Positions 1 to 64,000 of a stretch of 64,000 nt of DNA are shown piece after piece. Position numbers and translations under genes: made by a program. The stretch is taken from contig FCOD02000027.1 in the NCBI GenBank assembly GCA_001544655.2, positions 18,408-82,407 of the forward strand, in the 5' to 3' direction. Numbering within the stretch: position 1 is the first letter of the stretch; each line of letters begins with the position of its first letter. Origin of the DNA: Caballeronia turbans (lineage in GTDB: Bacteria; Pseudomonadota; Gammaproteobacteria; Burkholderiales; Burkholderiaceae). Below the pieces are notes generated by a model, which did no database searches, was not told the origin of the DNA, and saw nothing but the letters and a program-made list of their open reading frames with translations.

Positions 1-259
1 TAAGCGTGGTCTTTTTGGCCCGCTTTATCGTGGCTCGTAGAATGGTCGCGTCTTCCCCGCGTCTTTCGCGGACTCTCAAGTGCAAGTCTGCCATCATTAG
101 TCTCTGCATCCTCTTCCACCCCTTTTCTCCGTACAGTCTTGGCGGGATCCTTCGTCGCTCCTTGAGTCTCGATCGCAGTTCCGCCCTCGCCTTACGTCGA
201 GCGCTGCGCGACTTCTCTGACGCCGAGGGGATGGCAGATGGTGAATGCAGGCGGTCCAT
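1..259 (-). CDS. Partial hypothetical basic protein running off the left edge
   Basis: The minus strand is open from an ATG to the window edge, giving at least 86 residues without a stop. The product is rich in Arg and Lys, with a long charged stretch (AELRSRLKERRRIPPRLYG), as in plasmid nucleic-acid-associated proteins, but I do not recognise a family. A purine-rich AAAAAGG lies directly before the ATG. The next gene downstream of the edge is not visible. An overlapping plus-strand reading frame exists but its composition looks like an antisense shadow. Confidence 0.45.
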   Translation of the reverse strand, partial: MDRLHSPSAIPSASEKSRSARRKARAELRSRLKERRRIPPRLYGEKGWKRMQRLMMADLHLRVRERRGEDATILRATIKRAKKTTL

Positions 260-350
260 CCTTTTTAGACGCAAGTCGTAAATGATGCCCATGGTTGTGC
301 GTGAGCCTCAAGCTATACAGCGTTACAGTTTCGTCCGCTTACAGCTGCGA

Positions 351-737
351 TCAGTTCCTTCTTATCGTTGCTTCAAGCTCTTCGATTTGCTGCGCGCACC
401 CCTGCAGGATGCAGACAACGACTGTGACCATTGGAGCGGTAAGGCCGTTTTTCTTGGCAGCCTCAGGGTGAAGTAGAGCTCCGCAAGCGGCTCTGTAGAT
501 GCATGCGGCGTTAGCGAACGGACTTGCCCAATCCGGGGCGTTGTGGCCAAGGCGCCAATAGTAGCTCCCGAGTTCTTTGCTGGCGCGCACCAGTGCCGAC
601 CGCGCCACTATCGCCCACCGCTCATTTCTCCCGTTGAGCTGCTCGACGTATCCTTGTCCGACCAGCATGCAGGTTTTCCAAGGCTCCGGTAAGTCAAACA
701 GGGCGTTGTCTAGCATCGTCATTACGGCGTTAGCCAC
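351..737 (-). CDS. Hypothetical protein, 128 aa
   Basis: Not recognised. The product is soluble and probably helical, with no signal peptide or membrane segment; it holds Trp- and Cys-containing helices (around residues 58-90) and ends in a Glu-rich helix. It is oriented with the larger unknown gene upstream on the same strand (start at 2304), separated by about 110 bases, so the two may be co-transcribed. The ATG is the first in frame; a second in-frame Met lies five codons in. Amino-acid composition supports real coding, the function is unknown. Confidence 0.6.
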   Translation of the reverse strand: MANAVMTMLDNALFDLPEPWKTCMLVGQGYVEQLNGRNERWAIVARSALVRASKELGSYYWRLGHNAPDWASPFANAACIYRAACGALLHPEAAKKNGLTAPMVTVVVCILQGCAQQIEELEATIRRN

Positions 738-846
738 CTAGGCATAGAAGGGATGTCTCGAATGTGAGAGTTCGCTGAATGGCTGTGCGCACTATCAGGG
801 GCCGGCCAGCGGCTTGCTGCTGCGGAAAAGGTCGCATCGGTTCAGT

Positions 847-2304
847 TCAAGTCGCCACCGTGTTCATCACCGTACCTACAGCGGCTTGCTTCATAAGTTC
901 GATGAACCGACGTCGGTCGAGACCCCATGCGAAGGCGTCAAGCTGCGCTAGCGATGCCCCTTTGAAGCTGCGTTCGAGGCTTGATCGCGCCAACCGGCGA
1001 ACGTCTGAATTAAAACGCGCATGCATCGCCAGCCGATCCGGGTCAGGTCTCTCCCACTGCTTGCTGAACACCGACGTCATAACCATTCGGCGTAACGTCG
1101 AGATGTCTTGGCTCGCTGTAATCACTTTGGATCTCGTCGAGATCACCGGCCTTTTTCGTTTGTTTATCCGAGGATCTTCATTGAGGATCATCGCTTTATT
1201 TTCTTCATTTTTTTCGTTTTGGTAATACCAGGTGAAAATGATCCATAGTAGCGCACGAGCGCGATCGGGATTAAGCACTAGAAATTCATTTAGCTGATCT
1301 TCGTTCTCGAACATGTCGTCGTACGCACTGGCTAAAACAATGTCAACTTGATTGCCAATACGTTCAATAACCCCGTTAGTAAGCGCCCGATTTCTGGACG
1401 CGAAGCTACGAGGCAGAGTTCGTCGAGCCAAGGTGGGGTAATCAACGTAACCGTTAGTGCTGGCGTCACTGACCGCAGCATCCAAACTCCCTTTAACGAC
1501 CTGCCCAACCTCATCGAAAATCTGCTGGAGGATTGGAGTAACTTCGATCAGCCGCTTCTCGTAGGCCCAAGTTTCCAGGCAATGCCGGTTCACCGCGGCA
1601 TGGACTAGGATGCGCGAGAAGAGTGAGTCCTGCGACGCAGGCGCATCTTGTATCCTGAATCGCCAGGGATGAGTGTCGATCGCATCACGAATTTTTTCGA
1701 TAGCCTTTTCGTGCGCCGCCCGCACCTCTTCGATGGTCATTTCCGGCTTGACGGGATGCGCGACGGCCGCTGTCGATCGCTCCATTTGCATACCGTGCGA
1801 GAAATAGTTTGCCAGGCACCAGGCGCCACAGTCCACACCACTACTCCTGAGTGACGGTGGTCTGTCGGTATTCACAGCGTGCGAGTCCACGAGATTGAGA
1901 ATGTGTGGATATCGGTCGCGTTCGCTCGCAGGTACGCACATCGACACTAGGTCAAGGAACCAGCGTCGAACCTGCATCGCTTCGATCACTTCAAGCGGGG
2001 GCTTAGTGTCGCGATACGCCGCGACGCTAAGCCCTATGCGCGACTTCAAGCTGGCATTCGTGGGCCAGCCGTCGACGAGGCTTCCGTGCGGATATGCGAT
2101 TTGCGAGATGGTTAGCCATTTCCAGTTTCGCCGAGTCATTATCGCGTACACCGCGCTGAAAAGGCGCAGTTCCTCGTCGGAAGCGGAAGGCTCGTCTTCC
2201 ATCGTAAAAATGTCGCGGAGGGCCTTCCGAACAGAACGGGGGTCGATGTCGTCATTTGGCTTCGACCACCGCTCCAGATTTTTCCAGGCGAAAGCGTAAT
2301 CCAT
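847..2304 (-). CDS. Hypothetical protein, 485 aa
   Basis: Long open frame with normal composition and many Trp/Arg-rich helices; no signal peptide, no clear membrane span and no motif I can name. A central Glu/Ala-rich helical part (about residues 185-215) suggests a short coiled coil. The start ATG lies only 5 bases downstream of the stop of the gene at 2310-2627, so the two form a tight operon. Plasmid or integrated-element cargo is a fair guess from the context, but no biochemical role can be inferred. Confidence 0.75.
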   Translation of the reverse strand: MDYAFAWKNLERWSKPNDDIDPRSVRKALRDIFTMEDEPSASDEELRLFSAVYAIMTRRNWKWLTISQIAYPHGSLVDGWPTNASLKSRIGLSVAAYRDTKPPLEVIEAMQVRRWFLDLVSMCVPASERDRYPHILNLVDSHAVNTDRPPSLRSSGVDCGAWCLANYFSHGMQMERSTAAVAHPVKPEMTIEEVRAAHEKAIEKIRDAIDTHPWRFRIQDAPASQDSLFSRILVHAAVNRHCLETWAYEKRLIEVTPILQQIFDEVGQVVKGSLDAAVSDASTNGYVDYPTLARRTLPRSFASRNRALTNGVIERIGNQVDIVLASAYDDMFENEDQLNEFLVLNPDRARALLWIIFTWYYQNEKNEENKAMILNEDPRINKRKRPVISTRSKVITASQDISTLRRMVMTSVFSKQWERPDPDRLAMHARFNSDVRRLARSSLERSFKGASLAQLDAFAWGLDRRRFIELMKQAAVGTVMNTVAT

Positions 2305-2309
2305 CGCCT

Positions 2310-2627
2310 TTATGCTCCCTTCAGCTTTGCCAGTTTCCCCGGATTTTCGGCACCTGCGGACTTTTGCGTTTTGAGACGTTCCCGGGCGCGCTGCGGCACC
2401 CGCTCGCCTGCTTCGTTGCTACGGTATGCGGTGATCGTCGCCCCTGCTAGCACCATGCCCTCTGCAAGCGTCCTGACCCGGCCAGCTTCAAAATATTCAT
2501 GCGCGAGTGCGCTGATGTAATCTGCTTCACTGTTCGACTTCAGCGATTGGTGCATATGCCAGAACTGCTGGCCATGCCGGACCACAGTCTTACTTTCATC
2601 GAGGTACCCAAAAGTCCTTCTAGCCAT
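2310..2627 (-). CDS. Small hypothetical protein, 105 aa
   Basis: I chose the internal ATG giving an MARRTFGYLDES start because it is preceded at proper spacing by CAGGAGC; the upstream in-frame extension (44 codons) is Ser/Ala-rich and less convincing. The product is basic at its C-terminus (Lys-rich, ending KLAKLKGA). The central part, with YISALAHEYFEAGRVRTLAE, looks like a helical bundle. It precedes the 485-aa gene by 5 bases. Family unknown; size and context fit a small accessory protein of a plasmid operon. Confidence 0.65.
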   Translation of the reverse strand: MARRTFGYLDESKTVVRHGQQFWHMHQSLKSNSEADYISALAHEYFEAGRVRTLAEGMVLAGATITAYRSNEAGERVPQRARERLKTQKSAGAENPGKLAKLKGA

Positions 2628-2711
2628 GTTTAGCTCCTGTTGTCGTTGTGATGATGTGGAAGCCGCTACAACACGCGCGGCGGTCGCAAATATGTCACGG
2701 ATGCCGGATGC

Positions 2712-3047
2712 ATGCACGCACGAATTCCCCCCGAAATTTTTCGGAGTAAACGCGATCAATTATTGGCGGTCGCGGCGGCGTTTGCCCACGGAACGGAAGG
2801 AGTTGAAAGGCGAGGTAAGGCACTAGCGCGTGTCGCCCAGCCCGCTGCCAAAGCCGTTGACCACACGCTGAACCGTGAAAATGCGATGCACTCGTCGAGG
2901 CCTGGGCGACAAGGCCCGACGGTCTATGATCTTCCCGAACTTATGAAGGACGCCGAGGCCGTGCGAGAAAAGCATGCGTCGGTGCAAGCGGCTCTTGCCG
3001 ATGAGCTTGCTAAGGCGATCGCCGCCGGAAAAATCACATCCCACTGA
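2712..3047 (+). CDS. Hypothetical protein, 111 aa
   Basis: Divergent to the 2310-2627 gene. The C-terminal half is an Ala/Glu-rich amphipathic helix (EKHASVQAALADELAKAIAA). The start is uncertain: the first ATG lacks a good ribosome-binding site, and a second Met at about 2886 would give a 53-aa product. An imperfect palindrome (CCGAAATTTTTCGG at about 2739) lies just inside the longer version and would suit an operator if the shorter start is used. Function unknown. Confidence 0.45.
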   Translation: MHARIPPEIFRSKRDQLLAVAAAFAHGTEGVERRGKALARVAQPAAKAVDHTLNRENAMHSSRPGRQGPTVYDLPELMKDAEAVREKHASVQAALADELAKAIAAGKITSH

Positions 3048-3148
3048 GCATCCAAGACGCGTCAGGCCTGCCTTGACAATGCTGTCGCGTCGGTACCCTT
3101 GGTAGTGAGCCAAGCATCCTGCTCGGCCGCTACCGATGGAGAATTTGG

Positions 3149-3451
3149 ATGGCTTTTCGTATCGACCCCTCGTCCATAGCGTTCCTCGAAACCCGCCGTG
3201 GCATCAACGCGACCGCGACAATCGTGTCTGATGAAGGCGTCAAAATCGGCGAAGTCGACGACATTGCAGAGCGGATCGTTGCGGATGTCACGTTTGTATC
3301 GGCCGCCGCCCGTTCGGCGTTTGTTGGTGAGGCGCGGCGTGTAAATCCAGTAGTTCTCGGTTGCACCGACCACAACGACGATATATTCGCATCCGAGTAC
3401 GCGCGAGCGCTTCTTGCGGAAGCGGAGAAAATCCTGCTATCCAGCATGTGA
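3149..3451 (+). CDS. Hypothetical protein, 100 aa
   Basis: Composition is clearly protein-like: an N-terminal beta-rich half (INATATIVSDEGVKIGEVDD) and a helical C-terminus (EYARALLAEAEKILLSS). It follows the 2712-3047 gene on the same strand after about 100 bases. No signal peptide or known motif. A minus-strand frame across the same bases is antisense. Function unknown. Confidence 0.55.
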   Translation: MAFRIDPSSIAFLETRRGINATATIVSDEGVKIGEVDDIAERIVADVTFVSAAARSAFVGEARRVNPVVLGCTDHNDDIFASEYARALLAEAEKILLSSM

Positions 3452-3535
3452 CGGACGGGTCGTCCTCGCACCACGAGCCCGAGTTTGTGCCCTCTCGCCC
3501 TTGCGTCTCCGTGATCGATACGCGTCGGACCGACG

Positions 3536-3979
3536 TTACATCGTCCTATCGAAGCTTGCGCCGAATACGGATGCGCCGTGATTTGTTGGTGCGGCGCTTG
3601 CCGAGAGCGGCGCAATTTGAGCGAGCTTGTCTGCGAGGGCAGCCTCAGAGAACGGCTTTACGATATAGCCGCTGGCACCGGCGCTGATCGCCGCGAGCAC
3701 GTTTTCACGCCGCTTTTCGGCGGTCACCATCAATACCGGTAGTTCCGCCAGATCCGACTTGCGAATCTCCTGCAGGAGGGTCAGCCCGTCCATGTTCGGC
3801 ATGTTCCAGTCAGTTATGACGAGATCGAATTGTTGCGCGCGCAGCTTCTCGAGCGCTGAAACTCCGTCCTCTGCCTCGTCGATGGTCGTATAACCGATAG
3901 CCCTAAGCATTTTTCGGATCAGATTACGCATGGTGGCCATGTCATCGACCACCAGCAAACGCGTATTGGCATTTACCAT
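3536..3979 (-). CDS. cheY: CheY-like chemotaxis response regulator
   Basis: Single receiver domain that, when phosphorylated, would bind the flagellar switch. All key residues stand at CheY positions: acidic pair D12/D13, phospho-acceptor D57, switch T86 and Y105, and K108 before Pro. The body (about residues 1-124) matches the family length, followed by a Ser/Ala-rich tail of roughly 20 residues that E. coli CheY lacks. I start at MVNANTRLL because AGGAAG precedes it; the upstream in-frame extension is Arg-rich noise. It lies 40 bases downstream of the MCP gene on the same strand, so receptor and regulator are probably co-expressed. Confidence 0.92.
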   Translation of the reverse strand: MVNANTRLLVVDDMATMRNLIRKMLRAIGYTTIDEAEDGVSALEKLRAQQFDLVITDWNMPNMDGLTLLQEIRKSDLAELPVLMVTAEKRRENVLAAISAGASGYIVKPFSEAALADKLAQIAPLSASAAPTNHGASVFGASFDRTM

Positions 3980-4019
3980 CTGTGTACTCTTCCTTTTTCC
4001 ACCGTGCCTCTCGGTAAGC

Positions 4020-5717
4020 TTAGAACGTCGACCAGTCGCCGTCAGCCGCTGCCACAACAGCTGCCGGCTTCGGTGCACTCGACGGCTTCAGCACTCGCGT
4101 CGTCGTGCCGCTCTTCTTCGCGTGTGCGGCGCGCGGCGTCTGAGCAGCACTGTTACTGAGTGGCTGAACGGCAAGCGTCTGACCGGTGCGGAACACTCCT
4201 ACGGCGGTGGTGAGTTGCTTTGCTTGGTCCTCCATCGAACCTGCCGCGGCCGCTGCCTCCTCAACGAGCGCTGCGTTCTGTTGCGTCACCTCGTCCATCT
4301 GTGAGATGGCTTGGTTCACTTGCTCAATGCCACGGCTTTGCTCGTTCGAAGCCAAGGCGATCTCGCCCATGATGTCGGTGACGCGTTGGATGGCAGTGCC
4401 AACTCGCTGCATGGTTTCCCCTGCCCGCGCGACAAGTTCCGTACCGGCTTGAACTCGGTTGCCGGACCTTTCGATTAGATCTTTGATCTCCTTCGCCGCG
4501 GCTGATGAGCGCTGTGCGAGACTTCGAACCTCGCTTGCCACTACCGCAAATCCACGGCCTTGCTCGCCTGCGCGCGCCGCTTCAACTGCCGCGTTCAGCG
4601 CCAAAATGTTCGTCTGGAAGGCGATGCCTTCGATCATTACGATGATCTCAGCGATCTTCGCGGAACTCTCCTCAATGCCCGCCATCGTGTCGATGACTTG
4701 ACCGGCGATGGCCCTGCCCTCGTTGGCGACGACGTTGGCGTTGTCCGCCAGCCCGCTCGCCTGCTTGGCGTTCTCAGAATTCTGCTTGACCGTCGAGGTT
4801 AGCTCTTCCATGCTCGCGGCAGTTTCTTGAAGTGATGCCGCTTGCTCCTCGGTACGCGATGACAGGTCCGTGTTGCCGGCAGCGATCTGTTTGCTGGCGC
4901 TGGCAATCGCCTCACTGCTCAGCCGGACAGTGCTGACAGTGGCGGCCAATTTTTCTTTCATGGCGGCGATGCCGGCAAGCAATTGGCCCATCTCGTTGCG
5001 CGTCTTAATCGACACCTCGTGGGTGAGGTCGCCGTCCGATATGTGCTCGAAATGCTTCAGCGCCTCGCCAAGTGGCGTCATGATGGCCCGGCGCAGGAAG
5101 AACCAGCCGAGCGCTGCGGTAGCAACTCCAACTAGCAAGGCCAACATCCCTAGGGTGCGCATCTCTGACACGCGGGCGTCGCTCTCGGCCGTCTGACGCT
5201 TCGCATCGGCGATTTGGAAGTCCTGCAGCTTCGCGAAGGCTTCGATACACCGGGTATATGACGTGGGCATATCCTGGAAAGCGATGCGCCCGATCGCTTC
5301 TTTGTCGCCCGCTTCAATCGCAGCGCCGAATCTGTTGATTGCCTGTTGCATAACGGCGCGGGATTCGGCAACGCTCTTTGCCAGTTGATCCTCGTCGGCT
5401 CCGCGCGGTAGGGAGTCATACTTGCTGTACCACTCGTCTGACTGACGCATGAATCCGTTCGCGCGTGCGATCAGTCCGCCCGCGTCTTTGTCCGTCGGAT
5501 TTATCGCGTAGCGGTCGAGCGCAAGCCGGGCACGAGCGATGTAGTTGTTTGAAATGCCGAGGGCGTTGACCGCCGGTAGCGAATTCTCAGAGATGTCTTT
5601 GGTCGATGAATAGGTAGCACTGATGCCGTACAACCCGAAACCGACTGACAGCGCCAGCAGAAAACCGAGGAAAGCCATGGTGAGCGCAAGCCGCGCCCGA
5701 ATCGTCAGGTTCTTCAT
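4020..5717 (-). CDS. Methyl-accepting chemotaxis protein with CheR/CheB tether
   Basis: Inner-membrane chemoreceptor, 565 aa. Visible parts in order: TM1 (about residues 8-30), periplasmic four-helix-bundle sensor (about 31-188), TM2 (about 190-208), HAMP (about 210-262), and a long cytoplasmic coiled-coil signalling domain with the conserved tip around [20 protein letters not shown]. After a Pro/Ala linker it ends in DWSTF, which fits the xWxxF pentapeptide that tethers CheR and CheB in high-abundance receptors. The cheY gene follows. GCCGATAG at 5805-5812 resembles a flagellar sigma-28 -10 element, but I see no good -35. The ligand is unknown; the second MCP in this window is a close paralogue. 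Confidence 0.93.
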
Positions 5718-5982
5718 TGTTCTTGCTTCTAGCGCTTAACAGTAAAGGCAGTGCGATCGCGCGGTCGCGGTGCCTTCCGCTTCTGGGATAGAAGCGATCA
5801 GTGTCTATCGGCACCAAACCCCACGCGCTCCAGTGAAATTTTCTACGGCGGCACGCGACGGGGGCGTACCGGTAACGATGACCGCACACGCGCCCTGCGC
5901 CTCTCGTATGGCTGACTTGACTTAAGGGCGTTATTGGTAAGCTTCTAGGGATCTAGTAGCCGCACAGCGACGCCACGAACCG

Positions 5983-6717
5983 ATGCCCAAAAGAAATCCC
6001 ACGAAGTCGCAGCGCGCAATGATGGAGTTGCTCGATCAGGGCTTACCGGTCGAGCAGATTGCAAACAGTCTCGGCAAGAGCGCCTTGGCTGTAAAGAAAC
6101 AGCTATACCGGATCAAACGGCGAGTCCGCGAAGGAAGGATTGCCCTCTCTCCTCTGCCGATCGAGCGCGCCGCGAGCGAACCACGCATCTACCTTGCCGG
6201 CTTCGATGTCTTCCGCCGTGACGCGAAAGAACACGGCGAACGCCTGAAGCAGCTCTGCCGCAATCGCGGCTTTGTTGGCCTCTATCCACTCGACGGACAA
6301 CTGCCCTCCTCGCTTCAACGGCAAGACGCTGCTCGATGGATATATGCCGCGAACATCGAACTGATCCGGTCGGCCGATATCGTGATGGCGAACCTCGATG
6401 ATTTTCGCGGGTTCGGCGACCCAGACAGCGGAACGGCTTTTGAAGTTGGTTTCGCGGCCGCTCTCAACAAACCGGTGTGGGCCTATCGCTCCACCGAGGA
6501 AACGCTTGTTGAGCGCGTGAAGGCAGCGGCGATCGGGAGTGAAGGCGGTTTTTGTGCCGGCGGCTACCTGATCGAGGACTTTGGCCTGAGCGTTAATCTG
6601 ATGCTGGCGTGCTCCGCGCGGCTCGTTGTCGGCGGACCGGCTGCTTGCCTAGACGCCATTCGAAGCGAGGTCGACGGAGGCCCCCGCGTTGATGGCTGGG
6701 GGTTGGCGAAGCGTTAG
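5983..6717 (+). CDS. HTH-fused nucleoside 2-deoxyribosyltransferase
   Basis: The first 50 residues form a helix-turn-helix of sigma-region-4/LuxR style (QIANSLGKSALAVKKQLYRI, about 25-45). Residues about 66-170 are a nucleoside 2-deoxyribosyltransferase fold: RIYLAGFDVF at the start, IRSADIVMANLDDFRG in the middle, and DSGTAFEVGFA with the presumed catalytic Glu at 154. Family enzymes move deoxyribose between bases or hydrolyse (deoxy)nucleosides and nucleotides. The fusion suggests DNA-linked sensing or an element-encoded nucleotide hydrolase. The last 45 residues are unassigned. The recombinase-like gene starts 47 bases downstream on the same strand. Confidence 0.78.
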   Translation: MPKRNPTKSQRAMMELLDQGLPVEQIANSLGKSALAVKKQLYRIKRRVREGRIALSPLPIERAASEPRIYLAGFDVFRRDAKEHGERLKQLCRNRGFVGLYPLDGQLPSSLQRQDAARWIYAANIELIRSADIVMANLDDFRGFGDPDSGTAFEVGFAAALNKPVWAYRSTEETLVERVKAAAIGSEGGFCAGGYLIEDFGLSVNLMLACSARLVVGGPAACLDAIRSEVDGGPRVDGWGLAKR

Positions 6718-6764
6718 CTTCGCTGTAGGGTTTGGGTTAAGCGAACTTCAGTATATCGACTTTT

Positions 6765-7697
6765 ATGCCCGATGATACTTGGCTTGTTGCACCCGAAGAC
6801 GCCTATGCCCAGTGGCAACGCGAAGAAGCGACGGGCGAGGATCGCCGCGCATTTGCTGACCGGTCGATCGTGCAGCACCGTTCGATGTTCTCGCGCTTCA
6901 ACGACTATCTGATTGCGCACGGCGCGACAGTGGCGAGCTTCGGGGCGGACCATATCGATGGATTCTTCGCGGAACTTGCGCAGGACTGCGCGCCCGGCAC
7001 GACGACTCGCCTGCGTTACCTGAAGCTGATTGACCGGGTCACGCGTCACCTCGTGAACATTGAACTGCGCACCGATAAACCGGCCGCGTTGATGTTAGTC
7101 AACGAGAACTGGCCACAAGACGAGCCAACGCCGATCTATCTTTCACCGGAAGACGATGCACGGCTACAAGCGGTGTGCGTTGCAACCGAAGGCGAGGCGT
7201 TCAAGGAACTGCGAAACACGGCGATCGCGGCGCTCTTCCTTGCGTCAGGCGTCACAGCCGCCGAACTTAGGCAGTTGCGCGTCGACGACCTCGATACGCG
7301 TGGCGAGCGCCCTACTGTCTTCGTCGACAAGCACGGTCCGCGGATTGCACGACGGGTTCCGATCGATGCCTTCGCTATCGACGTACTGCGCAGCTATCAC
7401 GAAGCGCGCAGCCGCATTCAGTCGCCAACGCAATGGTTGTTCATCGCCACGGCGGGCGGCAAGCCGATGCAGCCGGATACGATGCTGAAATGTGTCCGCG
7501 TAGCGCTACGCCGCGCGGACTTGTCGGCGGCCGACGAGAGCCCGCGCTTACTCAGAAACACGTTCGGGCGTCGGCACATCCTCGCCGGCAAGACCAACGA
7601 GCAAGTGAGCAATCTAATGGGCTTGTCGAGCCATCGCACGGCGACTCGCCTTCGTCAAACACTTGGGTCGTGCGAGGCGTCCGAAGCACAGGCTTAG
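6765..7697 (+). CDS. Tyrosine-recombinase-like protein lacking catalytic residues
   Basis: 310 aa with a SAM-like N-terminal core-binding domain (about 25-115) and an integrase-type C-terminal fold (about 125-300). Aligned by eye with XerC/D-type motifs, the active site is mostly gone: Arg-I of GxRxxEL is Thr164, the His of HxxR is Arg261 (the Arg264 of that motif is kept), the third His/Trp is Leu287, and the nucleophilic Tyr position is Leu296. It cannot be a normal strand-transferase; a DNA-binding or structural role is inferred. It lies directly after the deoxyribosyltransferase fusion. Confidence 0.75.
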   Translation: MPDDTWLVAPEDAYAQWQREEATGEDRRAFADRSIVQHRSMFSRFNDYLIAHGATVASFGADHIDGFFAELAQDCAPGTTTRLRYLKLIDRVTRHLVNIELRTDKPAALMLVNENWPQDEPTPIYLSPEDDARLQAVCVATEGEAFKELRNTAIAALFLASGVTAAELRQLRVDDLDTRGERPTVFVDKHGPRIARRVPIDAFAIDVLRSYHEARSRIQSPTQWLFIATAGGKPMQPDTMLKCVRVALRRADLSAADESPRLLRNTFGRRHILAGKTNEQVSNLMGLSSHRTATRLRQTLGSCEASEAQA

Positions 7698-7807
7698 TGG
7701 CTTGCGGCCGGCGTCGGTCACAACCGGTGATCGGACTTTATGACGCGCATGTCCCTGTCACCTGGTCCGTGCAGGATCAGTACGTTGATCGGAATACCGT
7801 CATCGCG

Positions 7808-8269
7808 TCAACGCTTACCAGATGCTTTGTCACGGTCTTCCTGCGTGCCCAAACGACCGTTCGACTTCGCGCGTCGAGCCGGCGCACGCGTCACGCTGGA
7901 ACCACCCTTGAGCCATCGATCAACGGCTATATAGCGGGCGTGTGAGAATTCGACCATCTTATGTACCGCTTCAGCCGTCTGTATTTGTCGTGCGATTTCG
8001 ACAGGGATTTCACCACAGGCGATTAACACGCCCTTTCCGCTGATCGCCTGCTCTATCGTCTTCCCACGAAAGGAAAGACGTACGCGAAACGACGGCTGCT
8101 CATCTGCGTCTGGCGAGCATGCAACGTCAAGCGTCGAGCCCGCAAAGTCGGTCCACAATTCGGCGAGTCCAGGGTGCTCACTCCCAGTCAGCTCCGCGGC
8201 ACGGTCGAAGCCATCATTCACCTTCGTTATGGACCGGCTGTCGGGGTCAATCAGGTAACACAGGAACAT
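7808..8269 (-). CDS. Hypothetical protein, 153 aa
   Basis: Start placed at MFLCYLIDPDSRS because GGAGG stands five bases before it; the longer in-frame extension is Arg-rich and lacks such a site. The N-terminal half looks like a small alpha/beta domain (residues about 1-100, with a FRVRLSFRGKTIEQAI strand segment) and the C-terminus is basic and disordered (APARRAKSNGRLGTQ). Converges with the recombinase-like gene. Function not recognised. Confidence 0.6.
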   Translation of the reverse strand: MFLCYLIDPDSRSITKVNDGFDRAAELTGSEHPGLAELWTDFAGSTLDVACSPDADEQPSFRVRLSFRGKTIEQAISGKGVLIACGEIPVEIARQIQTAEAVHKMVEFSHARYIAVDRWLKGGSSVTRAPARRAKSNGRLGTQEDRDKASGKR

Positions 8270-8565
8270 GTCGCCTCCGGCACTTGGACGTCCATCTCCG
8301 AATCGCGTGAGCTCACTGCGTTCGTTGAATGGGTTGCTGGCCCGACCCAAGGACGCCAGCCACACGGTCGGCGGGAGCACACAGCGCGCCGTGTTGCTGA
8401 TCTCCGCTTTAAGCATAGGAGCAAAAAAGAGCCCTGAGCGCGGCTTTCGCGTTCGCCAGACCAAAAACGGGATGGGCTGAGGCGAGACTCGTCACCAGGA
8501 TCCAGGAGTCCGCTGTGGCATCCGCCTTGCTTCAATTTCAAGAAAGACATTTCAGAGCGAAAAGG

Positions 8566-8877
8566 ATGAAAGCGACAATTTGGGGACATACTCGGCTGCC
8601 GGACGGGCATCAGGAGATTCATCGCTTTGCTTTCGAACTGCACGACGGAAGTGCGGCTCCGCCCGTCCGCGAGTCTGTTTCTTTGCGCACCGCTCGTGTT
8701 GTCGTCGCACATCTACAAGATGGCAACGCATTAATCCAGATGTTCCGAGCCATCGTGAATAGCGAGCCGGCGGACTACGATCACTTGGTCGGACAGACCT
8801 TTAAGGATGATTTCATCGAAAATGGTCCGAGCGATCGCGTCGATGAATCGCACGAATGGCAGAACGCCGATCGCTGA
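8566..8877 (+). CDS. Small hypothetical protein with a degenerate second copy
   Basis: 103 aa, beginning MKATIWGHTRLPDGHQEIHR, started at the ATG directly after GAAAAGG. The N-terminal 35 residues look like a beta-rich domain with conserved charged positions, followed by a helix (RTARVVVAHLQDGNALIQMF). No family is recognised. A decayed relative of its 5' end, including the Shine-Dalgarno region, is at 24640-24733 on the other strand with the ATG changed to ACG, which supports this start and shows that the gene was duplicated or acquired twice. Confidence 0.6.
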   Translation: MKATIWGHTRLPDGHQEIHRFAFELHDGSAAPPVRESVSLRTARVVVAHLQDGNALIQMFRAIVNSEPADYDHLVGQTFKDDFIENGPSDRVDESHEWQNADR

Positions 8878-9055
8878 CGCCGTGACATTGACGTTCGGAC
8901 CGCGAGGCGCTTGTCGGCCACATTCTGCCGCTCACTCATCCGAGGGAGCCGTCATTCGAACGCCCGGTTCACTCGGATAAGAGCCGTTGAACAGAATCAG
9001 CAACATAAGCAGGGCTCCAAGGCATTCCCACTGCTTTGTTAATCCTATCCAGCCT

Positions 9056-11093
9056 TTAGGGGCAAAACAGTAGCGTATCAGGGCTACAGAAGTCGCCGCT
9101 GCACGCTCTGATTCCTACAGGCTTTCCTGCGTACTGAGGACTAGCGTGCGAGCTATAGCTGCCGCTGAATGAGAAATCCACCGACGGCGTAGCGCCATCG
9201 CGGATGCATGATGGCAAGCCCTGTCCCTGCGGAATTGGTCGCCACCCTGCTGGACATGCTAGTGCTGGCCGACCACCATCACATCCCGGACAAACCGATC
9301 CAGTTGTCGTGACGATAACGGAAACACCTTGAGCTACAGTGGGGGCAAAGCCATGTCCTGTAGCTTCGACGTCGTACCTCGGCCCCGTGTAATCCTCCAG
9401 TGCCGCCACATTGGTGGAGGAGTCGAAACTTGCTTGACCTTGCGACATACGGCCCCGCCGATCGCGGCGTAGTTACCTGCGTCCACTGTGACGCTCGATG
9501 AGATCGTCCCTGGCAGGTCTATCTCGTCCGCCGTCGTTGGGAAAGTACTAAATTTCGCAAGAATCGTTGCAGGCGCACTCGCGTTTCCGTGCGCGGTTAG
9601 CGGTCCCCAGGGCACGCAGTAGCTGCGCCGTCCGGAACTGTCCAAGGGCGGACCGTCAAAACTCAGCAGATCGTTGTCCGCACGGGGGAATGAAATTGCA
9701 CCTTCATCACTAGATAAGGCGCAGATCTTTCGCGTCGGATCGTAGCTTCCTCCTGAACCTATTTCACCAGGATCTTCTCCCGGGTTACGAACGGCGGAAG
9801 AGACGTTGATGCCGAGATAGTCATGAGCAGTTGCTACGAAATCGAAGCTAGCACCCGGATAGTTCTTTCTCGTGCTTACAGTTTGGGCGAAGACGAACTC
9901 ATTGACAAAAAGGGGAAAGGGATCGATGGGCGCGCGAATCAGTTTGCATCGCTTGCCCCGCACGCAACTCGGCAGCGATGTTTTATAGACCTCGTAATGC
10001 AAATGAGGGTTCGATGTCCCAGTGTTTCCCGACGTGGCAACTGGAACGTCTTCATCAGATACGTAATCTAAGTTTAATCGGCCGTCTGCTGTCAACAGAT
10101 TCGGAGAGAAGTCTTGAAGATGGAGCAGTGATATCTGGCCATCCGCATAGGCAAAGGTGAGCTTAATTCCCGCCCCGCCATTGGCTCCGGGACAATTACC
10201 CTTGGGGGCAAATGCGTCGGAACTCTGCTGGGGTAAGAGTCCGGCGCCTAGTCGGGCGTCCACCGTCGGGAATATAGACGTCTGCTCTGTCAGCGACGAG
10301 GTCAATTCCGTGATGTGGCTTTTTTCTCCCACCTAGGTAGCGCCCATGGTTGAATCGGCTTCGCTCGACGCAACTGATTTCTCTCTTAAGCGGACACCGC
10401 AGCGATATCCTTCCAGGAACCTCTGCTTTCACCGTTGCTGACGGCACTATCTCGCTGACTTCCTGAGGGACGGCAGAAGCCACGCCGATCTTGATATTTG
10501 CCGAGTACTTCCCGTCGGAAGCTCGCTGAAAGTCGCCCCCAGAAAGGGTGGCTGACAGCGTGTGAGCTGTCTCATCAACCGTTGTTGCCAATGGCGTGAG
10601 AGTATCTTCGCCATCGTCAGCATCGTCCTTCGAATAAAAAACGTACAGGGCGGCGGCCTTGTCTGATCCCATCGACCTGTCAATGGCGCTGGGCGCATGC
10701 ACCACCACTCGGACGGTGTTGTTAAGCGCGAGGGGCGCCGTCGCTCGAATAGTTCGGGGATCGCTCAAGTCTGCTGCAAGAGCATCTTCCATATCGGCGG
10801 CGACATTATTTAATGCCGCATCCTCCACGCTGGCGACACTAACTTCGCGTCCGAACAAGGAGGGCTCGGCAGAAAAGTCGAAGCTCGCGACGTTGTCAAT
10901 CCCGACCGAAGTTGATGCTGGACTGATTACCGTTGAGGACTGCTGACCCGTCGCACCTCCAGAATCGGCGGTCTGACCGCGTCCGCTCGAAATCGTCGTC
11001 GTGGCCGCCCCCGCAACCGCCTGCGGCAGTGGAGATGGTCAGAGCAATAACCCAGTAGACAATGGCTAGGCGGCGCACGGCGCGCTCCGACAT
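9056..11093 (-). pseudogene. Frameshifted M23-family metallopeptidase lipoprotein
   Basis: Three frame changes break what was one gene of roughly 675 codons. It opens with a lipoprotein signal (VIALTISTAAGGC, lipobox Cys) followed by a Gly/Ser/Thr linker. Piece two carries the first M23 zinc motif HHGIDL with DRADVYIPDGG. Piece three carries the second motif in NPHLHYEV, preceded by a Gly-rich turn and LLHLQDF. The last piece is a Cys-containing C-terminal region. Shifts lie near 11000, near 10250 and near 9440. Such enzymes cut peptidoglycan cross-links. Either a decaying gene or, because each break looks like one indel, sequencing error. Confidence 0.7.
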
Positions 11094-11199
11094 CGAGTCA
11101 ATAACAAGACGCGAGGTTGCTGATACTTTTGATACACAACGAGTCTAGGTCGTAAAACGAATGCCCGCGTATGTAAAGTAGAAACGGGAAGATCGATAG

Positions 11200-11529
11200 C
11201 TATTTAGGTAAGCAGATTGATATAAAAGGTCGAATAATAATTGAAAGGCATGGCGCGCTAGCCGCCGGTAGAGAAATGAGCGCCAACGCACTCTTGAGTC
11301 GTGCGTCCTGGCCCTTATCGAGCAAGCTAGAAATCGATGGGAACGTGTCGCATGGCCTGAAGGTTCCGGAATTGCTCCTACCAGACGTTGCGCGGCTAGG
11401 AATTTTGCTATCGATTGACACGTTTCCGAATCGTGATACGACCACCAACACTGCAAGCGGCCATGCAAGTTGCCCCATAAGGCGAACAATTGCGACCGGA
11501 ACAGACATTTTGGCGTTAGGGTCTGACAT
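11200..11529 (-). CDS. Possible small membrane protein, 109 aa
   Basis: Starts MSDPNAKMSVPVAIVRLMGQ with a good hydrophobic segment at about residues 10-32 (LAWPLAVLVVVSRF), which would span the inner membrane. GGAGC lies at normal spacing before the ATG. The remaining part is Ser-rich with little predicted structure, and an alternative frame overlaps, so the 3' half may be frameshifted. Not recognised. Confidence 0.4.
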   Translation of the reverse strand: MSDPNAKMSVPVAIVRLMGQLAWPLAVLVVVSRFGNVSIDSKIPSRATSGRSNSGTFRPCDTFPSISSLLDKGQDARLKSALALISLPAASAPCLSIIIRPFISICLPK

Positions 11530-11693
11530 TGAGTAGCTCCTTCGATGGTTCGACGATCCGTCTCCGTTGAAAGCCGCAGTGCCTCTAAGTCATTTCCGGC
11601 TTTGGTGTCTGGCTCGGGTGATTCGTTTCATTTCAACAGCCAGAAGTTAGTTGCTGGCTGGTGCCATCGATAATCAGAGAAGTCACAAGCTTC

Positions 11694-11981
11694 CTATCTT
11701 TTGCACTCGACGCGGTATCTCGTCCAGCCACATTTGCCGCCTGCTTGCTGGGATAGTGGGCTAAGGAAGAAGTCACCGGTCACCGCGCCCGACGAAGAAT
11801 GTTGCGCACAGAACGCCCTCCCAACACTCTCAAGGTCAGTGCTGCACGGGTAGGTCATTCCTTGAAACGCAGGAGGGTTGCGGCCCTCGCCGACCACGAC
11901 TTCCGTGACTTGCGCGTAGCCTGTCGAAGGCGCCGAGATTGCGAGATAGGCAGCAAATGCATAGAAGCGAACATTATTCAT
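11694..11981 (-). CDS. Small exported protein, 95 aa
   Basis: A clear Sec signal peptide (residues 1-23, cleavage after GYAQ or thereabouts) precedes a roughly 70-residue mature domain containing four Cys (in YPCSTD, AFCAQH, GKCGW and VECKR), likely two disulfides in the periplasm or outside the cell. No family recognised. It is followed on the same strand by the frameshifted small-membrane and M23 genes. Confidence 0.6.
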   Translation of the reverse strand: MNNVRFYAFAAYLAISAPSTGYAQVTEVVVGEGRNPPAFQGMTYPCSTDLESVGRAFCAQHSSSGAVTGDFFLSPLSQQAGGKCGWTRYRVECKR

Positions 11982-12071
11982 CGTCGACTCCCCGGGAGGC
12001 TCCCTCCAGAAAACGTATGTTTAGGATATTTGCCACGAATACAGCGCGTTCACGTGAACAATCTATTTACT

Positions 12072-13349
12072 TCATTCTAGGCTTCCGTTCGCATCCAGTC
12101 CTTTTTGTGACGGTGCGGCGCCTGTCCGAAGGCGATTTAGCACAGGGACAGTAAACGAGGCGACAACAAACACGCCCAAGGTAATCAGGACAGAGATCAG
12201 CATTCTCACATCATAGTTGCGAGCCGTCACGTACAGAAGTGTCCCGACCGTGATAACGGGAAGTAGTGATATCGAGAGTAACGATATAATGCGAGGAAGC
12301 GCCTCTGGGTAGGTAACAATCCATGCGAAGATTTCGCTATTGTGACTTTCTCGCTCAAAAGTGTTACCCAAATGGCGAAGCTCCGCTAGTAGATACAGCA
12401 AAACAAAAAATATTATCGACGGGCCGGCAAGGGCGAGAATTGCCTCGTCAACGGTGATACCGAAAGCGGAGAACGTTCGACGACTGGCGCTTTCTCTGGC
12501 CGTTATAAAGCGTGCGGCATCTTGCGGCGTCAGGAGCGCGACCTCGTCCCAGACTCGCCTTAAGTGCGGCAATGCTACGGATCTTTCGCCTGGCGAAATG
12601 AGACCACGACCATTCTTGTCCGACAACATCCAAGCTCGAGCGAAATAGCCCTCAGCGACTTGCTGATTTTTGATGCGAATATTCGCTTGTCTGTATTGAA
12701 ACTCCGGACCGAGTTTGGTGTCTTTCGCAAAAGTAAAGCGCATCACGCCTAGATTGTACGGGGTCTCCGGAATATTGCGATAAGAGTCTTTGGGCCCGCT
12801 GATCGACTCGCCATCAACGGGACGTTCAAGCTCAAGACGTACAGCTAACAACATGAAATCGCTTGACAGCTCCGGGCACGGCGTATCGGGACCAATACCG
12901 TACGCCGAACAGACCCCGGCTGGCCTCTGGAAAAGTCGCTGCATGGCCGTAACAACCTGGTCATCCGATAATTGACTCAAAATCCCAACCAAGTTTGGTT
13001 TTTCGATGAAATCGAGAATTTGTTGTAAATTCCATTTCGCATCAGGGCGGTCAACAACTAACGGTTGTCGAATTGCGATGTCGGTGGAGACTTTCACAAT
13101 CGCACTCGACGTTGTCAGAAGATTTCGGAGCGACGTTGCACTTTTTTGAATGTGCGGCAACGCAACATTCTTAGTCGTCCACGCTGCGAATTGTTCAAAC
13201 TGCAAGGTACGGAGTGCGTCAAGTTCGATTTTCGCGAGCCTGTAGTTTTCGGCATCGTTCGGCGCGAGGGCGAACGCGAGAAACGCCGCGCAGATGGCGA
13301 CCAACGAAAGATGTACCACTTTCGCGGCCTTTACCAGTTCCTCCATCAA
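12072..13349 (-). CDS. Membrane protein of unknown function, 425 aa
   Basis: One N-terminal membrane anchor (about residues 12-30) is followed by a large probably periplasmic domain (about 31-300) and then a C-terminal block of three hydrophobic segments (about 305-325, 358-380, 388-408). The big soluble part contains repeated Arg/Glu helices and conserved-looking SxxF patterns but no named motif. A cytoplasmic tail rich in Arg/Lys ends the protein. Codon use matches neighbours. It starts about 90 bases upstream of the small exported gene and could be its operon partner. Confidence 0.65.
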   Translation of the reverse strand: MMEELVKAAKVVHLSLVAICAAFLAFALAPNDAENYRLAKIELDALRTLQFEQFAAWTTKNVALPHIQKSATSLRNLLTTSSAIVKVSTDIAIRQPLVVDRPDAKWNLQQILDFIEKPNLVGILSQLSDDQVVTAMQRLFQRPAGVCSAYGIGPDTPCPELSSDFMLLAVRLELERPVDGESISGPKDSYRNIPETPYNLGVMRFTFAKDTKLGPEFQYRQANIRIKNQQVAEGYFARAWMLSDKNGRGLISPGERSVALPHLRRVWDEVALLTPQDAARFITARESASRRTFSAFGITVDEAILALAGPSIIFFVLLYLLAELRHLGNTFERESHNSEIFAWIVTYPEALPRIISLLSISLLPVITVGTLLYVTARNYDVRMLISVLITLGVFVVASFTVPVLNRLRTGAAPSQKGLDANGSLE

Positions 13350-13738
13350 AGCCTCTCATCTCTACTGGCGGAAACCGCGTTTGAAATGCTTCTCGTCTCG
13401 AAACATGGCGCGGCATCCAATGACGAGCATTGCAAGGAAGAATATAGGCGACAGTACGGATAAATGTGCTCCGTTCCGTCCGACGGCCTCAGATGCGGCG
13501 CCGACCTAGCTCGACATCGCCACGCGGACGCCGGCGACGGCCGCGCACGAATGGCTGTTGCTCTTCAGGTCGGATTTACGTCGCCCGATCAACAAGAAAT
13601 GAATGGCCGGGGTGGCCAGAAGGCGGCCTTCGCCAGCGCGAGTCGCTCAGCGCAAGCTCTCCTCACGTCGTCGGTCATGCGCGGCTGAGACAATCACTCT
13701 GCGATAATTCGCAGGCCGTGACTTCAACCTCGATCGTT
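13350..13738 (+). other. Intergenic stretch between divergent genes
   Basis: No convincing gene. It separates the minus-strand 425-aa membrane protein from the plus-strand 272-aa protein and must hold their promoters. A plus-strand frame runs through it in phase with the downstream gene, but its Arg/Ser-rich translation looks non-coding. No repeat or terminator is evident. Confidence 0.4.
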
Positions 13739-14557
13739 ATGATACAACCCCAAGGTTTGTGGGACCAGCTGGCTATATTGGGTGCTGCGGGCCATCCGTT
13801 ACTCGCGTTAACCCCACAACAGCTGACGAATGTTATCGCAAAAGGTATTGACGAAGGATCCAAGCCGAGTGCCACAGATTGGTGGCAGGTGTGGCTAACG
13901 TTTGGTGGTCTATTAGTTTCGATTGTTGCGAACTTGCTTTTGTATCGACTCGCTGTGCGGTCAGCTCGTTCATCTGAGCAAAGTGCAGCGGACGCAAAGA
14001 GCAGCGCGGAGTCGGCGGCTGCCGCACAGAGGCCGCGGCTCACGGTTCTTTCTATGACAATTCAAGCGAGAGCAGGTGAGAATCCTAATATCACGGAATA
14101 CTTCGCGATCGTAACGCTTAGAAATAATGGGCCGACTGGCGCAGAAATCACCGGGTCGAACATGGAAGTTGGCTTCGAGCTGACCTCAAAAAGTGAGGAA
14201 GGGTTTCTTCGGTATCCGTGGCGGCATCCTGGACGAAGCCATAACCCTTTGCCAAAGCTAAAATTTGGTGAGCTTGTGGATGCCCAACAACATTACCGGT
14301 TCGAGCAGTTTTTTTATATAACCGACGACATGCGTCAGCTAGCTAGCAGTGGATGGCCACACCAGATCGTCCTGCGTGGATATGTCTCGTATAAAGATTA
14401 TTTCGATGAGCAGTGGGTTAAGGGTTTTGCGGGACTCATGGATTGGCACATCCCCGGCATTGGTCGCGATTTGAACCTATTGCCAGCGCCTGGCGAATAT
14501 AATTTTAACCGTCGAGGGCACGTCGACCATCGGGAGACGTTCATTCCGAAACAATAA
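13739..14557 (+). CDS. Single-span membrane protein, 272 aa
   Basis: Start chosen at MIQPQGLWDQLAIL, where the protein-like composition begins; upstream in-frame codons are not convincing. A hydrophobic segment (about residues 50-70, WLTFGGLLVSIVANLLLYRL) is followed by an Ala/Ser coiled stretch (ARSSEQSAADAKSSAESAAA), then a beta-sandwich-like soluble domain (about 100-260) with FAIVTLRNNGPTGAEI. Topology resembles small membrane-anchored proteins with a cytoplasmic domain. No function recognised. Confidence 0.65.
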   Translation: MIQPQGLWDQLAILGAAGHPLLALTPQQLTNVIAKGIDEGSKPSATDWWQVWLTFGGLLVSIVANLLLYRLAVRSARSSEQSAADAKSSAESAAAAQRPRLTVLSMTIQARAGENPNITEYFAIVTLRNNGPTGAEITGSNMEVGFELTSKSEEGFLRYPWRHPGRSHNPLPKLKFGELVDAQQHYRFEQFFYITDDMRQLASSGWPHQIVLRGYVSYKDYFDEQWVKGFAGLMDWHIPGIGRDLNLLPAPGEYNFNRRGHVDHRETFIPKQ

Positions 14558-14782
14558 GACACGCGGGCACTGGAAAGCTCGTTGTGTTGATCAGGAAATG
14601 CGCTGCATTGTCGCCAGTATGGATGAGGAAGGGCAGTGATTTGGTCCTCTAGAGGTTAGTCGCCCATCCTATTGCAACAGGGATGATAAGTGACCGTTAC
14701 ACTCCATCGAGAGAAGTTCGTTCGCCCGCCTGTCGAGTGGCCGCACAGGGTCGGCTAGGGCCGACCGCTTCCGGCGGCAGGC

Positions 14783-14805
14783 GGCCCAGACTGTGTCAAA
14801 ACGCA
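14783..14805 (+). repeat. IS1182 left inverted repeat
   Basis: Outer end reads GGCCCAGACTGTGTCAAAAC; it pairs with 16400-16422 at 22 of 23 positions. Confidence 0.9.
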
Positions 14806-14844
14806 TTTTTGGAGCGCTAAAATTTCGCTATCCAATGGTCGGGG

Positions 14845-16284
14845 ATGCGCAAAATGAAGCGTTTCGTTCGAGGCGACGATCGTAACCAGAGTTTTCTCCT
14901 TCCCGAAGCGCTTGATGATTACGTGACGGACACAAATCCGGTCCGCGTGATCGATGTCTTCGTAGAAGAACTTGATCTTAATGATCTCGGCTTCGAGGGA
15001 GTACAGCCAGCCTTGACTGGAAGACCGGCTTATCATCCTGAGGTGATGCTTAAGATCTATATCTACGGGTATCTCAATCGCATCCAGTCCAGTCGTCGTC
15101 TTGAACGCGAAGCGCAGCGAAACGTTGAGATGATGTGGCTCACTGGTCGGCTGGCACCGGACTTCAAAACCATAGCTCGGTTCCGTAAAGACAATGGCAA
15201 AGCGATCCGCAACGTCTGCCGGCAGTTTGTGATGCTATGCCAACGTCTGGACCTTTTCGCTGATGCGATCGTCGCTATCGACGGCAGCAAGTTCAAGGCG
15301 GTAAACCATCGCGATCGCAACTTCACGAGCGCCAAGCTCGAACGGCGCATGCGCGACATCGAATCAAGTATTGCTCGGTATCTTCAGGCAATGGACACGG
15401 CCGATCGTCAGGAACCTGCAATCGCGAAGGCCAAGACGGAGCGACTGCAGCACAAGATTGCAGCCTTGAAGGAGCAGATGCAACGTCTCAAGGAGATCGA
15501 GGTCCAACTCAAGGCGGCACCCGACGGACAGATATCGCTCACAGATCCGGATGCGCGTTCGATGAAGACGCGAGGAACGGGAGTCGTCGGCTACAACGTA
15601 CAAACGGCCGTCGACACGAAGCACCATCTAATCGTCGCGCACGTCGTCACTAACGATGGTATTGATCGCGATCAGTTGACATCGACGGCCAAGCTTGCTC
15701 GTGCTGAGATGGGCGTCGACAAAATCACTGCTATTGCGGATCGTGGCTATTACAAGAGTGAAGAGATACTCGCATGCCACGAGGCTGGAATAACGGTGTT
15801 TGTCCCGAAGACGGTGACCTCGATGGCCACTGCTGATGGCCGCTTCGGGAAGGATGACTTCATTTACAACGCAAAGACGAACGAATATCAATGCCCGGCT
15901 GGGGAGAGACTGATTTGGCGATTCTCGACCATTGAGCGCGGCTTGAAGATCAGTAAATACTGGAGTTCGAATTACCAACAATGTCCGTTGAAGGAGAGCT
16001 GCACGCCCAGCCCTCAACGTCGCGTGACTCGTTGGGAACACCAAGCTGTTCTTGAGGATATGCAGGCGCGACTCGATCATGCGCCTGAGATGATGCGGAT
16101 CCGGCGACAGACAGTCGAGCACCCGTTTGGCACGATCAAGGCATGGATGGGAGCCACTCATTTCCTAACTCGAACCATTGAGCGGGTAAGCACGGAAATG
16201 AGCTTGCACGTGCTTGCATACAACATCAAGCGAGTGACCAAGATACTTGGTTCAGAAGTTGTGATGAAGGCGATGCGAGCGTGA
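14845..16284 (+). CDS. IS1182-family transposase
   Basis: 479 aa, intact DDE transposase. The N-terminal part (about 1-110) holds the usual MLKIYIYGYLNRIQSSRRLE segment typical of the IS1182 group. The catalytic Asp residues are in AIDGSKF and AIADRGYY, and the catalytic Glu in RQTVEHPFG. A Lys/Glu coiled-coil insertion (about 195-225) and a Cys-containing segment (YQCPAGERL, QQCPLKESC) between the second Asp and the Glu are family features. It would excise or copy the element and reinsert it. Confidence 0.95.
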   Translation: MRKMKRFVRGDDRNQSFLLPEALDDYVTDTNPVRVIDVFVEELDLNDLGFEGVQPALTGRPAYHPEVMLKIYIYGYLNRIQSSRRLEREAQRNVEMMWLTGRLAPDFKTIARFRKDNGKAIRNVCRQFVMLCQRLDLFADAIVAIDGSKFKAVNHRDRNFTSAKLERRMRDIESSIARYLQAMDTADRQEPAIAKAKTERLQHKIAALKEQMQRLKEIEVQLKAAPDGQISLTDPDARSMKTRGTGVVGYNVQTAVDTKHHLIVAHVVTNDGIDRDQLTSTAKLARAEMGVDKITAIADRGYYKSEEILACHEAGITVFVPKTVTSMATADGRFGKDDFIYNAKTNEYQCPAGERLIWRFSTIERGLKISKYWSSNYQQCPLKESCTPSPQRRVTRWEHQAVLEDMQARLDHAPEMMRIRRQTVEHPFGTIKAWMGATHFLTRTIERVSTEMSLHVLAYNIKRVTKILGSEVVMKAMRA

Positions 16285-16399
16285 TGCTCGCAGGACTTCT
16301 AATCCTCGGCGATAAAGCTCGTCGGCGACTTTGAATTCGGCATGTGCAACGAAAGACGCAACTTGCGCCGAGACAACGCTTCGTCAATTCGAGTGGCTG

Positions 16400-16422
16400 T
16401 GCGTTTTGACACGGTCTGGGCC
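16400..16422 (-). repeat. IS1182 right inverted repeat
   Basis: Reverse complement begins GGCCCAGACCGTGTCAAAAC, one mismatch from the left end. Confidence 0.9.
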
Positions 16423-16614
16423 AGCAAGCGTCACGACTTCTGCGAAGCTCGGCGCGTGCTCGGGCAACAGCCGCTTATTGAATCTGCCGATGCCCTTCGC
16501 GTGGTGCTTGCTTTCGACTTCCTGCGTCACCTTGCCGTCGAAACGGCGGGCGACCCAGGTCGAAATCGTGACGGAGCAGAGCATGACCTTCGATTGGATG
16601 GAAGTGATGTCCAT
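16423..16614 (-). pseudogene. DUF3150 protein, 5' fragment cut by the IS
   Basis: Begins [20 protein letters not shown] after a possible ACGAGG site; this start is characteristic of DUF3150 proteins carried next to MoxR ATPases on plasmids and phages. About 64 codons remain (up to FAEVVTLAG) before the right end of the IS1182 element, and the frame then runs into the IS for 13 codons. Intact members are several times longer. The usual third partner, a VWA-domain protein, is absent on either side. It follows the MoxR gene after a terminator-like hairpin. Confidence 0.75.
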
Positions 16615-16651
16615 GAGAGAACCTCGTAGAAATGGAATGGATAAAGCCAAG

Positions 16652-16687
16652 AAAAAGGCCCTGGGCGTCCGGAGACGCGACAGGGCC
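16652..16687 (-). terminator. Hairpin with U-tract between moxR and DUF3150
   Basis: On the minus strand a GGCCCT...AGGGCC stem with an inner GTC/GAC pairing is followed directly by five T. It lies before the DUF3150 start, so it may act as an attenuator or partial terminator within the array. Confidence 0.7.
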
Positions 16688-16722
16688 CAACATGGGTGAT
16701 GCTGAGAAAAGTGGAGTGCCTG

Positions 16723-17748
16723 TTACTCGCCGCGGATGATCTTTCCGATCTCTCCGGCTTGCGCGCCAATGAAGGCATACGAGTTCTGGATCTGCGGCGA
16801 GCGCTGGACAGCGTCTCGCACCAGCAGCGCCGCAAACTCGCGATGCCCTTCACCGATCAGACGCTCGGTGTAGCGCACGACGCGATCAAAGTTGTTTTCG
16901 TTCGCGCGTGCCGCAAGCGCTGCCGCGATCGCGTACAACGCCGCCGGCATCGTCGGGATCATCGCCGTGTCGGGCGCGAGAAGAATCGCGTCCGGATTCG
17001 GCAGTTCGCGGAAGATCTGGAGGAAGCCAACAAGCTCGGTCGCGGCACCCTCTCCCACCGAACCGGCGTAGGAGATGTGCTCCAGGTGCTTCGGCACGAC
17101 ATCCATCGTCTTTGCGACGAACCCCCAGCTACGCGGGCTCGGTGCGTTTTCGATATCGCGCGACGTCTTCTGCACGGACAGCAAGTCCGGCCGGAAGCGC
17201 AGGAACGCGATGAGCGCGGGCGGGATGTTTTCTCGCACGGCCCACTGCGTCCAGTCGTCGATCGTCGGTTCGAGTTCCACCACGGTGGCGAAACGCGAGA
17301 TCACCGGATCGAGAATCCCGGAGACACCGGCGTTGTCGGTACGGCGGTTCGTGGCCGCGAGGAACGTGACCTGCGGTGGCAGGATGTGCTCGCCGACGCG
17401 CCGCGCGAGCAGCAACTGCATCTTTGCGGCTTGCACGGCGGGCGAGGCCTGCCCAAGGTCATCCAGGAACCAGATCAGCGGGCGTCTGGCCGTCATCGCG
17501 CGCTCCAAATCCCCGAACGGCAGGAACTTGGCGGTCGTGCCGTCGGGCGAAGGAAACGGCAACCCTTTCGAGTCGGTCGGATCCTCGACAACCGGGTGGC
17601 TGATCAGCAGTTCGTGATCAGTCGCATGCGCGGTCTGTTCGACGATGTCGCTCTTGCCGATGCCGGGGCGGCCAGTGATGAGCACCGGCAGACGCTTCGG
17701 CACGTACAGCGAGAGGAGTTCGGTGAGTTGGGCGGGCGTGACTTTCAT
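16723..17748 (-). CDS. MoxR-type AAA+ ATPase
   Basis: 341 aa. Walker A GRPGIGKS at residues 26-33, Walker B LIWFLDD at 91-97, and a sensor-1 AATNR near 131; the C-terminal lid holds a helical bundle. MoxR ATPases act as chaperone-like machines that load or activate partner proteins, usually a VWA-domain protein with its own metal-binding motif. Here the next gene is a DUF3150 protein, the usual second partner in plasmid and phage versions, but it is destroyed by an IS, and the VWA gene is missing. The ATPase is intact but probably orphaned. Confidence 0.9.
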
Positions 17749-17817
17749 GATGGCTTCCAGAGAGAAGCCCCATAAAGACTACGCCCGTAGGGACGTGGTC
17801 CCTTAGGGGCAGATATG

Positions 17818-17841
17818 AAAAAGCCGGCTCGTAGCCGGCTT
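17818..17841 (-). terminator. Rho-independent terminator
   Basis: A 9-bp perfect stem AAGCCGGCT/AGCCGGCTT with a 3-base loop is followed on the minus strand by a T run. It lies downstream of the 505-aa gene and upstream of moxR. Confidence 0.8.
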
Positions 17842-17958
17842 GGTCGATGCGTCGGTGACGCGGGTGATAGATGCAGTGTAGGGGTCGGGCGGTCAGACAA
17901 TCTGTGGAAAGGTCACTATTTCGCATCGTCTTAAGCTTTGGCGCTGGCGCAACCGACG

Positions 17959-17985
17959 AAAAAAAACCCGGCACGTAGCCGGGTT
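17959..17985 (-). terminator. Rho-independent terminator (aacccggc type)
   Basis: Stem AACCCGGC/GCCGGGTT, five-base loop, then eight T on the minus strand, 14 bases after the stop of the 505-aa gene. The same A-rich CCCGGCACGT half-hairpin recurs at 63903-63921, where an IS3-family element cuts it. Confidence 0.85.
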
Positions 17986-17998
17986 CGTCGAAGGTGAA

Positions 17999-19516
17999 TT
18001 AGCTCGCGCGCTGTTCGAGCGCCACGCGTGCGTAGGCGAGCGTACCGTCGTTTGCACGAAGCGATACCTGCAACTGCCGCACAGGATCTGCGAGCGCGTA
18101 GCGCACGCTCGTCCCCTGCCGCAGGCTGACGATCTGCGAGAAGCCGTCGGCGATCGTGCGATCTACCCACTCCGCACCGGTCAGCACCGCGCCGTCTTCC
18201 GCACGAACGCGCGACATCTCAGCCGCTTCGCGAGCGCGAGCGACCTCGCGGGCGACGCGCCTCGCCTCACGTTGGGAAACCGACAACGCCTCCCACTCTG
18301 CTTGCTGCGCGGCGTCCATACCTGCCAGTTGAAAAATGCCCCGGCGCCGAGCCGCGGCGCGAACGCCGATGAGCTTGATCCCGAACACCTCGCGCACCGC
18401 TTGCTTGCTCGCGCGGTTCGCATCGTCGGGCCGGTCCAGGATACTGAGGAGATAGGACATGTCGGCCGTCTGCACTGCCTTCGCAAACTCGTTGGCGAAA
18501 GTATGCGTGTGCCTGCCGTGATCGAGAATGGCCAGTTGCGAGTCCAGTTGGAAGCGGCGGGCGCTGATGCTGCCCGACTTCCGCGCCTTCTCGAGTTCCG
18601 CTAGCCGGTTATCACGCGCGCTGTCGGCGAGCGTGCGCCGCAGTACCTCCGCAAACTGGCAGGTCGGTAGGCCGACATCGACGGGCTTCTGGTACGCCTC
18701 AGGCAAAGGATGCGCTTCGAGAATGCCCTTCGCGTACAGCAGGTCGTCGACTTCGACCGTCGTTGGCGAGTTCGGCACGAGACCCATCAGCATCGAGAGC
18801 AGCGCGGCATTGTCAGAGGTGATCGCCTGCTTCGAATGGCGCATCACCGTTGCGAGCGGCACGAGCTTCGCAAGCGGCAACGCACCACGCAACTCCGGCA
18901 CCGCGAGAATCGGCTTGGCCCATTGCAAGTCGGAATCGAACTTCGACAACGAAACGTAGTCATCGATCACCGCCTGCGGAACGGGCTTGCCCGCCGCGAG
19001 CGCGTAGGCCACATGAACCTCGTGCCGACCGTTGCTCTGTCGATTGTCCAGCACTGGGCCGGCGTAGCGAAAGCCGAACCGACGCTCGGACTCGTCCTGC
19101 AGCAGCTCGAACAGGTCCAGCCCGCGACGGCCGGTCTTAGCCGCCTCTTCGTTGGCTTGCGCCACCTGATCCGATGAGAACAGATACAGCGGCTCGCGCG
19201 CCAGATCAAAAGCCAGATACAGCAGTTGCCAGTGCTCGCGCCGGATTTGCCACGGCTCAGGCGCGGCGAACGACGGTCTGAAGTAAGCCGCGTCGATCTC
19301 GTCGATGAGCGACAGGAAGAGGCTTGTCGCCGTTCCGGGCCGACGAACGGTCAGCTTGCCGTTGTAGCGGGTAACGGTTACAGGATAGGCGAAGAACGTG
19401 AGCGCGATCTCTGCCGCGTCGACTGCTGCGACGCTCGCGTCGTCTCGCAGGAAACGGAGTACTTCGAGCATCGTAGGGAACGAGTGGGCGGAGCCCGAGA
19501 AGGAAAGCTGGTACAT
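17999..19516 (-). CDS. Hypothetical plasmid protein, 505 aa
   Basis: Large soluble protein without signal or membrane segments. The N-terminal 60 residues look like a beta/alpha sensor (SFSGSAHSFPTMLEVLRFLRD). A long Arg/Glu/Ala helix (about 415-440, REARRVAREVARAREAAEM) suggests a coiled coil, and the last 60 residues are beta-rich. It sits between an unknown 152-aa gene and moxR in one minus-strand array, with a nested hairpin before its start and two terminators after it. Family not recognised; conserved plasmid cargo is inferred from context. Confidence 0.75.
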   Translation of the reverse strand: MYQLSFSGSAHSFPTMLEVLRFLRDDASVAAVDAAEIALTFFAYPVTVTRYNGKLTVRRPGTATSLFLSLIDEIDAAYFRPSFAAPEPWQIRREHWQLLYLAFDLAREPLYLFSSDQVAQANEEAAKTGRRGLDLFELLQDESERRFGFRYAGPVLDNRQSNGRHEVHVAYALAAGKPVPQAVIDDYVSLSKFDSDLQWAKPILAVPELRGALPLAKLVPLATVMRHSKQAITSDNAALLSMLMGLVPNSPTTVEVDDLLYAKGILEAHPLPEAYQKPVDVGLPTCQFAEVLRRTLADSARDNRLAELEKARKSGSISARRFQLDSQLAILDHGRHTHTFANEFAKAVQTADMSYLLSILDRPDDANRASKQAVREVFGIKLIGVRAAARRRGIFQLAGMDAAQQAEWEALSVSQREARRVAREVARAREAAEMSRVRAEDGAVLTGAEWVDRTIADGFSQIVSLRQGTSVRYALADPVRQLQVSLRANDGTLAYARVALEQRAS

Positions 19517-19539
19517 GTCGATTGCCTCAGAGAAAATGC

Positions 19540-19571
19540 GGGCAATCGCACCCTGTCGGGTCGATGCCCGG
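19540..19571 (-). other. Nested hairpin upstream of the 505-aa gene
   Basis: CGGGCA pairs with TGCCCG around an inner ACCC/GGGT stem, 24 bases before the ATG. The minus-strand sequence after it has only a weak T run, so it may be a 5'-UTR structure rather than a terminator. Confidence 0.5.
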
Positions 19572-19616
19572 CAAGGGTTAAGTGCGCCGAATGGCGCTGG
19601 ATGAGTTGAGAAGCTA

Positions 19617-20075
19617 TTAGGCCGCGTCGATTAGTCGGGCGATCAGACGCGCGAGCGCCCACGCGTGGTCAATCGAAAACACCTTCGCGCGGAGCAACGG
19701 CATGATCGCGTAGGTGCGGTCGAGCGAGTAGCTAAGCTGCGGGCGGCTGACGAAGTCCACATGGACGATCCAGCCTTCGGAGTTGCCGATGCACACCGAC
19801 ACGGAAATGCGGTCATATGCCGCCGGTTCAGGCCACGGTCTGCTGTGGCGTGCTCCGTACATGGCTTCGTTGGCGTCGTCCTGCAAGTTCGCGTGACAAA
19901 GCCACTCCGGTTCGAGCTCCGTTCCACGCACGAAGCGGCACAGGTCCTGGAAGACCTGATCGACCGTTTTGCCGTCGGTGTCCAGCCGGGCGACTGACTT
20001 GATATCGACTACGCCATCGGCGCTGATACCGTTGGTGACAGCGTCCGACAGCACATCGGCGGTTGCTTGAGACAT
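19617..20075 (-). CDS. Hypothetical protein, 152 aa
   Basis: Begins MSQATADVLSDAV after a CAGGAGC site. Soluble alpha/beta protein with a Trp-containing strand pair (EGWIVHVDFVSRPQLSYSLD) and a C-terminal helix (HAWALARLIARLIDAA). No named family. Two terminator hairpins lie immediately upstream, so it either has its own promoter or depends on read-through from the genes before it in the array. Confidence 0.65.
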   Translation of the reverse strand: MSQATADVLSDAVTNGISADGVVDIKSVARLDTDGKTVDQVFQDLCRFVRGTELEPEWLCHANLQDDANEAMYGARHSRPWPEPAAYDRISVSVCIGNSEGWIVHVDFVSRPQLSYSLDRTYAIMPLLRAKVFSIDHAWALARLIARLIDAA

Positions 20076-20092
20076 AACCAGCTCCTGAAATG

Positions 20093-20113
20093 AAAAACGC
20101 GCCCGAGGGCGCG
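20093..20113 (-). terminator. Rho-independent terminator next to a ribosome-binding site
   Basis: A 7-bp GC stem (CGCGCCC/GGGCGCG, 2-base loop) is followed on the minus strand by five T and then within a few bases by the CAGGAG of the 152-aa gene. Confidence 0.75.
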
Positions 20114-20131
20114 CTAGAAAAAGAAAAATCG

Positions 20132-20159
20132 AAAAAAAACCGCACCCAAGGGTGCGGTT
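20132..20159 (-). terminator. Rho-independent terminator
   Basis: Ten-bp perfect stem AACCGCACCC/GGGTGCGGTT with a 2-base loop, followed by eight T on the minus strand; 32 bases after the 36-aa gene. One of the strongest terminators in the window. Confidence 0.9.
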
Positions 20160-20191
20160 CTGTCTGTGGACTCAGCTTACGCTGTGTCGAA

Positions 20192-20302
20192 TCATTTGCC
20201 CCAATCGCGCTCGCGATCGGCTTTGCGACCGTTATTCGCGGTCCACATGAAGAAAGCCGCGATGGACACGCCAAGCACTACCGTAAAAATTGTTGCGCCC
20301 AC
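20192..20302 (-). CDS. 36-aa membrane micro-protein (GTG start)
   Basis: GTG start, preceded by AAAGGAGA that overlaps the end of the previous gene. Product: a short N-terminal hydrophobic span (GATIFTVVLGVSIAAFFMW, residues 2-20) and a basic cytoplasmic tail (NNGRKADRERDWGK). The start lies one base after the previous stop, and the stop is followed by a strong terminator, so it reads as the last gene of a translationally coupled set. Too short for most annotation pipelines. Function unknown. Confidence 0.65.
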   Translation of the reverse strand: MGATIFTVVLGVSIAAFFMWTANNGRKADRERDWGK

Positions 20303-20303
20303 G

Positions 20304-20768
20304 TCATTCTCCTTTCATCACGTAATGGCCTGCGTACCACAATACTACTCCAAGGGCAGCCAGTGCGCTCGTACCTGCAATCGTCAGCGGATCCCAAGAC
20401 GACGCCGAATGCGCGTAGCCGACTGCACCGCCGATCGATGCCGCCGATAGAGTATGTAGATAGCGGCCGTTTTGGTGCCGCTGGTCCCTGGATGGCGTCG
20501 CGACTGCGTGCAGCAGTCGGCGGAAGCCAGGACCGGGTTCGGGGGGAATTGATACCAAATACCCGCCGTCGCCCGCCATGTTCACCGGCAAGACATCGCC
20601 CTTGTACTCAAGACTGAACGACGGCGAGCACTCCGACTCCTCCATCTTGCCGAGTAGCCCGAGTACGCGCGGCGCAAGATGAACTTGGCCTGTCGCAGGA
20701 TCGAGAGTGACCCGGTCCACGATCGTGGTGCCGGAGCTGTACTCGATTTTCACCTTGGCCAGTTTCAT
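20304..20768 (-). CDS. Hypothetical protein with C-terminal hydrophobic segments
   Basis: 154 aa from MKLAKVKIEYSSG; its ATG overlaps the stop of the upstream gene (ATGA arrangement), which fixes the start. The N-terminal half is beta-rich (EYSSGTTIVDRVTLDPATGQVHLAP). Two hydrophobic stretches near the end (about 110-125 and 130-150, ALAALGVVLWYAGHYV) may be membrane spans. Translationally coupled to genes on both sides. Not recognised. Confidence 0.65.
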   Translation of the reverse strand: MKLAKVKIEYSSGTTIVDRVTLDPATGQVHLAPRVLGLLGKMEESECSPSFSLEYKGDVLPVNMAGDGGYLVSIPPEPGPGFRRLLHAVATPSRDQRHQNGRYLHTLSAASIGGAVGYAHSASSWDPLTIAGTSALAALGVVLWYAGHYVMKGE

Positions 20769-21163
20769 CGACGACCTCCGCACTTCAGGTCGATGCCACC
20801 GGCCAAACGCAGGCCGTCCAGCATCGCTCGATAGCCCGTGGGAGTTTCGAGCTGCGTCAGGGCGACGTGGTTCTCACCACCGCCCGTCAGGTCAGAGCGG
20901 CCGCGCCGGGTTCTGAAACTCAGCGCGACACCTGAACCGCCTCGACGCTCGAGCACGTCGACAAACAACGTCTCGGTGCGCAACGACACCCGTACCGCGG
21001 CATTGCCGCGGCGCGTATCGGTGACGATTTCGTGAGCATGCGCCGGAAGACGCAAGTCCTGAGCAACACGTCGCAAAACGCGCGTCGCATGACGTTGCAG
21101 AGCCGCTTTCGCGCCAGCATTGGCACTACTGCGGTCCGCATAGAACACTCGGGGAAATTTCAT
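20765..21163 (-). CDS. Hypothetical protein, 132 aa
   Basis: Started at MKFPRVFYADRSS, with GAGG nearby; the in-frame extension upstream runs through an intergenic hairpin and is unlikely to be translated. Beta-rich protein with RTETLFVDVLERRGG and VALSFRTRRGRSDL strands, no cysteines of note except near the end. Coupled by a 4-base overlap to the downstream gene. Function unknown. Confidence 0.6.
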   Translation of the reverse strand: MKFPRVFYADRSSANAGAKAALQRHATRVLRRVAQDLRLPAHAHEIVTDTRRGNAAVRVSLRTETLFVDVLERRGGSGVALSFRTRRGRSDLTGGGENHVALTQLETPTGYRAMLDGLRLAGGIDLKCGGRR

Positions 21164-21180
21164 GATTGCCTCATTGCAGA

Positions 21181-21217
21181 CGAGGCAGGTCCCTTGCGGG
21201 GAGCCTGCCTCGCAAGG
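21181..21217 (-). other. Two interlocked inverted repeats (possible pseudoknot)
   Basis: GAGGCAGG (21181-21188) pairs with CCTGCCTC (21203-21210), and CCCTTGC (21190-21196) pairs with GCAAGGG (21211-21217). The arms are interleaved, so the RNA could form an H-type pseudoknot or switch between two hairpins, 18 bases before the start of the 132-aa gene. Confidence 0.6.
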
Positions 21218-21268
21218 GTTGGCGCGGTTTTCACCGCGCATTCAGAAGATGCGTACTGCGATGCCTGG

Positions 21269-21553
21269 TTAGAGGAATCGCGCCTTGTAAGCGTCGAGCG
21301 CTGGTTTCAAGCGTCTGAAGCTCGCGTCGCCGTAACCGTCGCTGATCCGCCCAACCTCGGCGAACATATGCGGCCGTGCGCCCGATGGGCTGAACCCAGG
21401 GTGAGACACGATTGCCGTGAACTCGTCGACGTCGCCTGCTTGCGCAGCTACTTCCACCGGACGCATCCCGTAGAAGTTTTTGCCGTTCACATCGTTGGTC
21501 GAAGCGTCCCAGCCGCTGGTCTGGCCGTGGGTGATCAACTGATAGTGGTTCAT
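21269..21553 (-). CDS. Hypothetical protein, 94 aa
   Basis: Begins MNHYQLITHGQTSGWDAS. The middle (MRPVEVAAQAGDVDEFTAIV) reads like one ankyrin-type repeat, helix-turn-helix with the AAxxGD pattern, but a single repeat is not enough to assign the family. Soluble, no signal. It sits 45 bases after the glycine-zipper lipoprotein gene on the same strand. Confidence 0.6.
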   Translation of the reverse strand: MNHYQLITHGQTSGWDASTNDVNGKNFYGMRPVEVAAQAGDVDEFTAIVSHPGFSPSGARPHMFAEVGRISDGYGDASFRRLKPALDAYKARFL

Positions 21554-21598
21554 CGATGGTTCATCCGTTCATCCAGTTGGTCGAGGCGTTGCCGCCAG

Positions 21599-22060
21599 TT
21601 AGTGGGTGATCCGGTAGCCGGACCCATTCGAGACGAGAAACACCTGCTGACCAACAGCGAACTGCTGATCGTCGACCTGCGTGACGACCACGGACTGACC
21701 GTTGGCGCGACGAAGGAAAACTTCGACACCGCTGTGGCGAGACATAGCGGCGCTTACGCGTTGAGCCACCAACCCGGAAACCGAGCCGGAAAGCGCGCCG
21801 GCGATATAGCGGCCGCTACCGTTGCCGATGACTTGCGAGCCCAGAAAGGCACCCGCTGCTGCACTGACGATCGATGCAATGCCCGACGAGCCAGAATTGC
21901 TCTCGATGGTGATCGGACGCACGCGCAGGATGGTTGCCTGCTCGAACTGGCCGATGCGTTGAACGTCGTAGCGCTGGTAGGTATCCGGCGAGCCGAAGTC
22001 CGCCGTGGCGCAGCCAGTCAGAACCGAAAGAAGCATCACGGAACAGAAAAACTTGATCAT
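21599..22060 (-). CDS. Outer-membrane lipoprotein with glycine zipper (SlyB-like)
   Basis: 153 aa. Lipoprotein signal with lipobox LTGC (Cys about residue 17). The centre (about 60-105) is Gly/Ala/Ser-rich (GIASIVSAAAGAFLGSQVIGN), a glycine-zipper 2TM segment as in SlyB/PcpL-type lipoproteins, and the C-terminal part is a beta domain (GVEVFLRRANGQSVVVTQVDD). These proteins sit in the outer membrane and stabilise the envelope. On a plasmid it may compensate for envelope stress from other cargo. A nested hairpin precedes the start. Confidence 0.85.
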   Translation of the reverse strand: MIKFFCSVMLLSVLTGCATADFGSPDTYQRYDVQRIGQFEQATILRVRPITIESNSGSSGIASIVSAAAGAFLGSQVIGNGSGRYIAGALSGSVSGLVAQRVSAAMSRHSGVEVFLRRANGQSVVVTQVDDQQFAVGQQVFLVSNGSGYRITH

Positions 22061-22091
22061 GGATCACCTCGATTGAATGTGAGGCAATCCA

Positions 22092-22123
22092 TTCCCGAAG
22101 GGGCTGGTTTGCCCCAAAGGGAA
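22092..22123 (-). other. Nested hairpin upstream of the lipoprotein gene
   Basis: TTCCC/GGGAA encloses GGGGC/GCCCC. It lies 32 bases before the lipoprotein start. No T run follows on the minus strand, so it is more likely a 5'-UTR structure than a terminator. Confidence 0.5.
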
Positions 22124-22159
22124 GAGGAACGGGAAATACGCAGCGAAAAGCTACGTGAG

Positions 22160-22294
22160 TCAGTGGGTGACCGAGGCGATTGCCGTCGAGACGTACACAA
22201 CGACAACGAGAAACGACAGCATCTTCCAGGCTTCGGCGTCCTGCTTGGCGTACCAGGCGAGGCTGCTGAGAGCGTGTTTGAGCATGGGAAACAT
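22160..22294 (-). CDS. 44-aa membrane micro-protein
   Basis: ATG preceded by CGGGAG. Sequence: an amphipathic N-terminal helix (MFPMLKHALSSLAWYAK), a charged turn (QDAEAWK) and a C-terminal membrane span (MLSFLVVVVYVSTAIASV). It lies in the same-strand array between the glycine-zipper lipoprotein and the 81-aa gene, with a hairpin before its start. Size and topology resemble small phage or plasmid membrane peptides; function unknown. Confidence 0.65.
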   Translation of the reverse strand: MFPMLKHALSSLAWYAKQDAEAWKMLSFLVVVVYVSTAIASVTH

Positions 22295-22327
22295 GGGCAA
22301 CTCCCGAGAAAGGTAGGAGCCGCCCTC

Positions 22328-22344
22328 GATGGGAGGCTCCCATC
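22328..22344 (-). other. Perfect inverted repeat upstream of the 44-aa gene
   Basis: GATGGGAG/CTCCCATC with almost no loop, about 33 bases before the start codon; part of the hairpin series in this array. Confidence 0.5.
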
Positions 22345-22411
22345 AAGGAAAGATTTGGAACTGAAGAAGCGGCGTCCAGCGAACTGCACTGGACGCGTCA
22401 TTTACGAAAAC

Positions 22412-22657
22412 CTACGAGGCGGTATGGCTGAGGTGATGCAGTCTGACACGACCGCTTTGCACCAGATGCCGTTCGGCTTGATGGTTGAGCGAATAGTCCC
22501 AGTCCACCATTGCCGTTCCGTCGCTCCATACCGAATGAATGCGTCCGGTGTAAAGCTGCGGCGGGCTGGCCTCGACGTCTTGACCGACCACACGCTGATT
22601 CGCCATGAAACCGTTATTGCTGGCGACTTTGACGACAGGTGCGAGATTGCGAGACAT
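22412..22657 (-). CDS. Hypothetical protein, 81 aa
   Basis: Start at MSRNLAPVVKVAS is set by GGAG at seven bases. The middle looks like a small beta-barrel (LYTGRIHSVWSDGTAMVDWDYSL), similar in feel to Tudor/SH3-like or KOW-type folds, but I cannot assign a family. Directly upstream lies a hairpin with a T run that ends only about ten bases before the start, so expression may be attenuated. Confidence 0.55.
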   Translation of the reverse strand: MSRNLAPVVKVASNNGFMANQRVVGQDVEASPPQLYTGRIHSVWSDGTAMVDWDYSLNHQAERHLVQSGRVRLHHLSHTAS

Positions 22658-22667
22658 AGACAACTCC

Positions 22668-22708
22668 AAAAAATAATGGGAGCTATCTCCCGGAGGGATA
22701 GGCTCCCA
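22668..22708 (-). terminator. Hairpin with T run abutting a ribosome-binding site
   Basis: TGGGAGC/GCTCCCA stem with inner pairing, followed on the minus strand by ATTATTTTTT and then directly by the GGAG of the 81-aa gene; attenuator-like layout. Confidence 0.65.
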
Positions 22709-22716
22709 ACGGGACG

Positions 22717-22742
22717 AAAAAAGGCGACCAACAAGGGTCGCC
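22717..22742 (-). terminator. Rho-independent terminator
   Basis: Stem GGCGACC/GGTCGCC, then six T on the minus strand. It ends transcription arriving from the gene-poor stretch to the right. Confidence 0.8.
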
Positions 22743-22983
22743 AGAAGATTGCCGTCATAAACGGCTGGAGAGAAGCTGGTCCTCCAGCACGCTGGAGGGG
22801 TAGGTCGATGCGCTAAAGCGCGGGGTATGGAGCCAGTCTACGGAGTCCATCGCGCAGTCCAAGTCGGAAAGCTCAGTAAATCGCTATGCCTTTCGCTCCA
22901 ATACGGCGACAAACACTTCTCGGGCGGTCGCTTCCCGCGCGACGAATCATCGGGAGCGGGGCCGGCAGCACGAAGCCGGAACG

Positions 22984-23018
22984 AAAAAAAGCGCCAGCTC
23001 CATTTCTGAAGCGGCGCT
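22984..23018 (-). terminator. Rho-independent terminator
   Basis: AGCGCC/GGCGCT outer stem with a partly paired inner loop, followed by seven T on the minus strand. Confidence 0.7.
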
Positions 23019-23233
23019 AAAAAGTCCGTCGCAAATCCGAGGGCCGTCGACGAACCTGAGAGAGACGCCATTCTAGCCATCGATACCGTAGCCGATGCGT
23101 AGAAAAGGACGCTAAAAAGCGTCGCTATTCGAAATAGACACGTTCCCAATACGGGAAGCAAAGTGAGAGCATTCCGACAGACGCGTAAGGTGCAAGGAGA
23201 CGCTGGTAGCTGCGCATTTCCAGGGCGAAGAAA

Positions 23234-23264
23234 AGGCCACCCAGGGACGCGCCCTGGATGGCCT
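23234..23264. terminator. Probable bidirectional terminator
   Basis: AGGCCA/TGGCCT outer stem continues through CCAGGG/CCCTGG; on the plus strand CAGTTTTTCTTGTTTTT follows, on the minus strand a shorter TTTTC. Confidence 0.7.
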
Positions 23265-23472
23265 CAGTTTTTCTTGTTTTTGTATTGTCTGGTCTCTCAG
23301 CACCCTTATTAGCGGGTAGGGTCAATATAAACTGACAAATAAAAACCGACTGTTGGATAGATCACTTTTCTGTCTCATGCGAGCTTTCTCTTTTGCATCG
23401 GAGATTAGCAACTAAGCTATTCTGCGTGTCCTCTTGGCTGTGGACGCGCGCTGTTGTAGATCACATCCAGCT

Positions 23473-23509
23473 AGCCCGCTGTCGTTCGGCGCGACGCGGG
23501 CTTTTTTTT
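23473..23509 (+). terminator. Strong rho-independent terminator
   Basis: AGCCCGC/GCGGGCT with an inner GTCG/CGAC pairing, then eight T. No gene precedes it closely on the plus strand, so a short untranslated transcript may end here. Confidence 0.85.
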
Positions 23510-23595
23510 CGGCTAGCCAGTCTCGGAGCCCCGCCCAGCTTGACTTCGCGCTGTAGCTGCGAAGATGAATCATCTACCTCGATTCTTCTTCGACC

Positions 23596-24096
23596 ATGCT
23601 CCAGACCATCGACCTGTCCTCGCTTCGCACCCGTTCAAGCGCCTACCTTCCGGCGCGTGCCCGCGACGTCGCACTTACCCCGGAGGTGGCGTCGCTGCTC
23701 ACAACGGGCGCTGTGGTCGCTATCGGCGTGAGCGGCGGCAAGGACAGCGTCGCCTGCGCACTCGCGGTCGCCCGCCACCTTGACGCCATCGGCCACAACG
23801 GACCTCGTATCCTTGTTCATTCCGACCTCGGCCGTGTCGAGTGGAAGGACAGTGGTCCCGCCTGTGAGCGGCTTGCCGCTCACCTTGGCTGGGAGCTGCT
23901 CACGTTGCAACGGAAAGCCGGTGACATGCTCGCCAGATGGGAGAAGCGCTGGTCGAACAACGTCGAGCGCTATCGCGATCTCTCCTGCGTGCGGCTGATC
24001 CTGCCGTGGAGCACGCCGTCCATGCGCTTTTGCACTTCTTACGGTGACCCAGCGAGAGTAAACGACCGCGCTGCACGCTGGCACACGGGGACTTGA
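23596..24096 (+). pseudogene. PAPS-reductase-family protein, truncated
   Basis: The N-terminal 140 residues are an adenine-nucleotide alpha-hydrolase fold with the PP-loop SGGKDS (46-51), ILVHSDLGRVEWKDS and LILPWSTPSMRFCTS. Family members continue after CTS with Glu-Leu-Lys and further conserved segments; here the frame changes abruptly after CTS near 24038 into unrelated sequence and stops 18 codons later. Intact relatives act on sulfate nucleotides or in plasmid-borne nucleotide chemistry. The break marks the left edge of a scar running to about 25.0 kb. Confidence 0.75.
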
Positions 24097-24639
24097 AGGT
24101 TCGAAAGCTTGCGAGGAACTGAAAACGGTCAACAACCTTCATTTAACGCGATCGGACGGCGCGATTTGTTGACAGCTGTTACGCGGCCAGCATGGCGCTG
24201 CGGCGCAGAGTCTTGGTCACGTCTGCAGGTCTCAGGGCGGCCACAAACGTTGGGTCGGGGTCGCCTTCCAATGCCGATCTCAAAGGTCTCGTCCGCCCAC
24301 GCTCAAATGGCCGGTCTTCGGCGAGCAGATCGCAGGTGGCATTGCCTCTACGCGGCCAATTGCCGTCCTCCATGATTGCCTTTGCCAAGTCATTCGAGCG
24401 CCGGCTCTGATCAAAGAACGGACATTTGCGGCGAATGAGACGAACTTCTCCTCGAGCTTTTGGACGGTAGGCCCCATCAGAAAGATGCAAGCGAATCTCT
24501 GACGCGTGGGTGCCTAACGTGTCAAAGTTGACCTGCCGACGAGGGGGCTATCCCGTTCGTTGGGCGACAGCTTTAAAGGAGAACGGCTTCTGCGAGACCG
24601 CGGCTAGCGCACAACGAACCACCGCAGCGAGCGCCGGAA

Positions 24640-24733
24640 CTGTCCGAAAGAAAAGCGATGAATCTCCTGATGCGGGTCCGGCAGCCATGTATGTACCCAG
24701 ATTGTCGCTTTCGTCCTTTGCGCTTTGAACAGC
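24640..24733 (-). pseudogene. Degenerate second copy of the 8566-8877 gene, 5' end
   Basis: About 72 bases match the start of the gene at 8566 with roughly eight differences, and similarity continues about 18 bases upstream through the AAAGG site. Translation gives TKATIWVHTWLPDPHQEIHR against MKATIWGHTRLPDGHQEIHR; the ATG is ACG and similarity is lost after about 25 codons. Confidence 0.75.
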
Positions 24734-24811
24734 CTTCCCCGAAGGGAACACACGGTTGATGCCACGGCCGCACTACCCTCGGCCGATTAGCCTGTATCGT
24801 CCCCGTTTCAG

Positions 24812-24991
24812 TCATTTTTTCATCACCTCATCGAGCCAGTCCAGTGCCCTACGATTGAGGAGCGAACGATTGCGCATTTCACAATGCTCATCGGCCCCTT
24901 CCGCCGAAGTGAAGCGAAGCAGAGTTTTCGGACACCGCAATTCCTCGAAAAAGGTTCGCGTCCCACTTGCGAGCGGATCGTTCTCCGCCAC
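24812..24991 (-). pseudogene. C-terminal remnant of an alpha/beta hydrolase
   Basis: About 58 codons ending in a stop read NDPLASGTRTFFEELR, then CPKTLLRFTSAEGADEHCEM and LLNRRALDWLDEVM. This is the characteristic tail of an alpha/beta-hydrolase family with the catalytic His in the DEHCE segment. An in-frame stop lies just upstream and no nucleophile domain is present, so only the tail survives. Confidence 0.7.
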
Positions 24992-25402
24992 GCTTGACTA
25001 CTGGCTTACGCGGTTTGCTGTCCATTAAGCGCAGCCAATGCTGCCCCGCTGTTGCTACTCACTCAAGTACGACCAGCAGGGCATTATCAGCAGCGACCAG
25101 TCAGTGCAACAGCGTCACGGGCTAAGGAAACTCTTGAGGGTAGATAAAAACGAGATAACAGTTATGTGTGAACCGGGCTAACAGGCCGTGGCGGCCTCGC
25201 GATATATTGGCACGCGCGGAGGAACCCGGGACTGGCCTTGCGAACCTCGTTTTGCGAGACCATCAATGCCGGTCTTGGCACTCTTGGCAGCCCCGCCCCC
25301 GAAACTGTTGCCTAGCACGGATCTACAACGACCTGTCTGCTGAAGGATCAAATCATATGCCGTCCCGGGGCCGCTCTTGATATTCCTTATTGGGATCCTT
25401 CA

Positions 25403-26176
25403 ATGAACCGACGTAAGTTCACGACAGGCATGCTCGCCGGCGCCATTACTGCGGCGGTTGCGGTGCGGGCTAACGCTACACAGCCCGTCGTTACCGGGTC
25501 CCGCAACGTCGTACTTGTTCACGGCCTATTCGCCGAAGGGTCGTGTTGGTCGGAAGTGATTCCTGGACTACAGCGGGCAGGACTCAACGTCACCTCCGTG
25601 CAAAACCCTCTGACCACACTCCCCGACGCAGTTGCGAGCGCACAGCGTGTGCTGGCGAGGCAGGACGGTCCCACTGTACTCGTCGGGCATTCCTTTTCGG
25701 GGATGATTGTGACCGAGGCCGGAACGAATCCTAATGTGACGGCACTTGTGTATGTGGCAGCGCGTGCGCCAGACGCTGGGGAAGACTACACGGCGCTCGC
25801 AAAAACGTTCCCGACGCCTCCGGCTTCCGCTGGAATCGTTTTTGATGGCGATGAGGGGCGCTTGACCGAGGACGCTTTTTTGCGCGATTTCGCGGGAGAT
25901 CTTCCAGTCGCAAGAGCAAGGGAGCTGTTTGCGGTGCAAGCACCGTTCCACAAGGACCTTCTCGCTGGCAAAACCGCGCACGCGGCATGGCGCTCGAAAC
26001 CGAGCTTTTACGCGGTGTCTACTCAGGATCGGACAATCGACCCCGGGCTTCAACGCTACATGGCCAAGCGGATGGGCGCGACAACCATCGAAATCGAGGC
26101 AAGTCACCTGTCTTTGATCTCTCACCCGGATTTGATTACAAACCTGGTTCTGAGGGCCGCGAAACAAGCCGTATAA
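25403..26176 (+). CDS. Exported alpha/beta hydrolase, 257 aa
   Basis: Begins with a twin-arginine-like signal (MNRRKFTTGMLAGAITAAVA). Alpha/beta-hydrolase core: oxyanion segment LVHGLFAEGS (38-47), nucleophile Ser97 in GHSFSG, probable acid Asp in STQDRTIDP and His in EASHLSLISHPD. It resembles small esterases related to plant methyl-ester hydrolases and polyketide-type hydrolases. The substrate is unknown. A second exported hydrolase starts 220 bases downstream on the same strand, so the two may share a periplasmic ester substrate. Confidence 0.85.
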   Translation: MNRRKFTTGMLAGAITAAVAVRANATQPVVTGSRNVVLVHGLFAEGSCWSEVIPGLQRAGLNVTSVQNPLTTLPDAVASAQRVLARQDGPTVLVGHSFSGMIVTEAGTNPNVTALVYVAARAPDAGEDYTALAKTFPTPPASAGIVFDGDEGRLTEDAFLRDFAGDLPVARARELFAVQAPFHKDLLAGKTAHAAWRSKPSFYAVSTQDRTIDPGLQRYMAKRMGATTIEIEASHLSLISHPDLITNLVLRAAKQAV

Positions 26177-26394
26177 GAGTGTTTGACTTCGGTACTCGGC
26201 GCCGGCGAAGACGAAAGACCTCGCCGTCTCGCGCGCTAGCGCGCGAGTCACAAAACGAGCGGTAGGTGTGTCTAACGCAGTTATGGCCACGGTGGATAGC
26301 CGCTGGACTCCCAATATAACGGCCCTGCGTCCGCCACTCTATCGAGCTATCTAGTTTTGAGGGTCCATGCAACGTTTAATGGAGAGGATCAGTG

Positions 26395-27333
26395 ATGAAG
26401 CGCAGGAGGTTCCTAGCAGATTTGTCAGCAGGCGCAGTCGGGTCCAGTCTAGCGACACTAAGGATGAGCAGCGCTCAAGCAGAGGAGAGAAAATCGACGT
26501 TCGTGTTCGTGCACGGCGCATGGTTCGGTGGCTGGTGCTGGTCCGAAGTGGTGAGGCTATTAGCTCAGCAAGGCCACAACGCAGTGGCGGTAGACCTGCC
26601 TGGACATGGTATAAGCGCCCGGTTTCCCGCCGCTTACCTGACCACCCCCCAGAGCCCTGCGAGCCTAAGCACTGAGGTGTCGCCGTTGGCAACAATCACA
26701 CTTAGAGACTATCGCGATCATGTTCTCAGGATCATCAACGGGTTGGTCGGCAAAGGAAGCGGCCCAGTAATTTTGGTCGGCCACAGTTTGGGAGGCGTCA
26801 CGCTCAATGCCGTCGCCGAAGCCGAACCGTCGCTGATCCGGCGACTGGTGTACCTCACAGCCTTCGCTCCCGTTCGAAAGCCATCGGTTCTAGACTATCT
26901 GAGCCAACCCAACTTCGTCGCGTCCAAGCTCTTGCCGCTGTTCCTTGGTGACCCATCGCGATTGGGCGCCGCCCGAATTAACCCTAATTCCAACGATCCT
27001 ACGTACACGTCGAATGCCAAGAACGCGCTTTTTCAGGACGCCACTGAAAACGCCGTTGCGGCGACGCTTAATTTGATGACGCCGGATGAGCCATTACACG
27101 GGCTGGCGGATGACGCGACCGTGACCGCCGGCCGTTGGGGCAGTGTCCCCCGAGCCTATATTCGGTGCACGAATGATAATGCGATACCGCTCGCCGGACA
27201 GGATCAGATGATCGCTGAAGGCGATGAGCTAACTCCGCGGAATCGTTATATTCAGAAATGCATCGACAGTAGCCATTCAGCGTTCCTCTCGCATGCGGAC
27301 GAAGTGACACAAGTGCTCCTACAAATTGTGTGA
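26395..27333 (+). CDS. Exported alpha/beta hydrolase, 312 aa
   Basis: The ATG is seven bases after GGAGAGG; a GTG one codon earlier is also possible. Twin-arginine-type signal MKRRRFLADLSAGAVGSSLA. Core motifs: FVHGAWFGGWCW oxyanion segment, nucleophile in GHSLGG (near residue 125), Asp in RCTNDNAIP, His in SSHSAFLSHADE. Similar in architecture to the preceding hydrolase but only distantly related in sequence and with a larger cap. Likely a periplasmic esterase; substrate unknown. Confidence 0.85.
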   Translation: MKRRRFLADLSAGAVGSSLATLRMSSAQAEERKSTFVFVHGAWFGGWCWSEVVRLLAQQGHNAVAVDLPGHGISARFPAAYLTTPQSPASLSTEVSPLATITLRDYRDHVLRIINGLVGKGSGPVILVGHSLGGVTLNAVAEAEPSLIRRLVYLTAFAPVRKPSVLDYLSQPNFVASKLLPLFLGDPSRLGAARINPNSNDPTYTSNAKNALFQDATENAVAATLNLMTPDEPLHGLADDATVTAGRWGSVPRAYIRCTNDNAIPLAGQDQMIAEGDELTPRNRYIQKCIDSSHSAFLSHADEVTQVLLQIV

Positions 27334-28113
27334 TCTAGTTCATTTGATCCGCGGAAGGGTCTCGTTGCCTTATTCGCGCGACCGTCCGTAGTATTCGACG
27401 CGTGCGCCAAGTTCGCGGATGAGCTTCGTCGGCGCCTCCAGACGGTGGCGCTTCTCAGCTTGAAAAACTGCTTCGGTTGGCGTCGGCCCGAAAGGCCCCT
27501 GAGGCAAGCAGGTCGAGCACGCTCGACCATCCAACTCATATTTAGGGCGACCTCTCTTTGTAGCTCTAGCGCTTACTTACCTCGCAAAGTCGACGCGCTG
27601 GCCTTACCCGTCGACCTATCGTTGCAAGTTGATTGTCTCTCAGTCGTCGATAGCGACCGCCTTTCGAGCGTTTCAAGAAGCACAACAACTTCGCCTGGCC
27701 GGTTTGTGCAAGCGACGGTTGGGTCGGTTTCAGCCAACACCCGACGACAGCCGCTCTACCTCCGAGCGCCCGGGCATCGTCAGCGGAAATGACCGTTAGC
27801 GCCAAACAGACGAGGATTGACATCAAGGTGACGCATCTGTGTTGGCTGCATAGGACTCACTCTCGCGCTAATAAGAAAAGCGGGCGCAGCCCGATGCCCG
27901 GCCGCGCGCGTTGTCCTCGCTCGTACAGGTGCGCGAGCCGTCGGAGGGTCGCATTCTCCGGCGCCGGCTGGCATGATCATCGCCGAAAAGGGGCGTCGGG
28001 TAAGTAGGAGTACCAACTGTGGCGCGTCGAAATATGCATAGCGGCTAGTCCGATACCGACATTGGGCGGACCCCAGCGCTACCGCACAATGTCGTCATCG
28101 TCGACAATGAGCG
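27334..28113. other. Gene-poor stretch
   Basis: Short frames occur on both strands but none has convincing composition, start site or family. One minus-strand frame (27566-27826) begins like a signal peptide (MSILVCLALTVISADDARA) but degenerates quickly. Probably decayed sequence between the hydrolases and the AraC remnant. Confidence 0.4.
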
Positions 28114-28549
28114 TTGTGTCCTGACCAACAAGCAACGAAGCATGGAATCCAGCATCCAGTCTCTCAGGGGCTCACCAGAGCCTTTTTCGCCGACGCGAAA
28201 GTGTCGGCATTTTTTTGGGGGGCTGACGTGCTGGACGACGAACTTGGAGTTCCTCGCGACGAATTTGCCGTCGGCGGCATTGATCGAGGTGCACAAGCAT
28301 ACCTCGACGGATGTAGACACCGTCTCGCGAAGCCCGGACGTACCATCTGCCTCATCAACCCCGGCAGCGTGCACGAAGGGCGCCCCGCGCTTCGAGGGTG
28401 GCTGGATCTATCGGATGATGTATGTGCCTACCGCCGACCTCGCGGACATGCTTAACCATGAGCGCCGGCCATTGATCGGTACGCTTCATTTCGAGACCGT
28501 CATTGACGACCCGCTGACGATGTGGTTGCTGTACGGACTCCATTGTTAG
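28114..28549 (+). pseudogene. AraC-family regulator remnant (ligand-binding half)
   Basis: Two frames joined near 28390 give an AraC N-terminal cupin-like domain: DEFAVGGIDRGAQAYLDGCR and TICLINPGSVHEGRPA in one frame, then GGWIYRMMYVPTADLADML in the next. The pattern of a His/Asp-Glu start, NPG and VH is typical. No C-terminal double HTH follows, and the second frame stops at about 28549. At least one frameshift and a 3' deletion have destroyed the gene. Confidence 0.7.
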
Positions 28550-28813
28550 TCGGAATCGACCCAAATTCATCTTCCAAAAAACGCCTCGCGTCTTACTGTA
28601 GCGTTGTTTCAACTAGTGCAGCGGCACGCACAGACGGATCGGAGCATCGACGCTTTAACGTTGCTGCCGGGCGCAGCCAATGTTCCAGCTCAACGTGGCC
28701 TGCTCCGATTACTTCCACGCATCGGATTTGATCCGGTGATTCGCGCGCTCACGCCGGCTGCTCCGTGCGATTTTGAAGACGATTTGTCAGTCTTGGCGGC
28801 TCTGGCTGTATCT

Positions 28814-29713
28814 TCAAACCGATTGCGTAACAAACGCGAGCACCGTCTCCCTAAAGCGCGACGCGGCCGGACTTTGCGTCTGCGAACGCGTGACGAGGTG
28901 CAACGGCGCGCGAAACGCATCGTCGCCTGCGACGCGGCAATAACGCACGCTTTCCTGCCGATACCGCTGCATCGACGCCGGCACCAGCGTCACCCCGCCG
29001 CCCGCTGCGACGAGGTTGATGGCCGTCACCATGCGCGGCACTTCATCGACCACACGCGGCGTGAAGCCGCGCGCCTCGCACGCACGAATGAAGTCCGCGT
29101 ACATGCCCGGCGCTCCCGGCCTGCGCACGAAGATGAAAGGCTCCGCGGCGAGCGCATCGAGCGCAACCGCGCGCGCGCCGATCAATGCATGGCCGAGCGG
29201 CAGCACCAGTCTCATGCGTTCCTGCGCCAGCAGTTCGAAGCGCAGATCGACGGGTGTCTCGATGGGCTTGCGCAAGATCGCCACGTCGATCTCCCCGTTC
29301 GACATCATCTCGATGATCTCCGCCGCATTGATCTCGCTCAGTTCGACGGAGATGCCCGGATGCGTCTCACGAAACCCGCGGATCGCCGTGGTGGCGAGCG
29401 GATGAAACGCCGCCGAACTCGTCAGCGCAATGCGCACGCGCCCGACTTCGCCCCTTGACACGCGCCGCGCATGTGTGACCCCTTGCTCCAGCGTGCGCAA
29501 GGCCGCGCGCGCATGTTCTGCGAACGCTTCGCCGGGCGCGGTCAGTTCGACGCCACGCGGCTGACGCAGAAAGAGCGCGAAGCCCAATTCCTGCTCCAGT
29601 TCCTGAATCTGCTGCGAGAGCGGCGGTTGCTGCATATGCAATCGTGCGGCCGCGCGCGTGACTTGCCGCTCGTCCGCCACGGCGAGGAAGTAACGCAAAT
29701 GGCGCAATTCCAT
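28814..29713 (-). CDS. LysR-family regulator, divergent to the MHS transporter
   Basis: 299 aa. N-terminal winged HTH (MELRHLRYFLAVADERQVTR, with LHMQQPPLSQQIQELEQELG as recognition region, about 20-45) and an effector domain (about 90-290) of the BenM/CatR-like type, with NGEIDVAILR and AAGGGVTLVPAS segments. Such proteins bind the intergenic region and activate the divergent operon when an aromatic or organic acid is bound. Two palindromes lie in the 113-base gap before the transporter gene. The following operon suggests an aromatic ester-derived inducer. Confidence 0.92.
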   Translation of the reverse strand: MELRHLRYFLAVADERQVTRAAARLHMQQPPLSQQIQELEQELGFALFLRQPRGVELTAPGEAFAEHARAALRTLEQGVTHARRVSRGEVGRVRIALTSSAAFHPLATTAIRGFRETHPGISVELSEINAAEIIEMMSNGEIDVAILRKPIETPVDLRFELLAQERMRLVLPLGHALIGARAVALDALAAEPFIFVRRPGAPGMYADFIRACEARGFTPRVVDEVPRMVTAINLVAAGGGVTLVPASMQRYRQESVRYCRVAGDDAFRAPLHLVTRSQTQSPAASRFRETVLAFVTQSV

Positions 29714-29730
29714 CGTGTTTGCCTCGCGGT

Positions 29731-29745
29731 ATATCCAATGAATAT
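29731..29745. promoter_or_regulatory. LysR-type T-N11-A palindrome
   Basis: ATATCCAATGAATAT has ATAT arms and the T-N11-A pattern. It lies 18 bases upstream of the LysR start in the divergent promoter region, a usual autoregulatory site position. Confidence 0.55.
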
Positions 29746-29761
29746 GGCAACGTCATCCGAT

Positions 29762-29774
29762 ATGTATTTTACAT
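29762..29774. promoter_or_regulatory. Second palindrome in the lysR-MHS intergenic region
   Basis: ATGTATTTTACAT is a perfect inverted repeat (ATGTA/TACAT, 3-base centre), about 50 bases before the transporter start. It could be an activation site or another operator. Confidence 0.45.
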
Positions 29775-29826
29775 TTGGCGCGACGCTTCTTAAGCTGGGT
29801 TCACACGAAAAGATCGAAGGAGACAT

Positions 29827-31182
29827 ATGCAATCCGTGCTGAACACCGGTGCGCCGCCCGCCGCCGCGCCGCCGCTGACGAGCTCGCAAGTGCGCCGCGC
29901 GGTGCTGGCGTCGGTCATCGGCAACGGCCTCGAATGGTTCGACTTTCTGGTCTACGGCTACTTCGCGAAAACCATCGCGCAGGTGTTCTTCCCGGTCGAT
30001 AACAACCTCCTCTCGATCACGCTGACGCTCGCGACATTTGCGATCGGCTTCATCGTGCGGCCGTTGGGAGGCATCGCGATCGGCGCGTGGGCTGATCGTC
30101 ACGGACGGCGCAAGACGCTCTCGATGCTGATTCTGCTGATGGCCGCCAGCACATTGCTCATGGGTCTCACGCCCGGCTACGCGAGCATCGGCATTGCTGC
30201 GCCCTTGCTGGTGCTCCTCGCGCGCGTGCTGCAAGGCTTGTCGGTCGGCGGGGAATTCGCCACCGCCGCCGCGATGCTCAGCGAATATGCGCCTCCCGGC
30301 CGCAAGATGTTCTTCGGCAGTTTTCAGATGACATCGCAAGCGGTCGCGCTGCTGCTGTCGTCGTCATGCGGCTATCTGCTCACGACGCATCTGTCCAGCG
30401 ACGCGCTTACCTCGTGGGGCTGGCGCGTGCCGTTTCTGCTCGGCGCGCTCGTCGGCCCGGTCGGGTTCTATATTCGCCACAAGGTCTCCGAATCGCCGGA
30501 ATTCGTGCAGCTGCGCCAGCAACTCGGCCACGCGCCGCGTCAGTCGTTGCGCGCCTTCTTTCATGAACGCGGCGATGCGGCGCTGTGTGCAATGGGCGTC
30601 ATCATTGTCGGCACGGCAACCAATTATCTGTGGCATTCGTATTTGCCGCTTTATGTCGAACGGCAGTTGCATCTGCCGCTGAAGAACGCACTGCTCGGCA
30701 CGGCCATTTCCGGTTTGATCGGCATCGTCGGCTATCCGCTGGCGGGCAGGCTCGCGGATCGCTTCGGCGCGTACTGGCTGTTCTTTCCCATCACGATTCT
30801 GTGGATCTGCGCGGCGTGGCCGTTGTTCTCCTGGGTGCTCGCCGCGCCCACGCCCGAGCGCGTTTTCGCCGCGCAGATGATCGCCACCGTCGTGTTGAGT
30901 CTGATGTCGGGCGCGCATCCCGGCATGCTGACGCAACTGTTCCCGACCGCGACGCGTTCGATGGGCGTCGCGCTTTCGTACAACATCGCCGTGACCTTGT
31001 TCGGCGGCCTCGCGCCGCTGACGGTCTCGACGTTGATCGGCGTGTCCGGATCGCGCATGGTGCCTGCGTGGTATCTGATGTTCGCGGGCATCGTGTCGCT
31101 GCTGCTCGTGGGACTGAGCGCATCGGGACGGCGGCTGTGCCGCGAGCCGAATCTGTGGCCGAAGGACGGCGCGCATTCATGA
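29827..31182 (+). CDS. MFS transporter, metabolite:H+ symporter type
   Basis: 451 aa with twelve hydrophobic spans. Typical MHS-subfamily marks: GNGLEWFDFLVYGYF in the first span, RPLGGIAIGAWADRHGRRKTL between spans two and three, and LQGLSVGGEFATAAAML in span four. Relatives carry shikimate, citrate, alpha-ketoglutarate or aromatic acids with protons across the inner membrane. AAGGAGA precedes the ATG. It leads an operon with a hydrolase (4-base overlap) and a tannase-like esterase, so import of an ester or its acid product is likely. Confidence 0.9.
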   Translation: MQSVLNTGAPPAAAPPLTSSQVRRAVLASVIGNGLEWFDFLVYGYFAKTIAQVFFPVDNNLLSITLTLATFAIGFIVRPLGGIAIGAWADRHGRRKTLSMLILLMAASTLLMGLTPGYASIGIAAPLLVLLARVLQGLSVGGEFATAAAMLSEYAPPGRKMFFGSFQMTSQAVALLLSSSCGYLLTTHLSSDALTSWGWRVPFLLGALVGPVGFYIRHKVSESPEFVQLRQQLGHAPRQSLRAFFHERGDAALCAMGVIIVGTATNYLWHSYLPLYVERQLHLPLKNALLGTAISGLIGIVGYPLAGRLADRFGAYWLFFPITILWICAAWPLFSWVLAAPTPERVFAAQMIATVVLSLMSGAHPGMLTQLFPTATRSMGVALSYNIAVTLFGGLAPLTVSTLIGVSGSRMVPAWYLMFAGIVSLLLVGLSASGRRLCREPNLWPKDGAHS

Positions 31183-32177
31183 CAATGCCCGTGAACGAAG
31201 CGCGTCCGCGCAACGAAGCGCCGGTGCGCGTGGTCGGCGCTGCGCGCTTTCGCATCTCGACGCCGCGAGGCAGCGGCTGCGTGCCGGTGTTCTTCGGCGG
31301 CGCATCGGATAGGGCGTCGATCGAGCGTGTCGTCATCATGCTGCACGGTCGCCTGCGCGATGCCGATGCTTATCTACGCACAGTCGAACGCGCGCTGCAT
31401 GCATCGTCCGTGGCACGCGAAACGACGCTACTCATCGCGCCGCAATTTCTCGCGACCGCCGATGTAGAGCATCACGCGCTCGATGCCGGCGCGCTGCATT
31501 GGGAGTGGACCGCATGGATGGGCGGCCTCGATGCGCGCGGTCCGAACGCGCTGAGTTCGTTCGATGTGCTCGACGCGTTGATCGCGCATTACGCGCATTG
31601 CGCGCGCTATCCGGCGATACGCGACATCGTGATCGCGGGACATTCGGGCGGCGCGCAGATGGCGCATCGCTATGCGATCGTCGGACGCGCATCGAGCGGT
31701 GCGGCGAGGCTGCGTCATGTGATCGCGAATCCATCGTCGTATGTGTATTTCGATGCGTCGCGGCCCTATCCGGCGAGCCTTCCATGCGATGACGTCAACG
31801 ACTGGAAATATGGCCTTGGCCGCTTGCCACGCTACGCACGCGACGACGCGCAAAGGCGCGATCTCGAAGCGCATTACGCGCGTAGCGACGTGACCTATCT
31901 GCTGGGCGAACACGATTGCAATCCGCTGCATCCGGCGCTGGATCGCACGTGCGCGGCCAATGCACAGGGCCCGCATCGGCTGGCGCGGGGCCGGGCGTAT
32001 TACGCGTATCTGCTGGCGCGGCATCCCGGGTTGATGCATCGCTATCACGAAGTGCCGGAAGCGGGTCATAGCGGCGAGGCGATGTTCGTATCGGATGCGG
32101 GCATACGCGCCCTCTTCGGCGACGATGCGCGCCTCGTGCGATCCGTCGCCGGCGGGGCGGGCGGCTCAAGCGAATAA
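31179..32177 (+). CDS. Alpha/beta hydrolase, 332 aa
   Basis: The start ATG overlaps the transporter stop (ATGA), fixing it among many in-frame candidates in this GC-rich stretch. Motifs: oxyanion/strand IERVVIMLHGRLRD (about 45-58), nucleophile in IVIAGHSGGAQMAH (about 155-168), Asp in YLLGEHDCNP, His in VPEAGHSGEAMF. The fold and motif order fit a cytoplasmic carboxyl-ester or depsidase-like hydrolase. Located between a transporter and a tannase-like exported esterase, so it may cleave the imported product. Substrate unknown. Confidence 0.8.
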   Translation: MTMPVNEARPRNEAPVRVVGAARFRISTPRGSGCVPVFFGGASDRASIERVVIMLHGRLRDADAYLRTVERALHASSVARETTLLIAPQFLATADVEHHALDAGALHWEWTAWMGGLDARGPNALSSFDVLDALIAHYAHCARYPAIRDIVIAGHSGGAQMAHRYAIVGRASSGAARLRHVIANPSSYVYFDASRPYPASLPCDDVNDWKYGLGRLPRYARDDAQRRDLEAHYARSDVTYLLGEHDCNPLHPALDRTCAANAQGPHRLARGRAYYAYLLARHPGLMHRYHEVPEAGHSGEAMFVSDAGIRALFGDDARLVRSVAGGAGGSSE

Positions 32178-32233
32178 GAGCAGCACTGTCAACCGGCCCG
32201 GGCGTTCGATTCGTGCCGATACAGGAGACGACC

Positions 32234-33934
32234 ATGAAGAGCAGAACGTCGGGGCGCACGCTCGCCCTGGGTGCGCTATGCGCAGCGTTTTCGATGGCGA
32301 TTGCCGGATGCGGCGGCGGCGATAGTGGCTCGCCTGCAGCCGTCGCGAACGTGCCGACGCAGGCGCAAACGCAAACGCAGACTCAGACGGCATCGCAACA
32401 ATGCGCCGCGCTCGCGGGCTTGACGATTCCGGCGTCATCCATCGGCGCCCCGACGAGCGGTGCGAAGATCGCGACCGCGACGCTCGTCGAAACGAGCGGC
32501 GAGTATTGCCAGGTGAACGGCGTCATTGCACCCGTCGATCCGGCGGCGCCCGTCATCAACTTCCAGGTGAACCTGCCGACCGACTGGAATCACAAGTCGC
32601 TGCACTACGGCGGCGGCGGTTTCGATGGCACGCTCATCACCGGTGTCGCCGCGCTCGACATGGCGCCCACCGGCACGCCGACGCCGCTTGCATCCGGCTA
32701 CGCCACCTTCGGCGACGATTCGGGACATCAGAGTTCCAGCATCACGAATGGCTCCTTCGCGGCCAACGACGAAGCGCTCGCCAACTACGGCGGCCTGAGC
32801 TTGAAGAAGACGCACGATGTTGCGATGCTGCTCATCAGGAAGCGCTACGCGCAGATGCCCGCGAAGCGTTACTTCTTCGGCAGCTCGACGGGCGGCCGCG
32901 ACGGTCTCACCGAAATTCAGCGCTGGCCCGGCGACTACGACGGCATCGTCGTGAATCGGCCCGCGCTCAACTACACGGGCTTGCGCCTGTCGAACGTCGT
33001 GTTGGGACGCGCGCTTTATTTGCGCAACGGCGCGGGCTGGCTCGATGTCGCCAAGACCGAACTGCTGCAGAACGCCGTCATGAAGGAATGCGATACGCTC
33101 GACGGCGTGGCCGACGGCATCATCTCGAACGTCGATGCCTGCAAGCTGCACGCGCTCAAGGTGCTCGCGTCGTTGCGTTGTCCGGGCGGCAAGGATGCGG
33201 GCGATAGCTGTCTCTCCGATCCGCAACTCGCGACCGTCGTCACGATCGCATCGCCCCTGCTGCTGCCCTATCCGCTCGCCAACGGCGTACATCGCTATGC
33301 GGGCTACAACATTCTCGCCGGCTCGGTGTTCGCGGGACCGTTTACGACGCGCGATTTCGGTGAATCGAAAACGCCGTCGAATCCTGCGGGCAAGCACGAC
33401 GCGAATCAATGGGTGACCGGCGATCAATGGGTCAAATTCTTCGTTACACGCGCGCCGACATTCGATTCGCTGACCTTCGATCCGTACGATCCGGGCGCAT
33501 ACCGATCGCGCGTACAGACCGTTTCCGCGCTGAGCGATGCGACGGACACGGACCTCGGCGCGTTCGCGGCGAAGGGCGGCAAGATCATCATGACGCATGG
33601 ACTTGCCGATGAAATCGTCAGCACGGAGTCGAGCACGGACTACTTCAACGGACTGGTCGGACGCTACGGTCGCGGCAAGGTCGACGGCTTCGTGCGCTTC
33701 TATTTGATGCCCGGCGTCGGACACGGAACGGGGCCGTTCCATCCGGCAATCGATTCGCTGTCCGCGCTCGATCGCTGGGTCGAATCGGGCGCTGCGCCCG
33801 AGACCTTGCAGATGAGCGACCTCAACACGGCGACGCTCGGACGCACACGGCCGCTGTGCCGTTATCCGGCGTGGCCGAGGTTTGTCGGCGGCGACGTGAA
33901 CGACGCGACGAGTTTTGCGTGTGTGTATCGGTAA
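32234..33934 (+). CDS. Tannase/feruloyl-esterase-family lipoprotein with altered CS-D-HC motif
   Basis: 566 aa from the ATG after GGAGACG. Lipobox AIAGC (Cys26), then a Thr-Gln repeat linker (QAQTQTQTQTASQQ, 43-56), then a tannase-family catalytic domain with LHYGGGGFDG, GYATFGDDSGHQ, nucleophile in FGSSTGGRDG, acidic residue in THGLADEIVS and His in MPGVGHGTGPFH. Family members have a Cys beside the catalytic Ser and His that form a disulfide (CS-D-HC); here both are replaced (Ser and Gly). It would release phenolic acids from esters outside the inner membrane. Last gene of the MHS operon. Confidence 0.9.
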   Translation: MKSRTSGRTLALGALCAAFSMAIAGCGGGDSGSPAAVANVPTQAQTQTQTQTASQQCAALAGLTIPASSIGAPTSGAKIATATLVETSGEYCQVNGVIAPVDPAAPVINFQVNLPTDWNHKSLHYGGGGFDGTLITGVAALDMAPTGTPTPLASGYATFGDDSGHQSSSITNGSFAANDEALANYGGLSLKKTHDVAMLLIRKRYAQMPAKRYFFGSSTGGRDGLTEIQRWPGDYDGIVVNRPALNYTGLRLSNVVLGRALYLRNGAGWLDVAKTELLQNAVMKECDTLDGVADGIISNVDACKLHALKVLASLRCPGGKDAGDSCLSDPQLATVVTIASPLLLPYPLANGVHRYAGYNILAGSVFAGPFTTRDFGESKTPSNPAGKHDANQWVTGDQWVKFFVTRAPTFDSLTFDPYDPGAYRSRVQTVSALSDATDTDLGAFAAKGGKIIMTHGLADEIVSTESSTDYFNGLVGRYGRGKVDGFVRFYLMPGVGHGTGPFHPAIDSLSALDRWVESGAAPETLQMSDLNTATLGRTRPLCRYPAWPRFVGGDVNDATSFACVYR

Positions 33935-34101
33935 GACGTAAGCCAAAAGTGCCTACGGCGCGGCACCTGGCAGAAAAGCGCATCCACGATCAGCGCCGTA
34001 AGCCAGTGTCGCGCGCACAGTTGAAGCCAGACACCGCTGAAGCTGGCGTCGGGTGACGTGTGGTCGTCGTCCATAGCGAGCAGTGTGGCTAGAGGACAGA
34101 A

Positions 34102-35025
34102 CTAGGCCGGTTGTTTGATACTCCAGAGATCGAGTAAAAGATCTTGCAGCATGGGCACGACCTGGTTTAACAACGGTCCGCGAGGTCGTTGAGCCGACGT
34201 CGCGATCCATAGCATTGTTTCCAAAGTCGGCGACCGAATGGGACGAACTGTGAAGTCATCTATCCGCCCGCTTGAGTGAACCGCTTTCAACGAAAGGATC
34301 GCATGCAGTTCCTCGCTACGTACAAGCGTTAGGATTGCAGGAATGCTCTCCACCTCGAGTTCGATTTGTGGTTTAAGCGATGCTTGGGCCATTGTTCCTT
34401 CGACTAGCATGCGAATGGAATGCGGCCTGCTCGGCATCACGAGAGTCTTTCTGGCCACTTCTGCCAGACTAATGTCGTCGGAAACAGAACGCTCTAGACA
34501 GTCTCGGTCACTGCGCCGAGATACCAAATGGAGCTGCTCACTGAGTACAGGCACAAGGTCCACGCCTATTGATGTAGGGACCGTGTAGACCACCGCGCAG
34601 TCAACGCGTCCGATAGTCAGCCACTCCAGGATGTTCGTAGACAAACCCTCTAGCACACAAAGCGTCGCGCCTGGAAAGTGTGAGCGGAAAGCGCGAACCA
34701 ACGGCGCCGTGAGCGCGTGACTGACGCTTGGCGGAAGCGCCACTACGAGCCGGCCGGTAAATGCTCCGCGGCCTTCCTCCATGTCAAGACGCGCTCGCTC
34801 GATCTGGGCGAGGACACTGCGGCCGTGCTCCAGGAACCGCTTGCCAGCCTCGGTCAAGGTCACTCCCCTCCCATTACGCTCAAGCAGCACCTGTCTGAAT
34901 TCGACCTCTAGCGCCCGCACATTCCGGCTGAGTACTGGCTGCGCAACCGACAGGAAGTTCGAAGCACGAGTGAAACTGCCCAACTCTGCTACATGGACAA
35001 AGAATTCAAGCTGCCGCAGCTCCAT
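34102..35025 (-). CDS. LysR-family regulator of the lig operon (probable)
   Basis: 307 aa. HTH in residues 1-60 (MELRQLEFFVHVAELGSFTR, then LSVAQPVLSRNVRALEVE) and effector domain from about 90. Divergently transcribed from ligI with a 111-base gap holding a 13-bp palindrome. Closest relative in the window is the LysR at 41655, with which it shares length and the N-terminal pattern. Protocatechuate 4,5-cleavage operons in other proteobacteria are controlled by LysR-type proteins; the inducer here is probably protocatechuate or a downstream intermediate (inference). Confidence 0.9.
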   Translation of the reverse strand: MELRQLEFFVHVAELGSFTRASNFLSVAQPVLSRNVRALEVEFRQVLLERNGRGVTLTEAGKRFLEHGRSVLAQIERARLDMEEGRGAFTGRLVVALPPSVSHALTAPLVRAFRSHFPGATLCVLEGLSTNILEWLTIGRVDCAVVYTVPTSIGVDLVPVLSEQLHLVSRRSDRDCLERSVSDDISLAEVARKTLVMPSRPHSIRMLVEGTMAQASLKPQIELEVESIPAILTLVRSEELHAILSLKAVHSSGRIDDFTVRPIRSPTLETMLWIATSAQRPRGPLLNQVVPMLQDLLLDLWSIKQPA

Positions 35026-35054
35026 ATCTCCCTCCCTACGAATTGCGTTTTAGA

Positions 35055-35067
35055 CATATCTGATATG
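35055..35067. promoter_or_regulatory. Perfect palindrome in the lysR-ligI intergenic region
   Basis: CATATCTGATATG is a perfect 13-bp palindrome 30 bases before the LysR start and about 70 before ligI. Position and symmetry fit a LysR binding site. Confidence 0.6.
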
Positions 35068-35136
35068 CCGGAGTTGTCATTGAAGAATGGCAGATAATGC
35101 CAAAGAATACAACCTAGATGACATAGGGAGACGACG

Positions 35137-36054
35137 ATGAGCGACCAATTCGCGAAGACGCCTGGCTGGTTGGATTGGCATGCCAACCCGTCCCGGCCCC
35201 AATTTAGGCTGCCGGAGGGCGCGGTCGATGCCCACTGTCATGTATTCGGTCCGCCAGATCGCTTCCCATACGCTCCGCAGCGCAAATACACCCCTTGCGA
35301 TGCGACTGCGGATCAGCTCTTCGCTTTGCGCGACCACTTGGGCTTTGCGCGCAATGTGATTGTCCAAGCGACGTGTCATGGGTCAGATAATCGTGCGCTG
35401 GTTGACGCCTGCGTCGCTGCGCAAGGCAAAGCACGCGGAGTCGCAACGGTCGAACGGGATATCAGCGACGAAGAGCTCGCAAAGCTACGCGCCGCAGGCA
35501 TACGCGGCGTCCGATTCAACTTCGTCAAACGCCTGGTTGACTTCACGCCTAGAGACGACTTGATGGCAATTGCGCAGCGTGTTGCCAAGCTGAACTGGCA
35601 CATCGTTGTCTACTTCGAGGCGGTGGATTTACCGGAGCTATGGGATTTCTTCACCGGGTTACCCACGGATGTGGTGATCGACCACATGGGGCGTCCGGAC
35701 GTTTCGAAAGGCGTCGACGGGGAAGAGTTCGAGTTGTTCGTGAAGTTCATGCACGAACATCCCAATGCATGGACCAAGGTCAGCTGCCCCGAAAGGCTTT
35801 CTGTGTCCGGAAAGCCGGCATTGGGTCGGGAGCGGCAACCCTACTCGGACGTCGTTCCATTTGCCAAGCGTCTCGTCGAGACGTTCCCTGACCGGGTTCT
35901 CTGGGGCACCGACTGGCCCCACCCCAATCTCAAAAATCACATGCCCGATGATGGCCTGCTCGTGGACTACATCCCACAGATTGCTACCACAGCAGAGCTA
36001 CAGCGTAAGTTGCTCGTCGACAATCCCACCCGTCTTTACTGGGGCAACGAATGA
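35137..36054 (+). CDS. ligI: 2-pyrone-4,6-dicarboxylate hydrolase
   Basis: 305 aa, amidohydrolase-2 family. AVDAHCHVFGP near residue 30 provides the HxH metal/active-site strand; VIVQATCHGSDN, VIDHMGRPDV and WGTDWPHPN (catalytic Asp) follow in LigI order. It hydrolyses 2-pyrone-4,6-dicarboxylate to 4-oxalomesaconate in the protocatechuate 4,5-cleavage route. AGGGAGACGACG precedes the ATG. First gene of the ligI-ligA-ligB-ligC operon; its stop overlaps the ligA start by 4 bases. Confidence 0.92.
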   Translation: MSDQFAKTPGWLDWHANPSRPQFRLPEGAVDAHCHVFGPPDRFPYAPQRKYTPCDATADQLFALRDHLGFARNVIVQATCHGSDNRALVDACVAAQGKARGVATVERDISDEELAKLRAAGIRGVRFNFVKRLVDFTPRDDLMAIAQRVAKLNWHIVVYFEAVDLPELWDFFTGLPTDVVIDHMGRPDVSKGVDGEEFELFVKFMHEHPNAWTKVSCPERLSVSGKPALGRERQPYSDVVPFAKRLVETFPDRVLWGTDWPHPNLKNHMPDDGLLVDYIPQIATTAELQRKLLVDNPTRLYWGNE

Positions 36055-36458
36055 AAACAGACACCGCTCGCGATTACCAGTTGATCCCCGGCACCTACGT
36101 GTTTGACGGGGCGCGTTGCCGCGCAGGATACGCATTGAACATGTTCTGCAAGTCGCTCGACCAGGAATCAAATCGAGCAGCGTTCCGCGCCGACGAGTCG
36201 GGGTATCTCGACACCTATAAATTAACCGACGACCAACGCCGCGCTGTGCTTGATCGAAATTGGCTAGAAATGTTGCGCTTAGGCGGGAACATTTATTACA
36301 CGTTTAAGCTCGCGATTTTTGATGGGCTGACTATGCAGCATGTAGGGGCCGCCATGTCAGCCAATGGAATGTCGGTGGAAGATTTCCGCGCAATGATGAC
36401 TGCCGGTGGCCGCCAGATCCAGGGCAATCGCAGTGTGGAGGAATGGAAACATGGCTAA
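36051..36458 (+). CDS. ligA: Protocatechuate 4,5-dioxygenase alpha subunit
   Basis: 135 aa, the small helical LigA subunit that caps the active site of the extradiol dioxygenase. Recognised from YALNMFCKSLDQESNRAAF, LTDDQRRAVLDRNWLEML, and GGNIYYTFKLA. Length close to the 139 aa of LigA. It overlaps ligI by 4 and ligB by 8 bases, so subunits are translationally coupled and made in equal amounts. Confidence 0.93.
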   Translation: MKTDTARDYQLIPGTYVFDGARCRAGYALNMFCKSLDQESNRAAFRADESGYLDTYKLTDDQRRAVLDRNWLEMLRLGGNIYYTFKLAIFDGLTMQHVGAAMSANGMSVEDFRAMMTAGGRQIQGNRSVEEWKHG

Positions 36459-37293
36459 ATTCGTCGGCGGTATCGCGACTTCACACGTGCCCTCAATCGG
36501 CGCCGCAATTGATCATCAAAAAACTCAGGAACCGTACTGGAAGCCGTTATTCGATGGTGTGGACCCGGCACGCGAATGGATTCGTAACGTCCAGCCTGAT
36601 GTGGTTATTGTGGTCTATAACGATCACGCGTCGCGGTTCGGGCTCGACCTGACTCCTACGTTTGCCATCGGCGTAGCAGAACAGTTCCCGCCGCATGACG
36701 AAGGGTACGGGCCGCGGCCAGTACCTTCTTGCGAAGGCGACCCCGACCTCGCATGGCACATAACCGAGTCCCTAGTATTGAATGATGAATTCGATGTGGC
36801 GATGGTTGGCGACATGACAGTGGACCACGGCCTTACTGTGCCGCTATCTCTGATGTTCGGCCAAACGGAGCGATGGCCGTGCAAAGTAATTCCGTTATGT
36901 GTAAATGTAATTCAGTATCCTCAACCCACGGCACTACGTTGTTTGAAGCTTGGACAGGCGCTGCGCCGGGCGATCGATTCCTACGGACCGGATGTCAAGG
37001 TTGCCATTTTTGGAACGGGCGGCATGTCCCATCAGCTTCAGGGCGAACGCGCCGGCCTTATTAATCGCGCCTACGACGAGATGTGGCTCGATGGGATGTA
37101 TAGCGATCCTTCATCCCTCGCGAAAATTGGGCATACCGAACTGTTACGCGAAGCCGGATCGGAAGGCCTAGAGATTATCATGTGGCTTGTCATGCGCGGC
37201 GCACTCAGTGAGCGGGTCCGTCAAGTCTATCGCTTCTACCATGTGCCGGCGTCAAATACCGCTTTTGGCCTGCTAGTGTTCGAGGATGCCTGA
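36451..37293 (+). CDS. ligB: Protocatechuate 4,5-dioxygenase beta subunit
   Basis: 280 aa from MAKFVGGIATSHVPSIG; GTGGAGGA inside the end of ligA serves as ribosome-binding site. Class III extradiol dioxygenase: Fe(II) ligands expected at His12 (TSHVPSIG), a second His in YNDHASRFG, and a Glu late in the sequence; MVGDMTVDHGLTVPLSLMFG and GTGGMSHQL are family hallmarks. With LigA it opens protocatechuate between C4 and C5 to 4-carboxy-2-hydroxymuconate-6-semialdehyde. Ends one base into the ligC start. Confidence 0.93.
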   Translation: MAKFVGGIATSHVPSIGAAIDHQKTQEPYWKPLFDGVDPAREWIRNVQPDVVIVVYNDHASRFGLDLTPTFAIGVAEQFPPHDEGYGPRPVPSCEGDPDLAWHITESLVLNDEFDVAMVGDMTVDHGLTVPLSLMFGQTERWPCKVIPLCVNVIQYPQPTALRCLKLGQALRRAIDSYGPDVKVAIFGTGGMSHQLQGERAGLINRAYDEMWLDGMYSDPSSLAKIGHTELLREAGSEGLEIIMWLVMRGALSERVRQVYRFYHVPASNTAFGLLVFEDA

Positions 37294-38243
37294 TGAAACC
37301 GCTAAAGGTAGCAGTGGTGGGCGCCGGTGCTATCGGAATTCAGCACCTCGATTCGCTTTCCGAATCCACAGATGTCGAAATAATCTCCTTGGTGGACAAT
37401 GAAACTGAAAAGACACGCGCTATTGCCAGCCGTTACCCCATCAAACAAATTGACCGGGAATTAGATGACGTTTTAAAGCTTTCAGAGATAGAAGCGGTAA
37501 TACTGTGTACACCAACACCGCGACATGCCGAGCAAGCGATCGCATGCTTGCAAGCGGGAAAACATGTGCTGGTCGAAATTCCCTTGGCGCAATCTCTAGC
37601 CGACGCTGAAACAGTGGCGTTATGGCAGCAGCGCACTGGACTGATCGCCATGTGTGCACATACCCGACGGTTCAACGCGGGCCACAACTGGTTGCATGAC
37701 CGCATCGTTGCCGGGCAATTCTCGCTCCGTCAGTTGGACGTCCAAACGCATTTCCTCCGTCGCTCGAATACGAATATCTTCGGCGAGCCGCGAAGCTGGA
37801 CAGATCATCTACTCTGGCATCACGCCGCTCACACCGTTGACCTGTTTCAATACCAGACCGGTGAGGACGTGATTGAAGCGAACATGCTGCAAGGACCGAT
37901 CGATCCAGCGCTAAAGATCGCGCTTGACATGTCGATTCAACTGAAAAGCACGAGTGGTGCGTTGTGTACTTTATCCCTGAGTTTCAACAACGCCGGGCCG
38001 CAGGGGTCCACGTTTCGTTATATTGGCGATGGCGTTACATTCATCGCGCGCAATGACGCTTTGACCGACGGAAACGGGAACAAAATCGAGATCGATCATG
38101 AGAATTCGATTCTAAATGGGATTGCGCGGCAAGATCGTGAGTTTCTCAGTGCAATTCGAGAATCTCGAATGCCAAACGCAAGCGTTGCGGGCGTGCTGCC
38201 ATGTTATCGCATGCTACAGAGGCTCGAAAAGACGCTTATATGA
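37293..38243 (+). CDS. ligC: 4-carboxy-2-hydroxymuconate-6-semialdehyde dehydrogenase
   Basis: 316 aa, Gfo/Idh/MocA-type oxidoreductase of the length of LigC (315). N-terminal Rossmann motif VAVVGAGAIGIQH, then GKHVLVEIPLAQS, and a C-terminal beta-sheet domain; MCAHTRRFNAGHNWLH is typical for LigC. Using NADP it converts the LigAB product (as its hemiacetal) to 2-pyrone-4,6-dicarboxylate, the LigI substrate. Start overlaps the last base of ligB. Last gene of this operon; about 400 bases without genes follow. Confidence 0.92.
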   Translation: MKPLKVAVVGAGAIGIQHLDSLSESTDVEIISLVDNETEKTRAIASRYPIKQIDRELDDVLKLSEIEAVILCTPTPRHAEQAIACLQAGKHVLVEIPLAQSLADAETVALWQQRTGLIAMCAHTRRFNAGHNWLHDRIVAGQFSLRQLDVQTHFLRRSNTNIFGEPRSWTDHLLWHHAAHTVDLFQYQTGEDVIEANMLQGPIDPALKIALDMSIQLKSTSGALCTLSLSFNNAGPQGSTFRYIGDGVTFIARNDALTDGNGNKIEIDHENSILNGIARQDREFLSAIRESRMPNASVAGVLPCYRMLQRLEKTLI

Positions 38244-38641
38244 GGTCGGCGATATCGAGCTGGCAGTCAACTAAATATTTATCTCGTTGACAACGCAGCG
38301 CGTCGGAAAAATGGACTTTCGTTCCCGGAGGTCAATAAGCGACGTTTAAGCTGACAAACTAAAATCATGGAGACAACATTGTGCAACATTCAATCACCCT
38401 CACCTGCCACTTAATTATCCACGCCCCTCGGCCCACTGCCTCTGCGATGAAAATGGCAGAAGAAACGGCGTGAGGCAGTGCAATTGAGGTCTGACATGCG
38501 CGTAGTCTGTTCAAAGGCCCACGGCTGATCGGGTTCGGTCAAGTCTTTGCGGTCGCCCGCACGCCATATTTAGATTATTCCGCTTGGTCATACGCAGAAT
38601 GATGACCCGGAAAGACGGCTCCTCTCTATAGGATTCAGGAA
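38244..38641 (+). other. Intergenic region before the porin
   Basis: No gene seen in about 400 bases. TTGACA at about 38286 could be a -35 element, but a convincing -10 at 17 bases is lacking. It must hold the porin promoter and the end of the lig operon; no strong terminator hairpin is seen. Confidence 0.35.
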
Positions 38642-39811
38642 ATGAACAGTACTGTAAGAGCGACGCTAGCTGTCGCCATGCTACTAGTGTCCCTCTGCGC
38701 CCGCGCGCAAGGCTCGGTGACCCTCTACGGCGTTCTTGACGTTGGCGTGGACTGGGAAAATAAAGCCGCGACTGCGCCTGGGCAAACTGCGGCTTCTGGT
38801 TCTGCCGTCCGGATGACATCAATCTCGGCTGCATTGCCGTCACGTTGGGGATTGCGCGGCAAAGAAGAGCTTGGCGGAGGATTTAATGCCATTTTCGAAT
38901 TGGAAAATGGCTTTGCGCCGAATACCGGTGGCCTCCAACAAGGAAATCGTCTGTTCGGACGATCCGCATGGGTGGGACTCGAAACGCCCTATGGGACCTT
39001 TCGTGCGGGTCGTCAAATTAACATGACGTACATTGCCTTGTTAAGGTCGACAGTCATCGGGCCGGCTCTTTATTCGTTGGCGTCGCTAGACCCGTATCTC
39101 CCGAGCGCGCGTTCAGATAACGCGCTGAGTTATCTGGCCGAATTCCGACATTTCGTGTTAGGGGGCACGTATAGTTCGGGTCGTGATGCGGCGGTAGCCA
39201 CAGGAAGCGCCGCGGTCAACGGAGGCGCGGCGTATAACCCCGGAGCAACGAATTGTCCCGGTAACGTTGCAGGTAGTCCGACATCGTGCAGGCAAATAAC
39301 GGCGCTCGCCGGTTACTGGGGCCCGCAGTTTGGCTTGCAGTTCGTCTATGACGACCTACGCGGTGGACCTGGTTTGTTGCCCGGGAGCGTTTCATTCGAT
39401 CCATCTATGCCGCTGCTCCTCACTAATTCGCATCAGAAGACAACTCGTTACATGGTCAGTGGATACGTGCAACTCGCGGCTGTCGCATTGCGTGGCGGCA
39501 TGATTCACCGGAAGACTACGACTGCGACCGATTATCAGACAAACATCTTCTACGGAGGCGCATCGTACATGCCGGCTCCAGACATTGAGTTGGCCGGTGA
39601 AGTGTCCAGAATTACGACGACGGATCAGAAGAACGCTAACATGTACGTCATGCGCGCGACGTACCTCTTATCAAAACGAACGTCGGTCTATACCATGCTC
39701 GGCTTTATGCAGAACAACAGCCGCGCGTCTTATTCCGTCGGTGCGGGCTACTTCACGGTCGCCGGAGCCAAACAAACCGGCGTGCTTTTGGGCCTTCAAG
39801 AGAAATTCTAG
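38642..39811 (+). CDS. Trimeric outer-membrane porin (Burkholderia type)
   Basis: 389 aa. Signal peptide about 1-22 ([11 protein letters not shown]), then the hallmark [15 protein letters not shown] strand and [20 protein letters not shown], alternating beta strands throughout, and a C-terminal aromatic residue (GLQEKF) for Bam recognition. Forms a 16-stranded trimeric channel. AGGAA stands just before the ATG. Located between lig genes and a dicarboxylate-type carrier, so it probably admits the aromatic substrate. Confidence 0.92.
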
Positions 39812-39986
39812 ATTCAAGCCAACCCGTGGGCGAAACAGACATGAAGCTATTTCTCGTCCACTCGCCCGCGGGTGCCTGTTGCCGGCTTTCGACACCTACT
39901 TTTTGTGCCACCACGCCCTCGGAGATCGGCGGCCTGGAGATGATGAAGACGCACGGAACATTCGCGTTGCCGCCGGGAGAAGCAGC

Positions 39987-41288
39987 ATGAACAATGCAGC
40001 CACCATGACCTCAGGGGCGCACCGCCAAAAGAAGCCTTTTTATCGAGCACTCTATTTTCATGTGCTCGTTGCCATTCTGCTAGGCATCTTACTCGGTCAC
40101 TTCGCGCCGTCGATCGCGGTGAAAATGAAGCCGCTCGGCGATGCATTCATTAAGCTGGTCAAGATGGTGATCGGGCCTATCATCTTCTGTACGGTTGTGG
40201 TCGGCATAGCCGGCATGGGCGATATGAAGAAAGTGGGACGCGTCGGCGGCAAGGCATTACTATATTTCGAGATCGTATCGACGTTATCGCTTGTTGTCGG
40301 ACTTGTCGCAGGTCATCTTTTCAAGCCGGGCAGCGGCTTCAACCTGAAGCCGGGAATGATCGATAGCAGGGAGCTGAGCGCTTATACGACAGCCGCGCAA
40401 GCGCAGAACACCGTTGACTTCCTGCTACATCTGATTCCTGACACTGTCGTCAGCGCGTTTGTAACCGGCAATGTGCTGCAGATACTGCTGATCTCCGTGC
40501 TGTTCGGAGCATCGCTGGCAGCGCTCGGGGAACGAGGTAAGCCGTTGCTTGAGCTAATCGACAAGACTGCGCACACCTTCTTCGGCGTTGTGCACATCAT
40601 CATGAAGGTGGCCGCGATTGGGGCCTTCGGCTCGATCGCCTTCACTATCGGCACGTTCGGGGTCGACGCCGTGATCCCCTTGCTCAAGCTTATCGGTGCG
40701 TTCTATATGACGCTCGCCGCGTTCGTGCTTGTCGTGCTGGGCGCGATCTCCCGCATGCTCGGTGTCAATATCGTGCGATTCATGGGCTATATCCGCGAGG
40801 AAATCCTCATCGTGCTCGGCACGAGTTCGTCTGAAGCGGCCCTGCCACAAATGCTGGATAAACTGGAACTCATCGGCTGCTCGAAGTCAGTCGTCGGCCT
40901 CGTGATTCCAGCAGGCTACTCGTTCAACCTTGACGGCACCAATATCTACCTCTCGATGGCCGTGCTGTTCATCGCTCAGACGTTCAACGTAGAACTAACT
41001 CTGACGCAGCAACTCACGCTTGTCGGCGTCGCGATGCTCACGTCTAAGGGTGCAAGCGGCATCGCGGGCGCGGCGTTCGTCATGTTGACCTCTACCCTGC
41101 TCGTGTTTCCGGTGATTCCAGTATCGGGGATGGTGCTGATCCTCGGCATTCATCGCTTCATGGGTACGGGCTTGGCGATTGTGAATACGATCGGCAACGG
41201 CGTGGCCACGCTCGTCATCGCTGCCTGGGAGGAAGAACTCGACCGCTCGATGATGGGAGCGGTGATGTCGCGGCAGCGCGCCGAGTAG
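39987..41288 (+). CDS. dctA: DctA-type dicarboxylate/aromatic acid:cation symporter
   Basis: 433 aa, normal DctA length, from the ATG after CGGGAGA. Family marks: [50 protein letters not shown] (hairpin loop), [15 protein letters not shown] and [16 protein letters not shown]. It imports C4-dicarboxylates with cations. Its place between the porin and the Rieske oxygenase suggests uptake of an aromatic acid or of pathway organic acids; orotate and other planar carboxylates are known DctA substrates. Confidence 0.92.
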
Positions 41289-41654
41289 TTCGCACCTTCC
41301 TTGCCTAGGTTCGTGCTTCTCTCCCGCGGCGCTGCCCGTCGGACCGGTTTGCCGCCGCTTTGACTTCGGGACTGAAACACGATTAATGATCTACCGATCA
41401 GTGGCAGGAAGGGGCATAGGGGACGCGACGGCCTACAGCCTAGGCGCAACGGCCATCGATAAGTCCGCCCGCCTCAGAGCAGCGTGCACAGCCCGGTATT
41501 ATGTCGGTGAATCCGCAAACCGGAGCATCGCGGTCGCGGCCTACAACGCCACCCGCATGAAGATCCGTGGCGCCACGAATACAGCAAAACAGCTAACAAG
41601 CACGCCGAGAACTGGCCCGCATATAGATGCGCTACGGTTATCGAGTGCTCTACG

Positions 41655-42599
41655 TCAAGCATCGATGCTTCTTTCAACGTTAGCGTGGAACACAGCAAGT
41701 TGCTGACGGACAACCTCGCTGATGAGCGAGGTACTTTGTTCAATAAGCGCGTCATCGAGCGTACGAACGGGTCTTACGACCGAGAGGCTGCACCGCAGTG
41801 CTGCGGGTTTGCCTATGCGATGCAGTGTCAGTTCAGGATTTCCAATGCACGAGTGAACTCCGCTCAAAGGAATTACAGAACTTCCGTAGCCCCTTTGAAC
41901 TAGATCGAGAATTGCGGAGAGATTTTCGATCTCGTGCGCGACTTTCGGCTCCAGGCCAACCGCTGCCATTGCAGTCGCTAGCGCCACGTGTATTACATTC
42001 GTGTTTCCTGCAGTTACGAGCGGCAAGCCAGAGATGTCCGCAAGGGCAAGCGTGCGGGGTGGCGCCTTTCCGTTATCGCCCGCCGCCCGTCCCGACACGA
42101 GGTAGAGATCCTCCTCACAAATTAGACGCATTTCGACCAGATCGCTGGGCGGCTGGTTGTATACGACCGAGCAGTCGAGTTTCCCGGTTTCCACCATATT
42201 AACCAGATTGGCCGACAGGCCGTCAACAGTACGCAGGGTGACCGCGGGGAGCCGCTCACGGAACGCGTCGATAAGTGGAACAACCGACGTGCGCGCCAAG
42301 CTCGGCGGCAGTCCCAGCACCAGCGTCCCCTGCACCGGACCTTCGTCTCCCCTAACGGCGCGAGTCGCCGCAGCAATTTGCCGAAGAATGATCGGCACGT
42401 GTGCCAAGAGCCGCTGGCCAGCATCGGTCAGCACAAGGCCGCGACCGTTGCGTTTGAATAGCACCGTTCCGAGCTCGGCCTCGAGTTGTGCAACCTGACG
42501 GCTCAACGCTGCCTGGGTGAGCCCTAAAAGCGAGGCCGCCCGCGTCAAATTTCCGACCTCTGCGATGCGCGAGAAGTTGTGGAGTTGCCTGATTTCCAT
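41655..42599 (-). CDS. LysR-family regulator of the oxygenase cluster (probable)
   Basis: 314 aa, paralogue of the regulator at 34102 (both begin MExRQLxxF and have similar DNA-binding helices; here LLGLTQAALSRQVAQLEAEL). Effector domain from about 95 with DGLSANLVNMVETGKLDCSVVY. Divergent to the small membrane gene and the Rieske oxygenase; a GTTAT/ATAAC palindrome lies just upstream. Probably senses the oxygenase substrate or protocatechuate. The region 41289-41654 holds no recognised gene. Confidence 0.9.
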   Translation of the reverse strand: MEIRQLHNFSRIAEVGNLTRAASLLGLTQAALSRQVAQLEAELGTVLFKRNGRGLVLTDAGQRLLAHVPIILRQIAAATRAVRGDEGPVQGTLVLGLPPSLARTSVVPLIDAFRERLPAVTLRTVDGLSANLVNMVETGKLDCSVVYNQPPSDLVEMRLICEEDLYLVSGRAAGDNGKAPPRTLALADISGLPLVTAGNTNVIHVALATAMAAVGLEPKVAHEIENLSAILDLVQRGYGSSVIPLSGVHSCIGNPELTLHRIGKPAALRCSLSVVRPVRTLDDALIEQSTSLISEVVRQQLAVFHANVERSIDA

Positions 42600-42613
42600 G
42601 CTCGTGTACCCCC

Positions 42614-42627
42614 GTTATCTGCATAAC
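42614..42627. promoter_or_regulatory. Palindrome upstream of the second lig-region LysR
   Basis: GTTATCTGCATAAC (GTTAT/ATAAC, 4-base centre) lies 15 bases before the LysR start; TATGCCGAA follows nearby, resembling TATGCCGGA beside the palindrome at 35055. Likely a LysR operator. Confidence 0.55.
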
Positions 42628-42704
42628 AGCTATGCCGAATTTCCGGTTTTAAACCGTCTGATATCGATATATCTTAACACTCATGAACTCAGGGCGGTAA
42701 CGAC

Positions 42705-42956
42705 ATGCGACGTTTATTTGAGGTGTGGCAGCACAGCGACGCCGTAATCAGGAGAGGCCTTCTTGGTTCGTTTTTAACGTGTCTAGTCGGCACTTTTTTG
42801 AACGCGATCTTTGATACAGACGTGCACGCCCTTGAAGCCGCCACGTTTGTAAGGCGACTTTCACTCGGTTACCTCGGCGCAGCAGCTGTCGTTGTCGTTG
42901 CCTTCCCCTTCTTGGCAAACCGTCGTCGGCCAGTTTCCGACGACAGCCAATACTGA
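42705..42956 (+). CDS. Small two-span membrane protein, 83 aa
   Basis: MRRLFEVWQHSDAVIRRGLL leads into a hydrophobic segment (about 18-35), then a short loop and a second segment (about 54-72, LGYLGAAAVVVVAFPFLA), and a basic-acidic tail. Its position 53 bases before the Rieske oxygenase, same strand, suggests co-transcription. No family recognised; it might assist transport. Confidence 0.55.
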   Translation: MRRLFEVWQHSDAVIRRGLLGSFLTCLVGTFLNAIFDTDVHALEAATFVRRLSLGYLGAAAVVVVAFPFLANRRRPVSDDSQY

Positions 42957-43009
42957 CGCATTCGTCCGCCTATACGGACTGAAGTGCAAACCCACATAGG
43001 AGACACTGC

Positions 43010-44338
43010 ATGGAAACCCCGACGCAGCCGATCGTCGTAAAACCGCGCCCGCGAGGCGCTGATCGTTATCAGTATCTGACACAGACCAATGCCGGGACTC
43101 CCGCAGGTGAACTCCTTAGGCGTTATTGGCAGCCGGTGGCGACCAGCGACTCACTGCCTAAAGACGGAGCGCCACAACCGATTCGCATTATGGGCGAAGA
43201 CCTCGTTCTGTTCCGTGACGACAAAGGCAAAGTTGGTCTGATTGACCGAAAGTGCGCTCACCGCTGCACAGATCTCGCGTTGGGCCGCATTGAAGACGGC
43301 GGGATTCGCTGCCCTTATCATGGCTGGCTGTTCGATGTGAACGGGCGGTGCCTCGATCAACCGGCCGAGGCGTCGCCGACCGCCAAAGACCGCATCCGAA
43401 TGAAATCGTATCCGATTCATGAGGCCGGAGGAGCGTTCTGGGCTTATATGGGTCCCGGCGAGGCACCGCTTTTCCCAAACTATCCGGCGCTCGCAGGTGG
43501 CGACGAATTTCGCTACACGACGCGCTGGTTTGGCGACTGCAACTGGATGCAGGCCAGCGAGGGCAACATCGACCCAGTCCACACATCCTATTTGCACCAG
43601 TTGGAGCTGACTAGCTCCGACATGCAAGCGCGTTGGGGCGTATTTGCCAACCAGGCCCGGCCCGAACTTGCCGTCGAAGATACACGCTTTGGAGTGAGGC
43701 TTTACACGCTCCGCAAGATTGATGGGACCGATCGCTCATCAATTCGCATCACAAACTTTGTAATGCCCAATGCTTGCGCCGTGGGCGGCTTTGAGGGCTA
43801 CCTCGGCGAGGGCGGACTCACGATGCTCTGGGATGTGCCCATCGATGACGAACATCACTGGCGCTGGGAATTTATCTTTCATCGAAGCGGCCAACTCGAC
43901 AAGGCAGCGCTTGCTAAGCAATACGAATCCGAGAAAGCTGAAGGTGACCGCATGCGGCGGGACAAACACGATCTGTATTCCCAAGATCGTGACTCGATGA
44001 AGAGGGAGGCGTATCTGGGCCTTGGTGAATGCTTTTCTGTCCACGATATTGCGATCACTCAGTCGCAAGGAACGATTCACGATCAGACAGGGGAGCACCT
44101 CTCTTCCTCTGATATCGCCATCATGCGAGCCCGACGCATGCTCGACGAAGGTGCAAAAGATGTGGCGGAGGGTCGCGATCCGAGAGGTGTCGTGCGCGCT
44201 GAATCCGATAATCAGTTCACCGATCTGGTCGTGGTCACGGGCGAGATCGAGTCGACTGAATCAAAAGAGATGTTCTGCGCACGTTACGCAAGTGATCCAA
44301 CGCTCTTTGCTCTGAACAACAAGGGCGTCACCGAATAG
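43010..44338 (+). CDS. Rieske non-haem iron oxygenase, large subunit (phthalate 4,5-dioxygenase-like)
   Basis: 442 aa. Rieske cluster ligands C82-x-H84 and C101-x2-H104 (CAHRCTDLALGR, CPYHGWLF). Mononuclear iron site EGNIDPVHTSYLH with Asp188 bridging and His191/His196. Length and sequence style match the alpha-only oxygenases of the phthalate 4,5-dioxygenase, chlorobenzoate dioxygenase, phenoxybenzoate dioxygenase and toluenesulfonate/O-demethylase group. AGGAGAC precedes the ATG. No dihydrodiol dehydrogenase or decarboxylase gene is nearby, so a reaction giving protocatechuate directly (O-demethylation or ether cleavage) is favoured. Confidence 0.88.
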   Translation: METPTQPIVVKPRPRGADRYQYLTQTNAGTPAGELLRRYWQPVATSDSLPKDGAPQPIRIMGEDLVLFRDDKGKVGLIDRKCAHRCTDLALGRIEDGGIRCPYHGWLFDVNGRCLDQPAEASPTAKDRIRMKSYPIHEAGGAFWAYMGPGEAPLFPNYPALAGGDEFRYTTRWFGDCNWMQASEGNIDPVHTSYLHQLELTSSDMQARWGVFANQARPELAVEDTRFGVRLYTLRKIDGTDRSSIRITNFVMPNACAVGGFEGYLGEGGLTMLWDVPIDDEHHWRWEFIFHRSGQLDKAALAKQYESEKAEGDRMRRDKHDLYSQDRDSMKREAYLGLGECFSVHDIAITQSQGTIHDQTGEHLSSSDIAIMRARRMLDEGAKDVAEGRDPRGVVRAESDNQFTDLVVVTGEIESTESKEMFCARYASDPTLFALNNKGVTE

Positions 44339-44467
44339 TGCGCCATAGGTGCCCGCTCAATCACTGACCTCTCGTGATTAAGCGGGCCATCCGCGCACCT
44401 TCGCGCCAGGGATCGATATCCCGAATGTAAATAGCAGGTAGAATCGTTTCTAACGGACCCTAATGCG

Positions 44468-45436
44468 ATGGCCAATACAATCCTCGTGCGGGTGACTTCC
44501 GTGTCGCCGATCGCGCAAGACATCCGTCTAGTCACGCTGAGCGCGGTTGATGGATCTCAGCTTCCCACGTACCAACCCGGCTCGCATATCGATCTGCATA
44601 TGGGGCCAGGCTTGATTCGCCAATATTCGCTCTGTGGACCGCATGACGATCCTGCCAGCTATTCGGTCGCTGTAAAGCGGGAGCCGGAATCGCGTGGCGG
44701 CTCCAAATGGGTGCACGAAGACCTAGATGTCGGTACCGAACTGGAGATTTCCTTACCGCGCAACAACTTCCCGATGGCTGAGCACGCGAGACACAGCATT
44801 CTTGTGGCCGGCGGCATCGGCATAACTCCTCTGATAAGTATGGCGCGTGTGCTAAACGCACAGGGGCAGTCTTTCGAGCTGCTGTATTTCTGCCGCTCGT
44901 CGGAGCACGTTGCGTTTCGCGATGAACTCGAGAGTGGCGCGCTGTCTACGTCATGCCGCATGTATCTTGGACTAAACCGGGAGGCGCTCGCTGAAGCGCT
45001 GCGAGACGCGCTTGCCGTCCGGTCTGGTGAAACGCACCTCTATCTTTGCGGACCGCGCCCGTTCATGGATACCGTCCAAGAGGTTGCGGCGCAATCAGGC
45101 TGGCCAGTCGACGCAGTGCACCTTGAGTACTTTGGCGCGTCCGAGCAGGCGATAGCGATGGTCGGAAATCGCAGCTTTCAAGTGACCCTGGCACAAAGCG
45201 GTGTGACGGTCGACGTCGGGGCCGATGAAACGATCATCGACGCACTCCGCGCGCGAGGAATCGAAGTGGAAACCTCCTGCGAACAAGGGGTTTGCGGTAC
45301 TTGCGTCACGACGGTACTGGAAGGCGTGCCTGACCACCGCGATTGCTTCTTGACGTCTGCCGAGAAAGCGCAAGGCGACTGCATGGCAATCTGCATCTCG
45401 CGCTCGAAATCGCCTGGCATCACTCTCGATATCTGA
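44468..45436 (+). CDS. Oxygenase reductase (FMN, NADH, plant-type [2Fe-2S])
   Basis: 322 aa. Order: flavin domain with IRQYSLCGP (FMN-binding RxYSL), nucleotide domain GGIGITPLISMARVL and LYLCGPRPFMD, and C-terminal plant-type ferredoxin with CEQGVCGTC and DHRDCFLT supplying four Cys. This is the VanB/phthalate-dioxygenase-reductase architecture. It passes electrons from NADH to the Rieske oxygenase encoded 130 bases upstream. ATGGCC start; the upstream gap has no strong hairpin, so co-expression is likely. Confidence 0.92.
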   Translation: MANTILVRVTSVSPIAQDIRLVTLSAVDGSQLPTYQPGSHIDLHMGPGLIRQYSLCGPHDDPASYSVAVKREPESRGGSKWVHEDLDVGTELEISLPRNNFPMAEHARHSILVAGGIGITPLISMARVLNAQGQSFELLYFCRSSEHVAFRDELESGALSTSCRMYLGLNREALAEALRDALAVRSGETHLYLCGPRPFMDTVQEVAAQSGWPVDAVHLEYFGASEQAIAMVGNRSFQVTLAQSGVTVDVGADETIIDALRARGIEVETSCEQGVCGTCVTTVLEGVPDHRDCFLTSAEKAQGDCMAICISRSKSPGITLDI

Positions 45437-45637
45437 GGCAAGGCAATCGACGATGTTGTCTTCGGCTTCGATGCCTGTTGCCCCAGCACGAGGGTTCGAA
45501 CCTTAACAAGTTAGTGGGATTGGCCAAGGCAAGCCCCTTTGCCGAAGAAACGGCACCGTCGCCCATGCCGTCGTCCCCTTCTGACGACTCGCACGGGCGC
45601 CTTTTGTATCGGTCGATCCACTTCAAGCGGAGTAGCG

Positions 45638-46663
45638 ATGATTATCGACATTCACGGGCACTACACGACCGCGCCCAAAGCGTTAGAGTTGTGGCGCACT
45701 CGGCAAATTGCCGGCATCAAAAACCCGGCAGAAAAGCCAAAAGTATCTGATTTGAAAATCAGCGACGACGAACTACGTGAGTCAATCGAGACCAATCAGC
45801 TACGGTTGATGAAAGAGCGCGGCCTCGATATGACCGTTTTTAGTCCTCGCGCGAGCTTCATGGCACATCACATTGGGGACTTCGAGGTCTCCAGTACGTG
45901 GGCTGCGATTTGCAATGAACTGTGCTATCGCGTCTGCGAACTGTTTCCGGACAACTTCACGCCGGCGGCAATGCTTCCCCAGAGTCCGGGCGTCGACATC
46001 AATACAAGCATCCCTGAACTGGTGAAGTGTGTCGAGCAATACGGCAGCGTTGCTGTCAATTTAAACCCAGACCCGTCTGGAGGTCACTGGACAAGCCCTC
46101 CGTTATCCGATCGTTATTGGTATCCGATATACGAGAAGATGGTTGAATATGACATACCGACGATGATCCATGTAAGTACCAGTTGCAATGCATGCTTTCA
46201 TACGACCGGCGCTCATTATCTGAACGCAGATACGACTGCATTCATGCAGTGCCTGACGTCGGTACTTTTCAAAGATTTCCCGACACTTCGCTTCGTCATA
46301 CCACACGGAGGCGGTGCAGTACCTTATCACTGGGGCCGATTCCGCGGACTTGCGCAAGAACTGAAGAAGCCTTTGCTGAAAGATTATCTGCTTAATAACG
46401 TTTTCTTTGACACTTGCGTTTATCACCAGCCCGGCATCGATCTGCTGACACGCGTGATCCCGGTCGACAACATTCTGTTTGCGAGCGAGATGATCGGCGC
46501 GGTGCGCGGCATCGATCCCGAAACGGGACATTATTTCGACGATACGAAGCGATATATCGAGGCGGCAAGCATCGAGCCGCAAGCGCGCTACAAGATTTAT
46601 GAAGGCAACGCCCGTCGTGTCTATCCGCGTCTGGATGCCGCGCTTAAAGCAAAGGGGCGTTGA
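45638..46663 (+). CDS. ligJ: 4-oxalomesaconate hydratase
   Basis: Starting at [16 protein letters not shown] gives exactly 341 aa, the LigJ length; AAGCGGAG precedes it. Amidohydrolase-type fold with an HxH strand (IDIHGHY), [20 protein letters not shown] and [17 protein letters not shown] metal/active-site segments. It adds water to 4-oxalomesaconate to make 4-carboxy-4-hydroxy-2-oxoadipate. The ligK start follows one base after its stop. Confidence 0.92.
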
Positions 46664-46664
46664 T

Positions 46665-47348
46665 ATGTACGAGCTTGGAGTGGTGTATCGCAACATCGAT
46701 CGCGCGGATGCAGATGCCGCGCAGAGGCTCGGGGCGCTCGGATCGGCGACTGTGCATGAAGCAATGGGCCGCGTGGGCCTGATGAAGGCGTATATGCGGC
46801 CGATCTTTAGCGGTGCGCAGGCAAGCGGCACCGCCGTCACTGTGTTGCTGCAACCGGGCGACAACTGGATGCTGCATGTTGCGGCCGAGCAGATTCGCCC
46901 GGGCGATATCGTCGTGGCCGCCTGCACGACCGAGAACACCGATGGCTTCTTCGGCGACCTCCTCGCGACGAGCTTCAAGGCGCGCGGCGCGCGGGCACTC
47001 GTCATCGATGGCGGCGTGCGCGACGTACGGGTTCTGACAGAGATGAACTTTCCCGTCTGGAGCCGTGCGGTCTCCGCGAAGGGCACGGTAAAAGCCACGC
47101 TCGGCTCAGTGAACATTCCGGTGGTGTGCGCGGGCGCGATGATCACGCCGGGCGATGTGATCGTCGCCGATGACGATGGCGTCGTCGTCGTGCCGTCGGC
47201 GATCGCGAAGCAAGTACTGGACAACGCGATCGCGCGCGAGGCGCTCGAAGAAGAGAAGCGGGCGAAGCTATTGAGCGGCGTGCTTGGCCTCGATATGTAC
47301 AAGATGCGGGAGCCGCTGCAAAAGGCCGGCTTGCGTTATATCGACTGA
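46665..47348 (+). CDS. ligK: 4-carboxy-4-hydroxy-2-oxoadipate aldolase
   Basis: 227 aa, RraA-like class II aldolase with [11 protein letters not shown] near the start, [20 protein letters not shown], and the metal-site segment [13 protein letters not shown] (Arg-Asp). It splits the LigJ product into pyruvate and oxaloacetate, the last step of the pathway; the same enzyme type often decarboxylates oxaloacetate. Starts one base after the ligJ stop. Confidence 0.93.
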
Positions 47349-47360
47349 CGCGGAAAGATA

Positions 47361-48055
47361 ATGGCACTCACCTGCATCTCATCGATGGCGACGCGCAATC
47401 TACTTAATGCTCTCGCCGCCGAATATCTGGCAAGTTCTGCATCGCGCGTCGATATCGAATCGGTGGGCGGGGTAGAAGCCGCGAAGCGCGTGCTGAACGG
47501 CGAACCATTCGACATCGTCATCCTGGCATCGGACGCTTTGCCGCCTCTCGCAGATGCCGGGCGAATCGACCGCGCTAGCCTCGTTGAAGTGGTCCGCTCG
47601 TCGTTGGCGGTTGCCGTGAAGGCCGGTGCTCCCGCACCTGATGTAGGCAGCGAAGCCGGGCTTCGCGATGCGGTCCGGTGCGCTCATTCCGTCGGGTATT
47701 CAACCGGCCCAGCGGTGCGCATGTGCTGCGATTACTCCACCGCTGGGGCGTGGCCGACGGGGAAACCGAAGTGCGCCGGCCACGGCTCGTGCAGGCGCAG
47801 CCAGGAACGCCGGTCGGCTCACTGGTCGCAAGCGGTGAGGTTGATATCGGCTTCCAGCAGTTCAGTGAATTGAAGGACATTGAGGGTATTGAGGTGCTTT
47901 GCCCGCTGCCGTCACCGGTCGGTTTGGCCACCGTTTTTAGTGCCGCCATCACATCTGGCTGCACAACACCGGAAGCAGCAAAAGCATTTCTCGCGTACAT
48001 TGCCTCGCCTGAAAGTGCGAGTACGAAGCGGATCCACGGGATGGAACCGGCTTAA
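47361..48055 (+). pseudogene. ModA-like substrate-binding protein, single-base frameshift
   Basis: Frame one encodes MALTCISSMATRNLLNALAA through GRIDRASLVEVVRSSLAVAV and ends well before the family length; frame two continues GAHVLRLLHRWGVADGE, then GEVDIGFQQFSELKDIEGIE and AAKAFLAYIASPESA. Joining them needs one base restored near 47710 in a GGCCC run. The result is a periplasmic-binding-protein-like domain of ModA type without a signal peptide, as found near lig genes, where it may sense a pathway acid. Either freshly broken or a sequencing error. Confidence 0.78.
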
Positions 48056-48531
48056 GCGATCTAACAATGTCGGCACGCACACACGCTTCGTCATCGCCGT
48101 CTCACCCAAGCTCCCTTTCACTTTTATGCCCAGCTGCAACGGTGGCGCTCTCGTGCATGAGCAGCCACCTATGCCACGGCTGACTTCGTGACGCCGACGT
48201 TGGTCGGCGCAGGGACGCGCTTTTGTCGACGGTTCGCCCGCTCTGTCATTCGTCGTCGCAGACACCCTTTGCATGCATACTAGATGCGCCGCTTCGTCAT
48301 CGGCCCGGTATATCCAACTGCACGGAAGCGTGGATCCACCTGTCCGTGTTGCATGTAGCGCAATCAACGGCTAGCGCTGCAACCAAGCAACCAAGCGTCT
48401 AGCAAGGTGTCTCAGCCCCCGACGTCGAAGGGGTGAACATCCTCGGTGAACGACCGAACGACCCGCCCCGCCTATCGCGATTAGCAGCTTTCGGTCCAAA
48501 GGGAGCAGTGGCAGGGAAAAGCAATCGCGGC
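48056..48531 (-). other. Intergenic stretch
   Basis: No gene recognised in about 475 bases between the ModA-like gene and the MCP. It is the 3' side of both, so no promoter is required. No strong terminator hairpin is evident. Confidence 0.35.
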
Positions 48532-50085
48532 CTAGGTTGACGGTGCTTCCCCAATGCGAAAAACGGCGACAGCAGCGCTTAGATGCGAGGCTTGCTGTTC
48601 CATCGAGACGGCGGTCGCTGCGGCCTCTTCGACCAGTGCTGCATTCTGCTGCGTTACCTCGTCCATCTGCGATATCGCTTGGTTGAGTTGCTCGATGCCG
48701 AGACTCTGCTCGTGCGATGCCGTAGCAATGTCACGCATGATGTCGCTGGCGCGCGCAATCGCGTCGCGTATTTTCTCCATTGTCTCTCCTGCACTAGCGA
48801 CGAGCTTCGATCCAGCCTCAACTCTCGCACCAGACGTCTCAATAAGTTCTTTTATTTCCTTTGATGAAGTGGAGGAACGCTGCGCAAGGCTCCGAACTTC
48901 ACTGGCAACCACCGCAAAGCCACGGCCATGTTCTCCGGCGCGAGCAGCCTCAACAGCGGCATTGAGCGCCAGAATGTTCGTCTGGAAGGCGATACCCTCG
49001 ATTAGGCCAATGATGTCTGCAATGCGGCTCGAGCTGTCCTCGATCTCGCTCATTGTCTCGGCAACCTTACCTACGATCACACGACCCTCGCGCGCGACGG
49101 CGCTGGCCTCTGTCGCAATGCGGCTTGCTTGGTTTGCGTGCTCGGTGTTCTGCTTCACAGTAACCGTTAGTTCTTCCATACTAGCCGCAGTTTCTTGCAG
49201 TGAGGCCGCTTGTTGCTCAGTGCGGGACGATAGGTCAGTGTTCCCAGCGGCGATCTGCTTACTCGCGCTCGCAATCGCTTCGCTGCTAGTTCGAACCGCG
49301 CCAACGGTACTGGCTAGCTTCTCTTTCATCGCAGCTACGCCAGCCAGCAATTGCCCCATCTCATCCTGCCGGTCAATCTTCACGGCACGAGTCAAATCAC
49401 CGGAAGAAATGTGCTCATAGTGTCGGAGAGCTTGAGCGAGCGGCTTCAAAATCGAACGGCTTTGGAGAGCGAACGCCAAAATGGCCCCTCCAATTCCGCA
49501 CAGCAGCGAAAAGACACCAAGCGTGCGGAACACTGACACTTCCCTCTGGTTGGCGGCGTCCTGGCGTGCGGCGTCCGCCATCTGGAATTCTCTAAGCTTT
49601 CGAAAAGCTTCGCTTGTCCGTTCGTACGCTTTCGGTACTTCACTTACGACGAACTGCATAATTGCCGCCCGGTCGTGGCTGTCAATGGCCGCTGCGAATG
49701 CTTCATACGCCCTACGCAGCTGCGCGCGACTTTTCGCAGCCTCTTTCGCGAGAATATCTTCCTCGGGGTCACGAGGGATCGCGTCGTACTTCGCATACCA
49801 CTCGTCGGAATCGGCGAGCGCCTTTCGAGCCCGCTCCTGAAGTTTGCCTGCACTCCCGCCTTCAGGGTCCAGCGCATAATGGTCTAGGAGCACCCTTGCC
49901 CGGTTGAGATACACCTCCGAGGTGCCTAATGCATCAATCGCGGGAAGTGAATTCGTCCCTACATCCTTCGCAGAGTCGTAAATTACGCTCATTCCATAGA
50001 GCCCCAATCCTACGCAAAGGCAGAGGAAAAAAGCCAGAAAAGTCATGACGAGCGCCAGCCGCGCGCGAATGGTTAGATTGTTCAT
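48532..50085 (-). CDS. Methyl-accepting chemotaxis protein next to the aromatic cluster
   Basis: 517 aa from [19 protein letters not shown]; upstream in-frame codons are not convincing. TM1 about 8-30, four-helix-bundle sensor about 31-185, TM2 about 188-208, HAMP, and a signalling domain with the conserved tip [20 protein letters not shown]. It is paralogous to the MCP at 4020 but ends shortly after the last helix (RIGEAPST), without the xWxxF tether. Adjacent to the lig genes, so an aromatic acid may be the attractant. Upstream, TAAG and GTCGATAT (50157-50182) weakly resemble a sigma-28 promoter. Confidence 0.92.
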
Positions 50086-50586
50086 TGATATCCGTTTGAT
50101 TCTGCGTGAAGCGGCGCTCACTGTGTTGCCAGTAGGGTCCGCGAAAGTCACCTTGTATATCGACAGCATCAAGACAAACTTAGAGGGACATGCGGAGTGC
50201 TTTCGACATAGCTGTTATGCAATTATTGAACGTACACGCGTATGAAATCGGAAACTCCACGACTTCTCGCGCATCTCATAGGAGGGCTGACACGGTCAAG
50301 TAGGCAGGATCGACGTGAATCGCAAGACGTAAGCTTCGAAGGCAGGCGTTCGTACTACGTAATATTGGACGCTCTGCGTTTCCATCGATACGAAGCAGCG
50401 CATCAGCCCGGGAAGCGCGACCAGACAACGGCGATGGATCTGGAGCGCGCGAATGCGATAGTGCGCTATTGCTACGCCGCACAGGGTCGGCTATTCTCAG
50501 GCACTTAATTGAAGTTCGGCCGGCGTCCGCAGTTGCGGCGCCTCGTTCGGATACCCTCGTCCACCCGTCCTGTTGATGCCCGCATC
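50086..50586. other. Region between MCP and sigma factor
   Basis: A plus-strand frame of 88 codons (50242-50508, ending AIVRYCYAAQGRLFSGT) may be coding but has no good ribosome-binding site and no recognised family. Otherwise this interval holds the divergent promoters of the MCP and the ECF sigma gene. Confidence 0.35.
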
Positions 50587-51138
50587 ATGTCCCAGGAAAC
50601 GGAAAGCCATCTGACAGCGCTGTTCATATGCGGGCTCCACGGCGACGAAGGCGCCTATCGCGGCTTCCTGCTGGCACTGGCACGGCATCTACGCGCCTTC
50701 CTGCGCCGGCGCGACCCGCGACATCGCGACGACGTGGAGGACCTGCTACAGGAAATTCTTTTGGCGGTGCATAACGCGCGCCACACGTACCGCTCGGACG
50801 AACGGTTGATCACGTGGCTACAGGCGATTGCTCGCTATAAGCTGGTGGAGACCATTCGGTCGCGTACGCATCACGAAGCGCTGCACGATTCGATCGACCA
50901 CCTCTCCGATATCCTCGCTGCAACCGATGACGAGCCATCCCATGCGCGTCGCGATATCGGCACACTGCTCGAGCAACTGCCTGACAAGCAGCGTCTGCCC
51001 ATAGTGCATATGAAACTGAAAGGACTGTCGGTGACGGAAACCGCTGTTATCACGGGGCTGTCGGAATCGGCCGTGAAAGTCGGCGTACATCGCGGCCTCA
51101 AGGCGCTCGCCGCCCGTCTGCTGCGAGGCGCGCCATAA
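50587..51138 (+). CDS. ECF-type RNA polymerase sigma factor
   Basis: 183 aa from MSQETESHLTALF. Sigma region 2 (about 30-95) with DVEDLLQEILLAVHNARHTY and WLQAIARYKLVETIR, and region 4 (about 125-180) with LPDKQRLPIVHMKLKGLSVTETAVITGLSESAVKVGVHRGLKAL. It resembles the group normally followed by a six-span NrsF/DUF1109 anti-sigma factor. Here no such gene follows: the next gene is on the opposite strand. The sigma factor may be unregulated, or its partner was lost at the join with the hydroquinone cluster. Confidence 0.88.
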   Translation: MSQETESHLTALFICGLHGDEGAYRGFLLALARHLRAFLRRRDPRHRDDVEDLLQEILLAVHNARHTYRSDERLITWLQAIARYKLVETIRSRTHHEALHDSIDHLSDILAATDDEPSHARRDIGTLLEQLPDKQRLPIVHMKLKGLSVTETAVITGLSESAVKVGVHRGLKALAARLLRGAP

Positions 51139-51324
51139 AAACAGAGGCCTCATCGGTCTGCTCGTGAATGAGGCGACGCGCGGCGTTCGCGCGGCCGTTG
51201 CGCGGCGTTCGAGCGCGGGGTAGGTCCACACAGCATCGGTTACAATCCGCCTTCCTCTGGCCTGCCTCGGCTCCCGAAAACTGCTCCGCTCTGAAGCTGA
51301 CGCTTCTAGAACCCTAGAACCGGC

Positions 51325-52407
51325 TTACGCTCCCGATAACGCAGCACGCGGCCTGCGCCCCCAATACGCATCTTCGAGGAGGGAACGGATGGCGTCGCGC
51401 TCCATAGGACGCGGATTCGGATATGGCGCGGCCAGCGCAGCATCCGCGACGCGATCGAGATCCGCAAATCGCACCCCCAGCGCTTTGAGGGCAACGGGGA
51501 CATCCAACTGCGCCGCCAGGTCGAATAAGCCCTGTGCCGCGTCGCGGCTCTCCAGGGCGCGACGTATGGTACCCATCGCTTGGGCAGCCGCCGAAGCGTT
51601 GTAAGCTGTTGCATGCGGCAGGACGACCGTATGCGTCTCCGCATGAGGCAGATTTAGCATGCCGCCCAGCGTGTGACAAAGCTTGTGATGTAGCGCCACT
51701 GAAGTTGTCGCCAACACTGATCCCGCTAGCCATGCACCGTAAAGGCATTCCGCGCGGGCGTCGATATCTCGGGGACGTTCCACGATACGCGGCAGAGCTC
51801 GCGCGAGATACCGAATTCCTTCTTCAGCCATTATTGACGTGACCGGATTCGCGTTTGTCGCATACAGCGCCTCGACACAATGAGCTATCGCATTCATGCC
51901 GCTCGTCGCACTCATACGCGTCGGTAGCGACAGCGTGAGTTCTGGATCGTAGATGACCGCTCGCGGCAGCACCCTAAGGTCGCGTCCGGTCTTCTTTGTC
52001 CCATTCTCGGTGATGCCATAGATCGGTGTCATTTCGGAACCGGCATAGGTAGTCGGAATCGCTACGATCTGAATACCGGATTCGAGTGCGATAGCTTTAG
52101 CAAGTCCGATGGACGACCCTCCACCGATAGCCACGACGCAATCAGCTCCAGCGTCATGGGCCTGTACACGTGCCTGCCTCGCCGTTTCGACGGGCACGTG
52201 CATTATTGCGCCAGGAAATACACCGATGCACCTGTCGCCGATCATCCGAGCGGCAGTATCGCCCAAGTCTGACTGCTCGGGCGTGCAGACTACCAGCGCC
52301 CGTCCGACTCCTAGCTCGTCAATCTCATTGGGCAAATTACTGAGGGTGCCGGCACCGAAGAGCACTCTTGCCGGTAAAGCGGAGAAGACGAAAGTTCGCT
52401 GGAACAT
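51325..52407 (-). CDS. Maleylacetate reductase
   Basis: 360 aa, iron-containing alcohol dehydrogenase family of maleylacetate reductase length. NAD-binding GGGSSIGLAKAIAL, VAIPTTYAGSEMTPIYGIT near residue 130, and the metal-site region with GMNAIAHCVEALYA and LHHKLCHTLGGMLNLPHAETH. It reduces maleylacetate (and chlorinated forms, with loss of halide) to 3-oxoadipate. Gene order with a PcpA-type dioxygenase matches lower pathways for hydroquinone or chlorohydroquinones (LinF/PcpE role). Confidence 0.9.
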   Translation of the reverse strand: MFQRTFVFSALPARVLFGAGTLSNLPNEIDELGVGRALVVCTPEQSDLGDTAARMIGDRCIGVFPGAIMHVPVETARQARVQAHDAGADCVVAIGGGSSIGLAKAIALESGIQIVAIPTTYAGSEMTPIYGITENGTKKTGRDLRVLPRAVIYDPELTLSLPTRMSATSGMNAIAHCVEALYATNANPVTSIMAEEGIRYLARALPRIVERPRDIDARAECLYGAWLAGSVLATTSVALHHKLCHTLGGMLNLPHAETHTVVLPHATAYNASAAAQAMGTIRRALESRDAAQGLFDLAAQLDVPVALKALGVRFADLDRVADAALAAPYPNPRPMERDAIRSLLEDAYWGRRPRAALSGA

Positions 52408-52586
52408 GGAATGGGTAAGTCCGGACGTTGGTCAAGACGCCGCCGTGCGCCCGACAAGACGCGGCACGGATGCAGCTATCGCAGGTTGTTGCGTGGTGAA
52501 ATTCCCGGGCGCGTTTCGCGTATGACACTACGGCGGAAAGTGCGTCGCCGGCGGCGGCCTCTTGCCTGCGCTCCGGATGACGGGAG

Positions 52587-53363
52587 CTAACGTAGCTGAG
52601 CATTGGCACCTGGCGTCGCAACAAAGCTCTCGAGCGCCGATAGAGTCGCCGCAGGCGTTTCGATCGTTGGGTAGTGACCCGCCCCGCGCAATATCTCCAG
52701 CTTTGTATGTCGATACCACCGCAACGTAGTCGCGCGGGCAGCCGCCTCTGTGCAGTTTGGATCGTATTCGCCGACGAGCACGAGGATCGGTATATCGAGT
52801 TTCTGAACCTCTGCGTGAATGTCCGTACTGCTCGCGTCAGATGCATAGCTGGCGAGCGCGCGTCCGTCGATCTCATCCCATGTCGAGGCGACAATCTTCC
52901 TTGCAAACCCTTCCGTGTACCGCCAGGCAGTTCCGGTCATTACCAGCGCTTCACGGCGCTCGCGTGAATCGGCAAGGGACTGCATGGACGCTGTCCGATC
53001 GGGATGTGCGCTCGCGCCATTGGCACCCAGACCCGCGATAGACACGATCGCGCTTACGCGGCTCGGCAACGCGATTGCAAGCATCTGCGCCACGAGTGCT
53101 CCTAGCGAGTGCCCACCGACCGCCAAGCGCGTCCAGCCCAGATAGTCCAGAAGCCGAACGGCGTCGATGACTACCTCGCGCAACGTCAGCAATCCCACGT
53201 CGCCGCGTGCTTGACCATAACCGCGATATTCAGCAACAGCATACTGGAAGGTGTCGAGATCGGCATAGCGCAGCATCTCGTCGAATGCATCACGGGTTCC
53301 GAGCACTCCAGGAAACAACAAAACCTTTTTGGGCCCATGCCCAACAAGCTTCATGGATTTCAC
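52587..53363 (-). CDS. Alpha/beta hydrolase of the hydroquinone cluster
   Basis: 258 aa, cytoplasmic. VLLFPGVLGTRDAFDEML oxyanion region, nucleophile in VGGHSLGALVAQM (about 98-108), Asp in VLVGEYDPNC, His in RGAGHYPTIE. Length and motifs resemble 3-oxoadipate enol-lactonase or C-C bond hydrolases. It lies between the PcpA-type dioxygenase and maleylacetate reductase, so it may hydrolyse a ring-cleavage product or lactone on the way to maleylacetate. That role is inferred from position only. Confidence 0.85.
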   Translation of the reverse strand: MKSMKLVGHGPKKVLLFPGVLGTRDAFDEMLRYADLDTFQYAVAEYRGYGQARGDVGLLTLREVVIDAVRLLDYLGWTRLAVGGHSLGALVAQMLAIALPSRVSAIVSIAGLGANGASAHPDRTASMQSLADSRERREALVMTGTAWRYTEGFARKIVASTWDEIDGRALASYASDASSTDIHAEVQKLDIPILVLVGEYDPNCTEAAARATTLRWYRHTKLEILRGAGHYPTIETPAATLSALESFVATPGANAQLR

Positions 53364-53409
53364 CGTTCAATTCTCCTCGTACGGCTGCCTAATCATCGAT
53401 TGATCCTCG

Positions 53410-54366
53410 TCAGACATGAATGGGATCCTCCACCTGCATCAGCTTGCGCAAGTCGTCGTGCGACACGTCAAACTGCGGTGATATCTTCAACTCCGTTCCT
53501 AGCATCGACTCATCTTCGTCCATTTTGAAGCCGAGGGACTTTGTCGCCTCGAACATGACGCCACCCGGCGTGCGCACGTACACAGACTCAAAGTAGCCGC
53601 GGTTCTTCCGGTCCGAGAAATCGGTAAAGCCCATGCCCTCGGTGTCGAACTTGACGCGTGCCTGTGCGTCGTAGTCAGGCACATCGAACGCGCCGTGATG
53701 GACGATCCCTTCAGCGAGCGTCCAAGTTCCCTGGCGCAGGTCGGGCGCATGCAGCACGTCAATGCGACGCCCGCCACCGCCGCCGTTCGCCTCGAAGCGC
53801 GTAAAGCGCCCGTCCTCCATGGTTTGACGAAAATACCAAGCGTCCGTCATGAACGACTTCATATCCTCTAGCTCACGCACCGTCATTGTCCAGTTGTGGA
53901 AGCCACGCACTGCGTATTGCTCAGGAACGTACTCCGATTTCCACGGCGCGCGCGGATCGTTTGGATCTTCCACGACTTCGAAATCGATCCCTGCGTGAAC
54001 AACGCGAAGATATCGTTCGCCGAACCGTTCCGAATCCTCCTCCACCCTCACTCCATTGCGTCCGAAGTGTTCGCGCCAAAAATCGATCGATCTTCCCGGG
54101 ACCGAATAGGCAATTGCCGTAAATTGGCCCGAGCCCTTGCGCCCGACGAGTCCCGTGCGACGCATGGGGAACGTCGTCATGACAGTGCCCGGCGTTCCTT
54201 GCGCATCGCTGAAATACAAGTGATAGATCGGAATGCGACCATCATAAAAAAGCGTGCGCTTGATAAAGCGCTGCCCCATGACCTTGACAAAGAAGTCGAC
54301 GTCGCCTTGTGCAGTCGACGTACATAGCGTGATGTGGTGGAGGCCACGTATCAGCCCGGTTTCCAT
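53410..54366 (-). CDS. PcpA/LinE-type (chloro)hydroquinone 1,2-dioxygenase
   Basis: 318 aa from METGLIRGLHHITLC, set by CCAGGAGACG before the ATG; the length equals PcpA/LinE. Two-module vicinal-oxygen-chelate fold. Expected Fe(II) ligands are visible: His10 or His11 in GLHHIT, His in GIVHHGAFDV, and Glu in GGVMFEATKS. It cleaves hydroquinone or 2,6-dichlorohydroquinone next to a hydroxyl group. With maleylacetate reductase downstream it forms a short funnel to 3-oxoadipate; a LysR regulator of PcpR/LinR type lies upstream. Confidence 0.92.
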   Translation of the reverse strand: METGLIRGLHHITLCTSTAQGDVDFFVKVMGQRFIKRTLFYDGRIPIYHLYFSDAQGTPGTVMTTFPMRRTGLVGRKGSGQFTAIAYSVPGRSIDFWREHFGRNGVRVEEDSERFGERYLRVVHAGIDFEVVEDPNDPRAPWKSEYVPEQYAVRGFHNWTMTVRELEDMKSFMTDAWYFRQTMEDGRFTRFEANGGGGGRRIDVLHAPDLRQGTWTLAEGIVHHGAFDVPDYDAQARVKFDTEGMGFTDFSDRKNRGYFESVYVRTPGGVMFEATKSLGFKMDEDESMLGTELKISPQFDVSHDDLRKLMQVEDPIHV

Positions 54367-54528
54367 TGCGTCTCCTGGTTGTTGAACACTCAGGCCGGCA
54401 TGCAGGCGAAGCACGCTGTGCAGGCGGTCTAGTTCCGTTCCAGTATGAGATCCGACGAGCAGGAGCACTATCCTTAAAGCTGAATGCGTTCCATGCAAAT
54501 CTCGAATGGAATCGTGCAGACTTCCTCG

Positions 54529-55545
54529 TCAGTCGTCCGGCGCGTACGAATCAGAAGTGATGCGTGTACCGCCGCGCAGCGACCCGTCGGGGTTGGCGAC
54601 CAGCGTATAGATCAGATCACGGAACCACTTGTTTGCCGGGTCTTTGTGGAAGCGTTCGTGCCAGAACTGACGGACAGTGAATCCGGGGATATCGACAGGC
54701 AGTTCCAGGACCTGAGCACCCAGCAGCCGCCCGATATGCTCGCCTGCATGGCGCGAGACAGTAAAGAGCGCGTCGGAACTGGGCAGCATCGTGATTGCTG
54801 TCAGGAAGTTCGGCACGACGACGGCAAAACGTGCTGCGGGGATGTGTTCGAGGAGGAAACGCTCAAGCGCCTCATAGCCGGACGGCAACGGAGCGACCAT
54901 AGCATGCGCGGCGCTCAGGTAGCTGTTGCGCGTTAGACGCCCTCTTATTGTTGGGTGTTCACTTCGGGCGAGACAAACATAGTCGCAGTAGTACAGTCGG
55001 CGCTGATAAAAGGGCCGCCGGTTGATGGCGAAACTACCAACCGCGACGTCTACCTCCCCTTGTTCGATCATTTCATCGACACCGTACCGGGGCGCGTTGG
55101 TCGCGCGCACACGTAGGCCAGGCGCGTGGCTCGCCAGATACTGCATAAGTTTTGGTACTAGATAAGCCACGCCGAAATCGGTGGAAGCGAAGCTGAACGT
55201 CCGGGTGGAAGTGACCGGATCGAAATCGGCCGAGCCATCGAGAGCCTCCTGCATGAGTTGGATCATCGCGGCAACCTTGGGAGCGAGTTCGCGTGCGCGC
55301 GGTGTAGGCGACATGCCACCGGACGTTCGAACGAAAAGCGGATCGCCAAAGTATTGACGCAACCTTGAAACCGACTGGCTCATGAGCGGCTGACTCATGC
55401 CCAGACTGTCGCCCGCAACCGTAAGACTCGCCTTCCGCATAACCGCATCAAATACAACCAGCAGTCGCAAGTCCAGAGATGAGGCGAAGCTATTGCTGAT
55501 CGCCACGGTAGTACCTCCACATCGAGAAATCCCATCTATCGTCAT
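54529..55545 (-). CDS. LysR-family regulator (PcpR/LinR-like)
   Basis: 338 aa. The HTH begins after about 25 extra residues (SLDLRLLVVFDAVMRKASLT, then SLGMSQPLMSQSVSRLRQYFGDPLFVR), the NodD/PcpR-like type rather than the catabolic CatR type. Effector domain from about 115 (TFSFASTDFGVAYLVPKLM). The start may lie at an internal GTG, VAISNSFASSLD. It sits upstream of the dioxygenase on the same strand and is divergent to the truncated flavin monooxygenase. Likely controls the cluster in response to a phenolic compound. Confidence 0.9.
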   Translation of the reverse strand: MTIDGISRCGGTTVAISNSFASSLDLRLLVVFDAVMRKASLTVAGDSLGMSQPLMSQSVSRLRQYFGDPLFVRTSGGMSPTPRARELAPKVAAMIQLMQEALDGSADFDPVTSTRTFSFASTDFGVAYLVPKLMQYLASHAPGLRVRATNAPRYGVDEMIEQGEVDVAVGSFAINRRPFYQRRLYYCDYVCLARSEHPTIRGRLTRNSYLSAAHAMVAPLPSGYEALERFLLEHIPAARFAVVVPNFLTAITMLPSSDALFTVSRHAGEHIGRLLGAQVLELPVDIPGFTVRQFWHERFHKDPANKWFRDLIYTLVANPDGSLRGGTRITSDSYAPDD

Positions 55546-55787
55546 CTAGCCGGTGAATGCGCGTCAATAGGGAGCTGTGACCGGTCATTCAGATCAGGCA
55601 TGTCGCAAATGCGTTCTGCAATGTCGACATCGCACGCCGGGATCATTACTCTTCTTTGCGAATCAGACGAGGACGGGACAGCGGCACGGAACAAACGAAA
55701 GACATGTTCACCGATGTGCAGGTGTTAGGCGGTTACCGCAGCAGCTGCGTTCCCCGGCACGAATTAAGGAATGTTTTGGAAGGCGAC

Positions 55788-56012
55788 ATGGACGCGAATA
55801 AAAGAGTGGCAATCATAGGAGCGGGCCCCGTCGGTCTGACCGCGGCGCTCGGGCTTGCGCAGCGTGGCGTGCCCTGCGTCATCTACGAATCGCTGCGGAC
55901 AATTCCACGCGAGCAGCGTGGGGCGGCATTTCACCCGCCTACGCTGGAGATGTTGCACAAGCTAGGCGTTGGCAAGCCGTTGATGCAAATGGGCCTAACG
56001 CTAGCGCGCGCG
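55788..56012 (+). pseudogene. FAD-dependent phenol-type monooxygenase, 5' fragment
   Basis: MDANKRVAIIGAGPVGLTAA with the GxGxxG dinucleotide fold, then LAQRGVPCVIYESLRTIPREQRGAAFHPPTLEML, typical of aromatic flavin hydroxylases related to PheA, MhpA and PcpB. Only about 75 codons survive; family members have 500 or more. The sequence changes at about 56010 into the tail of a DUF1173 gene in another frame. As first enzyme of the hydroquinone cluster it would have made the (chloro)hydroquinone. Confidence 0.75.
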
Positions 56013-56392
56013 TCGTGATTCTCGCCTTGATCGAGCGGACAAGGGACGGAAATCTTCGGATCATCGACCTTGCGCTGCAACTGTGCAGCAGCAGTTTCGT
56101 TCCCTGCGATTCGAGCTATGAGGTAGAGATGGCCAACCGGCTCGTTGCCGAGCGCCGACGTTTCATCAAGCCTTTGAGGCTCGAGGCCGGCGACGTCATG
56201 CTGCCCGACTTTCAACTGACCGATACCCGACAGCCGACGGCGATCGAAATTTATGGGATGCAAGGCAATGAGCAATACCTTGCCCGCAAGAAAGAGAAAC
56301 AGTTGCTGTACGCGCGCGCCGCAACGCCGTGCGTTGAGTGGATACCGCCGGCCGACCTCGCGTCAGTACGGCTTCCTAAACCGTTGACTTGA
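56013..56392 (+). pseudogene. DUF1173 protein, C-terminal fragment
   Basis: Starts without a good ribosome-binding site right at the junction. SSYEVEMANRLVAERRRFIK, DVMLPDFQLTDTRQP, AIEIYGMQGNEQYLARKKEK and TPCVEWIPP form the end of a DUF1173 protein, a large plasmid-encoded protein found with conjugation or partition genes. The first several hundred residues are missing. It marks the return to plasmid backbone. Confidence 0.7.
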
Positions 56393-56445
56393 CGGTCGCT
56401 CCTTATAGGGTACTTTGAGCGCATTCTTAGTGCTGCGCAGATGAT

Positions 56446-56955
56446 ATGGCCTCGAACTCGTTCTTTCTGAATCGTGCAGTCGCGCGTAACGCCGACTGGC
56501 AAGTGAACTACCCCGCGCTGGCGATGGCAAGCACCATTGACGCGGTCGACGAACGACGCAAGCAGATCGTTGTTGCTGCGACGGACCAAACGTCCCTGCG
56601 CGCGGTGTTCTTCAGCTCCCTCGGTGCAATACTCGACTTTCACGCGACTTGGGACGAACTGGAGCGGTCAGGCAAGGGATGGCTCGCTTTTACCATCCGT
56701 TGGAACCGGTGGTGGTTGCCCAATGTTGCTCACGTTGCATCGTTGGAGCGGCACGCGTTCGCACCAACCGACCTCCGTTTCGCGAACCGGGACCTGGGGG
56801 TCGCGCCCGGTGATACCGCGTCCTTTCGAGAATTTCTCGACGCCGTTGAACTTCACTATCGTCGCGACGCTGCCATCTCCAGCGTGCTGTTTCCGCCCAA
56901 CGCCAGCACAGCCGTCGATATCTCGCGCATCGATACGCCTGGGCGTAATTTATAA
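56446..56955 (+). CDS. Hypothetical plasmid protein, 169 aa
   Basis: Soluble, no signal or membrane span. Trp-rich middle (WLAFTIRWNRWWLPNVAHV) and an acidic-basic helix toward the end. Composition is protein-like throughout. It is the first of four closely spaced plus-strand genes. Not recognised. Confidence 0.65.
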   Translation: MASNSFFLNRAVARNADWQVNYPALAMASTIDAVDERRKQIVVAATDQTSLRAVFFSSLGAILDFHATWDELERSGKGWLAFTIRWNRWWLPNVAHVASLERHAFAPTDLRFANRDLGVAPGDTASFREFLDAVELHYRRDAAISSVLFPPNASTAVDISRIDTPGRNL

Positions 56956-56963
56956 CTGCGTCG

Positions 56964-57281
56964 ATGCGCAAGGTCATTCCGTTCGAAAGGCGAGCCGTCG
57001 CCACTAACGCGCTCGCCGGTGCTGAGGCGAAGTGCGTACATCGCAACCTCCGACTTGTCGAACGCGGCGGTATCGTCATGTGCGCCGATTGTGATGCCAC
57101 GCTCAGTCCTTTTTGGGCGCTGTCGATGCTGTCCGAGCAGTACGCATTAGCGATGGGGCACATCGACCGGCTCAAATCTCGCATCCAGCTCGCCGACGCA
57201 CGGATCCTGGAGCTATCGCAGGAGCTCGATGCGATCTCGCCGGGCGAAAGAAGCCTGAATAAGTCGTCTACCGACACTTGA
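56964..57281 (+). CDS. Small protein with zinc-ribbon-like Cys motif, 105 aa
   Basis: CVHRNLRLVERGGIVMCADC (about 24-43) has one Cys/His pair and a CxxC, which could bind zinc. It is followed by a helical region with SEQYALAMGHIDRLKSRIQL, likely a coiled coil ending in a Ser-rich tail. It starts nine bases after the 169-aa gene. Function unknown; nucleic-acid binding is possible. Confidence 0.6.
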   Translation: MRKVIPFERRAVATNALAGAEAKCVHRNLRLVERGGIVMCADCDATLSPFWALSMLSEQYALAMGHIDRLKSRIQLADARILELSQELDAISPGERSLNKSSTDT

Positions 57282-57333
57282 CCAACCGTCGAACAATGGT
57301 GCAATAGGGTCACCAACGACCTAGGAATGCACC

Positions 57334-57729
57334 ATGAAACGAAACTTCGAATGCGGTCACAGCGGCAAGGGAAAATACTGCCACGCGTGCGCAGCTGCTG
57401 AGAACCAGAAGGCACAGCGCCGTCTCGCGCTCGAGGAGAAGCGCACTGCGAAGCGCCTCTCGACGACCGACGATCCGATCGACCTATCCATGGTGCGGCA
57501 CCTGTCGGCCGTACAACGAGAGGCAAGAGACCTGCTCGCGAAGGTCAGTAGCGGCGTGCATCCATTCTCGCTCGACGGAAAGTACATCAAGTCCTCGGCT
57601 GGCAAGCTGGTTTCCGTGCCGGTCGGCCGATCCTATCGCCTGCTCTTTGACGCCCCCTCACTCGCACCGTTACGCCTGGTCAGTCACGAAGACTACAATG
57701 GGATTGCGGCGAACCGCGTAGCGGCATGA
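57334..57729 (+). CDS. Small zinc-binding protein with RelE-like tail, 131 aa
   Basis: N-terminal MKRNFECGHSGKGKYCHACA has Cys/His spacing of a short zinc finger, followed by a basic helix (ENQKAQRRLALEEKRTAKRL). The C-terminal half (VSVPVGRSYRLLFDAPSLAP, then RLVSHEDYN) resembles the core of ParE/RelE-type RNases (strand-Arg-Tyr-Arg), but no antitoxin gene is recognised next to it. Family assignment is tentative; proteins with this start are widespread on proteobacterial plasmids. Confidence 0.6.
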   Translation: MKRNFECGHSGKGKYCHACAAAENQKAQRRLALEEKRTAKRLSTTDDPIDLSMVRHLSAVQREARDLLAKVSSGVHPFSLDGKYIKSSAGKLVSVPVGRSYRLLFDAPSLAPLRLVSHEDYNGIAANRVAA

Positions 57730-57780
57730 CGTTTTCCGACTGACGCCTTGCGCCGTAATCCTCTCAAGGAGGTACTCGCG

Positions 57781-58014
57781 ATGAAGGTCCGTCCAGATTT
57801 GGCGTTGAGAACCGCGATCAACGCACTACGCGACATCGTCGAAAGTAAGCGCATGCCAAACGGCATCCCGCTAAGCGACGACGAACGCGAGTTGCATCGA
57901 CTGTCTGCCGATGAACTCGAGAAGCAACTGATGGCACTGGAAAGATCTAGTTGGCCGGCTGGAAAGGTGACTTCCGGCGAGCGCGGTCAGGCGCCCTCAC
58001 GCCGGTCGCTATAA
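57781..58014 (+). CDS. Hypothetical protein, 77 aa
   Basis: Start at MKVRPDLALRTAINALR is set by AAGGAGG nine bases upstream, one of the best ribosome-binding sites in the window. Helical, acidic-basic (DDERELHRLSADELEKQLMAL), with a disordered end. Follows the zinc-finger gene by about 50 bases. Function unknown. Confidence 0.65.
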   Translation: MKVRPDLALRTAINALRDIVESKRMPNGIPLSDDERELHRLSADELEKQLMALERSSWPAGKVTSGERGQAPSRRSL

Positions 58015-58069
58015 TTCACGGCGGCTTACAAAACTAGAACCGCCGGCGAGCCGGCGACAGGACAGCGCC

Positions 58070-58735
58070 ATGACTGACGAACTTTTTCCCTGCGACCATT
58101 GCGGCGGAAAGTGGTCTTTCGGATTCTCCCAGCGATTAGTCGGCCGTCCGTCGGCTCCGAAGCGTGACTTCGCTGGCCTTGGCAACAGCCTGGCGCCGCC
58201 CATGCAAGACATGGAACCGCGCTCACCGTACGACGTCCCTTACGAGAAGGTCTGCTGCATTTTCTGCGAAGAATGCGGGATGCAGACGCCTTGGATACCG
58301 ATCGGCAACGACCGCTACGCGGCACTTGATAAGGCCGGCGAGATTTGGAATGCACGGATGCGGCGGCCAAAAGCCACCGAGGGAGATCTGCTTCAGCTTG
58401 TCAGGAAAGAAATTAGCGCGGTCGACGCTGCTTACCTAATTGACCTTCTCTCGAGGAACGAAGACGACTGGCAGAATCGCGGGCCCATCTTTCAAATGCT
58501 CGCCAAGAAAATCGTCGACAGCAAAGTCACAATGAGCGAGTTTTGGCCAGTCGACACAGTCCTCCGCGATGCGGCGCGATATCGAAAGCTCCAGCAGCTA
58601 GCGAAGCGCATATATATTGACGGAATCGCTTCGGTCCAGTTTCCCCGGATTCCCGCGACAGGCGGTGACGAAGGCAACTTTGAGAACAGCGTCAACGAGG
58701 CGGTCGATGACCTCCCCGACCGCAACCGCTGGTGA
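58070..58735 (+). CDS. Lar-like zinc-ribbon protein, 221 aa
   Basis: N-terminal CDHCGGKWSF and, about 60 residues later, VCCIFCEECGMQTPW then AGEIWNARM form the pattern of restriction-alleviation (Lar) proteins: two Cys pairs around a Trp-Asn end. The insertion between the pairs is longer than usual. The rest (about 100-221) is a helical domain I cannot name (DAAYLIDLLSRNEDDW). Lar proteins modulate host restriction; the assignment here rests on the zinc-ribbon pattern only. Confidence 0.6.
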   Translation: MTDELFPCDHCGGKWSFGFSQRLVGRPSAPKRDFAGLGNSLAPPMQDMEPRSPYDVPYEKVCCIFCEECGMQTPWIPIGNDRYAALDKAGEIWNARMRRPKATEGDLLQLVRKEISAVDAAYLIDLLSRNEDDWQNRGPIFQMLAKKIVDSKVTMSEFWPVDTVLRDAARYRKLQQLAKRIYIDGIASVQFPRIPATGGDEGNFENSVNEAVDDLPDRNRW

Positions 58736-58804
58736 CTTGACTTCGTTTAGCGACGGTCATACTGAGTGGACCTAGCAACTAGATACGACAAACAAGGACC
58801 GTAT

Positions 58805-58945
58805 ATGTCGCCCATTCAGTACATCGTCGTCGCCTACCGGCTCCGCAACAAACTCGCGCCGCAGCTTTTAACCGTGCTCGCCCTCGGCGTCATCCTGACG
58901 TATCACGCGATGACAAGTCCGCAGTTGGGCTGGCTCTTGGGCTGA
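58805..58945 (+). CDS. 46-aa membrane micro-protein
   Basis: ATG after AAGGA. Product: MSPIQYIVVAYRLRNKLAPQ then a hydrophobic span (LLTVLALGVILTYHAM) and a short tail ending QLGWLLG. A rho-independent terminator follows 13 bases after the stop, confirming an expressed unit. Function unknown; fits small plasmid membrane proteins. Confidence 0.65.
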   Translation: MSPIQYIVVAYRLRNKLAPQLLTVLALGVILTYHAMTSPQLGWLLG

Positions 58946-58957
58946 AAAGCGCATAGA

Positions 58958-58985
58958 GACGCTCCCCGGAGAGCGTCCCGTTTTT
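58958..58985 (+). terminator. Rho-independent terminator
   Basis: GACGCTC/GAGCGTC stem, 6-base loop, then CCG and five T. Ends the plus-strand run of genes from 56.4 kb. Confidence 0.85.
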
Positions 58986-59062
58986 GTAGCGCGAAAAACC
59001 AAGTCGTTGAAATTAAAGAACAAAACCACTGTTACAAAACGTGCCGAATATGCACATCCCCC

Positions 59063-60208
59063 TTATTCGGCACGCTTTTCGCATTGTAAAATGCGGTATA
59101 GGCCCGTTCTTGAGATGCCGAGCGCGTTCGCGGCTGCCTTTTTATTGCCATCGCTTGCAGCCAGTGCCTCCTGGACCTGTTCAATTGTCGGCTTAGGCGT
59201 CTTCAGTCGTCTCTGGACAGAATAGCTGGACAGATAAGCACCGGCCTTTTGCTCTTTGCTATGGCCGGCCGCCTCAACCACGGCTTGCATCGCTTCGCGG
59301 TGTAGCGCCGGGTCGGCCCTCTGTTCGCTGCCTTTGATCGGCGCAGGAACGCCGGTGTACTTTTCAAACATTTGCTGCAAGAACTGATGCCTTAGGCCGT
59401 GGCACGTAACGCCCAAGCCAGACTTCGTTACACCATGGCGTTTGAGAACCGTATAGAAGTGGTCCTTCCACTGAGTCTTGGTATAGCCGTCCGGGATAGT
59501 CGAGCCAGTAGACCGGTTGGTATGTTGAGCAGCTTCAAGTAGGACATCCAACTTGAACTCTATCGGCACCACACGAGCACGACCACCTTTTGTGCCGTGG
59601 ACCACGCTGAGCTTTCCGTCTTTACGGACTGCGTCTTTCGGCCGCAACAGGAGACTCTCTTCGACCCGTAGACCGAAGGCCGCCTGCAGCTTCATTTGCA
59701 CTGCGACCACGGGTTCCGTCTTCGCGATCTCTTCGATGATAGCTACCGCGTCGATCCCCTTGCCTTCCCATGACTTGTCCTCCGTCGCCACAGAGGTGCG
59801 CTGAAAGTCGTGCGCGGCTGGATCAATGTACTCCGACATCTTTTTGACCAGGTTCCGCTTATTTATCCAGTTCGAGAACGCGCGGAAGTACGTCAACTTG
59901 TTCTCGATGGTCCCGGGACACTGGCCGTTCTTGTGCCATAGTGCCACCAGACCTTCGATGTGCTTTTCCTTGAGCGCATACGGTGTTTGTATTGCGTAGC
60001 CGATCTGGCGAAGCTCAACAAACGAACGGCAAAGCTTTTGCAGTCGGGGCTCCTGTGTCCCGACGGATATCGGCTTATTGCTGACACGGGTACGGCTGTG
60101 AACACGGTTGACGTTCGGAGTGAAGATCTTTTCAAGTGCATCCCGGAACGCGGGTGGAAGCTCGGGATAGCCCGCAACGATGCCCTTCACATAGACGGTT
60201 ACTGTCAT
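59063..60208 (-). CDS. Tyrosine integrase with C-terminal Fis-type HTH
   Basis: 381 aa. N-terminal SAM-like DNA-binding part (about 50-125), then the catalytic domain with Arg181 (FGLRVEESLLL), probable Lys207, His270/Arg273 (CHGLRHQF), His316 (AAGHSKEQ) and nucleophile Tyr325 or Tyr329. The site is complete, unlike the recombinase at 6765. After the catalytic domain come about 40 residues (TIEQVQEALAASDGNKKAAA, then NALGISRTGLYRIL) forming a Fis/NtrC-type helix-turn-helix, an unusual addition. Probable role: plasmid multimer resolution or element integration. Confidence 0.88.
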   Translation of the reverse strand: MTVTVYVKGIVAGYPELPPAFRDALEKIFTPNVNRVHSRTRVSNKPISVGTQEPRLQKLCRSFVELRQIGYAIQTPYALKEKHIEGLVALWHKNGQCPGTIENKLTYFRAFSNWINKRNLVKKMSEYIDPAAHDFQRTSVATEDKSWEGKGIDAVAIIEEIAKTEPVVAVQMKLQAAFGLRVEESLLLRPKDAVRKDGKLSVVHGTKGGRARVVPIEFKLDVLLEAAQHTNRSTGSTIPDGYTKTQWKDHFYTVLKRHGVTKSGLGVTCHGLRHQFLQQMFEKYTGVPAPIKGSEQRADPALHREAMQAVVEAAGHSKEQKAGAYLSSYSVQRRLKTPKPTIEQVQEALAASDGNKKAAANALGISRTGLYRILQCEKRAE

Positions 60209-60609
60209 TCGGATGCTCCTTCCTCGTTTGTTAATTGCCGCTTTTCATCCACCGCGTAGATTGCTCGGCCCCTCTCGAATGCCAATTCCAACTGACATGA
60301 CCGCGAAAAACCATCCGGGACGCCGCCATCCGTGCACGTGCCACAAATCCATCCAGCTGTCGCCGCATGCCGGAGTGCTCTTCGCTTGGATCGGGTATCG
60401 TCGAAGCCGTAGGTAATCGACAGCCGCCATAGAGACCACGCAACTTCAGCCTCGAAGGCGTGATCTACCAGCGTGAAAGACGTCGTCGGCTTTGTTTCGG
60501 GGCAGTCGGAAAGTGCTGTGTCTGTGTCCCTTGTGCATCGCTTCCGTCTTGGCAGCGCTTCAGTGCCAAGGTGGCGACGCTCGATAACACTTCCGTCCTG
60601 GGCGTCCAC
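60205..60609 (-). CDS. Possible small gene coupled to the integrase, 134 aa
   Basis: Its stop overlaps the integrase start (ATGA), and GGAAGGAG before the integrase lies inside it. The C-terminal 85 residues (FEAEVAWSLWRLSITYGFDD onward) look protein-like; the N-terminal part is less convincing and the real start may be later. No family recognised. Confidence 0.35.
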   Translation of the reverse strand: MDAQDGSVIERRHLGTEALPRRKRCTRDTDTALSDCPETKPTTSFTLVDHAFEAEVAWSLWRLSITYGFDDTRSKRRALRHAATAGWICGTCTDGGVPDGFSRSCQLELAFERGRAIYAVDEKRQLTNEEGASE

Positions 60610-61565
60610 TCACATAGCAATCGCGTCAGCGCATCAGCGCCTGACCTGTCGATCATCTCAGCGCACATCAGCGCTCGCATTGGTGCGGTACCGGTCCAGC
60701 CCACACGACGCAATGGCCATGTATTCCGAGACGACTTCTGCTCGCGAAACGTCATTTCTTAGCGGCTCTACCAACCGCATTCTCCTTTATGCAGACGAGT
60801 CAGCAACCGGGCTCAGCTATGAGCGGTGCCCTTCCGTGCCACCGCGCCGCATGCCTCAGGAGCCTATCCCTGGGTCATGCCGCACAGCCGCTGCGTATCC
60901 CCGCCGGGTCCCGCCTTCCTGTCCTTTAGCGATTCCATTCGATAGCCCCGCACGTGGAAGAAACGTGCATCGACCTCCGTACTGCTGCTTGCTGCCAGTC
61001 GTCACGCTTCGCGTGTTGACTGCCGCTGGTTTGCTGCCGGAGTACTTCCAACGCGGGCCCGCTTCGCGGAATCTCTCGTCGTTGTGTATCTCCTGCTGCT
61101 CCAGCAGTCGAACCGCGCACCGCTAAAACTGTGCGATTCGGCTATGCCGCTGCCACGGCTACCGCGCCAGCCCTAGACGCGCTGTTGCGCGCCGGTGTGC
61201 CCCGTCTTTGCGACGGCACGACCTCGGCCAAGTGCTCGGTAATCTTTTTGCGCTGCTCTTTTTCCGGGTGCGCCGCCCGTTCGTCTTTCGTACAGGGAGC
61301 AACTCGCCGTGTCGGCCTAGCTGGTCCCCCATCCCAAAGCGCGTTCACTCGGTCGCGGTGTATCGGACCTCATGCAACGTACCCAGCGTCGTGTGCTGTA
61401 AGGATGCGTCCATCCTCCTTGAGCTGGAAAAAGAGCAGCCACGGACAAGTGTCCGCGCGCTCCCAATCCGTCTCATCTCGGACACTCGGGCAAAACCGCC
61501 CGCAAACCCAATGGATATCGCGTGTCCAGCGTCCTCACTTTGGGTCGCTTTGAACTTGATTAGAT

Positions 61566-61593
61566 TAAGAAAAAGGCCGCTTCAATTTGCGGC
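61566..61593 (-). terminator. Rho-independent terminator
   Basis: GCCGC/GCGGC stem with an 8-base loop, followed on the minus strand by C and five T. No minus-strand gene is recognised upstream of it. Confidence 0.55.
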
Positions 61594-61820
61594 GGTGACA
61601 GAGGGGGTTTTCGCTAGGCAAAGCGGTCCCCTCGATGGTCCTTTTCAGGAGGGTCGATGCGCATGCGCGCGGTTGGTAATTAAAAGAATACCGGCGCGGT
61701 GGCGATGCGAAGAGTTAAAAGCTGCCTAAATGTTGCGAGCTTTTGCTTCCTTGACATTGCGCTGCGATCTGTAGAGTTGGACAGGCGTAACGGGGACTTT
61801 TCCTACCGATTTCGTCTCGA

Positions 61821-61951
61821 TAACTGACAGATTGAGGCGCTTCACACGGCGGATTCGCCATCTCACCGTTCATGGAGAGCTAACTGACAGTTATCCGGAC
61901 GTTTCGACAAAAGGGACCAGCGCGCACGCCCGTCTGCCACTTTTCTGTCAG
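61821..61951. repeat. Repeated TAACTGACAG motif upstream of parM
   Basis: TAACTGACAG occurs at 61821-61830 and, exactly 60 bases later, at 61881-61890, where it extends into the inverted TAACTGACAGTTA. An inverted imperfect copy, CTGTCAGGTA, is at 61945. Placement just before an actin-like partition gene fits a ParR-type binding region or operator. Confidence 0.5.
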
Positions 61952-61997
61952 GTAACTAGCAGATGGGTTGAACCTACCGAATTGCTCTGGAGAGAGA

Positions 61998-63029
61998 ATG
62001 AACACCATGAAAGTACATGCACCCGTCCTTGCTGTTGACGTCGGATATGGCAACACTAAGATCGCCTTCCGCAACGGCTCCGACGTGTCGACCTTTATGT
62101 TTCCGTCGCTGACCCCGCCGTACAAGGCGCACACGATCGCCAAAGAGAGCGCGGGTTTGATCACGACGCCCAAGACTGTCGCGGTGGATGTCGAGGGAAA
62201 GCGCTATCAGGTCGGTCCCGGCGTGCTGTTGAGCTCGCGAAACGGCGACGCGGGGGCGACACTTAACGACGACTATTGCACGACTGCCAGCTATGCCGCG
62301 CTGCTGGCCGGTGCGTTCCACTTCGCGAACATCGCATCGGTCGACCGCCTGGTTCTTGGCCTGCCGATGAGGAATTTCCACACCCACGTTGCTCATTTGC
62401 GCAGTGCATTTGCTGGTAATAATGCATACGGCGACGTGGAGTTCGATGTGGGCAGCGTCATCGTGCTTCCGCAGCCTCTCGGCGCATTGGTCAACTTCTC
62501 GCGGTACCACGAGTTCGACAAGGAAGACCAGCACCTCATTATTGATGTCGGCTACTTCACTACGGACTGGGTGGTAGCAACCGGGCTGACGATCGACGAA
62601 GAGCGCAGCGGCGGCCACCACAGCGGCGCGTCTCACTATTACGAAGCCATCGCCGCAGTCATCAAGGAAAAGCTGCATATCGACACGCAGGGGATTGAGC
62701 GGATCGACAAGGCGCTTCGCACGGGATCCACTCTCCTGCTCAACGGGAACGACTATGACTTGCAGGATTTTCTGCCGGCGGCGCAGACGGTTATCGACGC
62801 CGCGGTTAAAGCTATTCAAGCAGGCGTGAAGAACACAGTGGACATTCGCTCCATCGTTCTAACTGGTGGCGGTGCGGCTCTGTATAGGTCTGAGATACAA
62901 GCGCGGTTTCCCCATTTGAGGATCGACCATATGGCAGAGCCATGCTTCACGAATGTAAGGGGGTTCCTCGCCGCTGGTGAGGCAACGCTGCTGCGCGACA
63001 AGAAGCGCAAGGAAGGGGTGCCCGCATGA
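61998..63029 (+). CDS. parM: ParM/StbA-type actin-like plasmid segregation protein
   Basis: 343 aa from the ATG after GGAGAGAG. Actin-fold motifs: phosphate-1 VLAVDVGYGNTKIAF (about 10-24), phosphate-2 LIIDVGYFTTDWVVATG (about 180-196) and adenosine motif SIVLTGGGAALYRSEIQ (about 295-311). Such proteins polymerise with ATP and push plasmid copies apart when bound to a ParR-centromere complex; relatives also occur in PRTRC plasmid modules as protein D. The next gene overlaps its stop by 4 bases, as expected for parMR. Confidence 0.88.
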   Translation: MNTMKVHAPVLAVDVGYGNTKIAFRNGSDVSTFMFPSLTPPYKAHTIAKESAGLITTPKTVAVDVEGKRYQVGPGVLLSSRNGDAGATLNDDYCTTASYAALLAGAFHFANIASVDRLVLGLPMRNFHTHVAHLRSAFAGNNAYGDVEFDVGSVIVLPQPLGALVNFSRYHEFDKEDQHLIIDVGYFTTDWVVATGLTIDEERSGGHHSGASHYYEAIAAVIKEKLHIDTQGIERIDKALRTGSTLLLNGNDYDLQDFLPAAQTVIDAAVKAIQAGVKNTVDIRSIVLTGGGAALYRSEIQARFPHLRIDHMAEPCFTNVRGFLAAGEATLLRDKKRKEGVPA

Positions 63030-63352
63030 CAGGCGCTTTGGAGATCAAAGTAACAATCAGCGAAATCGCGACGCCAACGTTGTTTGATGCTCTAGTTGCG
63101 GTCTCCAATCCGAGGAAACGGGCGGCGCTGCTCAAGCGCTTAGCAGATGATGCTCTGCGGGGCAGCGTCCCGGTTCTTCATGCGGGGGTGACTCCCACGC
63201 CGACATCAGCCAACACATCAGCAACAACGGAAGCTGCAATCGGTTCTGCGCGCAGCGAGAGTCCCGTCGCTCCTAAGCAAATCGCGCCAGTGCGCGATGA
63301 CCAGCCTGACTTCGACTACGCGTTCCTAGCCGAAAACTTGAACGTAGGGTGA
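63026..63352 (+). CDS. Possible ParR-like partner, 108 aa
   Basis: Starts in the parM stop codon (ATGA). The first 50 residues contain a strand and a helix (LFDALVAVSNPRKRAALLKR) that could form a small DNA-binding fold; then comes a Thr/Ser/Pro-rich linker (TPTPTSANTSATTEAA) and an acidic end (DDQPDFDYAFLAENL). Position and size suit the adaptor that binds the centromere and the filament. No ribbon-helix-helix pattern is certain, so the role is inferred from context. Confidence 0.6.
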   Translation: MTGALEIKVTISEIATPTLFDALVAVSNPRKRAALLKRLADDALRGSVPVLHAGVTPTPTSANTSATTEAAIGSARSESPVAPKQIAPVRDDQPDFDYAFLAENLNVG

Positions 63353-63508
63353 GGCGGAGATAGGTCGAGAAGGCACGTGCCGCTTTTCAGCGGCGCTTGC
63401 GCTGCCAAATGCGCAGTCGCATGTGCACTCGTCGAAAGCTTGACTTCGCCTAGTCGATGGCAAGATAGGGACGTATATAGTTAAAATCTGCAACGCAACG
63501 GAGAAATA

Positions 63509-63661
63509 ATGAGCTTTATCGAAAACTTGGCGCAGCTTGACTGGACACGCGGCGTGCGCATGTGGATTTTCGTGGCTGCCGCGCTGGCTGCTTGCGAGGC
63601 AGCATATTTCTGCCATCGCGCTGTGTTCCGCTCACCCGACGAGGTCGATGATGTTCGGTAA
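63509..63661 (+). CDS. 50-aa membrane micro-protein
   Basis: ATG after CGGAGAAA. MSFIENLAQLDWTRGVRMWI leads into a hydrophobic span (FVAAALAACEAAYFC), then a short acidic tail (SPDEVDDVR). Its last codons overlap the start of the next small membrane gene by 11 bases, so the two are translationally coupled. Unknown function. Confidence 0.6.
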   Translation: MSFIENLAQLDWTRGVRMWIFVAAALAACEAAYFCHRAVFRSPDEVDDVR

Positions 63662-63884
63662 ATTCTTGGCCTTGCCCTTGGTCGCTCGTCGGGCGCTGAC
63701 TGCGGGAACTCTTTTCTTCGTCGCGTGCGTCGCTGCTCGCTTGCCGGATACACCGTTATGCAACTGGATCTTTGGGCTCTCGCTCGTCGGTTCTTTCTGG
63801 GCTAGCGGCGTGATGGTTCCGGCGATAAAGGTCGCGCTTTATGTGTTCAAAGTTGCCCTGAAAGTTAAGGCTAGTACATGGTGA
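63651..63884 (+). CDS. Small membrane protein, 77 aa
   Basis: Starts MFGKFLALPLVARRAL inside the end of the preceding micro-gene. Two hydrophobic segments (TAGTLFFVACVAARL and WIFGLSLVGSFWASGVMV) and a Lys-rich end. With the preceding peptide it forms a coupled pair of tiny membrane proteins after parM; no family recognised. Confidence 0.6.
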   Translation: MFGKFLALPLVARRALTAGTLFFVACVAARLPDTPLCNWIFGLSLVGSFWASGVMVPAIKVALYVFKVALKVKASTW

Positions 63885-63900
63885 GCACTGGAAGCTATGG

Positions 63901-63921
63901 ATAAAAAAAAACCCGGCACGT
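63901..63921. other. Half of a terminator hairpin cut by the IS3-type element
   Basis: Nine A followed by CCCGGCACGT match the first arm of the terminator at 17959-17985; the second arm is missing because the IS begins here. Confidence 0.6.
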
Positions 63922-64000
63922 TGTGAACTGCACCCCAAAAGTTGGACAACCGTCCAACGACTTGGGGTGTTTTTTATGAGCAAGCACAGCGCGCAATTTA
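63922..64000 (+). mobile_element. Left end of an IS3-family element (IS150-like)
   Basis: TGTGAACTGCACCCCAAAAG is typical of IS3-family left ends (TG start). It contains an inverted repeat, CCCCAAAAGTTGGAC with GTCCAACGACTTGGGG. An orfA start follows. The element leaves the window, so its other end and any target duplication cannot be seen. Confidence 0.8.
63976..64000 (+). CDS. IS3-family OrfA, first codons
   Basis: MSKHSAQF is the usual start of IS150-type OrfA proteins (helix-turn-helix half of the frameshift-made transposase). Only eight codons are inside the window. Confidence 0.65.

Follow-up and report, generated by a model that had tools for sequence, protein, structure and literature searches.

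Several proteins that keep the fold of a tyrosine recombinase without its chemistry are already known, among them MrpR, Tfp, and GinC. MrpR/YopR, the master repressor of the Bacillus prophage SPbeta, has been crystallised and shows a recombinase fold without recombination activity; it binds repeated elements and represses the prophage, and the available text of its description records the authors' suspicion that such proteins have been recruited more widely (PMC10516654). SroF of phage phi3T (PDB 9rd5, 9rgl) has a tyrosine-recombinase fold, and Tfp of the strand-biased circularizing elements and GinC of the GInt elements have the recombinase fold without the RHRY residues (PMC10214605). The protein described here likewise has a recombinase-type sequence, and presumably the fold, with all catalytic residues but Arg-II lost. 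No description of its family was found in the open-licence literature searched (subscription journals and supplements lay outside the search), nor was any replicon-backbone family of this kind with its own cis module.

The gene lies in the window, by which we mean the whole 64,000-nucleotide stretch analysed, a part of contig C81 of a Caballeronia turbans draft genome (7.35 Mb, 120 contigs). It occupies positions 6765..7697 on the + strand and translates into 310 amino acids without a stop, confirming the intact frame reported by the first-pass annotation; its assignment as a pseudo-recombinase with a tyrosine-recombinase fold is based on the translation, Pfam, alignments with XerD and outgroup enzymes, and dN/dS. 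The Pfam family Phage_integrase (PF00589) matched the protein at E 7.5e-12 (45.8 bits, cut-off 27.1), and the best named profiles were PRK00283, XerD, and XerC. The equivalog cut-offs were both missed by far, with 59.2 bits against 329.6 for XerD and 53.6 against 335.15 for XerC. The protein thus shares these best profiles, the two-domain layout, and a length of about 300 residues with XerC, XerD, and XerA; unlike them, it lacks Arg-I, His-II, the third His, and the Tyr, falls short of the equivalog scores, and carries less positive charge. A second, weak Phage_integrase match in the window (59360-59704 on the - strand, C81 positions 77767-78111; 28.6 bits) sits in a 393-codon open frame. Elsewhere in the same genome, five tyrosine-recombinase matches on both strands fall within 5 kb (contig C40, 57968-62703), possibly an integrative element of the multi-recombinase type.

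In the alignment with XerD (PDB 1a0p), Thr164 (codon 7254..7256, +) coincided with the Arg of TGLR, Arg261 and Arg264 of the box II sequence RLLR (codons 261-264, 7545..7556, +) with the His and Arg of HxLR, and Leu287 (7623..7625, +) with the His of LLGH; this alignment stops at residue 290. The place of the tyrosine nucleophile is held by Leu296 (7650..7652, +), as seen when the protein was aligned with three intact recombinases encoded in this genome: columns 164/261/264/287/296 read R-H-R-H-Y in 3/3 outgroup enzymes versus T-R-R-L-L in the window protein. Asn265 follows directly after box II, where the three outgroup enzymes carry His. Because the outgroup columns differ in this way, realignment does not rescue the active site; no better alignment with a conserved Tyr and an Arg-His-Arg set appeared, and an active site hidden by misalignment was ruled out by the XerD alignment and the three-outgroup columns. 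The earlier claim that four of the five catalytic places are replaced, leaving only Arg264 (Arg-II), was thereby upheld. On sequence grounds, the window protein cannot exchange strands by the known chemistry.

The loss extends across the family. The first alignment of 45 sequences, which includes one sister-clade and one broken sequence (L016, L056), has T164 in 41, R261 in 42, R264 in 45, L287 in 43, and Leu or Ile at 296 in 44. Lys189, which may correspond to the beta-hairpin lysine, occurs in 39/45 of these sequences and is missing from most sister-clade sequences, in a part where the alignment is loose. The sister clade typically carries Lys, Gln, Arg, Phe, and Leu at the five places. Among 105 distinct relatives, which remained of 122 proteins after removal of identical tails and with stop-containing frames excluded, none has an intact active site (0/105): all 105 have Arg-II and none has the third His/Trp; Arg-I survives only in L147, His-II only in L090 and the truncated L069, and the Tyr in 3 sequences. 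The P and C labels in this set give the nearer query only, with some sister-clade rows under P and the window-clade loci L028 and L069 under C. L069 (77-829) is a truncated Caballeronia temeraria copy (88% identity) with His at the Arg261 place, the sole such window-clade case among the 105.

A tree was built from 43 ingroup rows and 3 outgroup rows from one genome (two identical pairs included, duplicate loci and two partial frames omitted, outgroup branches long). No ingroup row is intact (0/43), Arg-II is present in 43/43, and the third His/Trp in 0/43; the Tyr survives in 12 rows, the only rows with Arg-I are L147 and L158, which are identical, and L090 alone has His-II. The combination of lost residues thus varies between rows, Arg-II being the one residue that every row has retained. 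MrpR differs in that it keeps Lys169 and Tyr304, whereas the window clade and its sister are mostly without the Tyr (PMC10516654). The substitutions first reported for this copy are therefore conserved in nearly all relatives, and homologues with intact residues, which the first-pass annotation had named as a sign of mere decay, were found neither among the 105 relatives nor in the tree.

Selection on the family is purifying. Across 42 stop-free coding stretches, 188 of 861 pairs were usable (kept only at dS 0.1 to 1.5) and gave a median dN/dS of 0.127 (about 0.13) with a range of 0.05-0.55. Pairs that include the window copy gave 0.06-0.15 for the 14 closer relatives and 0.37-0.47 for three distant ones at dS > 1.3, near saturation. 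Decay happens as an exception, one related copy (L057/L028) carrying an in-frame stop, and gene fragments are present in several genomes. Decay of a single copy was rejected on the family-wide loss together with the purifying selection.

The same genome carries a second copy on contig C55 (91% identity) and a distant paralogue on C46 (30%), which defines the sister clade. The named relatives comprise 18 Caballeronia and 3 Paraburkholderia loci, and a window-clade copy was detected at E <= 1e-50 in 28/58 same-genus genomes (G000-G057). In PLSDB, 119 of 72,556 records match at E <= 1e-5, and in 105 the match covers 80% of the query or more; these counts are of sequence matches, of which the weakest may represent other recombinases. 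The genera with most matches are Burkholderia (31) and Cupriavidus (30), and among the matches listed, a part of the 119, every record measures at least 116 kb. The C46 paralogue matches 150/249 family genomes at E <= 1e-20, and a few of the weakest of these may be window-clade genes. An order-wide profile search, blind to the state of the active site and scoring at most 7 candidates per genome, gave at least 24 matches in 17/300 genomes at E <= 1e-40. A search for a phage origin returned no more than 3 matches, all weak, from 50,697 phage records, and one viral contig scan returned no relative; identity as a phage integrase was rejected on these two results.

Upstream of the gene lies a cis module that is previously undescribed. 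In the window, it consists of a conserved hairpin/dyad at 6706..6723 (+), whose arms of 7 bases flank a GTTA loop and which overlaps the upstream gene at its end, stop codon included, and a TTCAGTATAT box at 6747..6756 (+), 8 bases before the ATG, with the core CAGTATAT. The series of inverted repeat (arms 6-9, loop 3 or 4), 21-26 bases, CAGTATAT core, and start codon is present in 41/43 window-clade upstream regions; L084 and L088 are without it. Arms of at least 7 bases occur in 34/41 modules versus 29/8,200 mononucleotide shuffles, the regions being related and so not independent cases. Pairing holds in 98.8% of cells across 37 distinct regions, and no slid register rises above 42%. Both sides have changed at 4/7 pairs, which 9/500 shuffles reached, and the covariation score was reached by 0/500. 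The arm changes are compensated between genera, running from GCGAAGC (Caballeronia) to CGCGAATC (Burkholderia) and CCGCCGC (Cupriavidus). Because the hairpin overlaps the end of the upstream gene, its conservation within Caballeronia may be partly coding. The four-base loops read GNNA in 31/31 cases and the three-base loops GNA in 7/10, and this unsymmetrical G and A would be more in keeping with a hairpin than with a dyad bound by a dimer.

In the whole genome of origin, the exact hairpin pattern was found twice and the box-plus-ATG pattern twice, all at the same two family genes, while each genome search returned 1 match with its reversed control pattern. A regulon of repeated operators was not found with exact patterns in this genome; there is one private candidate site per gene, in contrast to the repeated SPBRE sites bound by MrpR (PMC10516654). 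No Rfam family matched positions 5700-7000 at E values of up to 1, the stretch 5600-7800 showed no sigma-70-type site, and a known RNA family or a consensus promoter was rejected as the identity of the upstream element. The window-clade module was not seen in the sister clade. By eye, L143, L144, L151, and other sister-clade loci show other recurring letters, for example CAACTAACGG or GTTAACAGTCA, within 150 bases before the gene.

The gene immediately upstream, at 5983..6717 (+), encodes an HTH-like N-terminus (a weak sigma-70 region 4 match, below the cut-off) joined to a nucleoside 2-deoxyribosyltransferase (PF05014). A deoxyribosyltransferase lies directly 5' of the gene in L057-L068 (12/12), L078, and L079, all Caballeronia, and was not found in the other 25 compared loci, among them loci from Paraburkholderia, Burkholderia, and Cupriavidus; the sequences of L069 and L145 begin too near the gene to tell, and L070 barely reaches. 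In L057 (6001-6930; another species, 95% identity, in-frame stop), this neighbour aligns in two pieces. An obligate partnership was rejected because the neighbour is restricted to Caballeronia. The first-pass annotation had proposed retention as a DNA-binding or architectural factor, perhaps as a partner of the HTH-fused enzyme, and had asked about conservation of this neighbour across homologues. The conservation ends with Caballeronia, leaving the partnership unsupported; the proposed DNA-binding or architectural role fits a disarmed state kept family-wide under purifying selection. By Pfam and locus comparison, other Caballeronia neighbours are a methyl-accepting chemotaxis protein (4020..5717, -), which is frequent, and a downstream gene of unknown function (7808..8464, -), common to several loci.

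On Paraburkholderia and Burkholderia plasmids, the next gene encodes a protein of about 155 amino acids on the same strand as the pseudo-recombinase (L080:8038-8490, L081:3998-4474, L082:7983-8465, L092:7983-8459, L093:7984-8448); these proteins are mutually related and without a Pfam match. On pHG1 of Cupriavidus necator H16, which carries the homologue H16_RS32895 (L083), the next gene encodes an HU protein. No PF00589 match adjoins the gene on C81, and none is annotated adjacent to it in relatives with annotation; the nearest recombinase genes observed are a fragment of an integrase on pHG1, some 6.5 kb off, and a second recombinase about 3.5 kb from the distant Thauera relative. The gene for Tfp, in contrast, shares its operon with srap and the genes of two active recombinases, and Tfp homologues below 550 amino acids were filtered as truncated, whereas the window protein has 310 (PMC10214605). 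In ten plasmid records of the window clade, distances to the nearest ParB-like gene run from 13 to 129 kb, and no ParB match was found on C81 or C55 of the draft genome.

The sister clade lies in different surroundings. A KfrA-like gene is convergent with the sister-clade gene in 40/61 loci: in 40/40 at identities of at least 57% (34/34 distinct genes, six having been fetched twice) and in 0/21 at 48% or below, where for most of the 21 negatives the downstream sequence covered is only about 0.7 kb long. KfrA-type proteins are DNA-binding backbone proteins that aid plasmid maintenance (PMC7783346); they belong to a different family and are neighbours of the sister clade only. Chromosome 2 of B. 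cenocepacia has the order pseudo-Xer, KfrA, Rep, ParB, ParA, each identified by Pfam, and the L143 locus holds Rep, KfrA-like, and pseudo-Xer genes within 5.5 kb. In the window's own genome, the C46 paralogue is about 5 kb from a ParB gene; the Vitreoscilla pVF1 relative adjoins parB, parA, and rep, and the Massilia relative is one gene from parAB. For the sister-clade gene of C. metallidurans, the nearest ParB match, a weak one, is 208 kb away, and the repA-parAB of that replicon is placed at map point 2.43 Mb, not near the gene (PMC2864759); this distance, like those in the window clade, counts against a general rule of rep-par linkage. The available text describing the B. cenocepacia rep-par region does not mention the gene, and its main text is without the words "integrase" and "recombinase" (PMC4948915).

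The conserved arginines of the C-terminal domain are R193, R196, R261, R264, R269, R270, R291, and R295. The net charge of the window protein is about -2 (about -7 for residues 1-120), compared with +12 to +18 for the three intact recombinases of the genome; the median is +6 in 9 window-clade rows and +8 in 34 other ingroup rows. The low charge of the window protein itself counts against DNA binding. Its predicted structure is of low confidence (mean pLDDT 65.5). The fold comparison lists SroF and MrpR/YopR at high rmsd, with intact recombinases ranking equally high, and the low model confidence makes these ranks weak evidence. The PDB chain 9i5v_14 (401 residues), labelled as the ribosome-associated inhibitor RaiA, aligns as tyrosine-recombinase-like, and its label looks misplaced.

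Given the dead chemistry, the retained profile and arginines, the private upstream element, and the MrpR precedent, a non-cutting DNA-binding regulator is proposed. The evidence tilts towards a non-catalytic, site-specific DNA-binding protein that would autoregulate and serve a secondary replicon, much as MrpR does. Its ancestor would have been a Xer-like tyrosine recombinase, and the Burkholderiales family would have lost strand exchange long ago while the protein was kept in the backbone of large plasmids and chromids. It may bind a specific site without cutting it, control its own expression through the upstream hairpin/dyad and the TTCAGTATAT box, and use the bound DNA for replicon upkeep, by regulation or architecture, as MrpR serves the SPbeta prophage. 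In this likeness, the gene for MrpR sits on a mobile replicon, and the protein is linked to that replicon's upkeep; it differs in belonging to a Bacillus prophage, whereas the present family is found on Burkholderiales plasmids and chromids, and MrpR is cited as an analogue, not as a demonstrated sequence relative (PMC10516654). Several observations weigh against the proposal: the low charge of the window protein, the single candidate site per gene, the distances to ParB-like genes in the window clade and in C. metallidurans, the 21/61 sister-clade loci without a KfrA-like neighbour, and the two window-clade members without the module. In C. insecticola, moreover, Tn-seq found rep and par genes to be the only insertion-free genes on two plasmids, according to the available text (PMC10809759); a protein of this kind, if carried there, is probably not needed for maintenance in culture.

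We considered four other explanations. The dead protein might pair with active XerC/XerD or another recombinase and tune replicon dimer resolution. Its best named profiles point in that direction, the genome has intact recombinases, three of which were aligned here, and the charge loss would suit a protein-protein role; dimer resolution is, moreover, required by large circular replicons, according to the available text of a study on Enterobacteriaceae (PMC11724359). However, in the annotated neighbourhoods, no intact recombinase gene is adjacent, and we regard such pairing as rather unlikely. Reading of the upstream element as a folded hairpin, either as RNA or as single-stranded DNA during replication or transfer, would account for arms that change and yet stay paired and for the GNNA (31/31) and GNA (7/10) loops, whereas a double-stranded dyad bound by a dimer would poorly explain the unsymmetrical G and A and the switch between three- and four-base loops. 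The integron integrase reads a folded attC. Recognition of this kind by the window protein is nevertheless judged unlikely.

Chemistry by a relocated nucleophile, with DNA or RNA still being cut, could draw on Lys189, Ser289, and Thr292, which are invariant in 15 sequences, Ser289 and Thr292 reaching 95% in 42. Against this, the third His has gone along with Arg-I and His-II, and these candidate residues are not shared by the sister clade, making such activity very improbable. The window copy could also be a decayed, functionless integrase, like the related copy with the in-frame stop (L057/L028) and the fragments in several genomes. This is hardly credible: the same substitutions recur in nearly all relatives, and the frame is intact, the upstream element conserved, and dN/dS low (0.06-0.15) in the 14 closer window-copy pairs. 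We take the family-wide conservation to refute decay.

The proposed autoregulating, DNA-binding replicon factor has a bolder form, in which each secondary chromosome or megaplasmid of the Burkholderiales would have its own disarmed Xer maintenance factor, the plasmid clade would read a private folded hairpin beside its own gene, and a recombinase and its core site would have turned into a non-cutting switch for control or segregation. This wider form we hold to be doubtful.

Dead tyrosine recombinases have so far been reported from a few phages and integrative elements; here, a sizeable family, its members mostly annotated as integrase or recombinase, is found on the replicons that make Burkholderia-like genomes multipartite. 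If the maintenance role is true, the origin region of chromosome 2 in these bacteria would have a component absent from the open-licence literature searched, and the compensated upstream element offers a ready candidate binding site.
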